Assembly: GCA_902618025.1 (NCBI GenBank)
Contig: CACMYY010000005.1
Location: 1-64,000 of the forward strand
Length of the DNA stretch: 64,000 nt
From: an uncultured SAR116 cluster alpha proteobacterium
GTDB taxonomy: Bacteria > Pseudomonadota > Alphaproteobacteria > Puniceispirillales > Marisalimonadaceae
Direction: 5' to 3'
Shown piece after piece: positions 1 to 64,000 of the stretch. Each line of letters begins with the position of its first letter. Position 1 is the first letter of the stretch. The notes beneath the pieces were generated by a model. It made no database searches. It saw only the letters and a list, made by a program, of their open reading frames with translations, and was not told the origin of the DNA. Position numbers and translations under genes: made by a program.

Positions 1-168
1 TAAATACATAAAACATGATAAAACAAATACACAAAAACCAACAATACTAACTAATGTTGAGTAAAAAATTTGATTATTTTTGGTTAATTTGTTTAGAATA
101 TATTTTGTTAAGAAAAAAAGACCTATAGAAAATATTATTGCTAAAAATATAATTAAATATCGTCGCAC
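1..168 (-). CDS. Membrane protein N-terminal fragment (DUF6111-like), truncated by window edge
   Basis: Not in ORF track. Minus-strand frame from GTG at 168 reads VRRYLIIFLAIIFSIGLFFLTKYILNKLTKNNQIFYSTLVSIVGFCVFVLSCFMYL and stays open to the edge; overlaps the nudix stop. Confidence 0.5.
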   Translation of the reverse strand, partial: MRRYLIIFLAIIFSIGLFFLTKYILNKLTKNNQIFYSTLVSIVGFCVFVLSCFMYL

Positions 169-776
169 GGCGGAAACTCCCTCAAACCTAATCCTGCAGA
201 TATAGTCACTAATACCCTTGCTGTTAACCCCCAAATATTTTTATTATTATAATTAATTGTCCATGTCATAGACATGCTTGAGTTAATTGGAGGTTTTTCT
301 CTTAAATGATATTTTGGTGATAAAAGATAATTAATAGGCGGGAAAAAAATTTGATCCACCTCACTTAGATTTGGTTTTAGCACTTTTTTCCAATTTGAAT
401 TAGATTTTATAATACCAAGAAATGGTGTAACAACGTAACCTGTCCCAGTAAAAAATTTTGGGAAACTTCCAATTATATTGTATTCCTCACTAGAAATATT
501 TATTTCTTCTTCAGTTTCCCTTTTTGCTGTCTCTTCTAAATTTAAATCTTCTGTTTCTTTTCTTCCACCTGGGAAAGCTATTTGGCCTGCATGTTTTCTT
601 AAATTATTTCTTCTCTTAATCATTAAAATTGAACTGTTTTTTTTGATTTCATCATTGATGAATAATACTAAAACACTTGCTTGCTTATATTTATCATTTG
701 ATCGCTGTTTATCTCCTGCATTTCTAACTTTATTGATACATGTTACAAGATCAGTCTTAGATATAATTTTTATCAT
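153..776 (-). CDS. NUDIX hydrolase, CoA pyrophosphatase-like
   Basis: Nudix box GGRKETEDLNLEETAKRETEEEI. Confidence 0.9.
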   Translation of the reverse strand: MIKIISKTDLVTCINKVRNAGDKQRSNDKYKQASVLVLFINDEIKKNSSILMIKRRNNLRKHAGQIAFPGGRKETEDLNLEETAKRETEEEINISSEEYNIIGSFPKFFTGTGYVVTPFLGIIKSNSNWKKVLKPNLSEVDQIFFPPINYLLSPKYHLREKPPINSSMSMTWTINYNNKNIWGLTARVLVTISAGLGLREFPPCDDI

Positions 777-852
777 ATTTTAGGTTCAAATAATTATTTT
801 TTAAATATTAATAATGTATTATCATAATTTAAGAAACAATATTGAAAATTTT

Positions 853-1767
853 ATGTATATATATTTACCTATAGCAGAACAACCAATACATTCTTTAGCA
901 ATTTTGGGTATTGGGGCTTTTCTTGGTCTTATAATGGGACTAGTTGGGGTAGGTGGTGGATTTCTTTTAACACCGCTTATGATGTTTTTAGGTATACCAC
1001 CTCCCGTGGCGGTAGCATCTGTTGCAAACCAGTTGGTTGCGCCTTCGGTTTCAGGTGTTTTGTCTCATTGGAAAAGGAGTAATGTTGATTTTAAAATGGG
1101 CACAGTTTTACTGCTTGGAGGTATTGTAGGTTCTTCGATAGGTGTCATCTTATTCAATTTTTTAGGTAAAGTTGGGCAATTAGACTTTGTGATCAAATCA
1201 TCTTATGTAATTTTTTTAACTCTGATTGGAAGCTTGATGTTTTCAGAGTCACTTAGATTAATCTTACGAACAAGAAAAGGTAAAGTTACAAGGGGTAAGC
1301 TTCATCAACATAATTGGCTTCACGGTTTACCTTTTAAGATAAGGTTCAGGAAATCAAAATTATATATTTCAGTTTTATTACCTATTTTAATAGGGGTTAT
1401 AGTTGGTATTCTCGCTGCTTTGATGGGTATTGGAGGTGGTTTTATTATTGTACCAGCAATGATATATCTCTTGGGTATGCCAACATCTCTAGTAGTAGGC
1501 ACATCTTTATTTCAAATTATTTTTGTTGCTGCAAACACAACTATTTTGCAAGCATCTCAAAATCATACTGTTGATATAGTACTTGCAACAATATTATTGT
1601 TGGGTTCTGTAATAGGTGTCCAATTAGGTTCAAGGTTTACAAATATTCTAAAAGGCGAATATTTAAGGTTGATATTATCTTCTATAATTATTTTAGTAAG
1701 CTTAATGCTCTTAATTGATTTAATTACTGTTCCTTCTGATCTTTTTTCAGTCATAATTAGTAGGTAA
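853..1767 (+). CDS. TSUP (TauE/SafE) family sulfite exporter/permease
   Basis: Glycine-rich repeated TM motifs GLVGVGGGFLLTP and ALMGIGGGFIIVPA; start placed at internal ATG (MYIYLPIAEQ) rather than track start 814. Confidence 0.85.
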   Translation: MYIYLPIAEQPIHSLAILGIGAFLGLIMGLVGVGGGFLLTPLMMFLGIPPPVAVASVANQLVAPSVSGVLSHWKRSNVDFKMGTVLLLGGIVGSSIGVILFNFLGKVGQLDFVIKSSYVIFLTLIGSLMFSESLRLILRTRKGKVTRGKLHQHNWLHGLPFKIRFRKSKLYISVLLPILIGVIVGILAALMGIGGGFIIVPAMIYLLGMPTSLVVGTSLFQIIFVAANTTILQASQNHTVDIVLATILLLGSVIGVQLGSRFTNILKGEYLRLILSSIIILVSLMLLIDLITVPSDLFSVIISR

Positions 1768-1773
1768 ACTTAA

Positions 1774-2523
1774 ATGAAATTTTTTTTTCATATTAATCTA
1801 TTTTTTTTATTATCTATTCAGACATCTAATACATTTGCACAAAACCAAATAGTTGCGGATTTATCACAAGAAAATGTTAAAATTTCAACAGATTTTCAAG
1901 GTGCTAAGATACTTTTATTTGGTGCCTATGACGGTAAAAAAGGCGATGATATAATTGTAATTGTTACAGGACCCAAAGGATTAGTCACGGTTCAAAAAAA
2001 AGAAAAAATACTTGGTGTCTGGGTAAATACAAGAAAAGTAAACTATATAAATACTCCTAAATATTTGAGTATTTCATCTAATAGAAGAATTGATGATATA
2101 CTTAATAAAAAAACTCAAAAGATATCTGAAATTGGTCTTAATAATTTGAATATAAGGATGCAACCAGGAATAAAAGTTGAAAATGAAAAACAATGGAGAC
2201 AAGCACTTACGAGAAACATGCTGAAATCAAATTTATGGAGCATAAATGAGAATTCTGTAAGTTTGAATAAAGACTCACTTTTTAGATCATTCTTAGGATT
2301 ACCATCAAATGTAATTACTGGTCAGTTTGAAGTTAAAATTTTACATTACCGTAATAGTAAACTTGTGTCACAACAAATTAATTCAATCAATGTTTCGAAA
2401 TCGGGTATAAGTGCAGAAATTTATGATATAGCTCAAAATTACTCTACATTATATGGTATTTTTGCAGTTTTGTTAGCAGTTTTGGTTGGTTGGGGATCTA
2501 ATCTAATTTTTAGAAAAGTTTGA
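1774..2523 (+). CDS. TIGR02186-type predicted transmembrane protein
   Basis: Signal-like N-terminus, single C-terminal TM, position right after TSUP permease, motif LFGAYDGKKGDDIIVIVTGP. Confidence 0.7.
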   Translation: MKFFFHINLFFLLSIQTSNTFAQNQIVADLSQENVKISTDFQGAKILLFGAYDGKKGDDIIVIVTGPKGLVTVQKKEKILGVWVNTRKVNYINTPKYLSISSNRRIDDILNKKTQKISEIGLNNLNIRMQPGIKVENEKQWRQALTRNMLKSNLWSINENSVSLNKDSLFRSFLGLPSNVITGQFEVKILHYRNSKLVSQQINSINVSKSGISAEIYDIAQNYSTLYGIFAVLLAVLVGWGSNLIFRKV

Positions 2524-2533
2524 TGAGGAATTA

Positions 2534-3040
2534 ATGACTAATAAAAATTTAAGTAATAAGCCAAAAGTTTCAAAACGAAGGAACAGATTATTCTTAGTTG
2601 TAGCAGATGATAGTAAGGAATTACATCAAGCTCTTTATTATGCAGCAAGAAGAGCCGCTACAGCTAATGGAGAGGTTGCATTATTTAGATGCATAGAACC
2701 TATTGAAGGACAGCTTTGGGGTGGTGTTACTGAAATTATGGAAGCAGAGGCTGAACAAGCTAGTAAAAAATTACTCCTAGAATTAAGTGAATATTGTGAA
2801 AAACTTGGGGCACCCAGACCTAGAACATTTGTTCGAAAAGGAATTCTTCATGAAGAACTCTTTAATTTAATCGATAAAGAAAAAGCTATTAGAGTCTTAG
2901 TTTTAGGAGTTTCAACAGAACATGGGAATCCTGGCCCATTGATAAACTATGTAATAAATAAAGGTAGCACTGAGTGCAGAGTACCTATTACAATAGTCCC
3001 CGGAAACCTTACTGATGATCAAATCGATGCACTTGTTTAA
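2534..3040 (+). CDS. Universal stress protein family
   Basis: VVADDSKELHQALYYAARRA fold start, C-terminal VPITIVPG. Confidence 0.8.
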   Translation: MTNKNLSNKPKVSKRRNRLFLVVADDSKELHQALYYAARRAATANGEVALFRCIEPIEGQLWGGVTEIMEAEAEQASKKLLLELSEYCEKLGAPRPRTFVRKGILHEELFNLIDKEKAIRVLVLGVSTEHGNPGPLINYVINKGSTECRVPITIVPGNLTDDQIDALV

Positions 3041-3101
3041 AATAATAGTTGATTTTAATTAAACAAACTTTATACGTATATTAAAAATTTAAGAGTGATT
3101 T

Positions 3102-3632
3102 ATGTACAAAAAATTATTTATTATTATTTTAGGGATAATGTGTGTAACAATGGTAAAGCCAGTAAAAAAAGCAACTGCAAGCTCAAGTAAATTTATAACA
3201 ATTGAAACATCTAAAGGTAAAGTTGTAGTTGAGACTTTACCAAAAATCGCACCAAACCATGTTAAAAGAATTAAAGAATTAGTTAAGCAAGGGTTTTACG
3301 ATGGGATTATTTTCCATAGAGTTATAGAAGGTTTTATGGCTCAGACTGGAGATCCTGATGGCAATGGTACAGGAGGATCTGGAAAGAATTTAAAAGCTGA
3401 GTTCTCAGATTACGAATATAAGTACGGAACTGTAGGAATGGCAAGATCAATGAGCCCTGACAGTGGAGATAGCCAATTTTTCATTTGTTTTGATGGGTGT
3501 GGTCATTTAACAGGTCAGTATACAGTATGGGGGCAAGTTATATCGGGCATGGATGCAGTTGAAAAACTAGCTGTAGGCGAACCGCCTAGCACTCCAGATA
3601 AAATGATATCAGTTAGACTTGGTAAAAAATAA
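3102..3632 (+). CDS. Peptidylprolyl isomerase, cyclophilin type, exported
   Basis: FHRVIEGFMAQTGDPDGNGTGG, N-terminal signal sequence. Confidence 0.93.
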   Translation: MYKKLFIIILGIMCVTMVKPVKKATASSSKFITIETSKGKVVVETLPKIAPNHVKRIKELVKQGFYDGIIFHRVIEGFMAQTGDPDGNGTGGSGKNLKAEFSDYEYKYGTVGMARSMSPDSGDSQFFICFDGCGHLTGQYTVWGQVISGMDAVEKLAVGEPPSTPDKMISVRLGKK

Positions 3633-3634
3633 AA

Positions 3635-5071
3635 TTAAATTTCAACAACTCTAATCGAATTTGTTGAACCTGATATTCCAAAAGGCATACCTGCAACAAC
3701 AACTATTGTATCACCTTTTTTGGCAAATTTTTTAATTTTTATGATTTCTCTTGCCTCTTGTATTGCTGCTTCATAACCTTGAACTTTACTAAAAAAAGGA
3801 CAAGCTCCCCATAGAAGTGAAAGCTTCCTTTTTACATTAATATCAGGTGTCATAACTACCAACAACAAATTTGAACGTTCTCTGGACATTCTATAAGCTG
3901 TATTTCCAGACGCAGTAAAAGCAACAACAGCTTTTGCATTTACCGATTCTGCTAAACTTACCGCAGAGCGCGATACAGCATTATAAATAAAGTTTTCTCT
4001 TTTTAAATTTTGTGGCCCATCGCCTGGATGTATTTTTATATGGTTTTCAGCTGATTTTATTATTCTGTCCATAATGTTTACTGTCTCAAGTGGATAGGAA
4101 CCGACAGCAGTTTCTGCAGAAAGCATAACAGCATCTGCACCATCAAAAACTGCGGTGGCAACATCTGAAGCCTCTGCTCTTGTTGGTGATGGTGCCTCAA
4201 TCATAGATTCGAGCATTTGTGTTGCAACAATAACTGGCTTTCCTGCTTGTCTAGATTTAAGAATAATTTCTTTTTGTATACCTGGAACTTCTTCAGGTGC
4301 TAATTCAACACCTAAATCACCTCTTGCAACCATTACACCGTCACAAGCTTCAATTATTTCGTTTAATTCTTCTAAAGCAGATGGCTTTTCTATTTTTGCA
4401 ATTACACCAGCCTTATCACCAATATATTTTTTCACTTCTTCTACATCTTTTAATTTCTGAACAAAAGAAAGAGCTATCCAATCAATTTCTTGATTTAATA
4501 TAAATTTAAGATCATCAATATCTTTAGAGGTCAAAGGGCTAGTATTCAGCACAACATCTGGAAGATTTACACCTTTATTACTTTTGATTATTCCTCCTAC
4601 TAAAACCTCAGTTTTTATTTCATCTTTTGATATATCTTTAACTTTAAATTGTAATTTTCCGTCATCCATGAGAATGTTTGAGCCAATTGACAAACTTCTA
4701 AAAATCTCATCGTGCGGTAAATTTACCCTTTTAAAATCTCCAACTTTTGGATCTTTATCAAATATATAATTACTCCCCTTAATCACTTGAGATTCATCCT
4801 TTACTACTCCGACTCTAAATTTTGGTCCTTGAAGATCGGCAAGTATTGCAACATTAGTATCCATTTCTTTTTCTGCAGACCTTATGTATGAAATTCTTTT
4901 TAAGTGGTCTTTTTGATTTCCATGACTAAAATTAAGACGAAAAACATTTACACCTGTTTTTATTAAACTTTTTATAATTTTTGGTTCTTCTGTTGCAGTT
5001 CCAATTGTTGCAACTATTTTAGTTGATCGTAGTACCCTAGAATCTTTCATTATTTGTCCTTTTCTTTCCAT
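3635..5071 (-). CDS. pyk: Pyruvate kinase
   Basis: RSTKIVATIGTATE, VMVARGDLGVELAPEEVP, TRAEASDVATAVFDGADAVMLSAETAVG. Confidence 0.97.
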   Translation of the reverse strand: MERKGQIMKDSRVLRSTKIVATIGTATEEPKIIKSLIKTGVNVFRLNFSHGNQKDHLKRISYIRSAEKEMDTNVAILADLQGPKFRVGVVKDESQVIKGSNYIFDKDPKVGDFKRVNLPHDEIFRSLSIGSNILMDDGKLQFKVKDISKDEIKTEVLVGGIIKSNKGVNLPDVVLNTSPLTSKDIDDLKFILNQEIDWIALSFVQKLKDVEEVKKYIGDKAGVIAKIEKPSALEELNEIIEACDGVMVARGDLGVELAPEEVPGIQKEIILKSRQAGKPVIVATQMLESMIEAPSPTRAEASDVATAVFDGADAVMLSAETAVGSYPLETVNIMDRIIKSAENHIKIHPGDGPQNLKRENFIYNAVSRSAVSLAESVNAKAVVAFTASGNTAYRMSRERSNLLLVVMTPDINVKRKLSLLWGACPFFSKVQGYEAAIQEAREIIKIKKFAKKGDTIVVVAGMPFGISGSTNSIRVVEI

Positions 5072-5172
5072 CTTTATACAATAATTTTAAAAATAATATT
5101 AAATTTATTTTTCTAAAAATTAAAATCGGCAAGCTATTTGCAATCTCTTAATGTATAACAGGAGAAATATAA

Positions 5173-5382
5173 ATGGCACAAATTGTTCCATTCCCACTTG
5201 AAAAAGTAAGGAAGTCAAAAAAAGAAAATATTTTTAAAGAAAAACATATACTTCATATGATCAAAAATATTAGACAAAATTATCCGCCATCACTTTGGAA
5301 TACAGTTTATCAGCTTACAAAACAAGGTCATATTGATAATGATGAAATCTATAATTCTGAAGATGTAAAACCCCAAAAGTAA
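5173..5382 (+). CDS. Small hypothetical protein (69 aa)
   Basis: Upstream 'aggag' Shine-Dalgarno-like sequence; no family recognised. Confidence 0.6.
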   Translation: MAQIVPFPLEKVRKSKKENIFKEKHILHMIKNIRQNYPPSLWNTVYQLTKQGHIDNDEIYNSEDVKPQK

Positions 5383-5455
5383 GTTTTTTATTTAAATTTG
5401 ATTTTAGAATAAAAGGATTTCATTAAATATAAAATTTATTTAAAATTATATCATT

Positions 5456-6118
5456 ATGAAAAATAATTTTGAATATCCTATTTTATATACTTTTAGAAGA
5501 TGTCCTTATGCAATGAGAGCAAGATTCGCCATCAGATCATCCCAAATAATAGTTGAAGTAAGAGAAATTAAATTACAAGAAAAACCTGCTGCATTTTTAA
5601 AATCATCTCCAAAAGGAACTGTACCAGTTTTAATTACTAACCTAGGTGAGGTCATAGAAGAAAGCTTGGATATAATTAAATGGGCCTTGAGTAAAAATGA
5701 CCCACATAATTTGCTTGCAAAGGGTAAACTAGAAAATCATGAAATTACAAAACTTTTAGATGATCTTGAAACAAAATTTAAGACTAATTTAGATAAGTAT
5801 AAATACCCAAATAGATTTTGTGGTGTTGATCGAATTATACATAGAGACAAAAATTTAAATTTTCTTAAAAAATTAAATCTTTACCTAAAAAGAAATAAAT
5901 CTCTTAATTGTGAACATCTTACGTTTTTAGATTATGCTATATTCCCATTTATTAGACAATTCAGAAATGTTGATCATGAGTGGTTTGATAAATTAGATTT
6001 TTGTTTTTTAAAAGAATGGCTCTATCGTATCATTGATAGTGAGGATTTTTCATCTATAATGAAAAAATTCAAAAAATGGGAACCTAATGACGTACCAATT
6101 TATACAAATTTTGAATAA
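5456..6118 (+). CDS. Glutathione S-transferase family protein
   Basis: ILYTFRRCPYAMRARFAI, SPKGTVPVLI, EESLDIIKW. Confidence 0.85.
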   Translation: MKNNFEYPILYTFRRCPYAMRARFAIRSSQIIVEVREIKLQEKPAAFLKSSPKGTVPVLITNLGEVIEESLDIIKWALSKNDPHNLLAKGKLENHEITKLLDDLETKFKTNLDKYKYPNRFCGVDRIIHRDKNLNFLKKLNLYLKRNKSLNCEHLTFLDYAIFPFIRQFRNVDHEWFDKLDFCFLKEWLYRIIDSEDFSSIMKKFKKWEPNDVPIYTNFE

Positions 6119-6141
6119 TTTATTTGCCTAGGAGAAATTAT

Positions 6142-7344
6142 ATGTCAGAAGCATTTATTTGTGAGGGAACAAGAACACCAATTGGGAAATTTGGCGGAAG
6201 TTTATCTTCGATAAGAACCGATGATCTTGCAGCTTTGCCTCTTATATCACTGAAAAAAAAATTAGAAAAAACAGACTGGGAAAACTTAGAAGAAGTCTTT
6301 TATGGTAATGCTAATCAAGCTGGTGAGGACAATCGTAACATTGCAAGAATGGCACTTCTTCTAGCAGATTTTCCACATACCGTTCCAGGTATCACACTCA
6401 ATCGATTGTGTGCTTCAGGCATGGAAGCAATATCAAGTGCAGCACGCATGATTAAAGCTAGTGAAGCAGATATGACTATTGCTGGTGGTGCAGAAAGTAT
6501 GAGTCGAGCTCCTTTTGTGATGCCTAAAGCTAGTTCCGCATTTTCAAGGAATGCAGAAATTTATGATACAACCATTGGTTGGAGATTTGTAAACCCTAAA
6601 ATGAAAACTAATTACGGTATAGATTCAATGCCAGAAACTGCCGAAAACGTTGCTGAAAAATATCAGGTTAATAGAGATGATCAAGATAAGATGGCTCTTG
6701 CTAGTCAAATAAAGGCCTCTATTGCAATTCAGAATGGAAGATTAACTAAAGAAATTACTCCAGTGGAAATCCCTCAAAAAAAAGGTGAAGTATTAATATT
6801 TGACAAGGACGAACATCCTAGGAGCACATCAATTGAAAAACTTTCGTCACTTCCAACGCCATTTAAAAATAATGGTACTGTTACAGCAGGTAATGCTAGT
6901 GGTGTTAACGATGGCGCGGCAGCAATGCTAATAGCTAGTGAAGAAGGAGTTAAACGAAATCATTTAACAGCTAGGGCAAGAATAATCTCGGCAGCAAGTT
7001 CTGGAGTTGAGCCAGCGTTTATGGGTATTGGGCCGGTACCAGCTTCTTTAAAAGCACTTAAAATAGCTGGGATAAAAATAAATGATATTGATGTAATTGA
7101 AATAAACGAGGCATTTGCAGCACAAGGTTTAGCTAGTTTAAGGTCTCTTGGTATTGAAGATAACGATGAAAGAGTGAATCCTAATGGGGGGGCGATAGCA
7201 CTTGGGCATCCCCTTGGCATGTCTGGGACTAGATTAGTTCTAACAGCAACTCAAGAATTAATTGAAAAAAACCTAAAATACGCATTATGTACAATGTGTG
7301 TTGGGGTTGGGCAAGGAAGTGCTGTCATAATAGAAAGAGTCTAA
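6142..7344 (+). CDS. Acetyl-CoA acetyltransferase / beta-ketoadipyl-CoA thiolase-like
   Basis: RTPIGKFGGSLSSIRTDDLAALPL, NRLCASGMEAI, GGAIALGHPLGMSGTR; start set at ATG 6142 after AGGAG, not the track TTG. Confidence 0.93.
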   Translation: MSEAFICEGTRTPIGKFGGSLSSIRTDDLAALPLISLKKKLEKTDWENLEEVFYGNANQAGEDNRNIARMALLLADFPHTVPGITLNRLCASGMEAISSAARMIKASEADMTIAGGAESMSRAPFVMPKASSAFSRNAEIYDTTIGWRFVNPKMKTNYGIDSMPETAENVAEKYQVNRDDQDKMALASQIKASIAIQNGRLTKEITPVEIPQKKGEVLIFDKDEHPRSTSIEKLSSLPTPFKNNGTVTAGNASGVNDGAAAMLIASEEGVKRNHLTARARIISAASSGVEPAFMGIGPVPASLKALKIAGIKINDIDVIEINEAFAAQGLASLRSLGIEDNDERVNPNGGAIALGHPLGMSGTRLVLTATQELIEKNLKYALCTMCVGVGQGSAVIIERV

Positions 7345-7349
7345 ATCAA

Positions 7350-8471
7350 CTATTTTGATTGGTATGCTTGTCTATCTATGGATACTGAGCTTATATAAAT
7401 AAATACATTATTATTTATTAATAATTTACAATTTCTTAGATTATACGTCGTTATCCTTACCCTAAGTTTCTGTTTTTTAATATTATTTTTCGAGTTTTTT
7501 AACAGAATTACTAACTCAGAAAATGCTGTGTCATTTTCAATTTCAATTGAAGATATTAAACCTTGCAATTCGTTTTCAGTGATTTGTGTATTTATACGTG
7601 AAGATGAAAGAAGTATATCTCTAGACCTAATCCTAACTCTTACTATATCATTTAAATTACCTGGCAAACCTGGTACAATAAGTTTCTGTCCATTCAAATC
7701 AAGAGTTGTCATATGTAATTTCTGATCATGCCTAGAAACTATCCCCTCTAAAATGGAACTTGACTCAAATTTGCCTGTCAGATCTACAAATGAACTTCTA
7801 TTAAGAACATTTGAAACACTTCCACTATCTATTTTCTTGCCATCTTTAATTAATACGATTTGATCTCCAATTTGTGAAATCTCTTCAATTGAATGGGTAA
7901 TATATAAAATTGGTATTTTAAATTTTTTATTAAAATCTTTTAAAAACACTAATAACTTAGCTTTATATTTAATATCTAAATCTGACATAGGTTCGTCTAA
8001 AAGTAGATAATTAGATTGTTTTAAAATAGTCCTAGCCAGTACGACTCTTAATTTTTCCCCTCCAGACAAATTCTCTGGTAACCTCTTTAAAAGAGAATTC
8101 AATTCAAGCTGATAAATTAAATATTCTTTACTTATTAGATTTTTATTTTGAGTTTTTAGTTGATTCCTTTTAATTACAAAATCAAGGTTTTCTTCTACAC
8201 TTAGGTGTTCAAATAATATTGGATTTTGAAACATTATTCCAAATGGCCTTTGATTAGGAGGATATTTATCTATGTCGTGAAGTGCATTTCCATTAAAAAA
8301 AATTTTAGTTTCTAAATTATTAATAAACCCACCTAATGCAGAAATAATTGTAGTTTTTCCTGATCCATTTGGACCATATAAGATAGTTATCCCATTATTT
8401 TTAAAATGATGCTCAAAATTTAAAAATAAATTTCCAATTTTACCTTTTAACAAAACTGACAAACTTGACAT
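7350..8471 (-). CDS. modC: Molybdate-type ABC transporter ATP-binding protein
   Basis: Walker A GPNGSGKTT, LSGGEKLRVVLART, C-terminal TOBE/MOP-like region. Confidence 0.85.
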   Translation of the reverse strand: MSSLSVLLKGKIGNLFLNFEHHFKNNGITILYGPNGSGKTTIISALGGFINNLETKIFFNGNALHDIDKYPPNQRPFGIMFQNPILFEHLSVEENLDFVIKRNQLKTQNKNLISKEYLIYQLELNSLLKRLPENLSGGEKLRVVLARTILKQSNYLLLDEPMSDLDIKYKAKLLVFLKDFNKKFKIPILYITHSIEEISQIGDQIVLIKDGKKIDSGSVSNVLNRSSFVDLTGKFESSSILEGIVSRHDQKLHMTTLDLNGQKLIVPGLPGNLNDIVRVRIRSRDILLSSSRINTQITENELQGLISSIEIENDTAFSELVILLKNSKNNIKKQKLRVRITTYNLRNCKLLINNNVFIYISSVSIDRQAYQSK

Positions 8472-9164
8472 TTACTTAACTCTTACAACTGTTCTTTTGT
8501 TAAAATAAAATAGAATTAATAATATAATAAATGATAAAATTAACATTCCACCTGCTAAAATATGTGCTTTACTAAAGGATAATTGTTCTACATGATCATA
8601 AATCGAAATAGCAATTACTTTTGTTTTACCGTGAATGCCACCTCCAACCATTAGAACAATTCCAAATTCACCTAAGGTGTGCGCAAAAGATATTATTAAA
8701 GAAGTAAAAAATCCTCTTTTACATAAGGGTATTATCACATTAAAAAAAGTATCTAATGGACCAGCTCCTAAACTATAAGATGTCCTAATAGTATCTCTTC
8801 CTATTTTTTCAAATGAAGCTTGAAGAGGCTGAACCCAAAAAGGAAGAGAATAAATTATAGAAGCCAGAACTAAACCGTAAAAAGAAAAAATTAATTGTTC
8901 TCCTGTAAGTATTATAAAAATTTTACCTAATACAGCTTCAGGACTAAAAAAAATAATTAGATAAAAGCCAATAACTGTAGGTGGTAATACCAGTGGTAAC
9001 GTTACCATTGTTTCAATAAATGGTTTGGTCTTTTTTGACTTAAATGCTAAAAAATATGCTAAAGGTGTGCCTATTAAAGCGAGAAAAAAACAAGTTACAA
9101 TAGCTAACTTTAATGTAATTAAAATTGCTATAAAATCTGAACTTAAATGGTGATAAATATCCAT
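8472..9164 (-). CDS. modB: Molybdate-type ABC transporter permease
   Basis: LPLVLPPTVIGFYLI, SFAHTLGEFGIVLMVGG EAA-loop motif; abuts modC. Confidence 0.88.
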   Translation of the reverse strand: MDIYHHLSSDFIAILITLKLAIVTCFFLALIGTPLAYFLAFKSKKTKPFIETMVTLPLVLPPTVIGFYLIIFFSPEAVLGKIFIILTGEQLIFSFYGLVLASIIYSLPFWVQPLQASFEKIGRDTIRTSYSLGAGPLDTFFNVIIPLCKRGFFTSLIISFAHTLGEFGIVLMVGGGIHGKTKVIAISIYDHVEQLSFSKAHILAGGMLILSFIILLILFYFNKRTVVRVK

Positions 9165-9237
9165 ATTAAAAGACCAACTAAATTTGGAATTGATTTTGAG
9201 TATTATATCCTAACTAGATTATAATGGGGAATTATAA

Positions 9238-10125
9238 ATGTCATTTATAAAAACTGATGATAATGTAAGATTATTTTATGAGTCTACTGGCAAAGGTGAA
9301 CCGATAATATTTGTTCATGAATTTGCTGGTGATTACAGAAGTTGGGAACCACAAATTAATTATTTTTCTAGATTTTATCAATGTATATCATTTTGTGCTA
9401 GAGGGTACCCACCATCCGAAGTTCCAGAAAATGAAAACAGTTATAGTCAAGAAAGAGCATGGCGTGATATTTTGAGTATAATGGATAATCTAAACATAGA
9501 GAAAGCTCATATTGTTGGCTTATCCATGGGTGGGTTTGCAACTCTTCATCTAGGAATAAATGCTGAAGATAGAGTGTTAAGTCTAGTAATAGCTGGTTGT
9601 GGATATGGTGCTAAACCAATCAACAAAACTAATTTCAACAAAGAAGCAGATTTTTCAAATATTTCTTTAGATAGTGCAAAAATTATTTTAAATGAGGGAA
9701 TGGATAAATTTGGATCAGAATATGCTCTAGGTCCTTCTAGAGTCCAATTTCAAAATAAAGATCCAAAAGGTTGGGAACTATTTAATGACCAACTAATTAA
9801 ACATGATCCTGTCGGCTCAGCCAATACTTTATTGGGCGTTCAAAATAAAAGACCTAATTTATATTGTCTAGAAAAGGAAATAAGTGGCATAACTTGTCCA
9901 ACACTAATTATAAATGGTGATGAAGATGATATGTGTCTTGAAGTAGGTCTATATTTGAAAAGGACTATTAGGACAGCAGGTTTGTTAATAGTTCCAAAAA
10001 CAGGGCATACAATCAATTTAGAAGAACCAGATTTATTTAATAATCATTTACTTAAATTTTTTACTGCAGTAAATTCATCTTCGTGGGGTGGTAGAGATTA
10101 TAGAGCAAAAATAATAAAATTCTAA
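9238..10125 (+). CDS. Alpha/beta hydrolase
   Basis: FVHEFAGDYRSW, GLSMGGFATLHLG nucleophile elbow, KTGHTINLEEP. Confidence 0.88.
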   Translation: MSFIKTDDNVRLFYESTGKGEPIIFVHEFAGDYRSWEPQINYFSRFYQCISFCARGYPPSEVPENENSYSQERAWRDILSIMDNLNIEKAHIVGLSMGGFATLHLGINAEDRVLSLVIAGCGYGAKPINKTNFNKEADFSNISLDSAKIILNEGMDKFGSEYALGPSRVQFQNKDPKGWELFNDQLIKHDPVGSANTLLGVQNKRPNLYCLEKEISGITCPTLIINGDEDDMCLEVGLYLKRTIRTAGLLIVPKTGHTINLEEPDLFNNHLLKFFTAVNSSSWGGRDYRAKIIKF

Positions 10126-10607
10126 TCTCTGAAATTTTCATATTGTAATGGGTGCTTAATATTTAATTCTTTTATTAATTTAATTGCTGCTTGAAGATCA
10201 TCTCTTTTTTTACCAGATACTCTTACCTCATCACCTTGAATAGAAGTTTGTACTTTACTTTTTGAGGATTTAATTGCCTTTACTATCTTTTGAGCTACTT
10301 CTCTATCAACACCTTGTTTGATTAATACAATTTGTCTAATGGAATTACCTGATGCAGCTTCTGGTTTTTCAAATACCAATGCGCCCGTATCAACTTTTTT
10401 TCTAGTAAGGTGAGTAATAATAAGATCCTCAACTTGCTTTCTTTTCAAATCATCATCAGCTTTAATAATAATTTTATCTTCTTGCTGCTCTACCTCACAC
10501 ATGCTTCCTTTAAAATCATATCTAGTACTAATTTCTTTTTTTACCCCATCTAAACCATTTTGAACTGAAGGCATGTCTATTTTACTTACTATATCAAAGC
10601 TAGGCAT
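10122..10607 (-). CDS. yajQ: YajQ family nucleotide-binding protein
   Basis: MPSFDIVSKIDMPSVQNGLDGVKKEISTRYDFKGS. Confidence 0.96.
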   Translation of the reverse strand: MPSFDIVSKIDMPSVQNGLDGVKKEISTRYDFKGSMCEVEQQEDKIIIKADDDLKRKQVEDLIITHLTRKKVDTGALVFEKPEAASGNSIRQIVLIKQGVDREVAQKIVKAIKSSKSKVQTSIQGDEVRVSGKKRDDLQAAIKLIKELNIKHPLQYENFRD

Positions 10608-10749
10608 TTTTTAATTCCCATAAAGTGTTATTTATTATTATAATAATATTAAATTTTTATTTCTCAAACAATCTAAATAAAAGTTGATAGAAATTCCTTA
10701 AAATTATAGATTATGTATTTATTAATACTAACTATAAATAAAGTTTTTA

Positions 10750-11547
10750 ATGGATATTATCTTTAAATTAATTTTACTTATACCTATAATTTTAAGTACA
10801 GTTTTTCTTTTTATAAATATTGGAATATGGACAATTTTTCCATTCTGGATTCTATGTGGATTAATTGATGTCTCTAGACACAAAACAATGGATCTAAAAT
10901 TAATTAAAGAGTATTTCATAGGTAAAGGTTTTTTAACTTTTTTACTATCACCATTAAATCTTTTATCTGATCTTTTGTCTCATAGAAATCTTCATACTTA
11001 TAAAATTGAAGATCTTCCCCAAGGTCATCAAAATGAAATCAATGACGTTATTTCGCTATTTGACAAAAACTCTAAAGAAATCGCAAAGAGATTTAAAGAA
11101 AATCCTAATGATAATAGAACAATGTTATTTTATAAATGGTATGGATATGAACTGGATGATTCAATTGAAGAATTTAATAGTGAATATAAATATATAAAAA
11201 CTATTGGTGTTTCACTTTTTAGAGAGAAGACTTCAACGTCTAGACATTTTGGTCCTCTAAGAATGACTTATCGAATTTTGTATAATTTTAATAAAGTTAA
11301 AAAGGAAGGTTCTTTTATTGAAGCTGATGGTAGAATTCATAAGTGGAAGTCTGATCCATTGTTTATTTTTGATGATACATTAATACATCAAAGCTTTAAC
11401 GAAGAAGATAATTTAAGATTTTGCGCTTTTATCGATATTATTAGGCCTTCTCATTTAGACAATATAATTAAACTGATTTTAAAAACTGTCGGTTTTTTAT
11501 TAAAAAATACTAGAAGTATATTTTATAAAAATTGGAAAATGATATAA
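10750..11547 (+). CDS. Aspartyl/asparaginyl beta-hydroxylase family (LpxO-like)
   Basis: N-terminal TM; RHFGPLRMTYRILYN...GSFIEADGRIHKWKSDPLFIFDDTLIHQSFNEEDNLRFCAFIDIIRP resembles the Fe/2OG beta-hydroxylase core. Confidence 0.7.
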   Translation: MDIIFKLILLIPIILSTVFLFINIGIWTIFPFWILCGLIDVSRHKTMDLKLIKEYFIGKGFLTFLLSPLNLLSDLLSHRNLHTYKIEDLPQGHQNEINDVISLFDKNSKEIAKRFKENPNDNRTMLFYKWYGYELDDSIEEFNSEYKYIKTIGVSLFREKTSTSRHFGPLRMTYRILYNFNKVKKEGSFIEADGRIHKWKSDPLFIFDDTLIHQSFNEEDNLRFCAFIDIIRPSHLDNIIKLILKTVGFLLKNTRSIFYKNWKMI

Positions 11548-11550
11548 AAG

Positions 11551-12690
11551 CTATGCATTTGGCATTAGTATCTGTCTAACAACTTCTCCCTTAGACAATT
11601 TATCAAAACCTTCATTCAAATTATCAAATGTAATTTTCCCATCTATTAGCTTATCTACTGGTAAACGACCTTGTTTATATAAGTTTAGAAATCTAGGTAC
11701 ATCTCTTACAGGAACACATGAGCCCATATAGCTTCCTAAAATTGATTTTTCTTGTGCAACTAAATCACTATGATTAAAACTAAATTGAGTATTTATTGGC
11801 GATAAACCAGCAGTAACCACAGAGCCTCCATATCTAATAATTTGGTAAGCTGTATCCATTGCTTGTATTACACCGGCTAGATCAATAGCAAAATCAACAC
11901 CGCCATTTGTTAAATTCCTTATTTCTTCAACCATATTATTGTTTCTACTATCAAAACAATGTGTTGCACCAAGTTCTTCTGCTCTACTAAATTTTGATGG
12001 ATCAATATCAACTGCTATAATAGTTTCAGCTCCTGCCAGTTTTGCACCAATTATGCCATTTAGACCTACACCTCCCAATCCAATAATTGCAACTGAATCT
12101 CCAGGCCTTATTCTAGCAGTATTAATTACAGCTCCAACACCAGTCATAACAGCACACCCAAAAAGAGCGGCATCTTCTATATTAAAAACTTTATCAATTA
12201 CAACTATAGATCCTCTATCAACCACATTATATTGAGACATACATGAAATTCCGGTATGGTGATTAAGCCTATTCCCCTCCATATCTGTCAATCTGCTTCC
12301 ACCTGACATTAAATCACCTTTACCTTTTGTTGCAGCTGCGAGTTCACATACTTGAGGTCTTCCTTCGAGACATCTTCTACATCTTCCACAAGAAGGTGAA
12401 AATTGAAAAGCAACATGATCTCCAACTTTTATGTCTTTTACAGCACTTCCTAACTCAACCACTTCACCCGAACCTTCATGACCAATTACTAATGGTAGTG
12501 GCATAACTCTTGATCCATTAATAACTGATAAATCAGAGTGACAAAGACCTGCACCCATAACCTTCACAAGAACTTCATTTTCAAGTGGAGGTGATATATT
12601 GATTTCCTCAATAGATAATGGCTTAGAGTCCTTATATGGCTCAGTTAATTTATTATTTCTAATAACTGCAGCTTTACATTTAATTGACAT
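11551..12690 (-). CDS. Zn-dependent alcohol dehydrogenase
   Basis: GAGLCHSDLSV, GHEGSGEVVELG, CGRCRRCLEGRPQVC structural zinc, GLGGVGLNGI. Confidence 0.92.
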   Translation of the reverse strand: MSIKCKAAVIRNNKLTEPYKDSKPLSIEEINISPPLENEVLVKVMGAGLCHSDLSVINGSRVMPLPLVIGHEGSGEVVELGSAVKDIKVGDHVAFQFSPSCGRCRRCLEGRPQVCELAAATKGKGDLMSGGSRLTDMEGNRLNHHTGISCMSQYNVVDRGSIVVIDKVFNIEDAALFGCAVMTGVGAVINTARIRPGDSVAIIGLGGVGLNGIIGAKLAGAETIIAVDIDPSKFSRAEELGATHCFDSRNNNMVEEIRNLTNGGVDFAIDLAGVIQAMDTAYQIIRYGGSVVTAGLSPINTQFSFNHSDLVAQEKSILGSYMGSCVPVRDVPRFLNLYKQGRLPVDKLIDGKITFDNLNEGFDKLSKGEVVRQILMPNA

Positions 12691-13050
12691 TTAAACACTC
12701 CTATTTTTAATATTTACCGGTTTCCCATGAGGTGTAGACAAATAAGCTTGTGTCCAGTCTTCTTTTAATGACATCAAAGCATCTTGATCACTTATTTTCT
12801 TAATAATCAAAATTTCTTCAAGTGCGTTTAACCAACAAGAAAAATAATCATTGCTACCATCTAAATTTTTAGAGAGTGATCTTTGTTTTTCAAGGGTAAC
12901 TCCAAAAACTTCTACAAATTCTTTCCAGCTAAAATTTCCTTTCTCTGACATTTGAATTGTAATCGCAAATAATTTACTATGCCAAGGATTTTGGAAAACA
13001 ATTTGATCTTCAGTTTTATTCGTAAAAGGTAAATTATTATCAGATTTCAT
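12691..13050 (-). CDS. Nitrile hydratase accessory/activator protein (beta-subunit N-terminal-like)
   Basis: F.NPWHSKLFAITIQMSEKGNFSWKEFVEVFG parallels beta subunit [21 protein letters not shown]; directly downstream of nthB. Confidence 0.85.
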   Translation of the reverse strand: MKSDNNLPFTNKTEDQIVFQNPWHSKLFAITIQMSEKGNFSWKEFVEVFGVTLEKQRSLSKNLDGSNDYFSCWLNALEEILIIKKISDQDALMSLKEDWTQAYLSTPHGKPVNIKNRSV

Positions 13051-13066
13051 TTTTATCTTTTTAAAA

Positions 13067-13807
13067 TTAATGTGGAAAAAGTTTTAGGTATGGTTCCCAC
13101 AAGTCTAAGAAAATACTGTCATTTTCATTCTCGGCCAATTCTCCCCATATCTCTGAAGACTTAAACTCTACAGTATATAATGGTAAGGGGTTCTCTCCCA
13201 AATCATGAGCATTTTTATCAGGGAAAACATGATTGTTGTTATAAGAATGAATAACACCCACTCTTCCCATAGCATATTTGGGCAAACGAGTGTGTCCACC
13301 AATAATATCTTTGTTTGGACTATAATTTTCTGTAACAACTTTATCGCCTATATTAAAAACAGGACTTATATCTATATCTCTGACAGAAGGGCCTCCCCAA
13401 CCTAGTGTTTTCTGGACATCTTTGGCTAACCAAGTTCTTTGATCGAGTTTAATATTTTTATCAGAAAATTTTTTTAAAGTTCCATTTTCAGCGGCAGAAA
13501 CATATTCTTTTAATTCACTTAATGAAATAAGCTCTTTATCAATTAAAAGATTAGTAAGAGCCGCTAACCATTTTTCGTAATAAGAAAAATTCACATAATC
13601 TTTTGGCGGTAAACATTCTCTATAATGACGACTAATATCTAGGTTCCATTCTCCTAAAGCTCCAGCTGCAAGTGTAATCGCCCATGCTTTTGAATGCCAT
13701 TCATATTTGAAAGTTGGCTCAATGTTAGTTACTTCATTTTTACCGTCTCTTGGAATAGGAATTGATCCATCACCAAAACGACCACCCATGTCGTGCAATC
13801 TACTCAT
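13067..13807 (-). CDS. nthB: Nitrile hydratase beta subunit
   Basis: [44 protein letters not shown]. Confidence 0.93.
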
Positions 13808-14445
13808 TTTATTTCCTTTGGTAATCCAGTACCTATCATTGAATTTCTTGTTACCAGTTCTGCAAGTTCACTTTCATCCATATTTTCAGTACCTTTTGGT
13901 CTCATTGGTAATACCAAATATCTTATTTCAGCTGTAGAATCCCATACTTTTATCTGAACTTTTGGATCTAAAGATAAACCAAATTCTAAAAGAACTTTTC
14001 TAGGTTCTCTTACTGTTCTAGATCTGTATTCATCACTCTTATACCAAGTTGGTGGAATGCCAAGGACTGGCCACGGATAACAACTACATAATGTACAGAC
14101 TATTACATTGTGAATTTCAGGTGTGTTTTCTACTACAACCATATTCTCACCTTGTCTACCTTGGTAACTCAATTCTCTAATTGCTGAAGTAGCGTCAATC
14201 AAAAGTCTCTTTTTGTATTCAGGATCTACCCATGCTTTAGCTACCACGTTTGCACCGTTTTTGGGGCCTATTCGATTTTCATAAGTATCAATCAATTCAT
14301 CTAAAGTTTTTGAGTCTATTAATCCTTTGTTTAAGAGTAAAGTCTCAACAGCTTTTACCCTTAATTCAGGATCAGATGGTAAATGTGAATGCGCATGATC
14401 ATGTGAATGATTGTCACCATCAGCAATTTTTTTCTTTTCACTCAT
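13804..14445 (-). CDS. nthA: Nitrile hydratase alpha subunit, cobalt-type motif
   Basis: [30 protein letters not shown] metal centre at 14080..14097. Confidence 0.95.
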
Positions 14446-14476
14446 AATTCAATCTCTTTTTTTATAATCTATATTT

Positions 14477-15523
14477 TTAATCCGGGATTAGAACTATTCT
14501 TCCATTAACTTTGCCAGATCTTAAATCAGACATCGCTTGATTTGCTGTTTCTAAACCTTGTTTTTTTACAGGTATTAATTTTATTTTGCCGGATTTGATA
14601 ATATTAACAAGCTCTTTTAATTCTCTTAACTCTCCCACATACGAACCTCTAAGCGTCATAGATCTCATTGGTACCAATGGTAATGATAGTTTTAGCGAAC
14701 CACCGTACAAACCTACTACAATTACCATGCCACCTTTTTTTACTAATGTCAGACCAAAATCAGTGGTTTCTGGTCTTCCAACAAAGTCTATTGCTGCGGC
14801 TGAACCAATACCAATTTTATTTCTAATTTCAGTTTCTTCATCTGGTGCAAAAGCTTCATTTGCACCAGCTTCAAGGGCTTTTTTCCTCTTTTCTGGGTCA
14901 TTATCTATTACTAAAATTTTTGCTTTGTGTACTGCAGGAGATAATAAAATACCATTTATGCCAACACCACCTGCACCAATAATAATAATCCAATCATCTT
15001 TTGAAGTTGTAGGAATTTTTTTTAAAGCACTAAATGCAGTTAGACCTGAACATGCGTATGGTGCTGCTTGCGCAGGATCCATGTCACCATAAGAAACTAT
15101 ATATTTACTATGAGGTACAATTATGTGATCAGAATAACCTCCATCAAGACGAGCGCCTAAATATTTAGGAGCCTCGCATAATGTTTCATTATTTTCTAAA
15201 CAAGCTGCACATTTTCCACAACCAATCCATGGAAATACTATTCCAGCGTCACCTATTTTAATATCTTTTACATTCTCACCTAAAGCTACTACAGTTCCAG
15301 TAATCTCGTGTCCTGGTGTAAATGGTAATTTTGTGCCCCTGTCAGACAAAGTTATTCTTTTTCCATCTCCTAAATCAAAATAACCATCTGCCAAGTGAAG
15401 ATCACTGTGACAAACGCCACAGGCTGTAATCTTTACAAGAACTTCATCCCCTTTAGGTTGTGGATTTTCATATTCTCTTAATTCTAAAGGTTCACCAAAC
15501 TCAACAACCTGATAACTCTTCAT
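14477..15523 (-). CDS. Zn-dependent alcohol dehydrogenase
   Basis: ACGVCHSDLHLADG, GHEITGTVVALGE, CGKCAACLENNETLC, GAGGVGINGI. Confidence 0.93.
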   Translation of the reverse strand: MKSYQVVEFGEPLELREYENPQPKGDEVLVKITACGVCHSDLHLADGYFDLGDGKRITLSDRGTKLPFTPGHEITGTVVALGENVKDIKIGDAGIVFPWIGCGKCAACLENNETLCEAPKYLGARLDGGYSDHIIVPHSKYIVSYGDMDPAQAAPYACSGLTAFSALKKIPTTSKDDWIIIIGAGGVGINGILLSPAVHKAKILVIDNDPEKRKKALEAGANEAFAPDEETEIRNKIGIGSAAAIDFVGRPETTDFGLTLVKKGGMVIVVGLYGGSLKLSLPLVPMRSMTLRGSYVGELRELKELVNIIKSGKIKLIPVKKQGLETANQAMSDLRSGKVNGRIVLIPD

Positions 15524-15550
15524 TATAAAATTCTCCCCATCTAAAAATTA

Positions 15551-16423
15551 TCAACTTCTTTTTGAAGTTTCGTACTTACTTGATATTTCATAATAATCAT
15601 CAAATCCAATTTTCTGTCTTAGATCACTAAAATCTAGTAATAACTCGGACCTATCTTCATCTTTCATTAACAAATTTAACGAGTTTGTCATTGCTTTCAT
15701 TGCTGAACTCATAACTGTAAGTGGGTACACAGCAAGTTTATAACCAATTTCTGATAATTCTTTCATGGATAAATTTGGTGTAATGCCACCTTCAACGATG
15801 TTAGCAATTTTATCACCTGGAACTTCTTTACAGATTGTTATCATTTCTTCGATGTTTTTTGGGGCTTCAATAAACATAATGTCTGCTCCAAGTTCATAAA
15901 ATTTTTGTGATCTTGATATTGCCTCGCTTAGACCGTGAGTGTGATTGGCGTCAGTTCTTGCCATAATTAAAATATCATATCCTTCATTCCTCATATCACT
16001 AGCTGCTCTTATCCGATCAAACGCTTCTTCTCGATTAACCACGTCTTTTCCTGGTGTATGACCACAACGCTTTGGTGCTAGTTGATCTTCAATTAAGATG
16101 CCAGCACAACCTGCCTTGGAACATTCTTTTAATGTTCTTCGTACATTCATAGCATTTCCATACCCAGTATCTCCATCTACAATCATCGGTATTTCAATCG
16201 CATTGCAGATATTATTAGCCTGATCAAAAACCTCTGAAAAGGTCATAAGCCCAAGATCTGGAGATCCTATCCTAGAAGCAGACGTAGCGAACCCTGACAT
16301 AAAAGTTACATCAAAATTAGCTTGTTCAATCAATTTAGCAGATAAAGCATCAAAACATGACGGTATAGGAGTAAAGTATTTATCTTTTAAAATTTTTCTT
16401 AATTTTTCAGGCTGACTTATCAT
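15551..16423 (-). CDS. Isocitrate lyase/PEP mutase family lyase (2-methylisocitrate lyase-like)
   Basis: SGFATSASRIGSPDLGLMTFSE, DGDTGYGNAMNVRRT, EDQLAPKRCGHTPGK. Confidence 0.93.
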   Translation of the reverse strand: MISQPEKLRKILKDKYFTPIPSCFDALSAKLIEQANFDVTFMSGFATSASRIGSPDLGLMTFSEVFDQANNICNAIEIPMIVDGDTGYGNAMNVRRTLKECSKAGCAGILIEDQLAPKRCGHTPGKDVVNREEAFDRIRAASDMRNEGYDILIMARTDANHTHGLSEAISRSQKFYELGADIMFIEAPKNIEEMITICKEVPGDKIANIVEGGITPNLSMKELSEIGYKLAVYPLTVMSSAMKAMTNSLNLLMKDEDRSELLLDFSDLRQKIGFDDYYEISSKYETSKRS

Positions 16424-16466
16424 TTTAGTTATCTTTATAAGTCCTAATATTAATATTTAGAATTAC

Positions 16467-18764
16467 TTATGCTAAATTGAAGCCTAATTTACTTATGTTA
16501 CTTGAGTCAATTCCAAACTCTGTCAAAAGTTCTTTTATATTTCCAGTTTGTCCAAAACGATCAACTCCAAGAGGTATTACTTTATGACCAAGTACAGAGC
16601 CTAACCAAGATAATGTTAATTGATGACCATCAATTACTGTCAAAATCTTCGTGTCTCTTGGAACATATTTTAATAAATTTTCAACATGAGATTCAGTTTT
16701 ATTTTGATTTGTAGATAAATGTTTATCTTTCCAGTTACTTAATAATATATCTGTACTTGTAATAGCTAAAACCCCAATATCTCTAAATTTTTCTCCTAAA
16801 TTAGCAGTTGCTTCAATAACTTCTGCTGCTATAACACCTTGATAAGCTAATATGATTTCAGGATTTGAACCAGGTTGTTTTAACCAATATCCTCCCTTTA
16901 AAATTTGATCTTGTAAATCTTTAGTTAATTCTCTAGATGGTTGATCAATAGATCGAGTGCTTAATCTAATATATACTGAACCCCCATTTTCATCTTGCAA
17001 ATAATTGAAACTATAGTTCATCATAATTGATAGTTCATCTGCAAAAGCAGGTTCAAAACTTAATAGGCCTGGCTGACTTATACCAGTTAAAGGAGTTCCT
17101 ATAGATTGATGTGCACCGCCCTCTGGTGCTAGGGAGACACCAGAGGGAGTTCCTACAATTATAAATCTTGAATCTTGATAACAGGCATAGTTTAGAGCAT
17201 CTAAACCTCGTGCTATAAACGGATCATAAACTGTGCCTATAGGGAATAATCTTTCATTGAACAACTCATGAGAAAGACCGGCAGATCCAAGCATTATAAA
17301 TAAATTCATTTCAGCTATACCAAGCTCTATATGCTGTCCATCTGGAGAAAAAATCCATTTTTGAGCAGAGGGTATTTTCCTATCCTTAAAAATATCAGAA
17401 TTATCTTTTCTACTGAACAATCCTCTTCTATTAATCCATGATCCAAGGTTAGTCGAAACTGATACATCGGGCGATGTGGTTACAATTCTTTGGGTAAATT
17501 CAGTATTGTTTTTTGCATAAGAATCTAGAATTTTTCCAAACGCACTTTGAGTAGATATTTTATTATCATTAATCAAAATTGGTTCATCAATTACTACTTT
17601 ATTTCCACCAAATTTTCTATGACCTGCTTTTTGAAAAGGTAAGTTTTTTATATATTCATTTATATTTAAATGTTTTTTTTCGTCAGAAAAATTATTCCAT
17701 TCCTCACCATCATTTATTTCTAATTTAGATTTAAAATCTTTCATTTGAGCTTTCGTCATAAGACCAGCATGATTGTCTTTATGGCCTGCTAATGGAGTGC
17801 CCCACCCTTTAATTGTATATGCAATGAAAGCAGTTGGTTTATCATTCTTAATTTTATTAAATGACTCGCATAAAGTAGAAATACAATGACCTCCTAAATT
17901 TGACATTAATTCTAAAAACTCAGAATCAGATCTTTTATTGATCAGATTTGAAATCTCAGATTGATCGCCAATATCATCTAAAACTCTTTTCTTAAAAGCT
18001 TCACCACCTTCAAAAATTAGAGCTGAATATAATTGATTAGGGCAATCATCAATCCATTTTCTTAAATTTTTCCCACCAGGCTCTTTAAATGCTTCTTCCT
18101 GTAATTTACCATATTTTAATACAACAAGGTTCCAATCAAAAGCTGAAAAAACAGAACTTAGCCTTTCAGATAACCCTTCATGGACAACTCCATCAAGTGA
18201 TTGTCGGTTATAATCAATTATCCACCAAACATTCCTTAAATCATGTTTCCAACCTTCTTGAAGACACTCATAAACATTACCTTCATCTAGTTCTGCATCA
18301 CCAACTAATGCAATCATTCTCCCTAAGGGTTTGTTTTTATAAAATTGTTTTCTTGCAATATAATCTTGAATTAATGAAATGAAACTTGTCATTGCTACAC
18401 CCAATCCAACTGATCCAGTCGAAATATCAACGTCATCAATATCTTTTGTTCTAGACGGGTATGATTGTGCACCACCAAAACCTCTAAAATTTTCAATTTT
18501 TTCTTTGGTTTGCAATCCAGATAAATACTGAATAGCGTGAAATACTGGACTTGCATGAGGTTTAACTGCAACTCTGTCTTCAGGTCTTAAAATACTGAAA
18601 TACAAGGCCGTCATTATTGAAACTATTGAAGCAGAACTAGCTTGATGACCACCAACTTTAAGGCCATCTTGATTTTCTCTAATGTGATTTGCATTATGAA
18701 TCATCCAACAAGCAAGCCACAACACTTTCTTTTCAATTTTTTTTAAAATATCAACATCATTCAT
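16467..18764 (-). CDS. AceE-like 2-oxoacid dehydrogenase E1 / transketolase-family enzyme
   Basis: GGHQASSASIVSIMTALYF, VGDAELDEGNVYECLQEGWKH, PEGGAHQSIGTPLTG, 765 aa homodimeric-E1 layout. Confidence 0.85.
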   Translation of the reverse strand: MNDVDILKKIEKKVLWLACWMIHNANHIRENQDGLKVGGHQASSASIVSIMTALYFSILRPEDRVAVKPHASPVFHAIQYLSGLQTKEKIENFRGFGGAQSYPSRTKDIDDVDISTGSVGLGVAMTSFISLIQDYIARKQFYKNKPLGRMIALVGDAELDEGNVYECLQEGWKHDLRNVWWIIDYNRQSLDGVVHEGLSERLSSVFSAFDWNLVVLKYGKLQEEAFKEPGGKNLRKWIDDCPNQLYSALIFEGGEAFKKRVLDDIGDQSEISNLINKRSDSEFLELMSNLGGHCISTLCESFNKIKNDKPTAFIAYTIKGWGTPLAGHKDNHAGLMTKAQMKDFKSKLEINDGEEWNNFSDEKKHLNINEYIKNLPFQKAGHRKFGGNKVVIDEPILINDNKISTQSAFGKILDSYAKNNTEFTQRIVTTSPDVSVSTNLGSWINRRGLFSRKDNSDIFKDRKIPSAQKWIFSPDGQHIELGIAEMNLFIMLGSAGLSHELFNERLFPIGTVYDPFIARGLDALNYACYQDSRFIIVGTPSGVSLAPEGGAHQSIGTPLTGISQPGLLSFEPAFADELSIMMNYSFNYLQDENGGSVYIRLSTRSIDQPSRELTKDLQDQILKGGYWLKQPGSNPEIILAYQGVIAAEVIEATANLGEKFRDIGVLAITSTDILLSNWKDKHLSTNQNKTESHVENLLKYVPRDTKILTVIDGHQLTLSWLGSVLGHKVIPLGVDRFGQTGNIKELLTEFGIDSSNISKLGFNLA

Positions 18765-18886
18765 TTCTTTACAGTAGCATCTTTCAAATGAAATGAATGA
18801 CTAAATATTATAAAAATACTTCTTAAATTAATATTATATGCTAATATAAATTTAATAGTGAAATATTATATTAAAATAGGTTTTTT

Positions 18887-19354
18887 TTGAGCAATATTGA
18901 TAAAATAGATCAAAAAATTATTTTTTTTCTTCAGCAAAATGGAAAATTAACTAATTTTGAGTTAGCTGAAAAAGTTAGCTTGTCACCTTCTCCTTGTTTA
19001 AGAAGAGTAAAAACCCTAGAACAAAAAGGTTTAATAGCTGGTTACACAGCTATTATTGATGAAATTGCTTATGGTTATCCAGTAACTGCTTTTGTATCTG
19101 TTAGATTAGAGAATCAAACTGATCAAATTTTAAAATCATTTGAAAAAGAAATAACATCTTTAGATGCTGTTATGGATTGTTGGTTAGTAACTGGAAATAG
19201 AGATTATTTATTAAGAGTTGTTGCAACTGACTTAAAAAATTATGAAATCTTTATGAGAGAAGAACTCACAAAGGTTAAAGGTATTGCATCAATAGAAACA
19301 AATTTTGCGCTAGGAAGAGTTAAGACAATAAATACCTTACCTATAAATTATTAA
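18887..19354 (+). CDS. Lrp/AsnC family transcriptional regulator
   Basis: N-terminal HTH KIDQKIIFFLQQNGKLTNFELAEKVSLSPSPCLRRVKTLEQKGLI; TTG start. Confidence 0.93.
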   Translation: MSNIDKIDQKIIFFLQQNGKLTNFELAEKVSLSPSPCLRRVKTLEQKGLIAGYTAIIDEIAYGYPVTAFVSVRLENQTDQILKSFEKEITSLDAVMDCWLVTGNRDYLLRVVATDLKNYEIFMREELTKVKGIASIETNFALGRVKTINTLPINY

Positions 19355-19374
19355 TAATTTATGTTGTATGAAAA

Positions 19375-20280
19375 TTGATAAAGAATTTAAAAAATATAAA
19401 TGCTGGAGATTTAAACGTAAGCTACTTTGAGGTGGGTTCAAGAAAAGGTTTACCTGTAATACTTCTGCATGGCTTCCCATACGATATTCACGCTTACAAA
19501 GAAGTAGTTCCGTTATTAATGTCAAGCTGCAGAATAATTATTCCTTACTTAAGAGGGTATGGACACACATTTTTTTTACAAAATGATACCTTACGTTCAG
19601 GTCAACAAGCAGCACTTGGATTTGACTTGTTAAAACTTATGGACGCACTCAAAATAGATAAAGCAATTTTAGGAGGATATGATTGGGGCGGTAGGGCAGC
19701 TTGCATAATTGCTGCACTATATCCAAATAGGTGTTTAGGTTTGGTTTCCTGTAATGGCTACAATATTCAAGACATAAAAAAATCATTAATACCAGTTAAA
19801 CCTGAAATTGAACAAAAATTATGGTATCAATATTTTTTTCATAGTGAAAGAGGACGAAATGGTCTTTTAAATCAACGTCATGATTTTATAAAATTTATAT
19901 GGAAAACTTGGTCACCAACTTGGAATATCAATAATAATTTATATAATTTAAGTGCTAATTCTTTTGAGAATCCTGATTTTGTAGAAGTTGTCATTCATAG
20001 TTACCGGCATAGATTTGGGCTAGTATGTGGAGACAAAAGGTTTGAAAAAATAGAAAAGAAATTATCTAACCAGCCTGTTATTTCTGTACCCACCATAACA
20101 ATCGATGGTGATAAAGACGGTGTGACAGGATTATCTGATATTGCAAAAATAAAACAAAAATTTTCAAGTCATCTTAAACATGAAATTCTTCCAAATGTTG
20201 GCCATAATATACCTCAGGAGGACCCTAAAAATTTTTCAGAAGCCATTTTACATATAATGAAGATTCACAAAAATTTATAA
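19375..20280 (+). CDS. Alpha/beta hydrolase, epoxide hydrolase/haloalkane dehalogenase-like
   Basis: LLHGFPYDIHAYKEVVP, GGYDWGGRAACIIAALYP, VGHNIPQEDP. Confidence 0.85.
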   Translation: MIKNLKNINAGDLNVSYFEVGSRKGLPVILLHGFPYDIHAYKEVVPLLMSSCRIIIPYLRGYGHTFFLQNDTLRSGQQAALGFDLLKLMDALKIDKAILGGYDWGGRAACIIAALYPNRCLGLVSCNGYNIQDIKKSLIPVKPEIEQKLWYQYFFHSERGRNGLLNQRHDFIKFIWKTWSPTWNINNNLYNLSANSFENPDFVEVVIHSYRHRFGLVCGDKRFEKIEKKLSNQPVISVPTITIDGDKDGVTGLSDIAKIKQKFSSHLKHEILPNVGHNIPQEDPKNFSEAILHIMKIHKNL

Positions 20281-21483
20281 ATTCGCAATCTTTGTGGGTA
20301 TTCCAAATTCTTTTCTACATATTATAGCCAAACGTTTAATGCCCTCATCAATTTCTTTAATTGAAGGATTACCAAAGCAAAGTCTCATTTTATGTCTACC
20401 ACTTTTGTTAATTGACCATTCATTTCCAGGATTTATGGCCACACCATCTTTTAATGCCAATTCGTAAAGACGAGATGTGTCTACTTTTTTATGCATATCA
20501 ACCCAAACAAAAATTCCACCATCAGGTTTTTTATATTCAGCAGAAGACCCAAAATATTTATCCAAAGCATTGCAAATAGCTTCAGATTTTTTTTGCAATT
20601 TATTTGTTAGTGTTTTGACATGTGAATTAAAATTTTCCTTACAAAACTCTGCCAGCGCCATTTGTTCTAATGATCCGCTACCTGCATCAGTCTTATAAGG
20701 TAATATTCTGGATAAAACTTCCCAATTGGCAATTAAATACCCAACTCTGAGTGCAGGAGCAATTGATTTAGAAAAAGATCCGCAGTAAGTTACATAACCC
20801 TCTTTATCAAATGATTTTATCGCAGGGGGTCTTTCTTTTTCAAAAAGAAGATCTGCGTAACAATCATCTTCAAAAATAGGTATTTGATATTTTTTTGATA
20901 ATTTTATTAGTTGCTTTCTTTTAGCAACAGACATTACTGTTCCAGTTGGGTTTTGAATTGTTGGAATCGTGTAAATATATCTTGGGATTATTTCTTTTTT
21001 CAGAAGATTATTCAACTCTTGCTCAAGAATTTTTAAATTCATTCCGTCTTTTTCTAGAGGTATTCCAACCATATTTACACCAAGTCTTTTCAGCCTTGAA
21101 ATAGTTCCTCCATAATTATCCTCTTCAATTATTACTGTATCTCCTTTTCTAAGAAATGTCTGATTTACAAGATCTAAAGCTTGCAATGAACCAGAAAGAA
21201 CTAAAATCTCTCTTTCGGAGCAATTAATTTTTGAACTAATTTGTAACTGATTTGATATAAATTTTCTTAATGGTAAAAAGCCCTGAGGACCACTTTCCAG
21301 TCCATATTTAGCTAAATTTTTTCCCTCTTTTAATATTATTTTATTGAGCGAGTCTTTTATAGATTGCACTGGAATAGTATCACCATCAATATGTCCTCCT
21401 ACAAAATTGTATTTTGGAAAACCTTTCCATTCTACAGCTGGTTTTAGAGCATCTAAATGTAAAAAATTATTAATGTTAAACAT
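20275..21483 (-). CDS. PLP-dependent aminotransferase, 2-aminoadipate aminotransferase-like (fold I)
   Basis: TIPTIQNPTGTVMS, FEDDCYADLLFE, YCGSFSKSIAPALRVGY. Confidence 0.92.
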   Translation of the reverse strand: MFNINNFLHLDALKPAVEWKGFPKYNFVGGHIDGDTIPVQSIKDSLNKIILKEGKNLAKYGLESGPQGFLPLRKFISNQLQISSKINCSEREILVLSGSLQALDLVNQTFLRKGDTVIIEEDNYGGTISRLKRLGVNMVGIPLEKDGMNLKILEQELNNLLKKEIIPRYIYTIPTIQNPTGTVMSVAKRKQLIKLSKKYQIPIFEDDCYADLLFEKERPPAIKSFDKEGYVTYCGSFSKSIAPALRVGYLIANWEVLSRILPYKTDAGSGSLEQMALAEFCKENFNSHVKTLTNKLQKKSEAICNALDKYFGSSAEYKKPDGGIFVWVDMHKKVDTSRLYELALKDGVAINPGNEWSINKSGRHKMRLCFGNPSIKEIDEGIKRLAIICRKEFGIPTKIANL

Positions 21484-21575
21484 TTCTCCCCCTATAATAA
21501 AAACTTATATCAAAGATTCCTTTTGTAAAATATTTATAAAGATTTATATTTTTACATAATGGAAAGAATATTATT

Positions 21576-21944
21576 ATGTTATCAATCGAAAATTGGATAA
21601 ACAACATAAATTCCAATAAAAGATTAATTGAAAATGGTCGTTGGTTAAATATTACCTTCACATTTGGTATTGGAGAAAAAGATTATTTATTTGAAATCCT
21701 CAGCGGAAGTGTGTTGTCTATAAAGGAAAGAGAAATTTTAACACAAAGTGGAACTTTTAAGATTTACGGACAAAGGAATAGTTGGAATAAACATTGGTTA
21801 AACGTACCTCCCAGAGATTATCATGATATCTTTGCTATGCTTGCAAAAAAAATTATATATATAGATGGAGACCTAACCCCATTTATACAAAACCTTCAAT
21901 ATTTTAAAGATCTAATAGCTTCTAATAGAGATAAGCATGACTGA
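21576..21944 (+). CDS. Small protein, weakly SCP2/sterol-carrier-like
   Basis: 122 aa, overlaps the next hydrolase start by 8 bp; ...DGDLTPFIQNLQYFKDLI end only loosely SCP2-like. Confidence 0.4.
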   Translation: MLSIENWINNINSNKRLIENGRWLNITFTFGIGEKDYLFEILSGSVLSIKEREILTQSGTFKIYGQRNSWNKHWLNVPPRDYHDIFAMLAKKIIYIDGDLTPFIQNLQYFKDLIASNRDKHD

Positions 21945-22785
21945 TTTAAACTTTGAGGATATTATTGGAAGATATTTTAATTTAAATATAAAAAAGGACA
22001 ATTATAGAATTTATGTTGAGGAGGCAGGACAGGGAACTCCTCTATTATGCCTGCATACAGCCGGATCTGATGGAAGACAATTTCGACATATTTTAAATGA
22101 TAAAAGAATTACAAATAATTATAGAGTAATTGTTTTTGATTTGCCTTGGCATGGGAAATCCAACCCACCAGAAGGTTATGAATTGAAAGACTACAAACTA
22201 ACTACAAATCTTTATAAAGAAATAATAATGTCTTTTTGTAAGCAATATAAATTAATTGATCCAGTTATAATGGGTTGCTCCATGGGTGGAAGAGTAGTCT
22301 TACATCTAGCCCTAGAACATTTTGATTACTTTAAAGCTGTGATTGCACTTGAAGGTTCTGACAAACTTGAACCTTATTATGATCTAGATTGGCTGCACAG
22401 ACCAGATGTTCATGGTGGTTTAGTTCAAGCGGCATTTGTTTCCTCACAAATAGCACCTCAGAGTCCAAATAATTTTAAACATGAAACTTTATGGCATTAT
22501 ATGCAAGGAGGCCCCGGCGTTTTCAAAGGAGATCTTTATTTTTATTGGCATGACGGAGACTTTGACGACCGCTCAAATTTAATAGATACTTCAAAATGTC
22601 CAGTATATCTTTTATCAGGTGAATATGATTGTTCTTGTACACCTGAGCGTACACTAGAAACAGCAAAAAGAATTAAGGGATCTAAGGCAACTATAATACC
22701 AGGAATAGGTCATTTTCCTATGTCAGAAAATCCAGATTTATTTAAAACTTATATCTATCCAATATTAGATGAAATTATAAAATAA
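21937..22785 (+). CDS. Alpha/beta hydrolase
   Basis: LLCLHTAGSDGRQFRHIL, MGCSMGGRVVLHLA, GIGHFPMSENP. Confidence 0.88.
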   Translation: MTDLNFEDIIGRYFNLNIKKDNYRIYVEEAGQGTPLLCLHTAGSDGRQFRHILNDKRITNNYRVIVFDLPWHGKSNPPEGYELKDYKLTTNLYKEIIMSFCKQYKLIDPVIMGCSMGGRVVLHLALEHFDYFKAVIALEGSDKLEPYYDLDWLHRPDVHGGLVQAAFVSSQIAPQSPNNFKHETLWHYMQGGPGVFKGDLYFYWHDGDFDDRSNLIDTSKCPVYLLSGEYDCSCTPERTLETAKRIKGSKATIIPGIGHFPMSENPDLFKTYIYPILDEIIK

Positions 22786-22787
22786 AC

Positions 22788-23564
22788 TTATCCGGCCTTT
22801 TCTATATTCCCACAAACACTTACAGCTTGACCAGAAATATTTTTTCCAAGAGGACTACACAAGAAATGAGCTTGCTCTGCTAAATCTTCGTGAGTTACAA
22901 ATCTATTCAATGACGCACCAGATAAAATTTCGTCTCTCATTACTTCGAAAGATACTTTTTTAACTTTAGCCTTTGCATCAATAACTCGGTTTTGTCTCTC
23001 GCCTTCAACAATACCTGGTAAAAGTGCGTTTGCTCTTATACCCCGAGGACCTAGTTCAATCGCTAAACTCTTAACCATGCCTATAACCGCCCATTTTGTA
23101 GCTGCGTACGGTATTCTGTAAGCAAAGCCAACTCTACCAGCAACAGAAGATACCGACAGAATTGATCCATCGTTATTCATACGTGGAACAACTAGTCTCA
23201 TTGTTTCAAAATGACTAGTAATATTAACTTGTAAACACTCTTGCCAACCTCCTAGCGTTTGCTCACCAACACCAGCAGTCTCTCCTGCAATCCCAGCATT
23301 ATTTACTATAATGTCAATTTCTTTTAGGTAATCAAACCCGGCTTCAACCATAGATGAGATTAATTGGGTTTGCCTAAGGTCACATACAACTGCTTTAATA
23401 TTATCATCAACATCATTGACTTTATTCACAGCTTCAGGATTGATATCACATACAAAGACTTTGGCTCCTGCTTTGTCAAATCTTTTAGCTATTGCATAAC
23501 CAATCCCATCAGCTCCAGCTGTTATAAGAGCTTTTTTACCTTCAAGAAGTTTTTCGTAGTTCAT
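22788..23564 (-). CDS. Short-chain dehydrogenase/reductase
   Basis: ALITAGADGIGYAIAKRF, NNAGIAG, SSVAG...YAATKWAVIGMVKSLA. Confidence 0.93.
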   Translation of the reverse strand: MNYEKLLEGKKALITAGADGIGYAIAKRFDKAGAKVFVCDINPEAVNKVNDVDDNIKAVVCDLRQTQLISSMVEAGFDYLKEIDIIVNNAGIAGETAGVGEQTLGGWQECLQVNITSHFETMRLVVPRMNNDGSILSVSSVAGRVGFAYRIPYAATKWAVIGMVKSLAIELGPRGIRANALLPGIVEGERQNRVIDAKAKVKKVSFEVMRDEILSGASLNRFVTHEDLAEQAHFLCSPLGKNISGQAVSVCGNIEKAG

Positions 23565-23574
23565 TTTTAACTTT

Positions 23575-24507
23575 CTAGTTTATGTTAGTATTATTTTTTC
23601 CTTTTAGCCCTAACATTTGTCTTGCCTCATCAGGTGTAGCAATCTCAAGTGAAAGTCCTTCTAAGATTTCTCTTACCCTTTTTACTTGATCAGCATTTGT
23701 CTTAGCTAAATTACCAGGACCATCCCATAGAGAATCTTCAAGACCAACACGCACATGAGAACCTAATGAAGCACCAGTTGCATTCATCCTCATTTGAGTT
23801 GCTCCAGCACCGACAACTGACCACTCATAACCTACTTCACCAAATAATTTATCAGCTGTTTTTTTCATATGTAGTAAATTGTCAGCATCTGCTCCTATAC
23901 CACCCATTATTCCCATGACAAATTGAATAAAGTAAGGACCTTTTAACATACCTTCTCTATGAAAATAATGGAGATTATATAAGTGGCCAACATCATAACA
24001 TTCAAACTCAAACTTAGTTCCATTTTCATACCCAAATGTCATTATGTTTTCAATATCCTCAAAAGTATTTTTAAAAAGAGAATACTTACTTTTTTCAAGC
24101 ATTTCTTTTTCCCATGGGTATTTTAACTGATTATGTCTTTTGAGCATTGGGAAAAGTCCAAAATTCATTGATCCCATATTCAAAGAAGCAAGTTCTGGTT
24201 TAAAATGCATTGCAGGCTTCATTCTCTCTTCCACTGTCATTTGAGGACCACCTCCAGTTGTAATGTTTATCACTGCATTACAAGAGTTGTGAATGGTTGG
24301 CAGAAATTTTTGAAATTCTTCCGGATCTTGAGTTGGGTGGCCATCCTCCTCATCTCGTGCATGCAAATGCAGGACAGCAGCACCAGCTTCATGTGCTGCT
24401 AATGAATGTTCAATAACTTCTTCTGCTGTCACAGGTAAAAACTCTGACATTGAAGGTGTATGTATCGCTCCTGTTACTGCACAGCTGATAATTACTTTTT
24501 TAGCCAT
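23575..24507 (-). CDS. BKACE family beta-keto acid cleavage enzyme
   Basis: CAVTGAIHTPSMSEFLPVTAEEVIEHSLAAHEAGAAVLHLHARDEEDGHPTQDP. Confidence 0.92.
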   Translation of the reverse strand: MAKKVIISCAVTGAIHTPSMSEFLPVTAEEVIEHSLAAHEAGAAVLHLHARDEEDGHPTQDPEEFQKFLPTIHNSCNAVINITTGGGPQMTVEERMKPAMHFKPELASLNMGSMNFGLFPMLKRHNQLKYPWEKEMLEKSKYSLFKNTFEDIENIMTFGYENGTKFEFECYDVGHLYNLHYFHREGMLKGPYFIQFVMGIMGGIGADADNLLHMKKTADKLFGEVGYEWSVVGAGATQMRMNATGASLGSHVRVGLEDSLWDGPGNLAKTNADQVKRVREILEGLSLEIATPDEARQMLGLKGKNNTNIN

Positions 24508-25443
24508 TTAAATATCCTCTCCTAATTCAGATTTAAGCTTTCTAATTAATGCAATCATTTTATTTCTTTTTTCTACTCTATTATCCCTTTGATCATAAGA
24601 TAATCTATTTCTTTGATCCATTTCTAATTTATTTAAATATTCTTCTGAGTATTCAGGAACACTATTTTGCTCCTTAGCTAAATTTTGTATACCCTTTCTA
24701 TATCGAGTAAAAGAATCTTTGATACCCTCTGGTGCATTTAAATCCATAATCTCAAAGGGACCCATAAATGCCCACCTGATACCTAATGCATGTTTTAAAG
24801 CTATATCGATATCTTCCATAGAAGCAAACCCCCCTTCGTGAAGTCTAACTGCTTCGTTAAGAAGAGCACCCTGCAATCTATTTAAAATAAAACCTTCTGC
24901 CTCTTTATTTACAGTTATAGCTGCATATTTGGCTTTTTTGTATATTGAGACAGCTTGTTTAATAATTTTAGTATCGGTATTTTCCCCACCAGCAACTTCA
25001 ACAAATGGAATAATATGTGGTGGCAATGCTGGATGAGCATTGATACATCTATGCTTGTGTTTAACAAGCTCCGAAATTCTAGAAATTAAAAGGTAAGATG
25101 ATGATGAGGCAATTATAGTGTTTTCTGATGTTAGTTTATCTAATTGTAAAAAAACTTTTTTTTTAATCTCTAAATCTTCTATTACACTTTCCTGAACTAA
25201 CATAGAACCATTGCAAATATCTTCAATATTACAGTGAAGTTTTATATTAGAATTTATCCTAACTTCATCAATATCGGGATTAATTATACGTAAATCTTGA
25301 ATTAATTTGTTTGATGTTTTACTAAACTTTGCAAAACTATTTTGATTTGCGTCATAAACAAAACATTTAAAACCAGCATTTGCAAAACCTATTGCCCAGC
25401 TTGCTCCAATCAAACCTGCACCACAGATCCCAATTTTATCCAT
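24508..25443 (-). CDS. 3-hydroxyacyl-CoA dehydrogenase family, lambda-crystallin / L-gulonate 3-dehydrogenase-like
   Basis: GICGAGLIGASWAIGFANAGF, VQESVIEDLEIKKKVF, NAHPALPPHIIPFVEV, LQGALLNEAVRLHEGGFAS, MGPFEIMDLNAPEGIKD. Confidence 0.88.
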   Translation of the reverse strand: MDKIGICGAGLIGASWAIGFANAGFKCFVYDANQNSFAKFSKTSNKLIQDLRIINPDIDEVRINSNIKLHCNIEDICNGSMLVQESVIEDLEIKKKVFLQLDKLTSENTIIASSSSYLLISRISELVKHKHRCINAHPALPPHIIPFVEVAGGENTDTKIIKQAVSIYKKAKYAAITVNKEAEGFILNRLQGALLNEAVRLHEGGFASMEDIDIALKHALGIRWAFMGPFEIMDLNAPEGIKDSFTRYRKGIQNLAKEQNSVPEYSEEYLNKLEMDQRNRLSYDQRDNRVEKRNKMIALIRKLKSELGEDI

Positions 25444-25452
25444 TTATTTATC

Positions 25453-25482
25453 CTAAAAAAAACCGCATCAAGATGCGGCTTT
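25453..25482 (-). terminator. Rho-independent terminator downstream of dctM
   Basis: Minus-strand read CCGCAT-cttg-ATGCGG followed by TTTTTTTT. Confidence 0.8.
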
Positions 25483-25491
25483 TGTTAATTT

Positions 25492-26883
25492 CTATATTAG
25501 TCGTGGCAGCCACAATGCCATTTCTGGTTGATATATAACGAAGCCAAGACCTATTAACTGTATAATAACAAAAGGTATAACACCTCTATAAATACTTAAT
25601 GTAGCAACTTCAGGAGGAGCAACTCCCTTTAAGTAAAATAGGGCAAAACCAAATGGTGGTGTAAGAAATGAAGTTTGAAGGTTAATCGCCATCAAGACTA
25701 AAAACCACACCATAGTTTCTTTACGACCGTCAAGGCCAGTTAATTGTGAAACATGATCACCAAAATCTAGTAGAACCACAAGTGGAGCGAATATTGGAAG
25801 AATAATTAATGTGATTTCAACCCAATCTAGGAAAAATCCAAGTAAAAATGTCATTCCCATTAAAAGAAATAATAAACCCCAAGATCCAAGGCCAGCCTTT
25901 TCGATAAGCTCCTCTACAATATAGTCTCCACCAAGTGATCTAAACACATACGCGAAACATGTAGCACTTAAAATGATCATAAAGACCATAGAAATAGTAA
26001 GACCAGAGGAATGCAAAACACTCCTTAACATAGGTATAGTGAATTTATTTCCAATTATAGCTAATATAGTTGCTCCAAAAGCTCCAACTGCACCAGCTTC
26101 ACTAGGTGTTGCCCATCCAAGCAAAATTGAACCCTTGATAAGTACAATTAATGCAACTGGAGGTAGAAATGCCTTTAAGACCATTTGGGGTAATTTACCC
26201 TTTTCATATTCCAAATCACCTTCTTTTAGGGCTGGTGCAACATTTCGGTCAATAGAACACCACACAAAAATAAACACTAAATACATTAAAGCTAATGTTA
26301 ATCCAGGAATAACTGCTCCCATGAACAAGTTTCCGACAGAAACCTGCATAATGTCAGCCATAATAATCAACATGATGCTTGGTGGAATAAGTATTCCTAA
26401 AGTACCTGATGCAGCAATTACTCCAGTAGAAAGTGCATGACTATATTTATTTTTTAACATTGTAGGTAATGCTAGTGCCGTCATCATAGTAACTGAAGCA
26501 CCTATGATACCAGTCATAGCTGCCAAAACCGTACCCATAACTGTCACAGACATAGCCAAACCACCAGGAACTTTTCTAAGTAAAATCTGTGTTGTTCTTA
26601 ATAAGTCATTAGCAATACCACTTCTTTCCATCATGGTTCCCATAAAAACAAAGCTTGGTATGGCAACTAATATTAGGTTTTCTGCAGAAAACCCCCACAT
26701 TCGAGGAACAAAGTTAAAAAATTCTGCAATTTTGAAAACGCCAAATAGATAACCTATAAATCCGTAAGTTATAGCGACACCACCAAGTATGAAACCAACA
26801 GGATATCCAATAAATAAAAGTACACCCATCGTAAGGAACATAAAAATTGGGAGATATTCTATGATAATATCAACAAAATCCAT
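25492..26883 (-). CDS. dctM: TRAP transporter large permease (DctM)
   Basis: FIGYPVGFILGG, GIIGASVTMMTALALPTML, GILIPPSIMLIIMADI, multiple TM. Confidence 0.95.
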   Translation of the reverse strand: MDFVDIIIEYLPIFMFLTMGVLLFIGYPVGFILGGVAITYGFIGYLFGVFKIAEFFNFVPRMWGFSAENLILVAIPSFVFMGTMMERSGIANDLLRTTQILLRKVPGGLAMSVTVMGTVLAAMTGIIGASVTMMTALALPTMLKNKYSHALSTGVIAASGTLGILIPPSIMLIIMADIMQVSVGNLFMGAVIPGLTLALMYLVFIFVWCSIDRNVAPALKEGDLEYEKGKLPQMVLKAFLPPVALIVLIKGSILLGWATPSEAGAVGAFGATILAIIGNKFTIPMLRSVLHSSGLTISMVFMIILSATCFAYVFRSLGGDYIVEELIEKAGLGSWGLLFLLMGMTFLLGFFLDWVEITLIILPIFAPLVVLLDFGDHVSQLTGLDGRKETMVWFLVLMAINLQTSFLTPPFGFALFYLKGVAPPEVATLSIYRGVIPFVIIQLIGLGFVIYQPEMALWLPRLI

Positions 26884-26891
26884 AATTGCAC

Positions 26892-27368
26892 CTATGCTTT
26901 CTCTTTTTTAAAATTATAATTTTTATATTCTCCAGTATATCTTTGCCAAGCAACTATCCTTGAAATTCTCCAGCCATATTTAAGCGAAAGAAAAAGTAAA
27001 CAAACAAAAATAGTCATAGTTAATAAAGATGATTTCTTTATAATCGCTTCGTAGAAGCAGAATAATACTATAACTGACGGAGCTGAAGAAATTATATAAG
27101 ATGAAAATAATTCATAATTTCTTATAACACTAAATATCGAATAAATAACTGAAACTGAAGCAAATAACCAGATATAGTAAATCAAATTATTACCTTCAAA
27201 TAATGATAACATCGCAGCTAACCCAATAATTCCATAAATAGTTCCTACAAACACTCCGTAAGCAGTCAACTCATATTGAGATTGGGCCAAACTTAGTTCC
27301 TTAGCTTCAGTTAAGTATGGTGTTTTTTGTTTATCAAAAATATAGCCTGGAACTTTTGAAAACCACAT
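26892..27368 (-). CDS. Additional TRAP-operon membrane protein of unknown family (158 aa, about four predicted TM)
   Basis: ORF between dctQ and dctM with hydrophobic segments and no recognised motif. Confidence 0.7.
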   Translation of the reverse strand: MWFSKVPGYIFDKQKTPYLTEAKELSLAQSQYELTAYGVFVGTIYGIIGLAAMLSLFEGNNLIYYIWLFASVSVIYSIFSVIRNYELFSSYIISSAPSVIVLFCFYEAIIKKSSLLTMTIFVCLLFLSLKYGWRISRIVAWQRYTGEYKNYNFKKEKA

Positions 27369-27408
27369 TGTTTATCTCGTAGAAATCTTAGTAAACGATT
27401 TTTTAATC

Positions 27409-28020
27409 TTATTTACTTTTATCATAATCAAGTACCATAAGATCAAGTTTCTTTTTATTATCGCCCCATATAACAGCGATTAATTGTATCATAACTGACA
27501 TTCCACCCAAGAATAAAAAGAAATACCCAATGGGCAAAAATGTTTTTATAATCCATCTATTACTTAAACCAACTAATGATGCGGATACTTCCTTAATAAT
27601 GTATGAATCTACCATATAAATCCAAGAAAAATATACACAAATAAGTGTGAATGGTAGCATAAAGAATATATTACCATAAAATTCAACTTTCGCCTTTGAT
27701 TGAAAGTTAAAATTTTCTCTTAGAAAATCAACTCTTACATGCCTATTGTGAGTGTATCCATAACCCAAAACCAAACAAAAAACTACTGTGTGAAGGTGCC
27801 ATTCCATTTCTTGCATTAGAGTAGATTCAAAGAAAGAGCCAAAATTAGCTACCATCCAAATTTGTATCCAAACTAATTTTCTAGCAACAACATCCCACAT
27901 TGTAATTATTACTAAAGGTACTAATAGCCATGTACTAGCTCGTCCAACTCTATTCACAATCTCACGAAGTTTTTCGCTAACTGAAATTAGACCTTCCATA
28001 TTTTGCTCGGTAAGTGCCAT
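27409..28020 (-). CDS. dctQ: TRAP transporter small permease (DctQ)
   Basis: MQEMEWHLHTVVFCLVLGYGYTHNRHVRVDFLRE. Confidence 0.92.
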   Translation of the reverse strand: MALTEQNMEGLISVSEKLREIVNRVGRASTWLLVPLVIITMWDVVARKLVWIQIWMVANFGSFFESTLMQEMEWHLHTVVFCLVLGYGYTHNRHVRVDFLRENFNFQSKAKVEFYGNIFFMLPFTLICVYFSWIYMVDSYIIKEVSASLVGLSNRWIIKTFLPIGYFFLFLGGMSVMIQLIAVIWGDNKKKLDLMVLDYDKSK

Positions 28021-28097
28021 TATTTCCCCCCAGAAAAGTAGAACTATAGTAATTTTAATTAACTTATTAGATACAAAATTTCAATTTATTTATCAAA

Positions 28098-28140
28098 AAA
28101 AAAGTACACTTGTTATATGAAATAACAAGTGTACTCAAAA
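28098..28140 (-). terminator. Strong hairpin with U-tract between dctP and dctQ (terminator/attenuator)
   Basis: 14-bp perfect stem agtacacttgttat/ataacaagtgtact (28103..28116 with 28122..28135), 5-nt loop, then T-run on minus strand. Confidence 0.88.
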
Positions 28141-28153
28141 TTAAATTGTTTTA

Positions 28154-29212
28154 TTAATATTTTTTAGCTTTTAGATAAGCTCTTGATGACCAAATGCTAT
28201 AGTCCTCTCTGAACTTGTTGTAGCTAGCAGTAATTTCTTTGAAAAGAGGGTCAGAAGCTGATTTCTCTTCAACAACAGCATCCCAAGCTTTTTTAAACTT
28301 AGAAATTTCTGAATCAGGCCATGTTACGAAAGTAACCCCTTTTTTCTCTAACTCTGCCATAGCAGGAACCTGCTTAGCATCAGATCTAACTAAAGCCCAC
28401 CACATTGTATCACGACATGCTGTGTTAATAACTGCTTGTTGTGTTTTGGTTAGGCCACCCCATCCTTTAGTGCTCATTAGTAGTTCACCGATTGATGTTT
28501 GCTGATGCCAACCTGGGAAATAGTTAAACTTTGCTAATTGATAGAAGCCATAACTTAAGTCGTGTGTAGGCATAGAAAATTCTGTTGCGTCAATAACACC
28601 TTTTTCTAAAGCAGGATAAATATCTCCACCTGCAAGTAACTGTGTTGACACACCTAATTTACTCATAACCATAGCACCAAGACCGAAGAAACGCATTTTC
28701 ATACCTTTCAATTCTTCAACATTGTTGATTTTCTTTCTAAACCAACCTGATGTCTCAGGAGCGTGAGTTAAGCAGTTCAGAGCTTTAAGGCCATACTCGC
28801 CATAAATTCTATCTTTTAACTGCTGACCTCCACCATATTCCATCCAACCATGGTACTCACTAGCACCTGGACCAAAAGGAACGGCTGTGAAGTAAGAAAC
28901 TGCAGGAATTTTACCAGCATGGTATCCAGGTGTTGTGTAACCTGCATCTACTGATCCATTCTTAACAGCATCCCAAACTTCTAATGAAGGTACAAGAGCG
29001 TTTGGCTCGTGAAATCTCAACTGGACGTCGCCACCTGAAATTGACTTAACTTTGTTGGAAAAATAAACAGCAGCTTCACCGTTAATTGCAACCTGGCTAC
29101 CCCAAGTACTTTGCATTTTCCAACGTAGCTTGTCAGCATTTGCTGAAACAGCTACTAAACTAGTTGCAGCTAAAGCTACAGCGCCTACAAATAGGCTTGA
29201 TTTGAATTTCAT
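28154..29212 (-). CDS. dctP: TRAP transporter substrate-binding protein (DctP)
   Basis: Signal peptide, KLRWKMQSTWGSQVAINGEAAVYF, MRFFGLGAMVMSKLGVSTQLLAGGDIYPALEKGVIDATEFS. Confidence 0.95.
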   Translation of the reverse strand: MKFKSSLFVGAVALAATSLVAVSANADKLRWKMQSTWGSQVAINGEAAVYFSNKVKSISGGDVQLRFHEPNALVPSLEVWDAVKNGSVDAGYTTPGYHAGKIPAVSYFTAVPFGPGASEYHGWMEYGGGQQLKDRIYGEYGLKALNCLTHAPETSGWFRKKINNVEELKGMKMRFFGLGAMVMSKLGVSTQLLAGGDIYPALEKGVIDATEFSMPTHDLSYGFYQLAKFNYFPGWHQQTSIGELLMSTKGWGGLTKTQQAVINTACRDTMWWALVRSDAKQVPAMAELEKKGVTFVTWPDSEISKFKKAWDAVVEEKSASDPLFKEITASYNKFREDYSIWSSRAYLKAKKY

Positions 29213-29574
29213 GAAATTCCTCCCTAGTATTGTAAATAGGCTTTATGAAATGATTTAATACATTTAAAAGCCAAATTAAAAGAAACATTTGTTTCTTACC
29301 TGATTCGTATCTTTCTTAATTATTTCGATAAAGGCAAGAAAAAACTTATAAAATTTCAATTATTTTTTTTTGCTTGACAGACTTTATTTTTAATTTGCCT
29401 AATTTATGGTCTATAACTTTTATAATGTAGATTTTGATTAGATTTTACACATATATAATTTTGTTATGACTAAACTTTTTTAGTTCAATAAAACTAGAAA
29501 ATATATTTTCAAGTCGTTGATTCTTCGAATTTTTTTATAAAGACTAAAATTTTGGTTGTAATTTTATTTTTGAT

Positions 29575-30384
29575 CTAATCATCAAAGTGCCCTGACGAAG
29601 CAAAATACCCACCATGAGTTGTTACAAGAGGATCTGTCGAATCAATGAACCCATCTTTTTTTTCAATTAAACTTCTAAAATCTTCTCCATTATCTTTTGG
29701 TTTATAAGCAATATGTTTTGCATATTTATTATCGATTAGTACCGAATCGTTATTTGATACTCCAAAAATGATAGAGTGTTGTACATTAGCGCTATTTATA
29801 CACGCAATAATAAGATGCCTCAAATCGTCATAACTGAGCCATGTAGATAAAATCCTGTGATCTTTAGGCTCTGCTAAACATGAATATATCCTTACTGATA
29901 CAGTTTCTATTTTATATTTATCCCAATAATATTGAGCCAAGGATTCTCCAAAAACTTTTGATAATCCATAATTACTATCAGGTCGAGGTGGAACTTTACT
30001 ATCAATGATCTCTGACCTTGGATAGAACCCAACAGTATGAACTGAACTCGCCCATATTACCCTTTTGACATTATTTTTTCTGCAACCCTCATACAAGTTA
30101 TACATACCTATTATATTAGAGTTCAAAACGTTACTCCATGAACCTTCTATACTTTGTCCACCCATATGAACTACACAATCAGTATTTTTTGTTAAGTCTA
30201 TCATTGCTTCTGCAGATGAGAGATCTGCTTGATTTACTACTTCATTTTCAAACTTTTTGAATAATTTTTCTTTATCTGAGATTTTCAAAAGATTGCAATT
30301 TTTTGATAATATTTTTCTTAGCTGTTCACCTAAGGCACCAGCTGCTCCAGTTAATAAAATATTATTATATTTATATTTTGACAT
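29575..30384 (-). CDS. NAD-dependent epimerase/dehydratase, uronate dehydrogenase-like
   Basis: LLTGAAGALGEQLR, SSVHTVGFYPRSE, RPDSNYGLSKVFGESLAQYY, RIYSCLAEPKDHRILSTWLSYDDL. Confidence 0.85.
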   Translation of the reverse strand: MSKYKYNNILLTGAAGALGEQLRKILSKNCNLLKISDKEKLFKKFENEVVNQADLSSAEAMIDLTKNTDCVVHMGGQSIEGSWSNVLNSNIIGMYNLYEGCRKNNVKRVIWASSVHTVGFYPRSEIIDSKVPPRPDSNYGLSKVFGESLAQYYWDKYKIETVSVRIYSCLAEPKDHRILSTWLSYDDLRHLIIACINSANVQHSIIFGVSNNDSVLIDNKYAKHIAYKPKDNGEDFRSLIEKKDGFIDSTDPLVTTHGGYFASSGHFDD

Positions 30385-30394
30385 TTCCTACTCC

Positions 30395-31276
30395 CTAACT
30401 TCTTTGACTTTTTATATATTCTCTCCAAAAAGTAAATAAACCTGCTGCAATGACAATTAATGATCCAATGACTGTTTCACTCTCCAAATTTTCATTAAAT
30501 ATTAATACACCAATTATAGAAACAAAAACTAACTGTAGATATGTAAATGGTTGCAATATTGAAGCCTCACTATGTTTGAAAGCATTTATCATCAAAAAAT
30601 GCCCTCCAGCTCCAAGCATGCAAACTAATAACAACCATATCCAATGCGAGTTATCAACCGGCGAATAAAAGAAAGGACCTACAGAACCTAATATTACAAA
30701 TCCTGTAATACCAGTATAAAATAGACTAGTGTCAGGACTATCTTCACTAGAAACATATCTTGTTAAAATTTGATAGATAGCGAATGCAATGGCACATCCC
30801 AGAGCTATTAGAGATAAAGGATCAAAAACTTTGGTGCCAGGTCGAAGCATAATTAAAATACCTAAGAAACCAATGAATATTGCGCTCCACCTTCTCCACC
30901 CTACTTTTTCACCTAAAAAAAACACTGACAAAGCTGCGACTATTAGAGGACCACTTGCAAAAATGGCATGTGTCTCAATAAGTCCTATTTTAAAAAAAAG
31001 ATAGTGAGCAAAACACATTTCTAAAGCAAGAATTGTTCCTCTTAATATTTGAATGAGCTTAAACTTGCTCTTTGAAACAAGAATAACACTTTTATTTCCT
31101 GTACTGTTAATTGATAATACAAATAGAAATAGGAAGAAATATCGAAACATATTAATTGCTATTACATTATAGTAGTCTGTTAGATATCTTGTAACACCGT
31201 CCATTACTGACAAACATGATACAGCAGCGATTATAAATAATATACCTTTAGCATTTGAAGAAATATTTACAGGCAT
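30395..31276 (-). CDS. EamA/DMT family transporter
   Basis: Ten-TM-like hydrophobic profile, FLGEKVGWRRWSAIFIGFLGILIMLRPG. Confidence 0.9.
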   Translation of the reverse strand: MPVNISSNAKGILFIIAAVSCLSVMDGVTRYLTDYYNVIAINMFRYFFLFLFVLSINSTGNKSVILVSKSKFKLIQILRGTILALEMCFAHYLFFKIGLIETHAIFASGPLIVAALSVFFLGEKVGWRRWSAIFIGFLGILIMLRPGTKVFDPLSLIALGCAIAFAIYQILTRYVSSEDSPDTSLFYTGITGFVILGSVGPFFYSPVDNSHWIWLLLVCMLGAGGHFLMINAFKHSEASILQPFTYLQLVFVSIIGVLIFNENLESETVIGSLIVIAAGLFTFWREYIKSQRS

Positions 31277-31299
31277 AATTTATTTTTTCTTTCTAAGTC

Positions 31300-32184
31300 T
31301 CAATAAAATTCGATTGTCCTTTTAATACCATCTTCAAGAGAAGTATACTTGAATTTTTTAAATATATTAGAAGGCTCATTTCCTCGTATTTCGTCTACCA
31401 TACTTAATGTATTGCCTTTGATTCCTATATTCGCCAGCGGTATGTTTTTTTTAATTAAATTTATGAAATCTTTAACATCAGCCGTTATTCCATTTACATT
31501 AAAAGTTAATGCGCCTGAAAAAATTTGAGATATTGACATTTCAACTAAATCCACAACGTCTTGAACATAAACAAAACCAGCCTTGCCTGAAAAGTTAACA
31601 TTATAACTATCTCCTTGTTTTGCTGCCTTACAGGCTAAAGTTACCCCAGCAGTTCCCCCAACTTCTCTTCCTGGCCCATAAATTACATATGGCCTAATTC
31701 CAACACTTGAAATACCAGCTTCATTAAAATACGCCCTTGCAACCCCCTCAACCGCTAACTTATATGCACCGTAATGGGTTTCTGGAAATGGGTAATAATG
31801 ATCTTTTCCCCCAAAAACACCTGCACTGCTTGTATAAACTAAAAACTTAATATTATTTTTTTTCAAAGCTTCAAAAACATTAATTGAGCCGAGGAGATTT
31901 ACTTGGGCGCCTAAAATAGGATTTGAACTACAGTCTGGGGTCATTAACCCAGCCAAATTTATAACATGGTCTATATTATTTGTTGCTTCTTGCACCTGAT
32001 CATAATTTGTTATGTCACCATCTATAAATTTAATTTTATCAATATCCTCACCAATAACATAGCTGAGCAACTCTTTTTGGATTTTTAAGTCAAAAATTGA
32101 AACGCTATAACCCTTTTTTAGAAAGGTTCTTACTATCCAACTTCCTAAAAATCCACATCCTCCAAAAATGATAATTTTTCCCAT
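31300..32184 (-). CDS. NAD-dependent epimerase/dehydratase (SDR)
   Basis: IFGGCGFLGSWIVRTF, YTSSAGVFGG, THYGAYKLAVEGVARAYF, GIRPYVIYGPGRE. Confidence 0.9.
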   Translation of the reverse strand: MGKIIIFGGCGFLGSWIVRTFLKKGYSVSIFDLKIQKELLSYVIGEDIDKIKFIDGDITNYDQVQEATNNIDHVINLAGLMTPDCSSNPILGAQVNLLGSINVFEALKKNNIKFLVYTSSAGVFGGKDHYYPFPETHYGAYKLAVEGVARAYFNEAGISSVGIRPYVIYGPGREVGGTAGVTLACKAAKQGDSYNVNFSGKAGFVYVQDVVDLVEMSISQIFSGALTFNVNGITADVKDFINLIKKNIPLANIGIKGNTLSMVDEIRGNEPSNIFKKFKYTSLEDGIKRTIEFY

Positions 32185-33159
32185 TTAAACTCTCTTTTTA
32201 AATACCATTGAGTTAGCAGCTTTGCCTATTTCTTTAATACATTCTGCAGCTTTAGGAAAATGTACAGAATTCGACAAAAAACCGTGTATCTGACCGGGAT
32301 ATAATTTGTAAGTCACTTTATTACCAAAGCTTTTTAATCTATTTGTATAAGCCATTCCTTCATCCACCAAAGGATCCAACCCAGCCGCAAATATAAATGT
32401 TTCAGGTAAATTATATAGATCCTTAGCAAAAAGCGGTGAAGCTTCCCAGTTAACTGCATCATTAATTGAATTAAGGTAATGTTTAACGAAATAGTCCATA
32501 GTATCAAAAGTTAAAGTCATACCTTCTAGAAAAATATCCATAGATCTCATTGTTAAAGTTAGATCTACACAAGGATATACCAATATCTGGCCCCTTATAG
32601 GAATTACCTTTTTGTCCCTTGAGTTAATAGCCAAAACAGTTGCTAAATTACCACCAGCGCTATCTCCACATACGAAGATATTTTCAAGATCAATAGAAAA
32701 GTCTTTTTCAAAATTTACAAGACTATTAAGAACATCCTTAACCTCTTCTACTGCATAGGGGAACTTATGTTCTGGAGACAAACTATAATCCACAGCCATA
32801 ACAATCATTTGAGACTCTAGGCATATTGATCTGCAGGTAAAGTCATGAGTATCCAAATCCCCCATTACGAAACCACCTCCATGAAAAAATACTATAATTG
32901 GAATTTTAGTTTTTTTATTAAAATCATTTGGAAAATAAAATCTTAATTTAACATCTTTGTTAAATTGGTTTTTCATTTTTAAATTTTCTGAATTATAAAT
33001 TTTTGGAGGTGTTAAATTATCTTCTCTTAACTGTCTCAAACGTTCAGTTCTTAATTCTACAGGATCTAATAAATGATGTAATTTTGAATTACTTTTAATA
33101 CGATTTTTTAAAAAAATATCAGTTTCTTTATCAATTATCATTGATTTATGTATTCCCAT
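32185..33159 (-). CDS. Alpha/beta hydrolase fold-3 (HSL-type esterase)
   Basis: FFHGGGFVMGDLDTHD, CGDSAGGNLATVLAI, LYPGQIHGFL. Confidence 0.92.
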   Translation of the reverse strand: MGIHKSMIIDKETDIFLKNRIKSNSKLHHLLDPVELRTERLRQLREDNLTPPKIYNSENLKMKNQFNKDVKLRFYFPNDFNKKTKIPIIVFFHGGGFVMGDLDTHDFTCRSICLESQMIVMAVDYSLSPEHKFPYAVEEVKDVLNSLVNFEKDFSIDLENIFVCGDSAGGNLATVLAINSRDKKVIPIRGQILVYPCVDLTLTMRSMDIFLEGMTLTFDTMDYFVKHYLNSINDAVNWEASPLFAKDLYNLPETFIFAAGLDPLVDEGMAYTNRLKSFGNKVTYKLYPGQIHGFLSNSVHFPKAAECIKEIGKAANSMVFKKRV

Positions 33160-33246
33160 ACTGACTTATTTTGTTCTTTTAGCTTTATATTTTTAATAAA
33201 GTTTATTTATAATAAAAAATCTAGTGAATTTTTATAGGAGAAAACC

Positions 33247-34131
33247 ATGACTGCATTAAAAGGAATTATTGCACCTTTTACAACTCCATTTAAGGTAAAT
33301 GGAGAAATTGATCTTGCTTTGATAAAGCCACAAGTGGATTGGTTAATTGAAAATGGTGTTCATGGTTTAGCTGCTGGAGGTAGCACAGGTGAAGGTCATG
33401 CTTTAAGCAGAGATGAGTATTTATCCCTAATGACAGAAACTGCTTCATCTTTAAATGGCAGGGTACCTTTAGTTGCTGGTATTATTGCTAATTCGACTTC
33501 TGAAGTAATTGAAAGAGGAAAGTCAGTAAAGTCTCTTAACGTTGAAGCTCTTCAAATAACACCACCAAGTTATTTGTTTAGGCCTGATGATGATGCAATT
33601 GTAAGACATTTTAGTGAGATACATAATGAATGCCGAATACCAATATTAATTTATAATGTTGTGCCTTGGTGCTATTTATCACCTGATTTACTATTGAGAA
33701 TTATGGATGAAGTCCCAGGAGTTTTAGGTGTAAAACAAAGCGCTGGTGATATGAAACTTTTTGCTGACCTTATTAGAAGAGCAAAACCTAAAAATATGAT
33801 TTTTAGTGCCGTTGATGCACTGCTTTACTTATCATACAAATTGGGAGCACCGGGATCAATTGCAGCAATTTTAACTGCCGCCCCAGGTCCTTCCGTTAAA
33901 TTATGGGATGCTGTAATTGATCAAGATTGGGAAACTGCAAGGGATCTTCATGAAAAACTAATGCCTTTATGGGATGCAATAGGCTTAGATAATATGCCAT
34001 CTCTGTGTAAATATGCTCAAAGTTTACAGGGTCTTGAAAGTGGTTTTGCCAGAAGACCAACCTCTCCTGCAACCGACAATCAGAAAGAAAAAGTGAAGGA
34101 TGCCCTAATTAATCTAGACCTTGTGAAATAA
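33247..34131 (+). CDS. Dihydrodipicolinate synthase family aldolase/dehydratase
   Basis: APFTTPFKVNGEID, AAGGSTGEGHALSRDEY, PILIYNVVP, GVKQSAGD. Confidence 0.92.
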   Translation: MTALKGIIAPFTTPFKVNGEIDLALIKPQVDWLIENGVHGLAAGGSTGEGHALSRDEYLSLMTETASSLNGRVPLVAGIIANSTSEVIERGKSVKSLNVEALQITPPSYLFRPDDDAIVRHFSEIHNECRIPILIYNVVPWCYLSPDLLLRIMDEVPGVLGVKQSAGDMKLFADLIRRAKPKNMIFSAVDALLYLSYKLGAPGSIAAILTAAPGPSVKLWDAVIDQDWETARDLHEKLMPLWDAIGLDNMPSLCKYAQSLQGLESGFARRPTSPATDNQKEKVKDALINLDLVK

Positions 34132-34147
34132 GAATAAGAGGATCAAA

Positions 34148-35107
34148 ATGAACCTAAATTACCCAAAGCCAACATTGTCAATAGAAGTTGCAAAAAATGA
34201 CTTAAAAAAATGGGGTTATTGTTTACTTAAGAACGCTATTCCACCAGATCTAAATAAAAGGGCTATGGAAAGATTAATTGAACAAGCTAATGCAGAAAAG
34301 GAATTGAATCTTGCATATGAGGATGGAAGTAAAAAAAAGAAATGGGGTGAATTCAATAAAAATACCGATGCCCCTGGGATCAACCAAAGAGTATGGATGT
34401 TGCCTAACAAAGGCAAAGTATTTTTAGATATTTTAGCAAAACACAACTATGTAGATTGTGTAAAAGAAATTGTCGGGGATGAGTTTCTAGTTTCAAGCTT
34501 TGGAGCAAACATTGCTAAGCCAGGGGGCGTTGCAATGGACCTTCATACTGATCAATGGTGGTTTCCAGACCCAGTTAATAGAAATGATGATTTTTTACCT
34601 CCAGGATCCATTAAAAGAAATAAATTTAATATCAAAATTAATGAAAATATCAATAACAACAACGAACTTATTTCAAGGCCAGCTGTAACTAATGTTTTAA
34701 TAATGCTAAATGGAATGAGTAAAGAGAATGGGGGTACACGTATTGTTCCAGGATCTCATTTATTTGGACGTCATCCAGATAAAATTTTAGATAAAGACAT
34801 AGAAGTTATATCTGCTGAAGGCCCCCCTGGTTGCGCTATTATTACGGATGGTAGGGTATGGCACGGAACAGGTGCAAATATTACAAAGGAAAATAGGCTT
34901 GCATTATTAATAACTTTTTGTGGCCCACAATTTAGACCTCAAGAAAATTTTACCTTAGGAATAAAAAAAGATGTTTTTTCAAATTTAAATGACTATCAAA
35001 AAGAATTACTAGGGTTTAAAGTTTGGAATGGATATGGAAGAATTGGAAATCCTACTGATACGTTTCTTGATATAGAAAACCATGAAATTGGTGAATTAAA
35101 AATTTAA
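34148..35107 (+). CDS. Phytanoyl-CoA dioxygenase (PhyH) family protein
   Basis: DLHTDQWWFPDP, NGGTRIVPGSHLFGRHP, DGRVWHGTGANIT. Confidence 0.92.
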   Translation: MNLNYPKPTLSIEVAKNDLKKWGYCLLKNAIPPDLNKRAMERLIEQANAEKELNLAYEDGSKKKKWGEFNKNTDAPGINQRVWMLPNKGKVFLDILAKHNYVDCVKEIVGDEFLVSSFGANIAKPGGVAMDLHTDQWWFPDPVNRNDDFLPPGSIKRNKFNIKINENINNNNELISRPAVTNVLIMLNGMSKENGGTRIVPGSHLFGRHPDKILDKDIEVISAEGPPGCAIITDGRVWHGTGANITKENRLALLITFCGPQFRPQENFTLGIKKDVFSNLNDYQKELLGFKVWNGYGRIGNPTDTFLDIENHEIGELKI

Positions 35108-35168
35108 ACTATTGCCTAAACTTTATTAAGGTATCATAAAATCTACTTAACGATTAGATTGGTACCTT

Positions 35169-36398
35169 ATGAATTTTATAATTAAAAATGCTAGATGGTT
35201 GTTAGCAACAGCTCTTTTGTATTTTAGTTCATGTTTTGGGCAAACTTTTTTCATCTCATTATTTGCTGGTGAAATTAGACAAACATTTGATTTATCTCAC
35301 GGTGATTGGGGCGCCATCTACTCTGGGGGAACATTAGTTTCTGCTATGGCCATGTTAGTTTTTGGGGGGTACGTTGATAAATATAAAATTACATCAAATA
35401 TAAAAATTGTAATTATTTGCTTAAGCCTCCTTTGCTTAAGCATGACCTTTATTGAGATTGTTTGGCTTCTTCCATTTATAATTTTTGGTCTCAGGTTTTT
35501 TGGTCAAGGAATGTTAATACACATACCAGCAGTGGCTATCGGTAAATGGTATGGGAAAAACAAAGGTAAAGCTTTATCTTTATCAATAATGGGATTTTCA
35601 ATTGGTGAAGCAATATTCCCAGTAGTATTTGTGAGTTTATTTACAATTATTGGCTGGAGAAATAGTTGGGTTGTTGGAATGATTATATTGTTATTCTTAT
35701 TACCTATAATATTGAAGTTATTATCCAATGAAAGAATTCCTAACAGTAAACAAGAAAACATTTCTAATCAACTAGGTATGCATAATAAGCATTGGACCAG
35801 AAAAGAGGCTCTTAATCATTGGGTGTTTTGGGCTGTGATTGTGCCTTTTTTAATTCCTCCAATTTTTTCTACTGCCTTCTTTTTTAATATGGTTCACTTA
35901 ACAGAAATTAAAGATTGGTCTTTAATTTCTTTTACTGCCCTATTCCCATTCTATACTTCAATGTCCATTTTCACTACTTTATGCTCTGGTTGGATCCTTG
36001 ACAAATTTGGTGTTGAAAAAATTTTACCATTCTACTTACTACCAATGTCCTTAGGATTGTTAATATTTTCTTTCGGTAACACATATCTTCAAGCAATGAT
36101 TGGACTTGCCTTTCTAGGAATGACCCAAGGACTAGCAATGACAATCGGAGGAACTTTTTGGCCAAATTACTACGGAACAAAAAATTTAGGATCTGTTAGA
36201 TCCTTATCAACATCAACAATGGTGTTCGGGACTTCATTAGGTCCAGCAATTGTGGGTATGTTATTAGATTTTGGACATAATTATAATTCTATTTTATTAG
36301 GAATGTGTATATTAGCTATATTTGCAAGCATCTCTTTAGCAATTACAATGAAGCATGCACCAAAACTATTATCTAACAATATCAAGAAGGGAACTTAA
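35169..36398 (+). CDS. MFS transporter
   Basis: Twelve-TM-like profile, FGQTFFISLFAGEIRQTFDLSHGDWGAIYSGGTL. Confidence 0.92.
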   Translation: MNFIIKNARWLLATALLYFSSCFGQTFFISLFAGEIRQTFDLSHGDWGAIYSGGTLVSAMAMLVFGGYVDKYKITSNIKIVIICLSLLCLSMTFIEIVWLLPFIIFGLRFFGQGMLIHIPAVAIGKWYGKNKGKALSLSIMGFSIGEAIFPVVFVSLFTIIGWRNSWVVGMIILLFLLPIILKLLSNERIPNSKQENISNQLGMHNKHWTRKEALNHWVFWAVIVPFLIPPIFSTAFFFNMVHLTEIKDWSLISFTALFPFYTSMSIFTTLCSGWILDKFGVEKILPFYLLPMSLGLLIFSFGNTYLQAMIGLAFLGMTQGLAMTIGGTFWPNYYGTKNLGSVRSLSTSTMVFGTSLGPAIVGMLLDFGHNYNSILLGMCILAIFASISLAITMKHAPKLLSNNIKKGT

Positions 36399-36399
36399 C

Positions 36400-36849
36400 A
36401 TGTTGAACATTTATCTTTCAGGAGAAATTCACACTGATTGGCGTGAAGAAATAATCAATTTATGCAAAAATGCAAATTTAAATATTTCTTTTTCCTCTCC
36501 AATAACAAATCATGAAGCGTCTGATAATTGTGGAGTCGAAATATTAGGACAAGAAGAAAAAAATTTCTGGAAAGACAGTAAAGGCGCTAATATTAACTCT
36601 ATAAAAACAAGAAAAGCAATTAAAGATGCTGATATTGTTATTGTTAAATTTGGAGAAAAATATAGACAATGGAATGCAGCTTTTGATGCAGGTTTTGCTA
36701 CTGCTTTAAACAAATCTATAATTGTAATCCATAATGATGAACATCAACATGCACTGAAAGAAGTAGATGCAGCAGCATCTGCTGTTGCAAAAGATCAATA
36801 TCAAGTTGTAAGAATCTTAAAATATATTCTAGAAGGGTCTCTAAATTAA
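36400..36849 (+). CDS. YtoQ family protein (nucleoside 2-deoxyribosyltransferase-like fold)
   Basis: MLNIYLSGEIHTDWREEI, WNAAFDAGFATALNKSIIVIHNDEHQHALKEVDAAA; start moved to ATG 36400 after AGAAGGGA. Confidence 0.82.
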   Translation: MLNIYLSGEIHTDWREEIINLCKNANLNISFSSPITNHEASDNCGVEILGQEEKNFWKDSKGANINSIKTRKAIKDADIVIVKFGEKYRQWNAAFDAGFATALNKSIIVIHNDEHQHALKEVDAAASAVAKDQYQVVRILKYILEGSLN

Positions 36850-36868
36850 ACTAAGTTAGAAAATTTTA

Positions 36869-37333
36869 ATGTTTCACATAATTTTATATAATCCAGAAAT
36901 CCCACCTAATACAGGTAATATTATAAGGTTAGCAGCTAATACTGGCACTCAATTACATTTAATTAGACCATTAGGTTTTAATCTAAGTAATAATTCACTT
37001 AAAAGAGCCGGCCTAGATTATAAAAAAGATGCAGATTTTTTTTTACATGATAGTTTTGATTTATGTTTAAATTCAATAAAGTTTAATGAAATTTATGCAT
37101 TCACCAAATTCGCTAAAAAAACTTTTACTAAAATAAAATTTAAAAGAAATGATTGCTTCTTATTTGGAAGTGAAACCAGCGGATTACCTGATAAAATCTT
37201 AGATAAAATAAAAGTTACAAATAAGCTTAGGATACCCATGATTATGAATAGTAGAAGTCTTAATCTAAGTAACTCCGTGGCAATAACAGTTTATGAAGGA
37301 CTAAGACAAAATAAGTTTGAAAATTTAGTTTAA
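36869..37333 (+). CDS. trmL: tRNA (cytidine(34)-2'-O)-methyltransferase
   Basis: ILYNPEIPPNTGNIIRLAANTGTQLHLIRPLGF, FGSETSGLP, NLSNSVAI. Confidence 0.95.
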   Translation: MFHIILYNPEIPPNTGNIIRLAANTGTQLHLIRPLGFNLSNNSLKRAGLDYKKDADFFLHDSFDLCLNSIKFNEIYAFTKFAKKTFTKIKFKRNDCFLFGSETSGLPDKILDKIKVTNKLRIPMIMNSRSLNLSNSVAITVYEGLRQNKFENLV

Positions 37334-37360
37334 AGTTTGGATTAAGGTTTAAGATTAGAT

Positions 37361-37993
37361 ATGGGTATTTATGAATGGCTATCTATTGCACTTATTTGTG
37401 TAGCAGGTGCAACAGCACCTGGACCAAGTGTTTTAGTAATTATTTACATAAATAATACTAGAGGCTTGTTATCAGGAATCATTGCTTCATTAGCGCATGG
37501 GCTTGGTATATTTATTTATGCCATAATCTCTATTTTCACTATAAGCTTAATTGATAAAAATTTAGCCTCTATAATACCATTCATTCAATTGATGGGTGCA
37601 ATATTTCTTATATATTTTAGTTATAAAATGATGTTTTTTAAAACAAATGAAAAAAACATAAACAAAAATTATATAATATCAAAAAAAGTTACGGATAGTT
37701 TTTTTTTGGGACTTACTACATCTTTAATAAACCCAAAAATTCTAATTTTTTTTACATCTGTTTTTAGTCAGTTTATAATTAATGACTTTAATGACTATAA
37801 CAAAGTTGGGATTGGATTATTAGCAGGAATAATTGACGCATTATGGTATATTTTAGTTTCCTACTCAGTTAACCTTCCAAAATTAAAAAACTGCATTATC
37901 CTTAATCAAAAAATAATTTTTTTAATTTTTGGGTTTATTTTAATTATTTTTTCTATTTATTTAATTAATGTATCAATTGAGTATTTTATTTGA
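37361..37993 (+). CDS. LysE family translocator
   Basis: ATAPGPSVLVIIYINNTRGLLSGIIASLAHGLGI, LINPKILIFFTSVFSQFI. Confidence 0.88.
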   Translation: MGIYEWLSIALICVAGATAPGPSVLVIIYINNTRGLLSGIIASLAHGLGIFIYAIISIFTISLIDKNLASIIPFIQLMGAIFLIYFSYKMMFFKTNEKNINKNYIISKKVTDSFFLGLTTSLINPKILIFFTSVFSQFIINDFNDYNKVGIGLLAGIIDALWYILVSYSVNLPKLKNCIILNQKIIFLIFGFILIIFSIYLINVSIEYFI

Positions 37994-39367
37994 TAATCTA
38001 TTAAATGGATTATTTGAAGATATTTTTAAAACATCATAATTTTGATTATTATCTATTTTCATCCAATCAATAGTACTTAATTGATCACATTTTGGGCAAT
38101 GTAATTCCCAATTATGATTTTTATTACCACAGGAATAACAAAAATAATTATATCCTTCTTTAGCACTTGCAGCTTTTTCAAGATAATTCTTAACTACTTC
38201 AGGATTATTTTGAGATCCAGCTATATCAGCTAACGCTTGATATGCTTTGGTTGTAAGTTTATCCTCTGGAATATCTTTTAATAGTTTTTCAGCCTCTCCC
38301 CAAATTTCCTCTGAAATAGCGTAACTTGCCACTTCTATTTTTAGATCATTTTTAATTTCTTGGGAGGATTTTTTATTCAAAAGATTAATCGCTTTTGAAA
38401 CACGAGATCCTGATGTTTTTAAATTCCATTTTTTTGATAGTTCTTTTAAAATATCTGGGTTAGCAGTTAATAGAAAAGTTTTTTCTAATTGATCGATTGA
38501 CTTTGTCTTTGAACCAATACCTTTAAGCAGACCTGACAACTTTACAGAAGCCCCAATATGACTTGGTTTTTGTTTAAAGGCTTCTTTTAAATGATTGGTA
38601 GCAAGATAATTTTTTTCATTTTCTAAGTAATCTAATGCCTTTAAGTAATTTAAATCCGCAGATATATTTTTATATATATTATCTTTGATGTAGTTTAGTT
38701 TTTTTAATTTATTGAGGTATACAAGAGAATTTGAAATGTCATTCAACTTTGCATATGAATATAATAAAACTTCTAAAATTTGTTTTGACTTAGGTTCAAA
38801 TTTAAGAGCCTTTAGACCTTCATTAATAATTTCATTTAAATCTTTCTTATCAAATATTGCTTGTCTCATAAGTGCTAAATGACCAACAAATGCTGTAGAT
38901 GGTTCATCAGTAAGCTGTTTAAAATAATTTTTTGATAATTTTTCATTTTCATTGGAGTTTTTACTTATTTTGTTAAACACATTAATGTGTGTGTTTAGTA
39001 ATTTACCCAAATTTTTATCTTTGGTATTCCTAGACACTAAAGCAGCTTCTTTTGCTGCAGTTTCTAATTCTCCATGACTTGCTAATAAAAATGCCTTTAC
39101 TAATTTTTGTTCGACCTTTTTATTATTGTTAGCTTCAAATCGTCTTAATGTCGCTTTTGGCAAATTCAAAAAAGCTAGCCAAATTCTGTCGATAAAGATT
39201 AAAATTACAGAAAATAAAATAATAATTAGAATAAACCTGTCTGTAGGTATTTGAATTCCCCACTCCATCCAATTTATAGATGTTTCTCCTGGATCTTCAG
39301 AAAATAACTCTGATAAATACCATATGATGAAAATAAATATAATTAGTTTTAAGATTTTAAAAATCAC
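37973..39367 (-). CDS. hemY: HemY-type TPR membrane protein
   Basis: N-terminal TMs, TPR-rich body, C-terminal YFCYSCGNKNHNWELHCPKCDQLSTIDW zinc-ribbon-like end; position in hem cluster. Confidence 0.82.
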   Translation of the reverse strand: MIFKILKLIIFIFIIWYLSELFSEDPGETSINWMEWGIQIPTDRFILIIILFSVILIFIDRIWLAFLNLPKATLRRFEANNNKKVEQKLVKAFLLASHGELETAAKEAALVSRNTKDKNLGKLLNTHINVFNKISKNSNENEKLSKNYFKQLTDEPSTAFVGHLALMRQAIFDKKDLNEIINEGLKALKFEPKSKQILEVLLYSYAKLNDISNSLVYLNKLKKLNYIKDNIYKNISADLNYLKALDYLENEKNYLATNHLKEAFKQKPSHIGASVKLSGLLKGIGSKTKSIDQLEKTFLLTANPDILKELSKKWNLKTSGSRVSKAINLLNKKSSQEIKNDLKIEVASYAISEEIWGEAEKLLKDIPEDKLTTKAYQALADIAGSQNNPEVVKNYLEKAASAKEGYNYFCYSCGNKNHNWELHCPKCDQLSTIDWMKIDNNQNYDVLKISSNNPFNRLSNKILN

Positions 39368-39381
39368 TTATTCACTCTTTT

Positions 39382-40233
39382 TTAATTTTGATTTAATGCT
39401 CTTTCAAACCTATTTATTGAGTCTTTTATAGTTCCTTTCCAATTCTCAGGAAGTGTCTTTATAATAGATAAAAAATTATTAAAATTTTTGTTTTCAAGTT
39501 CTTTTTCTGCCATTGTAATTAATCCTCTAGGAGTGGTGTTGTCTGAAAACTTTCTAAGTTTAAAAAAACCTGCAAAATAATTTTTCAATCTATTCAAATA
39601 GGTTTGTTCATCTAGAACTTCATCGTAATTGGATGGTGAACCAAAGTCTTTTTTTGAGAGAAGTTTTTCTATTATTATTTCACCTTCTTTTATAAGTTCT
39701 TTTTGAGTTTTCTCTATATTTTGTGAAAACTTTCTTGGTTCGTAAGAGTTTTTAACTTGAACAGCATTATTATTTTGTTCTATTTCTTTATTTGCTGTTT
39801 CAGTTTTGTTTTCTAAAATTTTAATTTTATTTGAGATTTTATCTAGCTCTTCTTTTATCAATAACAAGGAATTACCTTGATTTTTAATTTTGAGATTAAT
39901 TGTTTCGCTAGTACTAAAATCAAGAGTATTAAGCTTTTTTTTAAGTAATTTAATTTCTGTATTAATTTCATTAATTTTTACATTTTGTTTATCTTTTAAA
40001 ACCGTAATCACGTTGTTTAGTTGAATGATTTTATTTGATTGTTGTTCAATATGATTTGGCAAATAATATACTGTTAACCAAATTAAAATTATAATAAACG
40101 AAAAGACGGTTATAAATGGTATTAAAAAAATAGGATTTTTTAAAATAATTGTTTTTTGTGTTTCATTTACCGGCTCCATATCGATGATTGTTTCTTTATC
40201 ACTCTTAGCTTTATGAGTTTTGGCTTTTATCAT
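39382..40233 (-). CDS. Mitofilin/HemX-like coiled-coil membrane protein
   Basis: Single TM then long coiled coil; lies between hemD and hemY. Confidence 0.7.
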   Translation of the reverse strand: MIKAKTHKAKSDKETIIDMEPVNETQKTIILKNPIFLIPFITVFSFIIILIWLTVYYLPNHIEQQSNKIIQLNNVITVLKDKQNVKINEINTEIKLLKKKLNTLDFSTSETINLKIKNQGNSLLLIKEELDKISNKIKILENKTETANKEIEQNNNAVQVKNSYEPRKFSQNIEKTQKELIKEGEIIIEKLLSKKDFGSPSNYDEVLDEQTYLNRLKNYFAGFFKLRKFSDNTTPRGLITMAEKELENKNFNNFLSIIKTLPENWKGTIKDSINRFERALNQN

Positions 40234-40250
40234 CGTTATGTCCCTGTTTA

Positions 40251-41000
40251 CTAAGGTAATTTGATTATATTATCTAAAAATTCTTTAGTAAAATTTTTCT
40301 TGATAATTTTTATGTTTCTCCAACCTAAACTCTCTGCTTTTTTAGCAACATTTTCACTATTAACATATAAAGTTGCTTTATTTTTAACAATGTTGAATAA
40401 ATTGTAATTTTCTAAAATTTGTTTTGCAATTGATACATTTCTTGACGAAAATATGACTAAATTTAAGAAATCATATTCAATTAAATCCGTACGCAAAAGC
40501 TTTGGTAATTCTAAAATTGGATGGGTGCTATAACCTTCGATAATTTTTATTTTTCTGTTGTTATTCAATAAATTTTTTTCAAATTCAACACTTCTATTTT
40601 TAGCAGCAATCCATAAACCATAATCTTCTTTTTTAGTGTTAATTACAATTAAGTTATGTAAAGATTGAGAACTATTATTGGCTTGTAAAATATTAGTATA
40701 AGATAATTTTTTCAATTGATATGTGGTTTCAAATCCTACAGAAAAAATTCTTATGTCTTTAGAGAAATTGCCAATTTTTTCTAATATTATCTTTTCAAGA
40801 ACTTTTAATGCTTTAGGACTTGTTATAATAATATAATTAAAATCATTTTGAGAAATATTTAAGCTTTTAAAATCTTCATATTTTAATTTTGTTATAGGAA
40901 ACGGTTTTGAAAAAAAACCATTATCATTTAGATATTGTGAATTCCTTTCAGCGTCTTTTTTTTCTCGAAGGACAAAAGTTATTGTTTTTGATTTTTTAAT
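40251..41000 (-). CDS. hemD: Uroporphyrinogen-III synthase, probable ATT start
   Basis: ORF-track call 40251..40715 extended upstream in frame by 95 codons: IKKSKTITFVLREKKDAERNSQYLNDNGFFSKPFPITKLKYEDF...NYIIITSPKALKVLEKI...RIFSVGFETTYQL; AAGGAG 7 nt before ATT. Confidence 0.82.
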   Translation of the reverse strand: MKKSKTITFVLREKKDAERNSQYLNDNGFFSKPFPITKLKYEDFKSLNISQNDFNYIIITSPKALKVLEKIILEKIGNFSKDIRIFSVGFETTYQLKKLSYTNILQANNSSQSLHNLIVINTKKEDYGLWIAAKNRSVEFEKNLLNNNRKIKIIEGYSTHPILELPKLLRTDLIEYDFLNLVIFSSRNVSIAKQILENYNLFNIVKNKATLYVNSENVAKKAESLGWRNIKIIKKNFTKEFLDNIIKLP

Positions 41001-41024
41001 CCATCAACTCCTTGTTTAATGAAG

Positions 41025-41939
41025 TTATTTAAATAAAAAGTCACCGTTAGTTTGAGCTTTAATTTTATTTCCTAACTCTTTACCTAACTTAATTGCGTCT
41101 TTAATCGATCCTTTAATTTTAGATCTAATTACTCTCGTACCATCTAAAGTTGCAATTGCTCCATACAATATCAATTCTTTAGTGTCGGTAAAATGTGCGC
41201 TTGCTGAAATTGGAGATCTACAAGAACCATCTAAAGTATTTAATAGACTTCTTTCAGCTAAAGTTTCAAAAAAAGCCCTTTCATCGTTAATTTTATTTAA
41301 GGTCATCTTTAATTGTTTTTGATATTGATTATTACCATTTGTAATAGATTGAATTGCAATAACACCTTGAGAAGATGCTGGAGGAATAATTTCATTCGGA
41401 ATTATGTTACCAACGTTAATATTTAACCTATCCAAACCTGCTTTGGCTAATATAATTGCATCATATAATCCAGAGTTTAGCTTTTCAATTCGAGTTTCAA
41501 CGTTACCTCTCAGAATCTTTATGTTTAAATCAGGCCTATAATATTTAGCAAAAGCAGCTCTTCTTACAGAACTTGTTCCCACAATTGCTTTATCTGGCAA
41601 ATTATCGAATGAATCATAATTTCCTAACAATACATCACTCCTATCACCTCTTGGAAGGACAGCTGAGATTTCAGTATTTTTTGCAATATCTGTTTCCATA
41701 TCTTTCATTGAGTGAACAGCGATGTCTGCAAATCCATTTAAAATAAAATATTCTAATTCCTTAATAAAAAGACCCTTACCTCCAATGTCAGATAAAGGTT
41801 TATTTAAAATTTTGTCCCCTGATGTAGTAACTTTAATAATTTCAGTTTCAACATCTTCTCCAAAATAACTTTTAACAATATCTACTTGTCGTAAAGCGAG
41901 TTCTGATTTTCGAGTAGCAATTCTTATTTTAAGTGTCAT
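41025..41939 (-). CDS. hemC: Hydroxymethylbilane synthase (porphobilinogen deaminase)
   Basis: RIATRKSELALRQVDIV, HSMKDMETD, GSCRSPISA. Confidence 0.97.
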   Translation of the reverse strand: MTLKIRIATRKSELALRQVDIVKSYFGEDVETEIIKVTTSGDKILNKPLSDIGGKGLFIKELEYFILNGFADIAVHSMKDMETDIAKNTEISAVLPRGDRSDVLLGNYDSFDNLPDKAIVGTSSVRRAAFAKYYRPDLNIKILRGNVETRIEKLNSGLYDAIILAKAGLDRLNINVGNIIPNEIIPPASSQGVIAIQSITNGNNQYQKQLKMTLNKINDERAFFETLAERSLLNTLDGSCRSPISASAHFTDTKELILYGAIATLDGTRVIRSKIKGSIKDAIKLGKELGNKIKAQTNGDFLFK

Positions 41940-42097
41940 TTTAATTTATTAATCTTTTATATTATCAAGTTATTTATTAATTCTTGAATATTTCTATACA
42001 CTTATAGTAAATCGTAAAACATACAATATTAATTTATATTGCATTACTTAGTTTTAAATTTAATTTATAGTTAAATTTTAATTTACTTAGGAATTTT

Positions 42098-43192
42098 ATG
42101 CGTGGCTCTAATGATATAAAGATACTTGGTATTGAAACAAGTTGTGATGATACAGCAATTGGCGTGGTTACTTCAAAAAAAGATATTTTGTCTAATGTTG
42201 TAATCAATCAAAACTCAAATTTAAATAATTATGGTGGCGTTGTACCTGAAATAGCGGCCAGAGACCATCTATCTAACTTAGATCACGCAATTAATAAAGC
42301 ATTAGAAGAATCAAAGCTAAATTTAAAAGACATTGACTTAATTGCAGCTACGGGAGGACCAGGATTAATTGGTGGCGTAATTGTAGGTACTGTATTTGCT
42401 AAGTCTTTAGCTATGTCTCTTGAAAAACCTTACGTTGCTGTAAATCATTTAGAAGGACATGCATTAACCGCCCGTTTAACAGATAATATTGAATTTCCTT
42501 ATCTTCTGCTTTTAGTTTCTGGAGGACATACACAAATAATAGCTGTAATAGAATATGGTAAATATACCAGAATAAGTTCAACCTTAGACGACGCAGCTGG
42601 AGAAACTTTTGATAAAGCTGCAAAAATACTTGGCATAGGTTTCCCAGGTGGGCCCATGATAGAAAAAATGTCTAAAAATGGTGATCCAAATAGTTTTTAT
42701 TTACCAAGACCAATGCATAAATCTAAAAATCCAAATTTCTCTTTTTCAGGTCTCAAAACAGCTTTTAATCAGATAGCAATGAAAAACAAATTAAACAAAA
42801 AAATAATAAGTGATTTATCAGCAAGCATTCAAAAATCTATTACTGATTGTTTAATTGATAGAACTAGATTAGGAATTACAAAATTTAAGGAAATTCTTGG
42901 TAACATGTCTAATATTCAACTTGTTGTTTCAGGTGGAGTTGCTTCAAATTTACATATTAGAGAAGAATTAAAAAAACTATGTTTAGAAACAGATAGTACT
43001 TTTTTTGCGCCTCCATTAAATTTATGCACAGATAATGGTGCAATGATAGCATGGGCAGGCTACGAAAAATATATTAATAAAGGTGAAAGTAACTTAAATT
43101 TTAAACCAAGACCAAGATGGCCATTAGATCCCAATGCACATTTAATAAACCCTATACATCAAAATATTGGGAAAAGTGGAGCAAAAGCATAA
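42098..43192 (+). CDS. tsaD: tRNA N6-threonylcarbamoyladenosine transferase
   Basis: LGIETSCDDTAIGVV, VNHLEGHALTARL, LLLVSGGHTQI. Confidence 0.98.
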   Translation: MRGSNDIKILGIETSCDDTAIGVVTSKKDILSNVVINQNSNLNNYGGVVPEIAARDHLSNLDHAINKALEESKLNLKDIDLIAATGGPGLIGGVIVGTVFAKSLAMSLEKPYVAVNHLEGHALTARLTDNIEFPYLLLLVSGGHTQIIAVIEYGKYTRISSTLDDAAGETFDKAAKILGIGFPGGPMIEKMSKNGDPNSFYLPRPMHKSKNPNFSFSGLKTAFNQIAMKNKLNKKIISDLSASIQKSITDCLIDRTRLGITKFKEILGNMSNIQLVVSGGVASNLHIREELKKLCLETDSTFFAPPLNLCTDNGAMIAWAGYEKYINKGESNLNFKPRPRWPLDPNAHLINPIHQNIGKSGAKA

Positions 43193-44176
43193 ATGTCAAT
43201 TTATTCAAATATATGTTTTTATGGAGGTGGTGCATGGGGGCAAGCATTGGCAATTACACTTTCCACACTAAATCATAATTCTACTATATTAGTATCCGAT
43301 AAGACACGAGAAACACAAATAAATAATAGTAAATCAGAAAGATTCCCTGATTTAAAATTAAGTCCTTTGATACAAGCAACCACAAATAAAGAAAAAGCCA
43401 TAAAAGGTAGTGATTTAATTTTTATTACCACAGAAAGCAAAAGAGTTTTAATGGCTATCGAAGAAATCTCATCTTTTTCTAGAAACAAAATGAATATAAT
43501 TATTACTTCAAAAGGTTTTGCAACAAAAAAAGGTGAAACTTTTAATGAAATTGTAGAGGATAGATTTCATAACATATCACTTTCTATACTAACCGGACCC
43601 ACTTTTGCTGATGAAATTGCTAAAAACAAGCCTGCAGCTGCGATAGTGGCTAATAAAAAGATTGATGTAGCCACTTCTATTTGTGAATTATTTCACAATT
43701 CTAATTTAAGACTTTATCCTAGTAATGATCCAAGAGGGGCATCTATTGCAGGTGCAATAAAAAATATAATTGCTATTGGTGCTGGTATTGTTGAAGGTTT
43801 AGAATTAGGTGATAATGCTAAAGCTGCGCTTATTACTAGAGGTATTTCGGAAACATGCGAATTAATTAAAAAATCAGGTGGGGATCACGCAACCGCCTTT
43901 GGTCTTGCTGGAATTGGAGATATGAGCCTAACATGTAGTGGGCCGCATTCTAGAAATATGGCATACGGGATTAATATAATAAAAAATAATTACCTGCACC
44001 CCACTAGTTTAGTAGAAGGTTTAAACGCTTTAGATGCTGCCATTTCTTTGTCTAAACACCTTAATGTAGAGCTACCAATCGTGGATGCAATTTATAAAAT
44101 AATTAACAAAAAAGCAGATATCAAAGACATTATAAAAAAATTACTAGCCAGACCAATTAAAAATGAATTTTCATAA
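43193..44176 (+). CDS. gpsA: NAD(P)H-dependent glycerol-3-phosphate dehydrogenase
   Basis: FYGGGAWGQALAITL, LTGPTFADEIAKNKPAA, GAIKNIIAIGAGIVEGLELGDNAKAALITRG. Confidence 0.97.
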   Translation: MSIYSNICFYGGGAWGQALAITLSTLNHNSTILVSDKTRETQINNSKSERFPDLKLSPLIQATTNKEKAIKGSDLIFITTESKRVLMAIEEISSFSRNKMNIIITSKGFATKKGETFNEIVEDRFHNISLSILTGPTFADEIAKNKPAAAIVANKKIDVATSICELFHNSNLRLYPSNDPRGASIAGAIKNIIAIGAGIVEGLELGDNAKAALITRGISETCELIKKSGGDHATAFGLAGIGDMSLTCSGPHSRNMAYGINIIKNNYLHPTSLVEGLNALDAAISLSKHLNVELPIVDAIYKIINKKADIKDIIKKLLARPIKNEFS

Positions 44177-44198
44177 ATCTAGTCTTTAGTTTGATATA

Positions 44199-44225
44199 CT
44201 AAAAAATCCTTCAAGGATTATTTTC
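44199..44225. terminator. Bidirectional hairpin between convergent gpsA and LAB_N-domain gene
   Basis: AAAAAATCCTTCAAGGATTATTTT; AATCCT/AGGATT stem with A/T tracts on both sides, overlapping the minus-strand stop codon. Confidence 0.65.
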
Positions 44226-44591
44226 TAGTTTTTTTTCTCTATAAATAAAATATAAATTTCTGGCGTATATGAACACACCAACCGATTGTCCAGCAATTAT
44301 AACAGGATCTTGTCTCCAAATTGCATAAGTTAATAAAACCAGTCCACCTGATATTGAAAAATACCAAAAAGCTATGGGTATGACTGACTTACCTGCATTT
44401 TCACTACTTATCCACTGAATGATAAAACGTGTTGCAAATAATGCCTGCCCTCCAAAACCTATAGTAATCATAATTGCCTCAGGATGATTTAATAAATAAG
44501 GCTCCATAAATGGTACAATGACAATTATTAACTCATTTAAAAAAATTGCACCTTTTTCTATCTGATTTGATAAGAATGATATAAAATCCAT
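44211..44591 (-). CDS. Lipid A biosynthesis N-terminal (LAB_N) domain protein
   Basis: GFGGQALFATRFIIQWISSENAGKSVIPIAFWYFSISGGLVLLTYAIWRQDPVIIAGQSVGVFIYARNLYFI. Confidence 0.93.
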   Translation of the reverse strand: MDFISFLSNQIEKGAIFLNELIIVIVPFMEPYLLNHPEAIMITIGFGGQALFATRFIIQWISSENAGKSVIPIAFWYFSISGGLVLLTYAIWRQDPVIIAGQSVGVFIYARNLYFIYREKKLENNP

Positions 44592-44604
44592 TAGAAATTC
44601 CTAA

Positions 44605-45336
44605 TTATTTTAAAATCTCTTTAAAGGAAGTGTTTTTTGGCATTCTTTTTCTTAGCCAGATTACACCTAACACGTCAAAAAGACCAACAAGGAATCTTCC
44701 AAAATTAGTATAATTTGAAGTTCCTACTACTCTTTCCCTATGTTTAACATTAAATTTTAAAACCTTGGCTCCTTCACGTAAAGCTAAAGCTGATAAAAAT
44801 CTGTGCATATGGTCAAAATAAGGAAGCCTTAAAAATAACTCTTTATGAAATACTTTTATACCACAACCTGAATCTGGGTGAGTATCCTTTAGCAAAATAA
44901 ATCTGCAATATTTTGCAAAAGATGATGCCCATAACCTAGTAATGTTATCCTTACGATTTACTCTAACTCCACCAATTAATATTAATTCATCATTACAGCT
45001 CTTGAGTGTATTAATCATTTTAGGAAGATCAGATGGATCATTTTGACCGTCTCCATCCAAAGTTGCTATTATTCTTGAATATGATGCTTTAATACCTGTC
45101 CTCAGAGCTGCGGATTGACCTTGACTTTTTTCATGACTTATAACTCTTAACTTTTTGTTATTTTTCATATTATTTTTTAATTCTAATTCAGTATTATCGT
45201 CTGATCCATCATTTACGTATATTATTTCATAACTAAATTTTTTTAATGACTGATGAATTTCACTTACTAGTGTGTCAATATTTCCTGCTTCATTTTTAAC
45301 AGGAATAACTACAGATATTTCAGTTGTTTTGGACAT
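44605..45336 (-). CDS. Family 2 glycosyltransferase, dolichyl/undecaprenyl-phosphate sugar transferase-like
   Basis: SVVIPVKNEAGNIDTLV, ATLDGDGQNDPSDLPKMI, SGCGIKVFHKELFLRLPYFDHMHRFL; start trimmed to ATG at 45336. Confidence 0.9.
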   Translation of the reverse strand: MSKTTEISVVIPVKNEAGNIDTLVSEIHQSLKKFSYEIIYVNDGSDDNTELELKNNMKNNKKLRVISHEKSQGQSAALRTGIKASYSRIIATLDGDGQNDPSDLPKMINTLKSCNDELILIGGVRVNRKDNITRLWASSFAKYCRFILLKDTHPDSGCGIKVFHKELFLRLPYFDHMHRFLSALALREGAKVLKFNVKHRERVVGTSNYTNFGRFLVGLFDVLGVIWLRKRMPKNTSFKEILK

Positions 45337-45380
45337 GTTTAGTATTGCAATAATTGAATATATAGAAACCAATAGACATT

Positions 45381-47108
45381 TTAATTAGTTTGGTCAAACA
45401 ATTGATTTTGAAAAATATATATTTCTACATGTCTACCTTTAGCTATATTAAAACCTTTTACTATAGATATTTTATTTATTTTTAAATTAAGATCATTTGA
45501 TGTTTCTAAGAATTGTTTTAGATCATTTTTTTCTATTAACGCTAGATTGTTTTTACCCTCTGCCATAAAAATAGCAGCTTCATAAGGATTAGATAATAAA
45601 ACATTACCATTTAATAAAAAAACAAGACTTGGTTCATGGTAGCCTGAAGACGCAACGGCATCAGCTTTAACTTTTTTTAATTTCTTTATTATAGCTTTAC
45701 TTGTGTGTAAATAATCTAGTTTAGGTAAAACAAAATTATAATTAATAATATTAAAAATTGATCCAAGAGCAATGATTACCAATAAAATGTTATAAAAACT
45801 TTTACTGGTATCTAGATATAGAGTTTTAAAATTAAAAATCAAAGTATGGGACAAAATTAAAATAACAATCGCAATTAAGATAAGCAAAATTGTAAAAAAT
45901 GTTAAAAGATAATCGTTTTCAACATTAAACTTAGAGGAAATATAAAAAATTCCTCCACTTAAAATAATTCCTCCAAAACTAAATAAAATAGAAGAGATAT
46001 AGATAATTTTTCGAAGTAATACGCTTTTTATTTTTTTGATATTAGATTTAAACTGCAATAGTCCACCTATTGCTAAAATCGCAATTGCTGGCAAAACTGG
46101 AAGTGAATAATGAAGAAGTTTTGTTGGAATTAATTCGATAATAACCCAAAATGGTAAAATCCAACAGATTAAAAATTTTATAATTATGTTATTTCTATTT
46201 TGTAAACTAAATAAAATCAAGCAAGGTAAAAAAGTTGCAATAGGCCATATTGAAATTGATAATGTTAATAAATGAGTTCCTGGCAATGCTCCATGTCCCT
46301 CTTGACCACTCTTCAATTTACTAAAAAAATCTTCTTGAAAAGCTTTTTGTAAAAACATTCCATTTGTTGCTTCATCAATTACAATAAACCAAGGGAGAAT
46401 AACTAAAGAACATATTAAAAAACCTAAAATGGGTCTTATAGATTTTATCAAACTTATAGATTTCTGAATTATAGAAAACGCAATCACTGTAGGAATTAGT
46501 ATAGCTATTGAAACAGGGCCTTTTACTAAAACTCCAAAAGAAAAAGCTAGCCACATTAACATTGGGTAAAGGTATTTTACTTTTAAAGTAATATCTTGAT
46601 CTAAAATTATTTTAAGTAAAAAAAATTGCTGAACACAGATTAAGCACAAAAGAGTGGCATCCGTTTTGGCTAGGTGAGCTTCTCCCATAAATACAATTGA
46701 TGATGCAAATAAAAATGTTACAAGAAAAGTGTGGTAAAGCGGGAAAATCAATCTAGTTATTAAACCAACAAAAACTAATGTTATAATAGAGCTTAATAAG
46801 GACGGTATTCTATACGACCCAATATTTTCCTGACCAAATATTTTCGCTGAAAAGGCTTGAAGCCAGTAAATGCCTATTGGCTTCTTTGCTCTAATTTCGT
46901 CTTGAAATTTTATATTTACATAATCACCACTTTGAATCATTTGACTGCTAGCTTGAGCAAAACGTGCTTCATCCCGATCTATAGGGGGTATTGAGTACTG
47001 CCCAGAGAAAAGAGCTAAGATTATTAAAATAATCAATGAACCAAAAATTAAATAATTTAATTTTTTTATTTTTTTAAAAAATTCTGAAAATTCTAAAATA
47101 CTATTCAT
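45381..47108 (-). CDS. ArnT/GT39-like polytopic glycosyltransferase
   Basis: PPIDRDEARFAQASSQMIQSGDYVNIKFQDEIRAKKPIGIYWLQA and many TM segments. Confidence 0.9.
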   Translation of the reverse strand: MNSILEFSEFFKKIKKLNYLIFGSLIILIILALFSGQYSIPPIDRDEARFAQASSQMIQSGDYVNIKFQDEIRAKKPIGIYWLQAFSAKIFGQENIGSYRIPSLLSSIITLVFVGLITRLIFPLYHTFLVTFLFASSIVFMGEAHLAKTDATLLCLICVQQFFLLKIILDQDITLKVKYLYPMLMWLAFSFGVLVKGPVSIAILIPTVIAFSIIQKSISLIKSIRPILGFLICSLVILPWFIVIDEATNGMFLQKAFQEDFFSKLKSGQEGHGALPGTHLLTLSISIWPIATFLPCLILFSLQNRNNIIIKFLICWILPFWVIIELIPTKLLHYSLPVLPAIAILAIGGLLQFKSNIKKIKSVLLRKIIYISSILFSFGGIILSGGIFYISSKFNVENDYLLTFFTILLILIAIVILILSHTLIFNFKTLYLDTSKSFYNILLVIIALGSIFNIINYNFVLPKLDYLHTSKAIIKKLKKVKADAVASSGYHEPSLVFLLNGNVLLSNPYEAAIFMAEGKNNLALIEKNDLKQFLETSNDLNLKINKISIVKGFNIAKGRHVEIYIFQNQLFDQTN

Positions 47109-47192
47109 TTCTTTAACTTTTTTATATAATTAGAAATACCATATTTTCAGAGTAATGTTATAATTTTAAATTTATTATGAGGTAGTTAAATA

Positions 47193-48650
47193 ATGGTATA
47201 TAATTTTAATGAGTCTCTTAATGGATTTTGCGAAAATAAAAAAATCAAATCAATTCCTCTTTATCTTTTTAACGATATAAAAAATTTAACTTCAACTAAG
47301 TTAATATCCGAAAAACAAAAAAAATTTTTAAATACTAGTTTTGCGCTAGACACACAGCATTTTGGATTTTTCCCAGATGAGGAATTTGCTCTTGGTGGAG
47401 CAATTGCTATAATTAAAAAATCCCATGAACCGAAAAAAAGCTTAATTGACCAAGCAGCTAAACTAGCACAAAAACTTCCAAAGAAAAAATGGAGTGTTCA
47501 ATTTGTTGATGAATTTGAAAACTTTGACAAGTTAAACTTTATTTTAGGATGGGGGTTAGCATTCTATTATTTTTCCATAAAAAAAATAAACAAAAGTTCT
47601 CATGAAAAACAGTCCTTATGCTTGTCTCAATGTAAAAAAGAAATTTCAAAAAATTCATTAGAAAAATGCTTTGCAGAAATGCGAGGCATTTTTCTAGCAA
47701 GAGATTTGATAAATTTACCACCAAATATCCTAACACCATTAAACTACGAAAAAATAATTAAAAAATTATTTAAAAAATTTTCTCCTTCAATCTTTTCATA
47801 TAAAGACAAACAACTAGAAAAGAATTTTCCCTTAGTAAATTTTGTTGGTAGATCTTCCGAAAACCAACCTGTACTTATTGATCTTCAATGGAATAAAAAT
47901 AAAAAAAACAATTATCCTAACATTGTTTTGGTTGGTAAGGGAGTTACTTTTGATAGTGGTGGTTTGGATATAAAACCTTCTAATAGTATGTTATTAATGA
48001 AAAAAGATATGGGTGGTAGTGCAGTAGTTCTCGGAATAGCATATGCATTAATGTCAATAAATTGTCCTGTTAACTTAAGAGTAATTTTACCACTTGCTGA
48101 GAATGCGGTCTCTGAAAAATCTATGAGACCATTAGATGTTGTTTATTCAAGAAACCAAACACCAGTTGAAATTGGTAATACAGACGCGGAAGGCAGATTA
48201 TTACTTGCAGACTCACTAACTTATTGTCAGGAAAGCAAAATTAAAAGCGATTTTATTTTAGATTTTGCTACTTTAACGGGAGCTGCAAGAGTGGCTTTAG
48301 GTACAGAATTACCTGCATTATTTACAAACAACGATAATTTAGGGGAAGATATTATAAATGAGGGTATAAAACAAATTGACCCAATGTGGAGATTGCCTTT
48401 ATTTAAACCTTATAATAAACAACTTGATAAAAATAATAACGCAATAAACAGTACAGGGTCATCAGGAACAGGTGGCGCAATAACTGCAGCATTATTCCTA
48501 AATAGATTTATAGATAAAAATACAAATTGGGCACATGTTGATCTTATGGCTTGGAATACTTCATCACGGCCAGGCTTCCCTATGGGCGGAGAGGCTATGG
48601 GATTAAGAAGCATAGTAAATATGATTATTAAGTATTGTTCAAAAAGTTAA
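47193..48650 (+). CDS. Leucyl aminopeptidase family (M17)
   Basis: VGKGVTFDSGGLDIKPS, KKDMGGSAVVLG, NTDAEGRLLLADSLTY. Confidence 0.96.
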   Translation: MVYNFNESLNGFCENKKIKSIPLYLFNDIKNLTSTKLISEKQKKFLNTSFALDTQHFGFFPDEEFALGGAIAIIKKSHEPKKSLIDQAAKLAQKLPKKKWSVQFVDEFENFDKLNFILGWGLAFYYFSIKKINKSSHEKQSLCLSQCKKEISKNSLEKCFAEMRGIFLARDLINLPPNILTPLNYEKIIKKLFKKFSPSIFSYKDKQLEKNFPLVNFVGRSSENQPVLIDLQWNKNKKNNYPNIVLVGKGVTFDSGGLDIKPSNSMLLMKKDMGGSAVVLGIAYALMSINCPVNLRVILPLAENAVSEKSMRPLDVVYSRNQTPVEIGNTDAEGRLLLADSLTYCQESKIKSDFILDFATLTGAARVALGTELPALFTNNDNLGEDIINEGIKQIDPMWRLPLFKPYNKQLDKNNNAINSTGSSGTGGAITAALFLNRFIDKNTNWAHVDLMAWNTSSRPGFPMGGEAMGLRSIVNMIIKYCSKS

Positions 48651-48658
48651 ATTTTAAA

Positions 48659-49450
48659 TTAATTCATATAATTAATTGCTGTGTCATGAATATTCTTATC
48701 TCTTGCAACAATTACAGAGTACTTGCTGAATAAATCATTCTTGAGATTAATTTTTTTAGATTTCCAGTCGGTAACAATAATATCTTTTGATTTTAATATA
48801 GGTATCAATGGCAAGATATCGTATGAAGAAAGACCTTCTTCAACTACTAAATCTAAGCCTCCTTTCAGTACCAAACAATAATTATGACAATCTCCTGACC
48901 AAACATGATACTTGGATTTTTTTATCAAAGTTTCATATTTTTGTTTACCAATTTCAGAAAATAAATGTGGTCCTGTAGAGCCAACTGTTGCTTCAGATAT
49001 ACTTGTAATGGATTTATAAATCTTTTTAAAAGCTGCATTGTTAAGTAGACATTTATTTTTATAACCAATCCATCTTTCATCTAGAGCAGGAAAATCAGCC
49101 ATGCCAATAATTGGTTCACCTTTAAATGCTAGTGATATTAATGTACCCCATAAAGGTCTTCCAATAACATAGCTACGAGTTCCGTCTATTGGATCTATAA
49201 TCCAGGTATAATCAGAATTATTTGACGTAAATCCTATCTCTTCAGCAAATATGTTATGATTTGGAAATTTGGCTGATATAGTCTCTCTTAATGTTTTTTC
49301 AGAATTTATATCATAGTCTGTTACAGGGCTTCCATCATCTTTAACTTGTAGAGTTAGATTTGAGTTAAAACCTTCTAAAGTTATAACTTTTGAACGATCA
49401 GCCAATAAATTCATAAAATCTGAAATTTCAATAAATTCAGCTTCATTCAT
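48659..49450 (-). CDS. Inositol monophosphatase family (histidinol-phosphatase-like)
   Basis: DDGSPVTDYDINSEK, EEIG, WIIDPIDGTRSYVIGRPLWGTLI. Confidence 0.9.
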   Translation of the reverse strand: MNEAEFIEISDFMNLLADRSKVITLEGFNSNLTLQVKDDGSPVTDYDINSEKTLRETISAKFPNHNIFAEEIGFTSNNSDYTWIIDPIDGTRSYVIGRPLWGTLISLAFKGEPIIGMADFPALDERWIGYKNKCLLNNAAFKKIYKSITSISEATVGSTGPHLFSEIGKQKYETLIKKSKYHVWSGDCHNYCLVLKGGLDLVVEEGLSSYDILPLIPILKSKDIIVTDWKSKKINLKNDLFSKYSVIVARDKNIHDTAINYMN

Positions 49451-49495
49451 AAAAAGGACCTTTTCAAAAGGGATTTTTGTTCATTTGTATTTTAT

Positions 49496-50029
49496 CTATG
49501 GCAAGGCTACAGGACTATCGCTCTTTGTTCTTAACCAAGCAATTAGATCAGCTCTATCTTTTGTTTTTGATAAACCTGCATAATTCATTTTAGTGCCTTT
49601 ATAAAATAGTTTTGGTTTATACAAAAATTTATTAAGCTCTTCGTAAGTCCATTTACCAGATAATGATGCAAGTGTTTTAGAATATGCATAGTCTGCTTTA
49701 CCTTGTTCTTTGTTAACGATATTATAAAGGTTAGGCCCAACTTTGTTTGCACCTCCAGCTTCAAATCCATGACAAGCAACACATTTTTTAGAAATTTTTT
49801 GACCATTATCTATATCTGCACTAGCTAAAAGAGCAAGAATAGGTTCAACCGTTATTTCTTTAGTTTCTTTAATTTTTGTTTCAGCTTTTTCTGGAACTTC
49901 TATTGGATATGCATTTGAGATTTCAGTATTTGGACTAACTAGTAAATTACTAATCTTTCCAAAGACCATTATCAACAAAACACCTGACAATAATGCTGCT
50001 GCTATTTTATTAAACCTCAATGCATCCAT
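49496..50029 (-). CDS. Membrane-anchored class I cytochrome c
   Basis: CVACH heme motif, KVGPNLYNIVNKEQGKADYAYS, MNYAGL; N-terminal TM. Confidence 0.93.
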   Translation of the reverse strand: MDALRFNKIAAALLSGVLLIMVFGKISNLLVSPNTEISNAYPIEVPEKAETKIKETKEITVEPILALLASADIDNGQKISKKCVACHGFEAGGANKVGPNLYNIVNKEQGKADYAYSKTLASLSGKWTYEELNKFLYKPKLFYKGTKMNYAGLSKTKDRADLIAWLRTKSDSPVALP

Positions 50030-50172
50030 AAATTAATCCACAAATAAATATTTTAATAAGTAATTATTTACATGCAAGAAATGCTTTCTTCAAGTATAAA
50101 AGTTAAAAAGGGTAATAAATTATTTCCAAGAAATTTTAAATATAATTGAATAAAATTCATGGAGCTTTGAAA

Positions 50173-50931
50173 TTGGAATATACTGATACCATTATTATGA
50201 TACCTGCTAGAATAGGTTCATCAAGACTCCCAAATAAACCTCTTCTTAAAATCAACGGTATCCCACTAATAATTCATGCATACAATTGTGCAAAAAATAC
50301 AAAATTAAATGTTCCAGTGGTTGTAGCAACTGATGATAAGTTAATTTTAAAAACTGTGAATGACTGGGGGGGGACTGCATTAATGACTTCTAATCAACAT
50401 GAAAGCGGATCAGATAGAATATTAGAAGCTCTTGAAAAATTTGATCCTAAAAAAAATTACAAAAATATTATCCACCTGCAAGGCGATCTTCCAAATATTT
50501 CAGGAGATTTAATTCAAAAGTTAGCTCAGGTAGCTAATGATCCATTAAAAGAAATCACAACCGTTATTGTAAAAGCCTCTCCAGATGAGTTTGATGACCC
50601 ATCAGTTGTTAAAGTTGCAGCAGCTTTCAAAAAAGACAACCCAAAAATAGATGATGTTGGAAAAGCATTATATTTCAGCAGAGCTTGCATTCCAACAGGG
50701 AGTAAAAATATTTGGCATCATATTGGGATTTATGCTTGGCGAAGAAGTATATTAGAAAAATTTGTAAAATTAAAACCTTCTCCATTAGAAAAATCAGAGA
50801 AACTTGAACAGCTTCGAGCACTCGAATCTGGAATTAAGATACACACAATTATTACTTCTGAACACCCGATTGGGGTGGATACTATATCAGATTTAAAGAA
50901 AGCAGAAAATTATTTTAAAGACTTAATGTAG
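50173..50931 (+). CDS. kdsB: 3-deoxy-manno-octulosonate cytidylyltransferase
   Basis: IIMIPARIGSSRLPNKPLLKINGIPLI, HESGSDRILEAL, HIGIYAWRR; TTG 50173 sits 8 nt after GGAG (track start 50146). Confidence 0.93.
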   Translation: MEYTDTIIMIPARIGSSRLPNKPLLKINGIPLIIHAYNCAKNTKLNVPVVVATDDKLILKTVNDWGGTALMTSNQHESGSDRILEALEKFDPKKNYKNIIHLQGDLPNISGDLIQKLAQVANDPLKEITTVIVKASPDEFDDPSVVKVAAAFKKDNPKIDDVGKALYFSRACIPTGSKNIWHHIGIYAWRRSILEKFVKLKPSPLEKSEKLEQLRALESGIKIHTIITSEHPIGVDTISDLKKAENYFKDLM

Positions 50932-50973
50932 TTATTCATATAATAAATTAAGTCAAACAAAATAGAGATAAAA

Positions 50974-51822
50974 ATGAATGATAACAGTAAACTTATAATT
51001 GCTTTTCAAGGTATGGCTGGAGCATATTCAAATATGGCATGTGAAGCTTATTTCCCTAAATCTGAAACTCTACCATGCACTTCATTTGAAGACATGCTTA
51101 ACTCAACCAAAAATGGAGAGACAGATTATGCAATGGTTCCTGTAGAAAATTCTTTGGCAGGGAGAGTTGCAGACATTCATCATTTAATACCAGAAAGTGG
51201 ATTATTTATAGTTGGCGAACATTTTCAGAAAGTAAACCATCAATTACTAGGACTGAAAACCTCTAAACTAGAAGATCTGAAATATATTAAAAGTCATGCG
51301 CAAGGTCTTGCTCAATGCAGAAAATTTATAAAAAAATATAACCTAATACCTATACAACATATAGATACTGCAGGGGCAGCGGAAGAAGTTTCAAGGTTAG
51401 AAGATCCTAAAATTGCTGCAATCGCGTCAAATATGGCGGCAAAAATCTATGACTTAAAAATATTAAAAAATAATATTGAAGATGCAGAACATAATACAAC
51501 TAGATTTTTGATAATGGCTAGAGATGCTCAGACACCATCTGTAGACATACCAATTCCTGTGACAACTATAATTTTTGAGGTTAGATCTGTTCCTGCTGCA
51601 TTATATAAAGTCTTAGGTGGATTTGCTACTAACGGAATAAATCTTACTAAACTTGAAAGCTATATTGGTGGTAAGGAAATGAATGCAGCAAGATTTTATG
51701 TTGATGCAGAAGGTCATCCAGATACAAAACCTATGCAAAACGCTCTTGAAGAAATGTATTTCTATAGCGAGCCTAATTCAGTTAAAATTATTGGAACTTA
51801 CTCTAGAGCTAAGAAAAACTAA
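50974..51822 (+). CDS. pheA: Prephenate dehydratase
   Basis: IAFQGMAGAYSNMACEAYFP, VPVENSLAGRVADIH, NTTRFLIMAR, LTKLESY ACT domain. Confidence 0.97.
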   Translation: MNDNSKLIIAFQGMAGAYSNMACEAYFPKSETLPCTSFEDMLNSTKNGETDYAMVPVENSLAGRVADIHHLIPESGLFIVGEHFQKVNHQLLGLKTSKLEDLKYIKSHAQGLAQCRKFIKKYNLIPIQHIDTAGAAEEVSRLEDPKIAAIASNMAAKIYDLKILKNNIEDAEHNTTRFLIMARDAQTPSVDIPIPVTTIIFEVRSVPAALYKVLGGFATNGINLTKLESYIGGKEMNAARFYVDAEGHPDTKPMQNALEEMYFYSEPNSVKIIGTYSRAKKN

Positions 51823-51879
51823 TTCATAAAAACACAGAAATTCTTGCATATTATTGTTATTTATAACATATATATTTGT

Positions 51880-51967
51880 GAAGGGTCACACGGACGTAAT
51901 TCTTGCCAATCCGGTCAGGTCCGAAAGGAAGCAGCCGTAACAATGATAGCGGGTTGTGAGGCCCTTC
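51880..51967 (+). ncRNA. ffs: Small bacterial SRP RNA (4.5S type)
   Basis: GGTCAGGTCCGAAAGGAAGCAGC conserved core; closing helix gaaggg...cccttc; classical position upstream of dnaX. Confidence 0.95.
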
Positions 51968-52004
51968 GTTTTACTGATTATAAACGAGATATCAAATAAA
52001 TAAT

Positions 52005-53720
52005 ATTAATGAACAAAACAATTATAGAGTTTTAGCTCGTAAATATAGACCAAATGATTTCAGTGAATTAATTGGACAAGACACACTAGTCAAAACTTTT
52101 AATAACGCTCTTAACAAAGGCAGATTAGCTCACGCATTTCTCTTAACTGGTATAAGAGGTGTTGGGAAAACTACTACAGCAAGAATAATAGCTAAAGCTT
52201 TAAATTGTATTGGTGATGGCAGTAAAAAAGATCCCTCTTTTGAAATTTGTAATAATTGCTCACCGTGCAAATCCATAAATAATGGAAATTTTCTTGATGT
52301 CATTGAGGTTGACGCCGCTAGTAGAACTGGAGTTGATGGCATAAGAGAAATAATTGACTCTGTTATATATTCACCAAATAATGCAAGATACAAGGTTTAC
52401 ATTATAGATGAAGTTCATATGTTGTCTAACGCAGCATTTAATGCTCTTTTAAAAACCCTAGAAGAACCCCCACAAAATGTTAAGTTCATTTTTGCAACAA
52501 CTGAAATAAAAAAAATACCAGCAACAATAGTTTCAAGATGTCAAAAATTTGATCTTCAAAGAGTTGATTTAAAAACATTATCAAATCATTTAAAAAACAT
52601 TTGTCAAAATGAAAGCATTTCTTATGAGAATGATTCTATCTCACATATTTGTAAAGCAAGTGAAGGATCTGTAAGAGATGCTTTATCGTTACTAGATCAA
52701 GCAGCATCTCTGTGTGGCGACGATATTAAGGAACAAACAGTCTTAAATATGCTTGGATTAAATGGTTATGAAAAAAACATTGAATTGTTTGAACTATGTT
52801 TATCAAATCAATGTAGCGAAGCTTTAAAAGTTTATGATGATATTTTACAAAATGGTGTACAACCACTTCAAATCATCTCAAATCTTTTGGAAATAAGTCA
52901 TTTAGCATCAAAAATTAATGTTATAAAATCAGACATTAATATGACTGAGTCGATCCGGAAAAAAATTTCTGAAATTTCTACAAATGGGTTACCTAAACTT
53001 GTTAGATTATGGCAAATTTTAATTAAAAGTTTTGAAGAATTAAAATATGCTCCTAATGAGGAACAAGCTGGTTCAATGGCAATAATAAAATTATGTTATG
53101 GATCATCACTTCCAGATCCAAGTAAATTTTTAGAAAAAATATCAGAGCAAACAAATACTCAATCAGAGGATAAACAAACTAAAGTTTCTGAGATTACAAA
53201 CTCTAAAGAAAAAACGATTAAAGAAAATACAACCAATTATAAAGAAGAGAAATCAGAAAATGATCAAACTAAAGTTTCTGAGGCATCACATTCTCAAGAT
53301 AAGTTAAACAAGGAAATTATAGTTAATAATGAAGAAAAAACAGAAAATTTCAAAAATCCTGAATCTTTTGAAGATTTGTTAGATTTACTTTTAAAAAACA
53401 GAGAATCTCTGCTCCATGCTCAATTGATCAATAATGTTTATTTAATATCTTTTGAAGAAAGTAGTATAAAGCTAAGGTTAAAATTCAAATCTGATACAGA
53501 AATTCTAAGAAATTTATCTTCCACATTAGAAAAAATAACAAAAAATAAATGGAATGTTACCCATTCTGAGGAAGATGGAGAAAAAACAATAGTTGAAAAA
53601 CAAAATATTAAATTGCATGAGCAGAAAGAACAAATAAAAGCTAATCCTCATTTTGCAGAAGTATTTAAACATTTTCCTCAGGCTGAGATAACTTCAATTG
53701 AAGATAAAAAATCAAATTAA
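52005..53720 (+). CDS. dnaX: DNA polymerase III subunit gamma/tau, non-canonical start (probable ATT)
   Basis: ORF-track call 52419..53720 extended upstream in frame: NYRVLARKYRPNDFSELIGQDTLVKTF...LLTGIRGVGKTTTARIIAKALNC...CNNCSPCKSI...EVHMLSNAAFNALLKTLEEPP. Confidence 0.9.
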   Translation: MNEQNNYRVLARKYRPNDFSELIGQDTLVKTFNNALNKGRLAHAFLLTGIRGVGKTTTARIIAKALNCIGDGSKKDPSFEICNNCSPCKSINNGNFLDVIEVDAASRTGVDGIREIIDSVIYSPNNARYKVYIIDEVHMLSNAAFNALLKTLEEPPQNVKFIFATTEIKKIPATIVSRCQKFDLQRVDLKTLSNHLKNICQNESISYENDSISHICKASEGSVRDALSLLDQAASLCGDDIKEQTVLNMLGLNGYEKNIELFELCLSNQCSEALKVYDDILQNGVQPLQIISNLLEISHLASKINVIKSDINMTESIRKKISEISTNGLPKLVRLWQILIKSFEELKYAPNEEQAGSMAIIKLCYGSSLPDPSKFLEKISEQTNTQSEDKQTKVSEITNSKEKTIKENTTNYKEEKSENDQTKVSEASHSQDKLNKEIIVNNEEKTENFKNPESFEDLLDLLLKNRESLLHAQLINNVYLISFEESSIKLRLKFKSDTEILRNLSSTLEKITKNKWNVTHSEEDGEKTIVEKQNIKLHEQKEQIKANPHFAEVFKHFPQAEITSIEDKKSN

Positions 53721-53740
53721 ATTACATTTGGAAAATTAAA

Positions 53741-54334
53741 ATGTCTGAACAATTTTTAGAAAAACTAATAAAAAAAGTTTCAAAACTACCTGGTTTGGGC
53801 CCTAGATCATCCAGAAGGGTTGTTTTACACTTATTAAAAGATAAAGAAAAATTACTATTACCACTTATTGAAGATTTGACCACAGTAGCTAATAACATAA
53901 GAAGTTGTATCGAATGTGGTAATTTAGATGAAAATGAAATCTGTCAAATTTGCAAAGATTCTTCTAGAAATCAAAACTTATTATGCGTAGTTGAAACTGT
54001 TGCAGATTTATGGGCCTTAGAAAGATCAAATGTTTATAATGGGAAATATCATATATTAGGTGGTGTTTTGTCAGCAATAGATGGTGTCAATCCAGAGCAA
54101 CTTAATATTGCTTCTTTAGAAAAAAGATTAGAAAACAAATCTATTACAGAAATAATTATTGCAATCTCAGCCACACTTGACGGACAAACAACCGCACATT
54201 ATTTAGCAGAGATATTGAGTAAATTTAATATTAATATCACAAGATTAGCCCATGGATTACCAGTTGGTGGAGAATTAGATTTTTTGGACGATGGAACAAT
54301 TGCGCAAGCTTTAAAAGCTAGAAACAAATTATAA
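53741..54334 (+). CDS. recR: Recombination mediator RecR
   Basis: LPGLGPRSSRRVVLHLL, CIECGNLDENEICQIC, YHILGGVLSAIDGVNPEQL. Confidence 0.97.
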   Translation: MSEQFLEKLIKKVSKLPGLGPRSSRRVVLHLLKDKEKLLLPLIEDLTTVANNIRSCIECGNLDENEICQICKDSSRNQNLLCVVETVADLWALERSNVYNGKYHILGGVLSAIDGVNPEQLNIASLEKRLENKSITEIIIAISATLDGQTTAHYLAEILSKFNINITRLAHGLPVGGELDFLDDGTIAQALKARNKL

Positions 54335-54335
54335 T

Positions 54336-55376
54336 TTATTCAGTCAATTTTTTTTTGTCACTTACATCAATAGAAGTTATCACATTGCCTCTATTTTCAA
54401 TTTTTCTATGAGAAATTTTGATTTCATCTAAGTCTTTTCTTGCCAAGTCAAAATGTTTATCGAGTTTTAAGACTCTGTCAGCTAATAAATTTAAATCATT
54501 AGTTAACTTATCTACTTCAATTTGTATTTTTCCTGCTGTTTGACTCATTGTTGCATCTCTTAATATAGCCCTAACAGTATGCAAAAGAAGCATTAAATTA
54601 TCGGGACCTGCCATGTAAACTTTCTTATTTCTACTTTCATTGACTAGTCTTGGAAACCTAATATTAATTTCTGAATAAATTGATTCACTAGGAAGAAACA
54701 TTATGGCTGAGTCTGCTGTTTCACCAGGTGAAATATATTTATCAGCAATATCTTTAATATGCTTTTGAACTGCATTATGAAATGATTTTAAATTATCTTT
54801 TTTTTCTTGTTCATTTGAAGAATTTGCAAATTTTTTATAATCTTCTAGTGGAAATTTTGAATCTATACAAATTGAACCAGGTGGTTGTGGCATTTTTACA
54901 ATGCAGTCAACTCTAGTATTAGATATTAGTGTATATTGAAATTGGTATGCATTCTGAGGAAGTGCATCTTTAACTATATTTTCAAGTTGAACCTCGCCAA
55001 AAGCTCCTCTGAGTTGTTTGTTTGACAAAATATTTTGTAGATCATTTACCTGAGTTGATAAGGAATGGATGTTCTCTTGAGCTCTATCAATAATTGCTAA
55101 TCTCTCATGCATCTCCATAAGAGATTTTTGTGTGTTTTGAGTTTGTTGTGTAAGACTATTACCAATAGAGGTCCCAAAGTTACCCAACCTCTCTTCAATG
55201 CTACTGCTCAATTGAGACACTGCTCCTTTTAATTCAGTGATTTGGTTTAATTCATGATTTAAAGGTGTGTTAAGATTTTTATTTTTATTTTCAAAATATA
55301 ATTTACATATTAAAAAAATTATGATTGAGAGTATAAATAAAGAAATGATAAATATAATTAAATATTTTAAATCCAT
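54336..55376 (-). CDS. rmuC: DNA recombination protein RmuC
   Basis: QLRGAFGEVQLENIVKDALP, CIDSKFPLEDYKKF, IMFLPSESIYSEI. Confidence 0.95.
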   Translation of the reverse strand: MDLKYLIIFIISLFILSIIIFLICKLYFENKNKNLNTPLNHELNQITELKGAVSQLSSSIEERLGNFGTSIGNSLTQQTQNTQKSLMEMHERLAIIDRAQENIHSLSTQVNDLQNILSNKQLRGAFGEVQLENIVKDALPQNAYQFQYTLISNTRVDCIVKMPQPPGSICIDSKFPLEDYKKFANSSNEQEKKDNLKSFHNAVQKHIKDIADKYISPGETADSAIMFLPSESIYSEINIRFPRLVNESRNKKVYMAGPDNLMLLLHTVRAILRDATMSQTAGKIQIEVDKLTNDLNLLADRVLKLDKHFDLARKDLDEIKISHRKIENRGNVITSIDVSDKKKLTE

Positions 55377-55456
55377 TTTGTCTCCATATTAAGATAATTT
55401 AATATTACAAATTGTATTTAATTTAACTAGCATAAAATACATAAGGACTTTGCTAA

Positions 55457-56023
55457 ATGAGCCTAAGAGAAATTATTAAAGTACCTAATCCTTTATTGAA
55501 AGTTACTGCTAAACCTGTAACAGTCATTGATAAAGATATTTTAACCATTCTAGATGACATGATGGAAACTATGTATCATGCAAATGGTATTGGTTTAGCC
55601 GCCACACAAATTGCAATTGATAAGAGATTAATTGTAATGGATTGTGGAAAAACAAAGTATGAAACTCAAAATGATTCTGAAGAAGAGTATAATGAAAAAA
55701 TAAAGGATGAACAATTTGAACCTTTTCCAATTAAAATGATTAACCCAGAAATAATAAGTTTAGGTAAAAATCTTGAAGAAAGAGAAGAGGGTTGCTTGTC
55801 TATACCTGGATACAATGCAAAAATCAAAAGACCATCATCCTTAAAAGTAAAGTATACTGACGAAAATAAAAAAGATAATATCATTGATGCTGAGGGATTG
55901 TTAGCAACTTGCATTCAACATGAAATAGATCATTTAAATGGTATTCTTTTTATTGATCATCTATCAAAATTAAAAAGAGAAATAATTCTTAAAAAAGCTA
56001 TCAAAGAATACTCTAAAAATTAA
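55457..56023 (+). CDS. def: Peptide deformylase
   Basis: GIGLAATQI, EEGCLSIPG, QHEIDHLNGILFIDHLS. Confidence 0.97.
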   Translation: MSLREIIKVPNPLLKVTAKPVTVIDKDILTILDDMMETMYHANGIGLAATQIAIDKRLIVMDCGKTKYETQNDSEEEYNEKIKDEQFEPFPIKMINPEIISLGKNLEEREEGCLSIPGYNAKIKRPSSLKVKYTDENKKDNIIDAEGLLATCIQHEIDHLNGILFIDHLSKLKREIILKKAIKEYSKN

Positions 56024-56046
56024 AACGTTACGAAAACGAGGGTTAG

Positions 56047-56979
56047 TTGAATATAATATTTATGGGAACTCCTGATTTTGCTGTACCCAGCCTAAAGTTT
56101 ATGGAGAAAAATTATAATATAGTTGCTGTTTATTCACAACCTGCTCGCCCTAGTGGAAGAGGTATGAAAACAAAACTTTCTCCAGTTGAAAAAAATGCAA
56201 AAGAATTAAATTTAAAAACAATTACTCCTTCAACTTTAAAACAGGAAGATGTGTTTCTCCAATTTAAAAACCTTAAGCCGGATTTAGTTGTAGTCGTTGC
56301 ATATGGTTTGCTTCTACCTGAAAGGTTCTTATTAACACCCAAATTTGGTTGCATTAACGGTCATGCTAGCCTTTTACCAAGGTGGCGTGGCGCTGCTCCA
56401 ATACAAAGAGCTATAGAAGCAGGTGATCATAAAACTGGTTCATGTATAATGTTAATGGAACAAGGTATGGATACTGGACCAATACTATCTTCAAAATCAA
56501 TAAAAATTCATACTAGTGATACTTCTAAAACTATACATGATAAACTATCCAATTTAACAGCTGAAATGCTTGTGAAAACTATAAAAGAATATATTGATGG
56601 GAAAGTTGTGCCAATCAAACAAAAAGAGGATGGTGTTAAATATGCAGAGAAAATTGTTAAAGATGAGGCTGTTATAAACTGGAGTTTGCCCTCTATTAAT
56701 ATTTTTAATAAAGTAAGAGCTTTTAATCCCTTTCCAAGTACTTATACATATTTATCTGGTGTTAAAATTAAAATTGTTGAAACCAAACTTTGTAAAGATA
56801 GTAATCAATTTGAACCAGGTACAATAATTGAATGTAACAAAAAAATAATTGTAGCATGTGGAAATAAATCAGCATTAGAGATTAAATATCTACAAAAATC
56901 TGGAAAAAATATCATGTCTGTCAAAGATTTTCTCAATGGAACTAAAATAAGTATTGGTGAAAAATTTGGAAATAAATAA
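56047..56979 (+). CDS. fmt: Methionyl-tRNA formyltransferase (TTG start)
   Basis: IIFMGTPDFAVPSL, NGHASLLPRWRGAAPIQRAIEAGD. Confidence 0.97.
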   Translation: MNIIFMGTPDFAVPSLKFMEKNYNIVAVYSQPARPSGRGMKTKLSPVEKNAKELNLKTITPSTLKQEDVFLQFKNLKPDLVVVVAYGLLLPERFLLTPKFGCINGHASLLPRWRGAAPIQRAIEAGDHKTGSCIMLMEQGMDTGPILSSKSIKIHTSDTSKTIHDKLSNLTAEMLVKTIKEYIDGKVVPIKQKEDGVKYAEKIVKDEAVINWSLPSINIFNKVRAFNPFPSTYTYLSGVKIKIVETKLCKDSNQFEPGTIIECNKKIIVACGNKSALEIKYLQKSGKNIMSVKDFLNGTKISIGEKFGNK

Positions 56980-57790
56980 GACTGTTAAATTTGCTTTACT
57001 AATTGAGTATGATGGAAATAACTTAGTTGGCTGGCAAAAGCAAAACGAAGGCATTTCTGTCCAAGGCAGTTTAGAAGAAGCTGCTAAAAATATTTTTAAT
57101 CAAGAATTTGAAATACAAGGTTCTGGTAGAACTGATGCTGGAGTTCATGCCCTAGGACAAGTGGCTCATATAAATCTTCCAAAAAATCATAAATTAACAA
57201 CTAAACATCCATTTTATATAATCTCTGCTTTCAACTCATATTTAAAGAAATCTAATATTAGAGTAATTTCTGCTAGACAAGTTGAACCAGAGTTTAACGC
57301 CAGGTTCAGTGCAATAAAACGTCATTATAAGTATAGAATTTTATGTCGTGCCGCACCACCTGGTATAGAAAAAGGGAAGGTTTGGCATTCAAGGAAAAAG
57401 TTAAATATTCGATTAATGAAAAAAGGAGTTAAACACATAATTGGAAAGCATGATTTTACAAGTTTTAGAACTATAAATTGTCAAGCCAAATCGCCTATTA
57501 GAACGTTAGACAAAATATCACTTTCATGTGTAGGTGATGAAATTATAATAAATATATCCGCAAAAAGTTTTTTACATAGTCAAGTAAGAATTATTGTAGG
57601 AACAATTTACAAAGTGGGTGACGAAACATTAAAGCCTAATGATATAAAAAAAATTATTGAGGGTAAAGATAGAAATCTTGCAGGGCCAACTTCTCCAGCA
57701 GAAGGTCTATATCTTGAAAAAGTAGAATATCCAAGTGATTTACTTGATGATAATTGGCCAATTATTTATGACAGTAATCATTATAATTAA
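56954..57790 (+). CDS. truA: tRNA pseudouridine(38-40) synthase
   Basis: LLIEYDGNNLVGWQKQ, GSGRTDAGVHALGQVAH; overlaps the fmt 3' end. Confidence 0.96.
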   Translation: MVKNLEINKTVKFALLIEYDGNNLVGWQKQNEGISVQGSLEEAAKNIFNQEFEIQGSGRTDAGVHALGQVAHINLPKNHKLTTKHPFYIISAFNSYLKKSNIRVISARQVEPEFNARFSAIKRHYKYRILCRAAPPGIEKGKVWHSRKKLNIRLMKKGVKHIIGKHDFTSFRTINCQAKSPIRTLDKISLSCVGDEIIINISAKSFLHSQVRIIVGTIYKVGDETLKPNDIKKIIEGKDRNLAGPTSPAEGLYLEKVEYPSDLLDDNWPIIYDSNHYN

Positions 57791-57791
57791 A

Positions 57792-58382
57792 TCAAATTGT
57801 CATTGATAATGAACGTGAAAACATTCCTAAACTTGCTTCAATTATAACTGATAAAAAAATCATACCCGTAGCTCCCCAACCAGTCAAACCAACCTCTTCT
57901 TTTCCAATACGCCATAAAGAAAAAGTAACCCAAATTACTAACATAATACCAAAAAATACAAAAATTGATGGAGGTAAGATCAAACCTAATACAGCAAAAC
58001 TTAACATTAAAATGGCCTGAAAAGACTGTATCCAATTAAATGGTATAATAAATTTAAAAAACTTATCACCCTTCCCAATTTTTTCAAAAATTGTGTTGAC
58101 TAAGATTGAGAATAAACAAATGTCTATAATTGTTATTAGAAGTAATCTAGGTAATATCCCACTTTGAATATCACCATCAATATTCGCTTTAATTCCATAT
58201 GAAGCTAAAGTTGAGACAATTGCATTCACAAAAAAAACTATCCAACAACTATCCCAAAAACCATTTAAATTTAAGTTGAATAATTGAGAAGAATTATCTT
58301 TTTTCGACATGAATTGAAAAGCAGATAAAAACCCATCTTTTATTACAAAAGGATTTGGAGGAAATTTAATCATTTTTTTCAA
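57792..58382 (-). CDS. Yip1-like multi-TM membrane protein
   Basis: Several TM segments; 17 bp overlap with dapE. Confidence 0.6.
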   Translation of the reverse strand: MKKMIKFPPNPFVIKDGFLSAFQFMSKKDNSSQLFNLNLNGFWDSCWIVFFVNAIVSTLASYGIKANIDGDIQSGILPRLLLITIIDICLFSILVNTIFEKIGKGDKFFKFIIPFNWIQSFQAILMLSFAVLGLILPPSIFVFFGIMLVIWVTFSLWRIGKEEVGLTGWGATGMIFLSVIIEASLGMFSRSLSMTI

Positions 58383-59532
58383 CTCTGAAATAATTATGTA
58401 GGAATTTATTATAAATACTTGTTAGCTTAATAATATCATCAATTTCAACATTTTCATCTATCTTATGCATTGTTTTACCTACCAAACCAAACTCTATTAC
58501 AGGACATAGTTTAGTTATGAACCTTGCATCTGAAGTGCCGCCTGTAGTAGATTGTGTGGTATTAACATTTACAACATTTGTGATTGCATTTTGAAGAGTT
58601 GATTTTAGTTCTTCATCACTTGTAAGGAAAGGTTCAGCATTACAAAAATATTCAAACTCATAGTTTTTAGTAATAGCATCAAACTGGTTTTTTAGCATAG
58701 ATTTTAGCGAAGAAACTGAATGTAAAGTATTAAATCTAATATTAAATTTTGCCTTTACCTCCCCAGGAATAACATTACTTGCATCATTATTCACATCAAT
58801 TGAGGTAATCATTACTGAACTAGGCTGGAATTCATTAGTTCCTTTATCTAAATATATTTTTGCAAAAGGCTCTAGCATTTTTAAAAGTGAATTTATTGGG
58901 TTTTCTGCTAAATCAGGATAACCAACATGACCCTGAATACCTTTAACAATCAAAGAGCCAGTAAAACTTCCTCTTCTACCAATTTTAATTGTATCTCCCA
59001 TTTCATTTACATTAGTTGGTTCCCCAACAATACAACCAGAAATTTTTTCTGACTTGTTTAACAGCCATTCAACTACCTTTTTTGAACCGTTTATTGCCTT
59101 TCCTTCTTCATCACTTGTAATTAAAAAGGAGATACTACCATAATCTTTTAGATTTTTGTTTGTTTCCATAAACTGTGAAACAGCCGCTATAAAGGCCGCT
59201 ATCCCAGATTTCATGTCTGCAGCACCTCTTCCCCATATTTTTCCTTTTTTAATTTCCCCACCAAAAGGATCTATGGACCAACTTTGTTCATCTCCAGTAG
59301 GAACAACATCCACATGACCTGCAAAGCAAATATTTGGTTCTAAGGAACCAAATCTTGCATATAAGTTTTCAACCTTTTCGTTACCCTGTCCAAAGTCGAT
59401 TTTTGTGCAAGAAAATCCCATAGGTTCTAAATATGAAACAATCAAATCTATAGAACCTGCAGATGTTGGAGTTATACTTCTACACTTAATTAAAGCTGAA
59501 GTTAATTCTACTGGGTTTATAACATTAGACAT
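58366..59532 (-). CDS. dapE: Succinyl-diaminopimelate desuccinylase
   Basis: CFAGHVDVVPTGD, WGRGAADMKSGIAAF, ITSDEEG, GTSDARFI. Confidence 0.96.
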   Translation of the reverse strand: MSNVINPVELTSALIKCRSITPTSAGSIDLIVSYLEPMGFSCTKIDFGQGNEKVENLYARFGSLEPNICFAGHVDVVPTGDEQSWSIDPFGGEIKKGKIWGRGAADMKSGIAAFIAAVSQFMETNKNLKDYGSISFLITSDEEGKAINGSKKVVEWLLNKSEKISGCIVGEPTNVNEMGDTIKIGRRGSFTGSLIVKGIQGHVGYPDLAENPINSLLKMLEPFAKIYLDKGTNEFQPSSVMITSIDVNNDASNVIPGEVKAKFNIRFNTLHSVSSLKSMLKNQFDAITKNYEFEYFCNAEPFLTSDEELKSTLQNAITNVVNVNTTQSTTGGTSDARFITKLCPVIEFGLVGKTMHKIDENVEIDDIIKLTSIYNKFLHNYFRVEKND

Positions 59533-59544
59533 AAAAGACCTTAA

Positions 59545-60405
59545 CTAATCTCTTAAAAGTTCATTTACAGATGTCTTTGAACGCGTCTGAGCATCAACTT
59601 TTTTTACAATTACGGCACAATATAAGCTTGGTCCTTGGGAGCCATCAGGTAACAATTTACCAGGAATAGATCCAGGTACTACGACGGAATATGCAGGCAC
59701 CCTACCAATATAAATTTCTCCAGTTTTTCTATCAATAATTTTTGTAGATGCACCAATAAACACTCCCATAGATAAAACCGCTCCTGTTTCGATAACAACA
59801 CCTTCAGCTACTTCAGATCTCGCTCCAATAAAACAATTATCTTCAATGATAACTGGTCCTGCTTGAACAGGTTCTAAAACGCCCCCAATACCTGCACCGC
59901 CTGAAATATGAACATTTTTACCAATTTGTGCGCATGATCCAACAGTTGCCCACGTATCAATCATACTTCCACTATCAACATAAGCACCAATATTTACAAA
60001 TGATGGCATTAATACAACACTAGGTGCAATATAAGCAGAATGTCTTACCACACTTCCAGGAACTGCTCTAAAACCAGCTTTTTTAAATTCTTCTTTATTC
60101 CATCCTGAAAACTTAGAGGGAATTTTGTCCCACCAATTAGCTGGTCCAGTGTTTTGACTTTTTGGTCCTCCGGAAATTACATCCATATCATTTATCTTAA
60201 AAGATAATAAAACAGCTTTTTTAAGCCATTGATTTACTTGCCATTTACTATTTCCCAACGGCTCAGCTACTCTTAATTTACCTTTATCTAGGTAATCTAA
60301 AGCAGTTTCAATAGAGTCTCTGATTTCACCAGTAGTATTTGGATTAATATCTTCATTATTATCGAAAACTCTTTCTATAACTGACTTCATATTCTCTATA
60401 TCCAT
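59545..60405 (-). CDS. dapD: 2,3,4,5-tetrahydropyridine-2,6-dicarboxylate N-succinyltransferase
   Basis: Left-handed beta-helix repeats, [34 protein letters not shown]. Confidence 0.97.
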
Positions 60406-60434
60406 GACGATCCCTTCAATTAAATTAAAACAAA

Positions 60435-61145
60435 TTACCTTTTTTCAAAATTTAACATACTACTTAAAATAGATTTTATGTCTGATCCAGTGAAATTAAT
60501 ATATTCTCTAAAAATATCAGCTTCTTTTCTGTTAAAATCATTTTCAATCCATGCAGTACTGATTCCTAATTCACTAGCTGGCTTTAAGTTTTTAGGTGTA
60601 TCTTCGAAAAAAATACTTTTAGAAATATTAATATCATTAAGACCAAGTTTTTTTTTCATCATAAGATAAGAGTTAAGATCTGGTTTGGCTATATAATTTG
60701 CATCTTTAATGTCAAAAATAATCTCAAATTCTTCAAATATTCCCATTGATTTTAATATATTTTTTGCATGTTTAAATGTTGCATTAGTGTAAATTGATTT
60801 CTTGCCTTTAATTTTACCTAGTAATGTTTTAAGTGTAATATCTTCATCTAATTCACTAAAATCTACATCATGTACAAATTCAAGAAATGGCTCTGGGTCA
60901 ATTTTTTTTTCAATCATTAACCCTCTTAAGGTTAGACCATATTTTTTATACATATTTCTTTGTAGAGTAAGAGCGTCAACCTCATTTAAGTTAAAAAATT
61001 CTTTAATATATTTAGTCATTCTTGAGGAGACACGTTTAAACAAACCTAAATTAAAATCATAAATTGTGTTATCTAAATCAAAAATCCAATGATCATATTT
61101 GTCATTAAAATCTTTAGTATCAATATTATTCAAAAATGATTTCAT
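60435..61145 (-). CDS. HAD-family pyrimidine 5'-nucleotidase-like hydrolase
   Basis: [47 protein letters not shown]. Confidence 0.92.
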
Positions 61146-61156
61146 AAAAATTTAAA

Positions 61157-62071
61157 CTAATTAGAGCTTTTTCTAATGATAGTTCCTACACCATGTTCTG
61201 TAAAAAGTTCTAACAACAGAGAATGAGGCATTCTTCCATCCATTATTACAGATGCCTCTGCACCACCTAAAACTGCATCAATGCATGTTTTAATTTTTGG
61301 GATCATGCCCCCAACAACAATTTTATTTTTTATTAACTCTTGCGCTTCTGAAATTGTTAATTCTGGAATTAAATTACCATTTTGGTCAAGAACTCCGGCA
61401 ACGTCAGTTAACATTATCATTCTAGAGGCTTTCATTGCAGCTGAAATAGATCCTGCTGCAGTATCAGCATTTATATTATATGTTAAGCCATCGGTTCCAA
61501 TCCCAACAGGCGCAATTACAGGTATCATTTTTTCATTAATTAAAGCATGGATAACTTGAGGATCAATTTTTTCTGGTTCACCTACATATCCAAGATCAAT
61601 TGCTTTTTCTACATTAGAGTCAGAATTTTCATCAACTTTAATTAGTCTTTTAGCAGTTATTAAATTTCCATCTTTACCAGAAATACCAACTGATTTTGCA
61701 CCTGAATTAGCAATCGATGAAACTATTGCTTTATTAGTTACTCCACTAAGAACCATTTCAACAACATCAATTGTTGCTTCATCCGTTATTCGAAGTCCAT
61801 TTATAAACTCAGTTTTTATTTGAAGCTTAGATAACATTTCACCTATTTGTGGTCCACCTCCATGTACCACAACTGGAAGCATTCCTACTTGTTGTAATAA
61901 AACAATATCTTTTGCAAAGCTGTTTACGTATTCCTTTTTACCCATTGCATTTCCACCAAATTTTACAACAATAACCTTATTTGCATAACGTTTCATAAAA
62001 GGTAAAGTTTCTGTAAGTAAATCAGCTTTTTTCAGCCATTCAGATTGAATTTGATCTTTATTTTTTTTCAA
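61157..62071 (-). CDS. argB: Acetylglutamate kinase
   Basis: VVKFGGNAMG, PVVVHGGGPQIGEML, MIPKIKTCIDAVLGG. Confidence 0.97.
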   Translation of the reverse strand: MKKNKDQIQSEWLKKADLLTETLPFMKRYANKVIVVKFGGNAMGKKEYVNSFAKDIVLLQQVGMLPVVVHGGGPQIGEMLSKLQIKTEFINGLRITDEATIDVVEMVLSGVTNKAIVSSIANSGAKSVGISGKDGNLITAKRLIKVDENSDSNVEKAIDLGYVGEPEKIDPQVIHALINEKMIPVIAPVGIGTDGLTYNINADTAAGSISAAMKASRMIMLTDVAGVLDQNGNLIPELTISEAQELIKNKIVVGGMIPKIKTCIDAVLGGAEASVIMDGRMPHSLLLELFTEHGVGTIIRKSSN

Positions 62072-62145
62072 TGCTTTAACCGTTTAAAATTTATATCAAT
62101 ATTATTATCATATATTTTTGAATTTAATTATTATTTTATCTTTTT

Positions 62146-62781
62146 TTATGAAAAGCTTGCTAAATATGTTCTCAACATTTCAATACCATTATTTTTGAGA
62201 CTTGAAGTAACCATTATTTCTGGAAAAGCAGCTGTATATTTAGAAATAATTTTATTTGAATTATCTTTCACCTTTATTATTTCTTCTTCACTCAATTTAT
62301 CAATTTTTGTAAGAACTAAAACCCAACTTACTGCTGCTGTATCAAGTTCTTTCATTATACTTTTATCTAAATCTCCAATCCCTCGCCTACTATCAATTAA
62401 CAGACATACAGTTCTTAGTGTTGGTCTACCTTTTAAATACTTTAAAGTAAGAGATGTCCATGATTTTATATCTTTCTTTGGTGCTTTTGCATAACCATAA
62501 CCAGGTAGATCAACTAATCTAAGCCTATTACTTTGATAGAAAAGGTCAAAAAATATCAATTGCCTAGTTCTTCCTGGTGTTTGACTAGTTCTAGCTAAGG
62601 TTTTTCTATTTGTGAGGGCATTAACAAGTGAACTTTTACCAACATTAGATCTTCCTGCAAATGCTACCTCATTACCTTCTTGAGGAGGTATAACATTGAT
62701 ATCAAGAGCTGCAGCTATGAATTTACAATCCCCTGAAAAAATTTTTCTAGCTTTTTCAATTTCAAGATCATCATATAACAA
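62146..62781 (-). CDS. engB: Ribosome biogenesis GTP-binding protein YihA/EngB
   Basis: FAGRSNVGKSSLVNALTNRK, TPGRTRQLIFF, VDLPGYGYAKAPK, LTKIDKL. Confidence 0.97.
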   Translation of the reverse strand: MLYDDLEIEKARKIFSGDCKFIAAALDINVIPPQEGNEVAFAGRSNVGKSSLVNALTNRKTLARTSQTPGRTRQLIFFDLFYQSNRLRLVDLPGYGYAKAPKKDIKSWTSLTLKYLKGRPTLRTVCLLIDSRRGIGDLDKSIMKELDTAAVSWVLVLTKIDKLSEEEIIKVKDNSNKIISKYTAAFPEIMVTSSLKNNGIEMLRTYLASFS

Positions 62782-62794
62782 GAATTCAACCTAC

Positions 62795-64000
62795 TTATTT
62801 TGACTCTTTATTCATCTTATTCATAATTACCCATTGCTGACATATTGAAAGCAGATTATTCCATGTCCAATATATAACTAAACCAGCAGGGAAGGTGGCT
62901 AATAAAAATGTAAATGCAACTGGCATCCACGCAAATATTTTTGCTTGTATAGGGTCCGGTGGAGTTGGGTTTAGTCTCTGCTGTAAAAACATAGTCACAC
63001 CCATAAACAACGGCCAAATACCAATATTTAAAAAGTCTGGTAAAAATGATGTGCTATAGGGAAGCAAACCAAATAGATTAAAAATACTTGTTGGATCTTG
63101 AACAGATAAATCCTTAATCCACCCAAAAAAAGGTGTTTGCCTCATTTCAATTGAAACAAATAAAACCTTATATAGAGCAAAGAAGACAGGAATCTGAACT
63201 AAAATTGGCAAACATCCTGCCGCAGGATTCACTTTTTCTTTTTTATAAAGATTCATCATTTCTTGGTTTAATTTTTGTCGATCGTCACCAACCCTTTCTC
63301 TCAATTTTTGAATCTGAGGTGTTAGCACTCTCATTTTAGCCATGCTCTTGTATGATTTATTTGCTAATGGAAAAAATAATAATTTAACAATTACTGTTAT
63401 AGCTAAAATTGCTAATCCAAAATTACCTAAATAATCATTTGCCCAAGATAAAGCATAAAAGAAAGGTTTCGTTAAAAAATAAAACCAACCAAAATCAATG
63501 GCTAAATCAAAATGTTGAATATTAAATTTTTGTTCATATTCGTCAAACAATGCTAATCTTTTTGCTCCTGCAAATGTCCTTGATAAAAACTCACCTTTAG
63601 AGTTTGCAGAAATAGTTACAGCATTTCCTAAAAAATCAGTTTGATATTGTCCACCATTTGAACTTAATTTTCTAAAAGTAAAGTTGTATTTCTGGTTTTG
63701 ATCAGGTAATAGAGCTGTCATCCAATATTTGTCAGTCAAACCAATCCAACCACCTGATTCATTTGGTTTTATATTAATACCTTTTTTGCCAGCTTCTGTT
63801 AAATCGCCATAACTTTGTTCAGACAATGTTTTATCGAAAACTCCGAGTGGACCTTCATGCAATACAAAAAAATCAATTGTTTCTGGTTCACCAGCTCTTC
63901 TAATTAAACCATATGGATACAAAATAACTGACTTAGCAGAACTATTTTCAACTCTCTGGTTAACAGTGATCATAAAAGTATCGTCAATACTTATGTCTTG
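62795..64000 (-). CDS. yidC: Membrane protein insertase YidC, 5' end beyond window
   Basis: NKSYKSMAKMRVLTPQIQKLRER, NPAAGCLPILVQIPVFFALYKVL; reading frame stays open past track start 63973 (QDISIDDTFMITVNQRVEN). Confidence 0.96.
   Translation of the reverse strand, partial: QDISIDDTFMITVNQRVENSSAKSVILYPYGLIRRAGEPETIDFFVLHEGPLGVFDKTLSEQSYGDLTEAGKKGINIKPNESGGWIGLTDKYWMTALLPDQNQKYNFTFRKLSSNGGQYQTDFLGNAVTISANSKGEFLSRTFAGAKRLALFDEYEQKFNIQHFDLAIDFGWFYFLTKPFFYALSWANDYLGNFGLAILAITVIVKLLFFPLANKSYKSMAKMRVLTPQIQKLRERVGDDRQKLNQEMMNLYKKEKVNPAAGCLPILVQIPVFFALYKVLFVSIEMRQTPFFGWIKDLSVQDPTSIFNLFGLLPYSTSFLPDFLNIGIWPLFMGVTMFLQQRLNPTPPDPIQAKIFAWMPVAFTFLLATFPAGLVIYWTWNNLLSICQQWVIMNKMNKESK

Follow-up and report, generated by a model that had tools for sequence, protein, structure and literature searches.

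Our analysis concerns hemD, the gene for uroporphyrinogen-III synthase, in an uncultured SAR116 alphaproteobacterium, and indicates that it is initiated, probably weakly, at an AUU codon, as one case of a lineage habit of starting genes at ATT, ATC or ATA (ATH); we give this reading as a whole a probability of roughly 0.85. Its parts differ in strength. Comparison of related genomes makes AUU very likely the start codon, a lowering of HemD expression by this start is probable, and control through initiation factor IF3 as the function for which the AUU was selected is offered tentatively. The gene lies in the window, by which we mean the whole stretch of 64,000 nucleotides that was analysed, and which represents contig C5 of a 1.55-Mb, 65-contig, 75%-complete draft genome (G000). 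The features of the locus are as follows.

40251 to 41000, minus strand: hemD (uroporphyrinogen-III synthase), 249 codons from ATT to TAG, matching PF02602 with E=6.6e-16 over profile positions 6-220
40253 to 40251, minus strand: hemD stop codon TAG
40998 to 41000, minus strand: ATT, very likely the hemD start codon, the same in 19 genomes of the clade
41008 to 41013, minus strand: Shine-Dalgarno sequence (SD) AAGGAG of hemD, 7 nt before ATT, the same in 19 genomes
41004 to 41006, minus strand: TGA in the hemD frame, read directly, which ends the open frame two codons before ATT
40996 to 41004, minus strand: out-of-frame mini-ORF ATG GAT TAA, overlapping the hemD start, with its ATG at 41004-41002
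41025 to 41939, minus strand: hemC (porphobilinogen deaminase), upstream of hemD, with PF01379 and PF03900
41027 to 41025, minus strand: hemC stop codon TAA, 24 nt before the hemD ATT

Direct reading of the minus strand bears out the frame anatomy described in the first-pass annotation, in which a TGA lies upstream, no early NTG codon is present, and an SD is followed after 7 nt by ATT; the in-frame context is TGA TGG ATT. The out-of-frame ATG at 41004, which had been described as quickly stopped, does read ATG GAT TAA and stands only 3 nt from the SD. The earliest in-frame NTG is TTG 40715 at codon 96, which leaves 95 codons without ATG, GTG or TTG, and this is where a mechanical gene caller places the start. 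Translated from ATT, HemD scores 58.6 bits against PF02602 (family cut-off 27.5 bits), covers profile positions 6-220 of 231 and contains both halves of the HEM4 domain, against 27.0 bits and positions 90-220, with the N-terminal part missing, when translated from TTG 40715. The segment between the two codons includes the tryptic peptide NSQYLNDNGFFSKPFPITK, and codons 2-95 have a median dN/dS of 0.33 in 18 comparisons, which indicates that they are under purifying selection.

The junction comparison covered 19 genomes of the window's clade (the window and 18 relatives) with a complete hemC-hemD junction; the junction of L009 ends at a contig end and agrees as far as it is present. The relatives' records, entitled 'uncultured SAR116 cluster alpha proteobacterium isolate AG-...', are by their name presumably single-cell genomes. 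In all 19 genomes AAGGAGTT is followed by ATTAAAAAAT, with no insertion or deletion between the SD and ATT; hemD is 249 codons long, and once 250, and the variable positions of the junction all fall outside the SD and start. It had been suggested that one extra G in the assembly might hide a normal start, and indeed a single deletion in what is a draft assembly would restore an in-frame ATG (ATG ATT AAA or ATG GAT AAA). This is contradicted by the 18 separately assembled relatives, which share the same spacing and letters: none of the 19 clade genomes is one base shorter between SD and ATT, and the proposed alignment of orthologous junctions yielded no clade genome in which one base fewer brings an ATG into frame. 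The candidate hidden ATG is moreover mutated in three relatives, to GTG in L012, AGG in L015 and ACG in L017, and in a second clade ATT directly follows a TAG stop, so that a sequencing or assembly error has next to no probability.

The same comparison bears on whether hemD starts elsewhere, be it at TTG 40715, which is the standard choice of gene callers, at an ATA at codon 7, by a frameshift after the out-of-frame ATG, whose mini-ORF overlaps the ATT, or by read-through from hemC. Codons 2-95 are conserved as protein and required for the HEM4 domain, which argues against the TTG. The mini-ORF ATG is not conserved, being lost in the three relatives named above and absent in the second clade (L024-L027), and is thus not the real hemD start; frameshifting from it was rejected on these grounds. 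The hemC-hemD spacer varies in length and contains stops, and L007 and L011 carry a 1-nt deletion upstream of the hemD SD, which shows that hemD need not keep the hemC frame; with the frame changed in these two loci and stops intervening, read-through was rejected as well. A fixed optimal SD distance holds for ATT only, and a start at any of the other sites is in our estimate very improbable.

More distant members of the genus, whose HemC is 64-69% identical, retain the hemC-hemD order, which is maintained across the genus, and extend the comparison. Loci L024, L025 and L027 read AAGGAG TTTTAG ATT, in which a TAG stop immediately precedes ATT and the spacer is 6 nt, while L026 reads AAGGAG TTTTAT ATT with the same spacer and has an extra in-frame ATG 15 nt upstream of ATT, which counts against an ATT start. 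The earlier proposal that hemD starts at ATT is thus supported by SD-7 nt-ATT in 19 genomes and SD-6 nt-ATT in a second clade, an agreement beyond chance. The equivalent place is occupied by TTG in L022, L023 and L101 and by ATG in L028, and in the members of other families that were compared (L029-L032) hemD apparently starts at ATG. A hemC tree, from which a strict motif removed eight rows and which is used here only for the separation of the ATT clades, places the TTG and ATG members between the two; this implies that ATT was gained twice, or was gained once and lost.

The hemD start had been presented as an oddity, and unusual it is, but this view proved too narrow, as other conserved ATH starts occur in unrelated genes of the same genome. 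A scan of 1.39 of the 1.55 Mb of the window's genome, which ignored SDs and looked for genes whose coding signal reaches well beyond the first in-frame NTG on its upstream side, gave 34 candidates among 1292 genes. Many of these were weak, and the best were read in relatives. In a pccB-like carboxylase (G000:C11 8881, L164) the arrangement AAGGAG-7nt is followed by ATC in 11 and ATT in 7 of 18 genomes, and never by NTG. In fabH (G000:C1 176809, L194), GGAG is followed after about 8 nt by ATT in 17 of the 17 genomes counted; the same column is ATG in family f3. In seven genomes a TRAP small permease (G000:C14 14273, L317) has ATC, ATA or ATT behind AAGGAG-7nt, with an altered SD in L323. For an ABC transporter (G000:C31 3054, L224) the window genome shows AGGAG-7nt-ATC, and G006 has ATA. 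The start of infC (at G000:C17), which encodes IF3, is ATA in the genus and across the order. Several of these ATH starts are followed, like that of hemD, by AAR-AAR-TC (IKKS), and at their third position T, C and A replace one another, whereas G never occurs.

Two further genes have no SD. For clpB (G000:C4 54446, L332), whose loci in relatives were found with an approximate ClpB query and then read directly, an in-frame NTG at the start is absent in 16 of 17 genus loci, and the conserved start block, ATA/ATT-GAY-AAY-TTA, points to a probable ATA or ATT start. The other is the second gene of the window without an NTG start.

51877 to 51973, plus strand: SRP RNA
51984 to 53717, plus strand: dnaX, beginning about 10 nt after the SRP RNA, with no NTG for 145 codons

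No NTG stands at the start of dnaX in 18 of 19 genus genomes, and the conserved genus block ACG AGA TAT CAA ATA AAT AAT ATT offers ACG, ATA or ATT as codons at which it may start; L249 has ATG for ACG. Processing of the SRP RNA from a shared transcript would leave the dnaX mRNA nearly leaderless. Since dnaX and clpB lack an SD, the ATH genes are not all of one mechanism. A reciprocal-best-hit comparison of starts, which is noisy because its alignments extend into 5' leaders, recovered hemD, dnaX, clpB and a possible EamA-type transporter (G000:C26 5067, plus strand); the last has no NTG near its start, likewise in G021 (IFNVIPIL / IFNIIPL), and may start at ATT. Three other suspicious loci, G000:C6 22343, C11 39033 and C13 21131, were not counted as ATH genes, being either unclear or probable frameshifts or pseudogenes. 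By their sequences, some six to eight genes of these genomes seem to start at ATT, ATC or ATA, and about 99% of genes keep NTG starts. In these alignments ATH starts are maintained within the SAR116 genus at hemD, pccB, fabH, the TRAP permease, the ABC transporter and infC, with clpB a probable further case.

In 400 kb of another member of the genus (G021) the same scan found dnaX and clpB, and in 400 kb of a genome of the same order and similar GC content (G044, family f3) it gave no convincing ATH gene. In the window genome 151 genes were scored with an SD of at least 5 nt before an NTG start and 985 without, and SD use is sparse genome-wide. Such an SD precedes 5 of 8 non-NTG genes and 151 of 1136 other genes (Fisher p=0.0018), a value that is only indicative because the eight genes are few and were picked after inspection; the excess fits a strong SD compensating a weak codon. 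Across all genes ATT is enriched 1.8-fold behind SDs, which is mostly noise, since most genes lack an SD.

Alternatively, start selection could be relaxed throughout the lineage and ATH starts simply tolerated, with no regulatory benefit, given strong SDs and an initiator tRNA with A29-U41 in place of a G-C pair. In favour of this, several unrelated genes carry ATH starts, T, C and A alternate at the third position in the pccB, TRAP and ABC genes, and the anticodon stem of the initiator tRNA has two G-C pairs, not three. The absence of ATG does little to argue otherwise: at fourfold sites with a non-G consensus, only 12-46% of columns show G in any of the genomes, and with G so scarce the lack of ATG starts is only weak evidence for selection and was set aside as proof of it. 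Because the third base drifts and the lack of G is statistically weak, a neutral, tolerated start is a serious alternative. Against it, the control family with the same initiator tRNA yields no convincing ATH gene in 400 kb, IF3 looks normal, infC too has kept its ATA, as an autoregulated gene might, and about 99% of genes retain NTG. We consider relaxed selection a real prospect, if short of an even chance.

In this order the initiator tRNA has the sequence TCAGG-CTCATAA-CCTGA (L305-L316), with A29-U41 followed by two G-C pairs; for the position numbers we assume the usual scheme, in which the common form has G29-C41. The E. coli initiator tRNA has three G-C pairs in the anticodon stem. Literature searches on these G-C pairs gave no result. 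The control family has an identical initiator tRNA (L305), which means that the tRNA change alone does not explain the ATH starts, and it was rejected as sole cause. Separately, 3' fragments of the initiator tRNA are clustered at G021:C1 81281-87350, G000:C4 40902-40954 and G009:C1 49342-59608, and look like attachment-site remnants of tandem integrated elements. The IF3 of the lineage aligns over its full length to an IF3 of known structure (the best PDB IF3 chain), with the whole C-terminal domain covered; this overall alignment gives no sign of a defective IF3, which was discarded as a cause. With IF3 apparently normal, discrimination against near-cognate codons should operate.

These data suggest a model for the initiation of hemD. 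The strong SD and the A-rich first stretch of the mRNA (AUU AAA AAA UCA) would place the initiator tRNA on the near-cognate AUU, with which it would pair at the first two bases only. The SD region, AAGGAGTTG, has a 6-nt core, and extended pairing towards the start codon, as at non-canonical starts of S. aureus, is not evident. HemD is probably needed in smaller amounts than HemC, a slow enzyme, so that a weak start would be affordable and perhaps favoured. On codons outside the set AUG, GUG and UUG, complexes are destabilised by IF3 (PMC5472188), which should discriminate against AUU; initiation would then be inefficient and the amount of HemD small relative to HemC. The first-pass annotation had likewise suggested that the rare start might keep HemD low relative to HemC or couple it to IF3 levels, a proposal in keeping with infC, sigR, cvfC1 and ccpN. 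In poor medium, AUU and AUA starts of S. aureus reach about 10% of the AUG level (PMC13009471). The benefit to the cell would lie in low or IF3-tuned expression.

Initiation could instead be coupled to termination, with a hairpin over the SD opening when ribosomes finish hemC and the AUU being used by reinitiation. The candidate element is the following.

41003 to 41027, minus strand: possible weak hairpin over the hemD SD, UAACUUC with GGAGUUG, 7 bp

In its favour, 95% of cells are paired and G-U replacements occur in L010, L012, L013 and L018. There are no compensatory changes, however, pairs are broken in L014, L016 and L021, and the fold z-score of the hairpin window is 0.09; for want of covariation support an SD-sequestering hairpin was rejected, and we hold termination coupling to be quite unlikely. 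Weak, SD-driven initiation at AUU remains our preferred model.

A more ambitious proposal is that hemD, pccB, fabH, clpB, infC, the two transporters and perhaps dnaX form an IF3-tuned set whose ATH starts are kept by selection. We think this unlikely; if true, the IF3 level would set heme, fatty-acid and carboxylase output together, and the set would be the largest in one bacterium known to us. Whatever their function, ATH starts are invisible to standard gene finders and make automatic N-termini wrong, hemD losing 95 residues at TTG 40715, and its start is a concrete correction for such programs. Six to eight ATH genes in one marine lineage are also a natural test set for the parts played by IF3, the SD and the initiator tRNA in start-codon choice. 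A literature search that missed most subscription journals found no report of hemD with an AUU start and none of ATH starts in SAR116, and to our knowledge only a handful of metabolic genes are known to have conserved AUU, AUC or AUA starts.

The class of near-cognate starts is itself already known, from infC, pcnB, sigR, cvfC1, ccpN and citZ. The gene for IF3, infC, starts at AUU in E. coli and at AUA or AUC in other bacteria. It shares with hemD a near-cognate AUH start behind an SD, a conserved non-NTG codon and a normal IF3, but hemD is a metabolic gene, which precludes autoregulation as in infC. The statement in the first-pass annotation that AUU is known mainly for infC was incomplete, as E. 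coli pcnB and S. aureus cvfC1 also use it. The AUU start of pcnB (Binns and Masters 2002, as cited in PMC13009471) is a case outside infC in which translation is limited by the start codon, as we propose for hemD, although gene, lineage and context differ. In S. aureus, cvfC1 (AUU) and ccpN and citZ (AUA) show several such genes in one genome (PMC13009471); they resemble hemD in having AUU or AUA behind a strong SD, and cvfC1 and ccpN are conserved among relatives, whereas the hemD SD appears to be a plain 6-mer. Streptomyces sigR has a GTC start repressed by IF3, which keeps SigR below RsrA (PMC5472188), and like hemD has its non-canonical start in one gene of a pair, where it sets the stoichiometry with the neighbour, as it may at hemD, with GTC in place of ATT. 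IF3 dependence has been shown for infC and sigR, and the S. aureus starts were measured by ribosome profiling and reporters, whereas the hemD start is deduced from sequence; by analogy with infC, pcnB, sigR, cvfC1 and ccpN, low expression from a weak, SD-driven start against which IF3 discriminates is the likely outcome at hemD.
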